DNA of 11,047 bases from positions 1 to 11,047 of the forward strand of contig JAGSPQ010000045.1 in NCBI GenBank assembly GCA_018262385.1. The letters are read 5' to 3'. The DNA is from Myxococcaceae bacterium (lineage in GTDB: Bacteria; Myxococcota; Myxococcia; Myxococcales; Myxococcaceae). A program made the translations under genes and the position numbers. Positions 1 to 11,047 of the stretch are shown piece after piece (positions within the stretch are counted from its first letter, which is position 1; each line of letters starts with the position of its first letter). The notes under the pieces are model-generated. The model had not been told where the DNA came from and ran no database searches. It was given only the letters and a program-made list of their open reading frames with translations.

Positions 1-2
1 TC

Positions 3-797
3 GGGGTCGGCCTCGAGCTGCTCCACACCTTCATGCTGGTCCATGACGACGTCGCCGATCGCGCCAACGTCCGCCGGGGCGGGCCGTCGCTGCATCACCT
101 GCTGGGCGAAGGCCGGCTGGGCGAGGATCTGGCGGTGGTCGCCGGAGATCACCTCTACGCCCGCGCGATGGAGGCGATGATCGGCGCGCCGTCTGCGCAC
201 GCGGTGGCCGCCAGCCGCTTCATGCTCGAGATCTGCCGCCACACCGCCGCCGGCCAGCACCTCGACCTGTCGCTCTCGCGCGCGCCGCTGGAGAAGGTCG
301 GCCTGTTCCAGACCTTGAAGGTCGCCCACCTGAAGACCGCGCGGTACGGCTTCGTCGCCCCGCTGGTCTGCGGCGGGATGCTCGGCGGCGCCTCGCCCGA
401 GCTGATCGACGGGCTGGGCCGGGTCGGCCGGCTGGCGGGCCTGGCCTACCAGCTGCGCGACGATCTGATCGGCCTGTACGGCGAAGACAAGGTCACCGGC
501 AAAGACGGCGGCGGCGACTTCTTCGAAGGCAAGCGCACCTTCCCGGTGGTGGCGGCCTGGACCCGCGCCGACGCGGGCGGCCGGCGCACCCTCGAGGCGC
601 TGTGGAACACCCGCACCAGCAAGCAGCTGGCGACCGCCCGGCTGGAGGTCGCTCGCTGGGGTGGGGTGGCCGCCTCGCAGCGGGTGGTCGATCGGCTGAC
701 CAAGGCCGCCCGCCGCTCGCTCGCCTCGTTCGGGCGGTGTGTCGCGGTCGAGTTCCTCGACGAGATGCTCACCGGGCTGGCGAAGAGAGTCGCGTGA
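3..797 (+). CDS. crtE: Geranylgeranyl diphosphate synthase, 5'-truncated by the window edge
   Basis: This is a trans-isoprenyl diphosphate synthase, which condenses isopentenyl diphosphate with allylic diphosphates in the cytoplasm to give C20 GGPP, the precursor for CrtB. The reading frame is open to base 3, so the gene starts upstream and about 70-90 N-terminal residues are missing compared with the usual 300-360. Numbering from the first visible codon, the first aspartate-rich motif DDVAD is at residues 15-19, followed by RRGGP. The second motif reads DDLIG at 153-157, so its last aspartate is replaced by glycine, followed by the GK(D)GGGD and EGKRT segments. From memory, that DDxxG form is common in actinobacterial-type GGPP synthases and does not imply loss of function. 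The ATG at 33 lies within the conserved HTFMLVHDD segment and is not the true start. The stop is 13 bases before the desaturase start, so the two are cotranscribed. Chain length (C20) is inferred from the operon context. Confidence 0.93.
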   Translation, partial: GVGLELLHTFMLVHDDVADRANVRRGGPSLHHLLGEGRLGEDLAVVAGDHLYARAMEAMIGAPSAHAVAASRFMLEICRHTAAGQHLDLSLSRAPLEKVGLFQTLKVAHLKTARYGFVAPLVCGGMLGGASPELIDGLGRVGRLAGLAYQLRDDLIGLYGEDKVTGKDGGGDFFEGKRTFPVVAAWTRADAGGRRTLEALWNTRTSKQLATARLEVARWGGVAASQRVVDRLTKAARRSLASFGRCVAVEFLDEMLTGLAKRVA

Positions 798-810
798 GCC
801 TCCAGGCGCG

Positions 811-2316
811 ATGAGCACCGCGATCGTCATCGGCGCGGGAGTCGGAGGCCTGACCGCGGCGATGAAGCTCGCCCACGCCGGGGTGAAGGTCGAGCTGTAC
901 GAGAAGTCGCCCGTTCCCGGGGGCCGCTGCGGCCGGGTCGAGGTCGGCGAGTTCCGCTTCGATCTGGGCCCGACGATCCTGTTGATGCCGTTCGTGCTCC
1001 AGCAAGCCTTCGCCTCGATCGGCCGCAAGCTCGAGGATCACCTCGAGCTCCAGCGCTGCGATCCGCACTACCGGGTTCACTTCCGCGACGGCTCGCGCGT
1101 CGTCCTCTGGACGGACCCTGCGAAGATGAAGGCCGAGCTCGAGCAGATCGAGCCGGGCAGCTACCCGCGGTACCAGCAGTTCCTCGCGCGCGGGAAGATC
1201 CAGAACGACGCCGCGTTCGAGCACTTCATCACCCGCCACTTCTCGTCGGTGCTCGAGTTCGTCACTCCCAAGAGCGTCCCCCAGATGGTCCGGGTCGGCG
1301 CGCTGAGCAAGCTGTGGAGCCACGTCTCGAAGTACTTCGCCGACGATCGGCTGCGCCAGGCGCTCAGCTTCCAGACGATGTACCTCGGCGTCTCGCCCTA
1401 CGACGCCCCGGCGGTCTTCGCGCTGCTGCCCTACACCGAGGCCGTTCACGGGATCTGGTTCCCCAGGGGAGGAATGCACGCGGTGCCGCTCGCGCTGGCC
1501 GAGGTCCGCCGGTTGGAGGGCGTCGCGCTCCACCTGGGCCAGGGGGTGAAGCAGGTGCAGGTCGAGAACGGCAAGGCGGTCGGGGTCGAGCTCGAAGACG
1601 GCCAGGTGCGCCGCGCCGACGTGGTGCTCTGCAACGCCGACTACGCCTGGGCGGTGAAGCACCTGCTGCCCCCGGCGCTGGCCGCGCCCCGCAGCGCGAA
1701 GCTGAGCAAGGCGCGGTTCACCTCGTCGGGGCTGATGCTCTACCTGGGCCTGAGTCAGCGGGTCGAAGGGCTGCTGCACCACAACGTCTTCTTCGGCCGC
1801 GACTTCAAGGGCAGCTTCAACGACATCTTCGAGAAGGGGCGGGTGCCGGACGACCTGAGCTTCTACGTCAACGCGCCCAGCCGCACCGCCGAAGGGTTTG
1901 CCCCGGAAGGGAAGGACGCACTGCAGGTGCTGGTGCCGGTTCCTCCGCTGGGGGGCCCGGTCGACTGGAAGGCCGAAGCGGGCCGGGTGCGCGCCGGAGT
2001 CCTCGCGCGGCTCAAGGACGAAGGCTACGGCGACCTGGAGCCGCTGATCGAAGCCGAGCAGGTGCTGACCCCCGACGACTGGCAGACCCACCACCGCCTC
2101 GAGCGCGGCTCGAACTTCGGTCTCGCCCAGAACTTCCTGCAGCTGGGCCCGTTCCGCCCGAAGGTGTCCGACCCGGATCTGAAGAACCTCTTCTGGTGCG
2201 GCGCTTCGGTGCAGCCCGGCACCGGGGTGCCGACGGTGATGATCAGCGCCGGCTTCGCGGTCGACGCGGTGCTCGCGCAGCTGGGAATGGCTCGGCCCCG
2301 GGAGCGTGTCGCATGA
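811..2316 (+). CDS. crtIa: CrtI-type phytoene desaturase (CrtIa position)
   Basis: This is a 501-residue FAD-dependent carotenoid desaturase that removes hydrogens from phytoene. The N-terminal dinucleotide-binding motif GAGVGGL is at residues 8-14, the acidic ribose-binding E31 ends the second strand, and PGGR at 36-39 is the usual CrtI follow-up. The C-terminal FAD/substrate signature CGASVQPGTGVPTVMIS spans about 463-479. ATG 811 is chosen because it puts the Rossmann strand at the N terminus; the in-frame ATG at 739 would add 24 Arg/Ser-rich residues inside crtE. The upstream ribosome-binding site is weak, so coupling to crtE is likely. The order crtE-this gene-crtB matches M. xanthus, where CrtIa acts on cis-phytoene, isomerises it and stops at zeta-carotene. 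The a/b assignment rests on gene order, not on alignment. A full four-step desaturase is the alternative. Confidence 0.9.
   Translation: MSTAIVIGAGVGGLTAAMKLAHAGVKVELYEKSPVPGGRCGRVEVGEFRFDLGPTILLMPFVLQQAFASIGRKLEDHLELQRCDPHYRVHFRDGSRVVLWTDPAKMKAELEQIEPGSYPRYQQFLARGKIQNDAAFEHFITRHFSSVLEFVTPKSVPQMVRVGALSKLWSHVSKYFADDRLRQALSFQTMYLGVSPYDAPAVFALLPYTEAVHGIWFPRGGMHAVPLALAEVRRLEGVALHLGQGVKQVQVENGKAVGVELEDGQVRRADVVLCNADYAWAVKHLLPPALAAPRSAKLSKARFTSSGLMLYLGLSQRVEGLLHHNVFFGRDFKGSFNDIFEKGRVPDDLSFYVNAPSRTAEGFAPEGKDALQVLVPVPPLGGPVDWKAEAGRVRAGVLARLKDEGYGDLEPLIEAEQVLTPDDWQTHHRLERGSNFGLAQNFLQLGPFRPKVSDPDLKNLFWCGASVQPGTGVPTVMISAGFAVDAVLAQLGMARPRERVA
2301..2304 (+). promoter_or_regulatory. Ribosome binding site of crtB
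   Basis: GGAG lies eight bases before the crtB ATG and inside the last codons of the upstream desaturase. It supports the ATG at 2313, whose TGA-overlapping position indicates translational coupling. Confidence 0.6.
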
Positions 2317-3200
2317 GCCCGATCGTCCTCGCCGGGTACGCCTCGGCGCGCGAAGTCACCCGGCACCACGCGAAGAGCTTCTATTTCTCGTCGGTGGCGC
2401 TGTTCGGCGCCCGCCGCCGGGGCGCGTTCGCGATCTACGCCTTCTGCCGCCGGCTCGACGATCTGGTCGACCAGTCGCAGACCGACCCGAAGGCGCTGCC
2501 CGGCCTGCTCGAGGAGGCCCGCGGGCTGCTCTACTCGCTCTTCGTCCGCGGCACGGTGAAGGCGGTCCAGCCGTGGCCCGAGCACGAACTGGTCGCGTTC
2601 CTCGACGCCGCCGAGCGGTTCGGCCTGGTGCAGCAGCCCTTCCTCGACCTGGTCGCGGGGATGGAGATGGATCTGACCCAGAAGCGCTACGCCAGCTGGG
2701 CCGAGCTCGATCTGTATTGCTACCGGGTCGCCGGCACCGTCGGCCTGATGATGGCGCCCCTGCTGGGCACCACCGATCCGGTCGCGCTGGTCCACGCCGC
2801 GGATCTGGGCCGCGCGATGCAACTGACCAACATCCTGCGCGACGTGAAGGAAGATCTCGGCCTCGGCCGCGTCTACCTGCCGCAGGACGAGCTGAAGGCG
2901 CACGGCCTGTCGGAAGCGGATCTGAAGGCCGGGGTGGTCGACCCGCGGGTGCGCAGCTTCCTCGCGATGCAGATCGGGCGGGCGCGCACCCTCTACGCCT
3001 CGGCCCTCAAGGGAGTGCCCTACCTGCGCGGCTTCGGCTCGAAGCGGGTGGTGCGGCTGATGTCGTCGATCTACGGCGGGATCCTCGACGTGATCGAAGA
3101 GCGCGACTTCGACATCTTCTCTTCGCGCGTCTCTCTGCCGACGAGGCGGAAGTTGTGGCGCCTGGCTGCGGTGCTCGCACTTCCGAATCCACGGCGGTGA
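2313..3200 (+). CDS. crtB: Phytoene synthase
   Basis: CrtB condenses two GGPP molecules head-to-head to 15-cis-phytoene, the first committed carotenoid step, at the membrane surface. The product is 295 residues, the usual size for the bacterial squalene/phytoene synthase family. Both metal-binding aspartate motifs are intact: DDLVD at residues 49-53, after the family-typical FAIYAFCRR, and DVKED at 177-181, within the NILRD...GRVYLP signature. YCYRVAGTVG at 135-144 is also typical. The start ATG overlaps the preceding stop as ATGA, and a GGAG sits eight bases upstream. Its own stop overlaps the next start as GTGA. Unlike some squalene synthases it has no C-terminal membrane anchor. Between crtE and the desaturases, phytoene synthesis is by far the best assignment over squalene synthesis. 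Confidence 0.97.
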   Translation: MSPIVLAGYASAREVTRHHAKSFYFSSVALFGARRRGAFAIYAFCRRLDDLVDQSQTDPKALPGLLEEARGLLYSLFVRGTVKAVQPWPEHELVAFLDAAERFGLVQQPFLDLVAGMEMDLTQKRYASWAELDLYCYRVAGTVGLMMAPLLGTTDPVALVHAADLGRAMQLTNILRDVKEDLGLGRVYLPQDELKAHGLSEADLKAGVVDPRVRSFLAMQIGRARTLYASALKGVPYLRGFGSKRVVRLMSSIYGGILDVIEERDFDIFSSRVSLPTRRKLWRLAAVLALPNPRR

Positions 3201-4069
3201 ACGAGCCCACCTTTCGCATCCAGATGGCCGCCGAGGTCTCGGGCGTGAAAGAGGGCCTGATCCGCGCCTGGGAACGGCGCTACGGCGTGCTCAAGCCGGC
3301 CCGCTCCCCCGGGGGCTACCGGACGTACACCCAGGCGGACATCGAAGTGCTCAAGCGGCTCAAGCGCCTGACCGAAGAGGGGGTGGCGATCGCCGAGGCG
3401 GTGAAGCTGCTGCCCACGATTCGCCGCGAGGCGCGCGAAGTCGAAGAGCCGGCCGGGCCCCGGCAGAAGCTCCCGCGCGAGCAGCAGCTGAAGGCCTGGC
3501 GCGACGAGCTCTTCGCCGCCGGCGCCCGGCTGGATCAGCAGCAGGTCGAGGCGGTGCTCGACGCCGCGGTCGAGTGGCTGCCGCCGCTGGGGTTCTTCGA
3601 CGCGCTGGTCGCGCCGGTGCTCCGCGAGGTCGGCGAGCGCTGGCACTCCGGCACCTTGAGCGTCGCCGAGGAGCACCTGATCAGCGAGGCCGTCCGCCAG
3701 CGGCTGATCTCGTTGCTGGCCCACGCTCCCCGGCGCGCGAAGCACCACGTCGTCTGCGCCTGCCTGGCCGACGAGCAGCACGAGCTGGGGCTGATGGGCG
3801 CCGCGCTGCGCTTTCGCCACCAGGGCTACCGGGTGACCTTCCTCGGCGCGCGGACGCCGATCGAGCAACTGGCGCGGCTGGTGAAGGCAGTGCGGCCCGA
3901 TCTGGTCGCGGTCTCGGTGGTCGTCGATCAGGCGGCCGAAGAGCGGCTCACCGCGCTGGCGGCCGCGCTGCCCGAGGGGACGAAGGTACTGGTCGGCGGC
4001 CACGGAGCCGAGCCGCACCGCCGCCTGATCAAGCGATTGGGCTTCGCGCTGGAAGGAGAGCAGCCATGA
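3197..4069 (+). CDS. carH: CarH-type MerR-family, adenosylcobalamin-binding light-sensing repressor
   Basis: This is a 290-residue regulator with a MerR-like winged helix (about 5-72, with AWERRYGVLKPAR and GGYRTY), a four-helix light-sensing segment (about 95-175) and a B12-binding Rossmann domain (about 183-288). The cobalamin motif E193-Q-H195-E-L-G198, S240-V-V and G267-G268 are present. The CarH photochemical set is complete: W149 and E159-H160 form W-x9-EH, and H150 directly after the Trp matches Thermus CarH His132, which ligates cobalt after illumination. H195 corresponds to the dark-state ligand His177. In the known system the AdoCbl tetramer represses in the dark and light cleaves Co-C and breaks up the tetramer. 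The start is GTG 3197, overlapping the crtB stop; upstream residues are out of family. It is transcribed with its presumed targets, which implies autoregulation. CarA, its B12-independent paralogue, is the alternative, but the intact motif set favours CarH. No operator was recognised in the window. Confidence 0.93.
   Translation: MNEPTFRIQMAAEVSGVKEGLIRAWERRYGVLKPARSPGGYRTYTQADIEVLKRLKRLTEEGVAIAEAVKLLPTIRREAREVEEPAGPRQKLPREQQLKAWRDELFAAGARLDQQQVEAVLDAAVEWLPPLGFFDALVAPVLREVGERWHSGTLSVAEEHLISEAVRQRLISLLAHAPRRAKHHVVCACLADEQHELGLMGAALRFRHQGYRVTFLGARTPIEQLARLVKAVRPDLVAVSVVVDQAAEERLTALAAALPEGTKVLVGGHGAEPHRRLIKRLGFALEGEQP
4053..4058 (+). promoter_or_regulatory. Ribosome binding site of the second desaturase
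   Basis: AAGGAG lies seven bases before the ATG at 4066, within the last codons of the carH-like gene. It is the strongest Shine-Dalgarno in the operon and fixes the start that overlaps the regulator's stop as ATGA. Confidence 0.75.
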
Positions 4070-5631
4070 AGGCGTTGATCGTCGGGGCAGGCCCGGGAGG
4101 ACTCGCCGCGGCGATCAACCTCGCCGGCCTCGGGTTCCAGGTCACCGTGGTCGAGAAGGAAGCGATCCCCGGCGGGCGGATGCGCGGCCTGCGCCTGGGC
4201 GAGTACGAGCTCGACACCGGGCCGACGATCCTCCAGCTGCCCCAGGTGCTCGACGCGGTGTTCCGCCGCGCCGGCAAGCGGCTGCAGGACTACGTGACCC
4301 TGAAGGCGCTCGATCCGAACACCCGCATCCACTTCTGGGATCGCAGCTGGCTCGACACCTCGTCGAATCCGGAAAAGATGCGCCAGTCGCTCGCCCGCCT
4401 CGACCCGAAGCACCCGGCGGCGTTCGATCGCTGGATGGCGCAGGGCCGCGACAAGTACGCGATCACCTACGAGAAGTTCATCTGCACTCCCGCCGACTCG
4501 CTCGCCTACTACGCGCCGTGGCGGCTGCTCGACACCCTGCGGTTCAAGCCCTGGCAGACGCTCTACGGCCACCTCGACGAGTTCTTCGACGACGACCGGG
4601 TCACCTTCGCGCTCAGCTACCCCTCGAAGTACCTCGGGCTCCACCCCACCACCTGCTCGAGCGTCTTCAGCGTGGTGCCGTACCTCGAGCTGCAGTTCGG
4701 CGTCTGGCACGTGATGGGCGGCTTCCGCGCGCTCTCGAAGGGAATGCAGCGCTGCGCCGAAGACCTCGGCGCCGTCTTCCGCTTCAGCGCGCCGGTGGCC
4801 GAGGTCCTGGTCGAGGGGGGCCGGGCGAAGGGGGTGGTGCTCGAGAGCGGAGAGCGGCTCGAGGCCGACACGGTGGTGATCAACGCCGATCTGCCCTACG
4901 CGGCGACGAAGCTGCTGGCCCCGAAGGTGCGGGAAGGGACCCGGCTGTCGAACCAGCGGCTCGAGCGCGCCCGCTACAGCTGCAGCACCTTCATGCTCTA
5001 CCTCGGGCTCGACACCCGCTTCGATCAGCTGCCGCATCACCTGATCTACCTGTCGCAGAACGCCCGCCGCACCGACGCCGCCGCGCTCGGCGACTACGAG
5101 GCCGATCTCGACGATCCGCCGTTCTACGTCTGCAACCCGACCCCGACCGATCCGGCCGGATCGCCCGCGGGCCACTCGACGATGTACGTGCTGATTCCGA
5201 CGCCCAACACCTCGCGCCCGGTCGACTGGCCGGCGCTCGAGCGGCAGCTGATCGCCAAGGTGCCGCAGTGGCTCGAGAAGGTGGGGATTCACGGCATCGG
5301 CAAGCACATCCGCCAACAGCGCGCCTTCACCGCCGAGACCTGGCGCGACGAGTTCAACGTCTTCCGCGGAGCGGTCTTCAACCTCTCGCACAACTGGATG
5401 CAGCTGGGGCCGCTGCGGCCGAAGGTGAAGTCGCCCGACGTCGAGGGGCTGTACTGGGTCGGCGGCGGCACCCACCCCGGCAGCGGGCTGCTCACCATCC
5501 TCGAGAGCGCCAACATCGCGGCCGACTACCTCGCGCGCGCGATCGGAAAGCCGCGGCTGCCCCAGTGGCCGTTCGTCCCGCCGGTCGAAGCCGCTACAGG
5601 TTCGGCAGCAGCAGCTTCAACTTCTCTTTGA
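4066..5631 (+). CDS. crtIb: Second CrtI-type carotene desaturase (CrtIb-like)
   Basis: This is a 521-residue FAD-dependent carotenoid desaturase. The dinucleotide-binding motif GAGPGGL is at residues 7-13, E30 ends the second strand, and PGGR is at 35-38. The C-terminal signature GGGTHPGSGLLTILES spans about 466-481. It is clearly a paralogue of the first desaturase (shared LDTGPTILQ/FDLGPTILL, WMQLGPLRPKV/FLQLGPFRPKV) but diverged, with a different C-terminal signature. In M. xanthus a separate enzyme, CrtIb (formerly CarC), continues from trans intermediates to lycopene because CrtIa cannot finish; this gene is a good candidate for that role. A CrtD-like hydroxyneurosporene desaturase is the main alternative. 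It starts at ATG 4066, overlapping the carH stop, with a strong AAGGAG. The last 13 codons encode an Ala/Ser/Thr-rich tail that overlaps the converging mtnP gene. Confidence 0.87.
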   Translation: MKALIVGAGPGGLAAAINLAGLGFQVTVVEKEAIPGGRMRGLRLGEYELDTGPTILQLPQVLDAVFRRAGKRLQDYVTLKALDPNTRIHFWDRSWLDTSSNPEKMRQSLARLDPKHPAAFDRWMAQGRDKYAITYEKFICTPADSLAYYAPWRLLDTLRFKPWQTLYGHLDEFFDDDRVTFALSYPSKYLGLHPTTCSSVFSVVPYLELQFGVWHVMGGFRALSKGMQRCAEDLGAVFRFSAPVAEVLVEGGRAKGVVLESGERLEADTVVINADLPYAATKLLAPKVREGTRLSNQRLERARYSCSTFMLYLGLDTRFDQLPHHLIYLSQNARRTDAAALGDYEADLDDPPFYVCNPTPTDPAGSPAGHSTMYVLIPTPNTSRPVDWPALERQLIAKVPQWLEKVGIHGIGKHIRQQRAFTAETWRDEFNVFRGAVFNLSHNWMQLGPLRPKVKSPDVEGLYWVGGGTHPGSGLLTILESANIAADYLARAIGKPRLPQWPFVPPVEAATGSAAAASTSL

Positions 5632-6466
5632 CCGCCGCCGGCAGCTGCTTCGGATCCGTCCACACCGCGTTCTTCAGCGTCGACTGACAGCCGCACGGCG
5701 CCTGTCCCGCCACCGCGATCGCCTTCACCGCCACCCGGGCGAGCGCCAGCGCCGAGTCGGTCGCCGCGTGGAGGTTGCCGAGGATCAGCGCACCCAGTTC
5801 CTGCGCGCCGACGTTCTCCGGGTGCGGCTTCCAGCAGTCGTAGTCGGTCGGCAGGCCGACCAGCGCGTAGCAAAGCTCGGCTTCCCGGGCGAGCTTCGCC
5901 TCGGGGCAGGAGGTCATCCCGATCAGCTGGGCGCCCCAGCTGCGGTGCAGATCGCACTCGGCGCGGGTCGAGAAGGCCGGCCCTTCCATGCAGACCAGCG
6001 TGCCCTTCGGGTGGACGTTGATCCCCAGGCCGTGGCTCGACTCGTACAGCACCTTGCGCACGGTGGGGCAGAACGGCGCCGCGAACTCGAGGTGCACCGC
6101 CAGATCGTCGAAGAAGGTGCCCTCGCGCTTGAAGGTGCGATCGATCAGCTGGTCGCAGATCACCAGCTCGCGGGGGTGGATGTTCTCCTGCAGGCTCCCG
6201 GCCGCCGCGGTCGCCATCACGTGGGTCACCCCGAGCTGCTTGAGCGCGTGGATGTTGGCCCGGTACGGGACGCGGGTCGGGTTGTGCCGGTGGCCGGCGC
6301 CATGCCGCGCCAGCAGCGCCACCGGAACCCCGTCGACCTCGCCGAGCACGATCGGCCCCGAGGGCGCGCCGAAGGGAGTGGTGACCTCGGTGGGCTTGCC
6401 ATCCATCAGCCGGCCCAACGCCTGGCCGAGCCCGCTGCCGCCGATGATTCCCAGACGCTGGAACAC
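5594..6466 (-). CDS. mtnP: S-methyl-5'-thioadenosine phosphorylase
   Basis: This cytoplasmic enzyme splits methylthioadenosine with phosphate into adenine and methylthioribose-1-phosphate, clearing a by-product of polyamine synthesis and other S-adenosylmethionine reactions. The 290-residue product carries the family landmarks in order: GIIGGSGL (6-13), TPFGAPS (30-36), RHGAGH (54-59, phosphate site), YRANI (68-72), DQLIDRT (105-111), MEGPAFSTRAE (160-170), GMTSCPEAKLARE (183-195) and TDYDCW (207-212). The two aspartates of TDYD contact the adenine amino group in human MTAP; inosine/guanosine-specific relatives carry Asn here, so adenine specificity is expected. The start is GTG, touching the apt stop codon with no spacer; a GGAGG eight bases upstream, inside apt, supports it. 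The gene converges on the desaturase and overlaps it by 38 bases. The apt neighbour can reuse the adenine released. Confidence 0.94.
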   Translation of the reverse strand: MFQRLGIIGGSGLGQALGRLMDGKPTEVTTPFGAPSGPIVLGEVDGVPVALLARHGAGHRHNPTRVPYRANIHALKQLGVTHVMATAAAGSLQENIHPRELVICDQLIDRTFKREGTFFDDLAVHLEFAAPFCPTVRKVLYESSHGLGINVHPKGTLVCMEGPAFSTRAECDLHRSWGAQLIGMTSCPEAKLAREAELCYALVGLPTDYDCWKPHPENVGAQELGALILGNLHAATDSALALARVAVKAIAVAGQAPCGCQSTLKNAVWTDPKQLPAAVKEKLKLLLPNL

Positions 6467-6991
6467 CTAGGGCGCCTCCACGTTGATCAGCGAGTGGACC
6501 TTGTCGGCCCCCAGCCGCTTGCGCCCGTTGATGAAGCCCAGCTCGATCACGAACGAGTAGCCCACCACCACGCCGCCCAGCTTGCGCATCAGCGTCCCGG
6601 TCGCCTCGGCCGTGCCGCCGGTGGCCAGCAGGTCGTCGATGATCAGCACCTTCTCGCCCTTGCCCACCGAGTCGACGTGCGCCTGGACGACGTCGGTGCC
6701 GTACTCCAGCCCGTACGACTGCTCGATCTTCTCGTAGGGCAGCTTGCCGGGCTTGCGCACCAGCACCAGGCCCTTGCCCAGCGCCAGCGCGAGCGGCGCG
6801 GCGAACAGGAACCCGCGCGACTCGATGCCGACGATCTTCGAGACGTCCTTCCCCCGCCAGTGCTCGGCGAGGCAATCGATCACCCGGCCAAACAGCGCGG
6901 GGTCGGCCAGCACCGGGGTGATGTCCTTGAAGACGATGCCCTTCTTGGGAAAGTCGGCCACGTCACGGATGGTTCGGCGAACGTTGTCCAT
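6467..6991 (-). CDS. apt: Adenine phosphoribosyltransferase
   Basis: Apt joins adenine to PRPP, giving AMP and pyrophosphate. The product is 174 residues, the normal size for the family. FPKKGIVFKDITPVL (14-28) is the typical N-terminal segment, ESRGF is at 57-61, RKPGKLP at 79-85, and the PRPP-binding loop VLIIDDLLATGGTA at 115-128 has the two adjacent aspartates and the TGGT turn intact. It lies between the YcxB-like gene (13-base gap) and mtnP (no gap), which supports one transcription unit and pairs release of adenine with its recapture. The ATG is fixed by homology (MDNVRRTIRDV). No good Shine-Dalgarno precedes it. A TGATATT on the minus strand (complement of 7001-7007) sits nine bases before the ATG and could be a -10 element for a nearly leaderless internal transcript, but no -35 is visible. 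Confidence 0.97.
   Translation of the reverse strand: MDNVRRTIRDVADFPKKGIVFKDITPVLADPALFGRVIDCLAEHWRGKDVSKIVGIESRGFLFAAPLALALGKGLVLVRKPGKLPYEKIEQSYGLEYGTDVVQAHVDSVGKGEKVLIIDDLLATGGTAEATGTLMRKLGGVVVGYSFVIELGFINGRKRLGADKVHSLINVEAP
6475..6479 (-). promoter_or_regulatory. Ribosome binding site deciding the GTG start of mtnP
   Basis: GGAGG on the minus strand lies eight bases upstream of the GTG at 6466 and within the last codons of apt. It decides in favour of this GTG, which begins directly after the apt TAG. Confidence 0.75.
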
Positions 6992-7004
6992 TGGCCGTCC
7001 AATA

Positions 7005-7589
7005 TCACGGCCCTCGGCTGGCGCGATCGGCGGCCGCGCTCAACGGCGGCTCATCGGGGCGAGTAGTCGCTGGGCGCAGGACGCGGCGCTGCGCTTCCTC
7101 GACGAAGGCGGTCCGCTCGGCCTCGGTGGGGAACGCCCGCAGCGGGACGATCACCGCCGCGAAGCCGCTGACGTAGAGGAAGAGGTGCTCGGCGGTCAGC
7201 GCCGACTTCTCGACCGCGCGCCACCGGGTGCGCACCTCGCGTTCGGACGTGAGCTCGCACAGCCACTCGTCGTCGAAGCTGACCACGTGCGGCCCCAGCA
7301 TCCCGAGGTTCTTGCCGTCGGAGTACAGCCGGCGCGTGCTCTGGCGGCTGAGCGCCTCGATCCGGCGCGGGTAGACCTTCCACCACGCGAGCAGGATCAG
7401 CACCCCGAGGATCCAGAACGGCACCGGCGCGCGGATCGCCATCCCCAGCGCGCCGAGCAGGCAGGCGAGGGTGAGCGTGAGCGCCAGCCGCACCAGTTGC
7501 TGATTTCTTCGCGGCAGCGCGGCGGTCGTCGCGTAGTGCCGATTGAACGCGTGGATGTCTTCCAGGACGATCTCGACCGCAACGCGCAC
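7005..7589 (-). CDS. Small membrane protein with YcxB-like C-terminal domain
   Basis: This is a 194-residue protein of unknown function. Two hydrophobic segments at about 32-52 and 56-73 form a short transmembrane hairpin, followed by a basic stretch and a cytoplasmic domain at about 85-165. In that domain the order G...LGPHVVSFDDEWL, TRWRAVEKSALTAEHLFLYVSG and AAVIVPLRAF matches the YcxB-like family (x-W-x-x-I/V...YLY...A-x-I-I-P-x-R-A-F). YcxB-like proteins have no established biochemical role. GTG 7589 is chosen over the upstream GTG at 7631 because GGAGGT lies six bases before it; the extra 14 residues of the longer form look noncoding. It is the first gene of the likely ycxB-like-apt-mtnP unit, but no link to adenine salvage is evident. 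The C-terminal 25 residues are Pro/Ala/Arg-rich and probably disordered. Confidence 0.8.
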   Translation of the reverse strand: MRVAVEIVLEDIHAFNRHYATTAALPRRNQQLVRLALTLTLACLLGALGMAIRAPVPFWILGVLILLAWWKVYPRRIEALSRQSTRRLYSDGKNLGMLGPHVVSFDDEWLCELTSEREVRTRWRAVEKSALTAEHLFLYVSGFAAVIVPLRAFPTEAERTAFVEEAQRRVLRPATTRPDEPPLSAAADRASRGP

Positions 7590-7595
7590 GCCTAC

Positions 7596-7601
7596 ACCTC
7601 C
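7596..7601 (-). promoter_or_regulatory. Ribosome binding site deciding the GTG start of the YcxB-like gene
   Basis: GGAGGT on the minus strand sits six bases before the GTG at 7589. It shortens the gene by 14 codons relative to the longest frame. Confidence 0.78.
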
Positions 7602-7647
7602 GTTCCGCTCGCACACCGACGCCCTATCCACTCGACACCACGGTCCT

Positions 7648-7653
7648 TACACT
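7648..7653 (+). promoter_or_regulatory. Possible -10 element for a leaderless kinase transcript
   Basis: TACACT fits the TANNNT pattern and ends seven bases before the GTG of the kinase gene. No Shine-Dalgarno-like sequence exists between them, so transcription could begin at or next to the start codon. No convincing -35 is visible. It lies in the 71-base divergent spacer between the kinase and the YcxB-like gene, the longest gene-free stretch in the window. Confidence 0.35.
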
Positions 7654-7660
7654 CCGCCCC

Positions 7661-9721
7661 GTGCACGGATTCGAGTTGTTGCGGAAGGTAGCCGATGGTT
7701 CCGCCGCTGAGGCGTTTCTCGCGCGCGCCCCGGGCGCCAAACACTCGGTGCTGGTGGAAGTCAGCCGGGCGGAAGTCGTCAAGGACATGGAGCTGTACGG
7801 CCGGTTCCTCGATCGCGCGATGGGCCGCCGGCAGTTTCAGCACCCCCACCTGGTGCAGCGTCACACCGCCGGCTGTGGCCCCGATGGCCGGGTCTACGTC
7901 GCCACCGAGGCGATCGCCGGGCCGACGATCGCCGACCGCCTCGCCTCGGCCGGCGCCTACGATCCGCACGAAGCGGTGCGGCTGCTGATCCCGATCTGCG
8001 CCGCGCTCGAGTACCTCCACTGCCGCACCGTGGTGCACGGCAACCTCTGCCCGAAGAACATCTACCTCACCGGCTCGCCGACCCAGCCGGTTCCGAAGCT
8101 GCTCGAGATGGGGCTGCTGCTGTTCCGCACCAACATGTCGTTCAAGGTGCCCTCGAAGCTGGTGGCCGAGCCGTACCTCTCGCCCGAGCGCGTCGCCGGT
8201 CATCGGGCCGACGTGCGCAGCGACGTCTACGGCCTGGGCGTGCTGCTGTTCGAGCTGCTCACCGGCCGCCCGCCGTACGCGATCCGCTCGCTCCACCAGA
8301 CGGCGCCGGTGCCGGTGCTTCCGCCCGCGGCTGCTCCGCTGGCCGAGATCGTCGGCCGCTGCCTCGCCAAGGATCCGACCAGCCGCTACCAGTCCGCGCG
8401 CGAAGTGCAGCTCGCCCTCGAGGAACTGCACCTCGAGCGCGACGTGCTGCAGACCCTCGACATCCAGGTCGCGCTCGACGAAGCACCCAACCAGCCGCCG
8501 ATCATCGTCGGCCACACCGTCAACGAGCGCGGGCCCTTCGCCCCCGACGCCAGGAAGGTGATCGTCGGCAGCTACGAAGTGCTGCGGCCGCTGGGAGAGG
8601 GCGGCATGGGCCGGGTGTTCCTCGCCCGCCACCTCAAGCTCGATCGGCTCGTCGCGCTCAAGACGCTCAAGGCGGTCTACGCGTCCGACCCGCTCCACCT
8701 GCAGCGCTTCGTCCAGGAAGCCCGCGCGGTGAACCGGGTCAAGCACCCCCACCTGGTCGAGATCTACGACTTCCTCGAAGAGGGGCCGGGGCGCGTCTGC
8801 TGCGTGATGGAGCCGCTGTTCGGCGAGACGCTCAAAGATCGCGCGAAGAAGGCGCCCCTGCAGATCACCCGGGCGGTGAAGATCGTCCGCCAGGCCTGTG
8901 GCGCGCTGTCCGCGGTGCACCAGGCGGGGGTGATTCACCGGGACCTCAAGCCCGACAACCTGTTCCTCGTCGATCGCGACGGCGAGGCGGACTTCGTCAA
9001 GGTGCTCGACTTCGGCATCGCCCAGGTCCTCGACGACGCCGAGTCGCTGCTCACCACCCGCGCCGGCGAAGTGGTGGGCACGCCGGCGTACATGGCCCCC
9101 GAGCAGACGATGGCGGGGCCGCTCGATGGCCGCGCCGACATCTACGCGCTCGGCACCGTGCTGTACGTGCTGCTGCAGGGCCGCTTCCCTCACGACGCCA
9201 CCCAACCCGAGGAACTGCTCGCCCAGAAGGTGACCCGGAAGCCGCGCCCGGTCGGCGTCGCCTCGGCCTCGGGCGAGACGATTCCTCAGGGGTTGCGCGA
9301 GATCGTCGATCGCTGTTTGCAGCGCAATCCGAAGGCCCGCTTCCAGACGATGGACGAGCTGTCGCGGGCGCTCGAGCTCTACGAGACCGATCCCACCCTG
9401 CTGCCTGCGCCGGCCGCGAAGGGGATTCGTCCGCTGTGGAAGGCCGTTGCCGCCAGCGCCGGCGCGCTCGCCCTCTGCGCGGCCGGGTGGGTGTGGTCGT
9501 TGGAGACCGCGCCGGCCCCCGTCGCCAGCGCGGAGATCACCCGCCCTGCCGCCGCGGTTGCTCCGGTGGTCGCCGAGCCTCCGCCGGCCACGGTGACGCC
9601 CGAGATTTCCCTGCTCGAGATCCACACCACCCAGCCTGAGCCGGCGGCCCGCCCGGTGGCGAAGAAGCCGGCGGCCGAGAAGAAGCCGGTGAAGAAGAAG
9701 CGGCCGGCGCGCGCGAAGTAG
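7661..9721 (+). CDS. Membrane-anchored Ser/Thr protein kinase with tandem pseudokinase-kinase domains
   Basis: This 686-residue protein holds two Hanks-type domains. The first (about 3-268) is degenerate: the beta-3 Lys is replaced by E33, the alpha-C Glu by R52, HRDxxxxN reads HGNLCPKN (126-133) and DFG reads EMG (149-151). Structural positions persist: SPE (174-176), RSDVYGLGVLLFELLTGRPPY and the C-lobe Arg of DPTSRYQ. The second (about 303-585) is complete: GEGGMG (312-317), VALK with K334, E353, HRDLKPDN (426-433), DFG (450-452), GTPAYMAPE (473-481). It should phosphorylate Ser/Thr. A single transmembrane helix (595-614) is followed by a 72-residue Pro/Ala tail ending in Lys-rich repeats, probably outside the membrane. 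GTG 7661 is needed for the first beta strand and has no Shine-Dalgarno. By analogy with JAK JH2-JH1, the first domain is probably regulatory. Ligand and substrates are unknown. Confidence 0.95.
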   Translation: MHGFELLRKVADGSAAEAFLARAPGAKHSVLVEVSRAEVVKDMELYGRFLDRAMGRRQFQHPHLVQRHTAGCGPDGRVYVATEAIAGPTIADRLASAGAYDPHEAVRLLIPICAALEYLHCRTVVHGNLCPKNIYLTGSPTQPVPKLLEMGLLLFRTNMSFKVPSKLVAEPYLSPERVAGHRADVRSDVYGLGVLLFELLTGRPPYAIRSLHQTAPVPVLPPAAAPLAEIVGRCLAKDPTSRYQSAREVQLALEELHLERDVLQTLDIQVALDEAPNQPPIIVGHTVNERGPFAPDARKVIVGSYEVLRPLGEGGMGRVFLARHLKLDRLVALKTLKAVYASDPLHLQRFVQEARAVNRVKHPHLVEIYDFLEEGPGRVCCVMEPLFGETLKDRAKKAPLQITRAVKIVRQACGALSAVHQAGVIHRDLKPDNLFLVDRDGEADFVKVLDFGIAQVLDDAESLLTTRAGEVVGTPAYMAPEQTMAGPLDGRADIYALGTVLYVLLQGRFPHDATQPEELLAQKVTRKPRPVGVASASGETIPQGLREIVDRCLQRNPKARFQTMDELSRALELYETDPTLLPAPAAKGIRPLWKAVAASAGALALCAAGWVWSLETAPAPVASAEITRPAAAVAPVVAEPPPATVTPEISLLEIHTTQPEPAARPVAKKPAAEKKPVKKKRPARAK

Positions 9722-9746
9722 CGCGCAGCCGTGTTAACTGCGGGGC

Positions 9747-10454
9747 ATGGCTGTGTCGGCCCGTCAGGCCCTGCTGGATCACTCGCTCAAGAAGCTCGAG
9801 CCGACGGGGCCGGTGATCCCCTACGCCGAGCCTGGCAGGTCACAGCTGGCCCCCCACCAGCTGAACGTCTTCACCGACCGCACCGCCGCCGATCTGGCCG
9901 CCGAGAAGTTCGGCCGCCCGGCGATGGGGACCTACGTGGCCGGAGTCCCGGGCCCCGAGCTGTTCGGCCATCTGCTCGAGATCCCCGCGCTGGCTCCCGC
10001 ACTGATGCTGCAGGTGAATCCGGGCTCGTCGCTCGAGACGCAGTGGTTCATTCAGAAAGAGGCCTTCGGGCTGTGCGCCGCCTGGGCCAGCGCAATCTCG
10101 CTCGAGCGCGCGATCTCGACCAACCACTCCGGCTGGGCCGAGGCGATGCGCTCCTACCAGGGCTGGCTGGCCGTCCTCGGCAAGGCCGACAACGCGCTGG
10201 TGCGAATGAACGTCCGCGACAAGGGCGAGCAGGCGCTGATCTTCACGGCGCCGGACCTGGCCGATCGCTTCCTCAACGGCCTGCCCAACGCCGGCGGCGC
10301 GGCCTGCAAGACCTCGGCGGTGGCCGGCCAGCACCTGTTCAAGTTCGTGATGAAGAGCGGGGCGAAGGGCTTCATCGTCAACCCCGGCTCGCCGCAGCCG
10401 AAGATGTTCGACGCGTCGGTCTGCCGCCAGATCCTCGGCCTGCCCCCAGGCTGA
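9747..10454 (+). CDS. Hypothetical protein with two SseB-like repeats
   Basis: This is a 235-residue soluble protein without signal peptide or membrane segments. I do not recognise a named gene. Two stretches resemble each other and the SseB N-terminal domain: LNVFTDRTAADL...VAGVPGPELFGHLL...LQVNPGS (39-94) and ALIFTAPDLADRF...AVAGQHLFKFVM...FIVNPGS (163-215). Each has an FT at the end of a strand, a V/A-A-G...LF helix start and a closing NPGS. SseB-domain proteins are widespread and poorly understood. The region between the repeats (about 96-150), rich in Trp and Ala, looks helical. The ATG lies 25 bases after the kinase stop, preceded by a weak GGGG, so cotranscription with the kinase is plausible. 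It could be a substrate or partner of the kinase, which is conjecture. The gene ends six bases from the stop of the converging gene. Confidence 0.75.
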   Translation: MAVSARQALLDHSLKKLEPTGPVIPYAEPGRSQLAPHQLNVFTDRTAADLAAEKFGRPAMGTYVAGVPGPELFGHLLEIPALAPALMLQVNPGSSLETQWFIQKEAFGLCAAWASAISLERAISTNHSGWAEAMRSYQGWLAVLGKADNALVRMNVRDKGEQALIFTAPDLADRFLNGLPNAGGAACKTSAVAGQHLFKFVMKSGAKGFIVNPGSPQPKMFDASVCRQILGLPPG

Positions 10455-10470
10455 CCCGGGTCAGGGCTGG
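10446..10470. terminator. Symmetric inverted repeat between convergent genes, possible bidirectional terminator
   Basis: A perfect 14-base palindrome, CTGACCCGGGTCAG (10451-10464), covers the whole intergenic gap and both stop codons. Flanking CCAG (10446-10449) and CTGG (10467-10470) extend it to a hairpin with a 5-bp inner stem, a CCGG loop and a 4-bp outer stem separated by a small unpaired bulge. It can form on either strand's RNA. There is no U-tract, so intrinsic termination is uncertain and Rho-dependent or purely structural roles are possible. Confidence 0.45.
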
Positions 10471-11045
10471 CAGATCATCATCCCGGTGAGGTTGCCCGGG
10501 CCGGAGAGGGTGTCGCGCCAGACGACCCCGATCAGCTGGCTCGGGCCGCCCGGGTGAGCCAGCTGCACTCCGGCGAAGTAACCGCCGTCGGTGAACAGCG
10601 CCCGGGTCCGCGCCTGCGATCCATTCCCGTACGGGGTGCCGATCACCGCGGTCGAGTTGCGCTCGGTCCACACCACCACCGAGCTGTTGCGCCCGCGGCC
10701 AATCGAGCCGGGGGTGATGTTCTGATCCTGCTGATACTTCAGGCTGGCGGTCGTCCCCGAGAAGAGATCGTTGCGGAACTCGAACCCGCTCGAGGGGGAG
10801 ATGAGGAACAGCGGGAACCCGGGCGAGCTGTGGCTCCAGCCGGCCTGAACCAGGCTGCCGACCTCGACGAACTGGTACCGGCTGCCGAGGCCGACGCTCG
10901 CGGTCCGGGTGCCCTGCAGCTCGGTCACCCAGTTGAAGCTGGTGCCGGCGTCGTTGTCGTAGCCCCTCACCCCGAGCACCTTCCCGGTGGGCGAGAGGCG
11001 GGCCGCGTAGACCTCGTTCAGCTCGTTGTAGCCGCCGTCGGCGAA
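10461..11045 (-). CDS. C-terminal part of a hypothetical, probably secreted beta-repeat protein
   Basis: The frame is open to the window edge, so the N-terminal part lies to the right and about 195 C-terminal residues are visible. The most upstream visible residues include VYAARLSPTGKVLG, which resembles the YAxRVxPxGxVLD repeats of large extracellular myxobacterial proteins. Later there are SSVVVWTERNS and LIGVVWRDTLSG, spaced like beta-propeller strands, and FADGGY and FTDGGY occur near the start and about 130 residues later. The composition is rich in Ser, Gly, Thr, Asn and aromatic residues with few Lys, as expected for an exported protein. No catalytic motif is visible. The GTG at 10979 is not taken as the start because the homologous-looking frame continues beyond it. 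Function is unknown. Confidence 0.75.
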   Translation of the reverse strand, partial: FADGGYNELNEVYAARLSPTGKVLGVRGYDNDAGTSFNWVTELQGTRTASVGLGSRYQFVEVGSLVQAGWSHSSPGFPLFLISPSSGFEFRNDLFSGTTASLKYQQDQNITPGSIGRGRNSSVVVWTERNSTAVIGTPYGNGSQARTRALFTDGGYFAGVQLAHPGGPSQLIGVVWRDTLSGPGNLTGMMICQP

Positions 11046-11047
11046 GC

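Follow-up and report, generated by a model that had tools for sequence, protein, structure and literature searches.

A pseudokinase domain ahead of an intact kinase in one myxobacterial family of tandem proteins

In this study, one gene in an 11,047-nucleotide stretch of DNA from a Myxococcaceae bacterium (the window) was found to encode two kinase domains in tandem, the first of which (D1) has its catalytic residues replaced and the second of which (D2) keeps all of its motifs. Considered together with its relatives, D1 is most likely a lineage-specific bacterial pseudokinase that has an intact kinase as partner and a non-catalytic role, either docking or gating, as judged from sequences and models. 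We put at about even the chance that D1 lost catalysis once, in a protein that was already a tandem, and was retained thereafter as a docking or gating module of the kinase that does no catalysis itself. This reading is built on a single clade with conserved fold and scaffold, in which the Lys and Asp are lost, the D2 motifs are intact, a set of arginines is present and stand-alone forms occur. Since D1 seems to have lost its activity once and then to have been preserved, and since it also exists in stand-alone copies in some relatives, it probably serves for docking or regulation and not as an enzyme.

The tandem gene and its surroundings

The first-pass annotation of this DNA had read in D1 a Glu and an Arg at the positions of the catalytic Lys/Glu pair, together with HGN for HRD and EMG for DFG, followed in the same polypeptide by an intact kinase, and both observations were confirmed (Table 1). 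E33, HGN and EMG within a kinase fold make D1 a pseudokinase, which presumably no longer transfers phosphate, while K334, E353, HRD and DFG are all present in the aligned D2. Both domains belong to the protein kinase superfamily (PF00069), with scores above the curated profile cut-off: the whole protein reaches 240.7 bits over two stretches, the best of which is D2 (residues 305-565), and D1 on its own reaches 79.3 bits against a cut-off of 31.7. PknB is the closest solved fold for D1 and D2 alike, and neither JAK nor other pseudokinases are among the 50 structural matches listed, which proves nothing by itself. The model of D1 alone has a pLDDT of 92.5 and a pTM of 0.90; the full-length model has a pLDDT of 81.2 and a pTM of 0.50, a value so low that it gives no firm arrangement of D1 relative to D2. 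The gene product is a Ser/Thr kinase from a family of myxobacterial tandem kinases and, as its predicted helix suggests, is probably anchored in the membrane; among the 82 pseudokinase-first proteins described below, 36 of the 78 tails of at least 19 residues reach a hydrophobicity of at least 1.6, and such an anchor is thus not demonstrably general across the family.

Table 1. Features of the tandem gene (positions in the window) and of the stand-alone relatives (positions at the locus named); counts are for the 82 pseudokinase-first proteins and, after "vs", for 14 relatives with Lys and HRD in the first domain
Feature	Position	Strand	Remarks
Tandem pseudokinase-kinase gene	7661..9721	+	GTG start, 686 aa
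Domain 1 (D1), residues 4-259	7670..8437	+	kinase fold, pseudokinase
E33, beta-3 Lys position	7757..7759	+	Glu 43 / Gln 39 in 82 family proteins
R52, alpha-C Glu position	7814..7816	+	residue varies across family
HGN replacing HRD	8036..8044	+	Gly127 in 82/82
EMG replacing DFG	8105..8113	+	
R156, activation segment	8126..8128	+	82/82 vs 4/14
R177, next residue after SPE	8189..8191	+	80/82 vs 0/14
R182	8204..8206	+	80/82 vs 4/14
R209	8285..8287	+	73/82 (Lys in 6) vs Leu/Met in 14/14
Linker, residues 260-302 (~43 residues)	8438..8566	+	residues 260-296 pLDDT <50
Domain 2 (D2), residues 303-576	8567..9388	+	Ser/Thr kinase, motifs intact; closest solved fold PknB
Predicted hydrophobic helix 592-614, likely membrane anchor	9434..9502	+	Kyte-Doolittle 1.62
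Ala/Pro/Lys-rich tail	9503..9718	+	mostly low model confidence, poor conservation
Stand-alone pseudokinase L131	6550-7323		
Stand-alone pseudokinase L132	6333-7223		
Stand-alone pseudokinase L133	3991-4767		
Stand-alone pseudokinase L135	6438-7286		

At the left of the window, positions 33-5631 hold a carotenoid-type gene set that comprises, from left to right, a polyprenyl synthetase, an amine-oxidase/desaturase type gene, a squalene/phytoene synthase, a MerR and B12-binding regulator and a further amine-oxidase/desaturase type gene, an arrangement which we take to resemble the light-controlled carotenoid regulation of myxobacteria. Between this set and the tandem gene lie reverse-strand genes for an S-methylthioadenosine (MTA) phosphorylase, an adenine phosphoribosyltransferase (APRT) and a YcxB-like protein. 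A long antisense ORF gave no Pfam match, and for the ORFs at 9747-10454 (+) and 10461-11045 (-) neither Pfam nor NCBIfam had a match at E 0.001. Around the genes of 20 relatives, no match at E 1e-5 was obtained for the APRT, MTA phosphorylase and YcxB-like genes, nor for the two desaturase-type genes, part of crtE and the two downstream ORFs.

The family and the history of the first domain

Protein relatives were collected with the D1 sequence and then with a profile of 48 full-length members, the best 120 rows being taken from each search. This gave a list of 191 proteins (P0002-P0192), 128 of which were aligned, the 63 lower-ranking ones (P0059-P0121) being omitted; relatives from a scan of named genomes, at no more than 39% identity, were excluded from the analysis. 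Nine of the 128 were removed before the D1 tree was built, leaving 119: P0010, P0058, P0168, P0173, P0174 and P0185 as fragments or for an incomplete D1, and P0187, P0190 and P0192 for a different degenerate first domain. The latter three carry Arg at both the Lys and the Glu position, with HRD and DFG replaced and an intact kinase following, and perhaps represent an independent loss. Four further tandems (P0051, P0054, P0052 and P0053) have a part-degenerate D1 (HRQ/DIS or HAQ/DFS) in which the Lys/Glu pair is retained.

The search for bacterial proteins with the same two-domain order, which had been proposed from the single gene, thus produced a family: in 82 of the 119 tandem proteins, among them that of the window, D1 is without its catalytic Lys, and in all 82 the HRD Arg has become Gly and the Asp is lost (HGx). 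D2 has K, E, HRD and N in 82/82; its DFG motif is unchanged in 80 and reads DLG in 2. First domains with a normal motif set, which had been named as evidence against the pseudokinase-first arrangement, do exist in 14 comparison relatives with Lys and HRD, but these lie outside the pseudokinase clade. Twelve of them have K/E, HRD and DFG, the exceptions being P0165 and P0169 with DLG, the second of which also lacks the alpha-C Glu; the glycine loop is missing in four or five of the 14.

In a search of the phylum (195 genomes), 21 genomes matched D1 at E <=1e-33, Lys/HRD-bearing paralogues being counted among the matches, and all 21 belong to the myxobacterial family of the window. The window genome (G000) carries a second pseudokinase member (C502, L091) with E33/A52, HGN and DCG; its assembly is 79% complete, so absences from it carry little weight. 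The same genome has 105 matches to the tandem kinase protein of the window at E <=0.001, which is a very large kinase set.

In the tree of the 119 first domains, from which motif columns were excluded, the 82 pseudokinases form one clade (SH-aLRT 99). The same was found in a tree of 70 chosen rows, rooted on second domains and made with the motif and arginine columns excluded, where 52 pseudokinase rows, four of them stand-alone, form one clade (bootstrap/SH-aLRT 100/99), and in a joint tree of D1 and D2 (121 domain rows), where 34 pseudokinase rows do so with support 100. In the joint tree all 48 first domains of the family group together (support 99), as do the second domains (99), members from Lys/HRD tandems included, with one outsider (P0171). 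Since the second domains also group, the tandem arrangement came before D1 lost its activity, and the separate grouping of the two domains indicates that D1 is not a recent copy of D2. Whether the pseudokinase clade lies inside or beside the 14 Lys/HRD first domains is a matter on which the 70-row tree is weak, with nesting at 93/5, and the joint tree better, with an SH-aLRT of 96. Taken together, these trees indicate that the catalytic residues of D1 were lost once, in an already tandem protein.

Both forms, pseudokinase and Lys/HRD tandem, are found side by side in four genomes (G009, G004, G008 and G021), the Lys/HRD copy of the last (L097) having GLG in place of DFG. The six earliest-branching pseudokinases already have Glu at position 33 and HGx for HRD; the alpha-C position is Glu in five of them and Asp in P0158, and DFG is intact in P0152, P0153 and P0158, the others having DYG, AYG or DAG.

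An altered enzyme activity of D1, or continued nucleotide binding, such as is seen in SelO or SidJ, would be compatible with the retention of Asn133 in 53/82 and of the DFG Asp in 68/82, and pseudokinases with new chemistry are described in a review (PMC12599244). Residual binding of metal or nucleotide is indeed possible in some relatives, given how often these two residues are kept. Set against this are the joint loss of Lys33 and of the HRD Asp in 82/82, the EMG of the window protein and the glycine loop, whose middle position is Gly in 81/82 but whose first and third positions are Ala and Val/Ala in 74/82, and we regard a D1 with an altered activity or with continued nucleotide binding as very unlikely.

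The proposal that D1 has been retained by selection, with its fold and scaffold kept, was borne out by the comparison of the two domains. Mean pairwise identity over the 82 proteins is 49.2% for D1 and 51.2% for D2, the D1 value being at least that of D2 in 1087 of 3321 pairs; in the eight nearest full-length proteins the values are 79.3% and 83.2%, with D1 at or above D2 in 5 of 28 pairs. D1 is therefore slightly less conserved than D2, and both differ from the linker (19.2%) and the tail (26.7%), which drift. A decaying and functionless relic of a kinase domain would also have lost its catalytic residues, but it would hardly stay nearly as conserved as D2, or see clade-specific residues become fixed, and such an explanation is exceedingly improbable.

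The charge swap at positions 33 and 52

Positions 33 and 52 fall in an ungapped stretch of the alignment with PknB, opposite its beta-3 Lys and alpha-C Glu. It had been suggested that the Lys/Glu pair was reversed in charge so as to keep an ion pair, and that the whole arrangement is like JAK JH2-JH1. Such a cis regulator, in which D1 packs on D2, holds it off or on and has its fold braced by a reversed E33-R52 salt bridge, would agree with the domain order, with the alignment to PknB and with the presence of E33 and R52 together in 9/9 proteins of the nearest group (that of the window, seven other full-length proteins and the fragment P0010). However, 145 of the 255 D1 columns are invariant in the eight nearest full-length proteins, and fixation of the pair within this group is thus weak evidence.

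Across the 82 proteins, position 33 is Glu in 43 and Gln in 39, with no other residue, a pattern for which two changes suffice on the 70-row tree. Position 52 is Glu in 23, Thr in 13, Arg in 11, Val in 10, Gln in 7, Ala in 6, Leu in 3 and His in 3, plus six rarer cases. Only 10 of the 43 Glu33 proteins have Arg52, while 23 have Glu52, and Arg52 requires five changes on the 70-row tree, the sisters of the window's clade having Ser, Thr or Leu. Among pseudokinase loci taken from genomes, which overlap in part with the protein sample, Glu33 with Arg52 was found in 0/15 of one set and 0/11 of another, Arg52 occurring only in L124 and L131 of the second set, both of them Gln33. A swap that preserves the ion pair is not supported by these counts, and the pair is not a feature of the family. 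By the same comparison, Arg52 appears as a late addition within the window's clade; an E33-R52 salt bridge is possible in the window's group, but it cannot, on this tree, have been the founding event of the change in D1.

As for the likeness to JAK, the domain order holds, whereas an obligatory clamp is opposed by the low-confidence linker of ~43 residues, the full-length pTM of 0.50 and the existence of stand-alone first domains. We consider the JAK-like clamp as a whole unlikely. Under the preferred reading, that of a docking or gating module, Glu33 or Gln33 would be the change, common to the whole family, by which the usual nucleotide site is closed, and R52 a late, clade-specific change which may or may not pair with E33.

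Arginines, stand-alone forms and related systems

Clade-specific positions were defined as those with a residue present in at least 85% of the 82 pseudokinase proteins and in at most 30% of the 14 relatives. Eleven positions are fixed in the pseudokinases only, ten of them in D1 (A15, G127, L154, R156, V168, L173, R177, R182, G191 and R209) and one, V471, in D2; conversely, 19 positions are fixed in the 14 relatives only, 15 in D1 and 4 in D2. With so few D2 residues tracking the state of D1, there is little sign of D2 adapting to a docked D1. R156, R177 and R182 occur jointly in 80/82 pseudokinases vs 0/14 Lys/HRD relatives, and together with R209 in 73/82; the two proteins without the full set of three (P0142 and P0151) form the earliest branch of the pseudokinase clade. 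At genome-derived loci the three are found in 15/15 pseudokinases vs 0/5 Lys/HRD tandems, and in 11/11 of the second set.

By the general topology of kinases, R156, R177, R182 and R209 would lie along the activation segment and on the face of the C-lobe that is turned to the substrate. In the mechanism that we propose, this face of D1, lined by the four arginines, would dock an acidic or phosphorylated partner, which may be a substrate or a phosphorylated segment of the kinase, and the docked D1 would either recruit targets to D2 or gate D2 by way of the flexible linker.

D1 also occurs without D2. Genes of 257-296 aa that consist of D1 only, and that have Gln33 and HGC as well as R156, R177 and R182, are found in four genomes (G107, G108, G012 and G017), which also carry the tandem, and they form one clade (100/99) within the Gln33 branch of the 70-row tree. 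No second kinase domain was found beside L131, L132, L133 or L135, the D2 query matching only the D1 stretch itself. L131 has a weak kinase-like match ~4.5 kb away on the opposite strand, and at L135 one match extended ~20 residues beyond a stop codon.

The coexistence of stand-alone and tandem copies in these four genomes would suit a D1 that serves solely as a stabilising or dimerising partner, in cis or, when stand-alone, in trans, with the arginines being structural. PknB and similar bacterial kinases function as dimers, through the back face of the N-lobe; the arginines, by general topology, lie at or after the activation segment and not on that face, and we rate the dimerising partner as unlikely.

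At 12 of 13 Gln33 tandem loci, in four genera, dnaK (Hsp70, PF00012) lies upstream on the same strand (L081, L083, L084, L087, L088, L089, L125-L128, L130 and L129), with gaps of about 90 to 580 bases at eleven loci; the contig of L129 holds just the final 16 residues of dnaK, and the thirteenth locus (L124) is uninformative, having 96 bases upstream to the contig end. No dnaK was found at nine Glu33 pseudokinase and five Lys/HRD loci, some of whose contigs are short upstream. Four of the ORF groups common to the contexts of the relatives were identified, as HSP70 (dnaK), diacylglycerol-kinase-type (at five of the dnaK loci), FHA-cyclase and TPR genes, and with other genes shared around the same loci, the link to dnaK may reflect general gene order and not function. 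The two largest context ORF groups overlap the kinase genes and were taken for putative shadow ORFs. The tandem gene of the window is of the Glu33 type and has no dnaK nearby within the window; the contig that carries dnaK in the window genome stops ~600 bases past that gene. At the edge of the L135 stretch (2-340, minus strand), ~6 kb from the stand-alone pseudokinase, there is a 66% match to dnaK residues 1-111.

A more specific version of docking, in which D1 is a receptor that reads phosphate or acid on a phosphorylated partner through four fixed arginines, both in cis and, as stand-alone forms, in trans, with the Gln33 branch tied to the DnaK chaperone by way of a conserved dnaK-kinase gene pair, is to our mind distinctly unlikely.

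Several known systems bear comparison with the family. Pseudokinases were reportedly surveyed by Kwon and colleagues in 2019. The PknB and PASTA-type kinases (PF00069) differ from the window protein, which has two kinase domains, the first without catalytic residues, and which has no PASTA match in Pfam and scores 374.3 bits against NF033483, below the equivalog cut-off of 450. JAK JH2-JH1, from animals, likewise has a pseudokinase directly ahead of a kinase in one chain, but the window protein has none of the other JAK domains by Pfam and has instead a low-confidence linker and stand-alone relatives. The two probably have separate origins. Plant tandem kinase-pseudokinases such as Yr15/WTK1 are resistance proteins. 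The likeness here is again one of two kinase domains, one of them a pseudokinase, and the difference is that Yr15/WTK1 comes from plants (PMC6170490) whereas the window protein is bacterial.

Closer in host are the bacterial pseudokinase families ActPs1-3, GLW, CP1, DYD and DLHK, which are named in a review with an underlying classification into 42 families (PMC12599244), and which share with D1 a degraded VAIK, HRD and/or DFG. By the review text, the partners of ActPs1 (in actinobacteria), CP1 (in cyanobacteria and proteobacteria) and DLHK (in proteobacteria) are domains other than kinases (PMC12599244), while the partner in the window's family is an intact kinase, and the phylum matches of the window type (21/195 genomes) are all in one myxobacterial family. 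The main text of the review contains no word starting with "tandem" or "Myxococc". Titles and opening abstract text, with most subscription papers outside their scope, describe no myxobacterial pseudokinase-kinase tandem.

The family thus offers a natural series from kinase to pseudokinase, which runs from tandems with Lys and HRD, through early losses in which an acid is still present at the alpha-C position and DFG is still there in some, to full pseudokinases and stand-alone forms, all within one bacterial family and at times within one genome. Such a series makes the role of a dead kinase for its living neighbour testable outside animals and plants.
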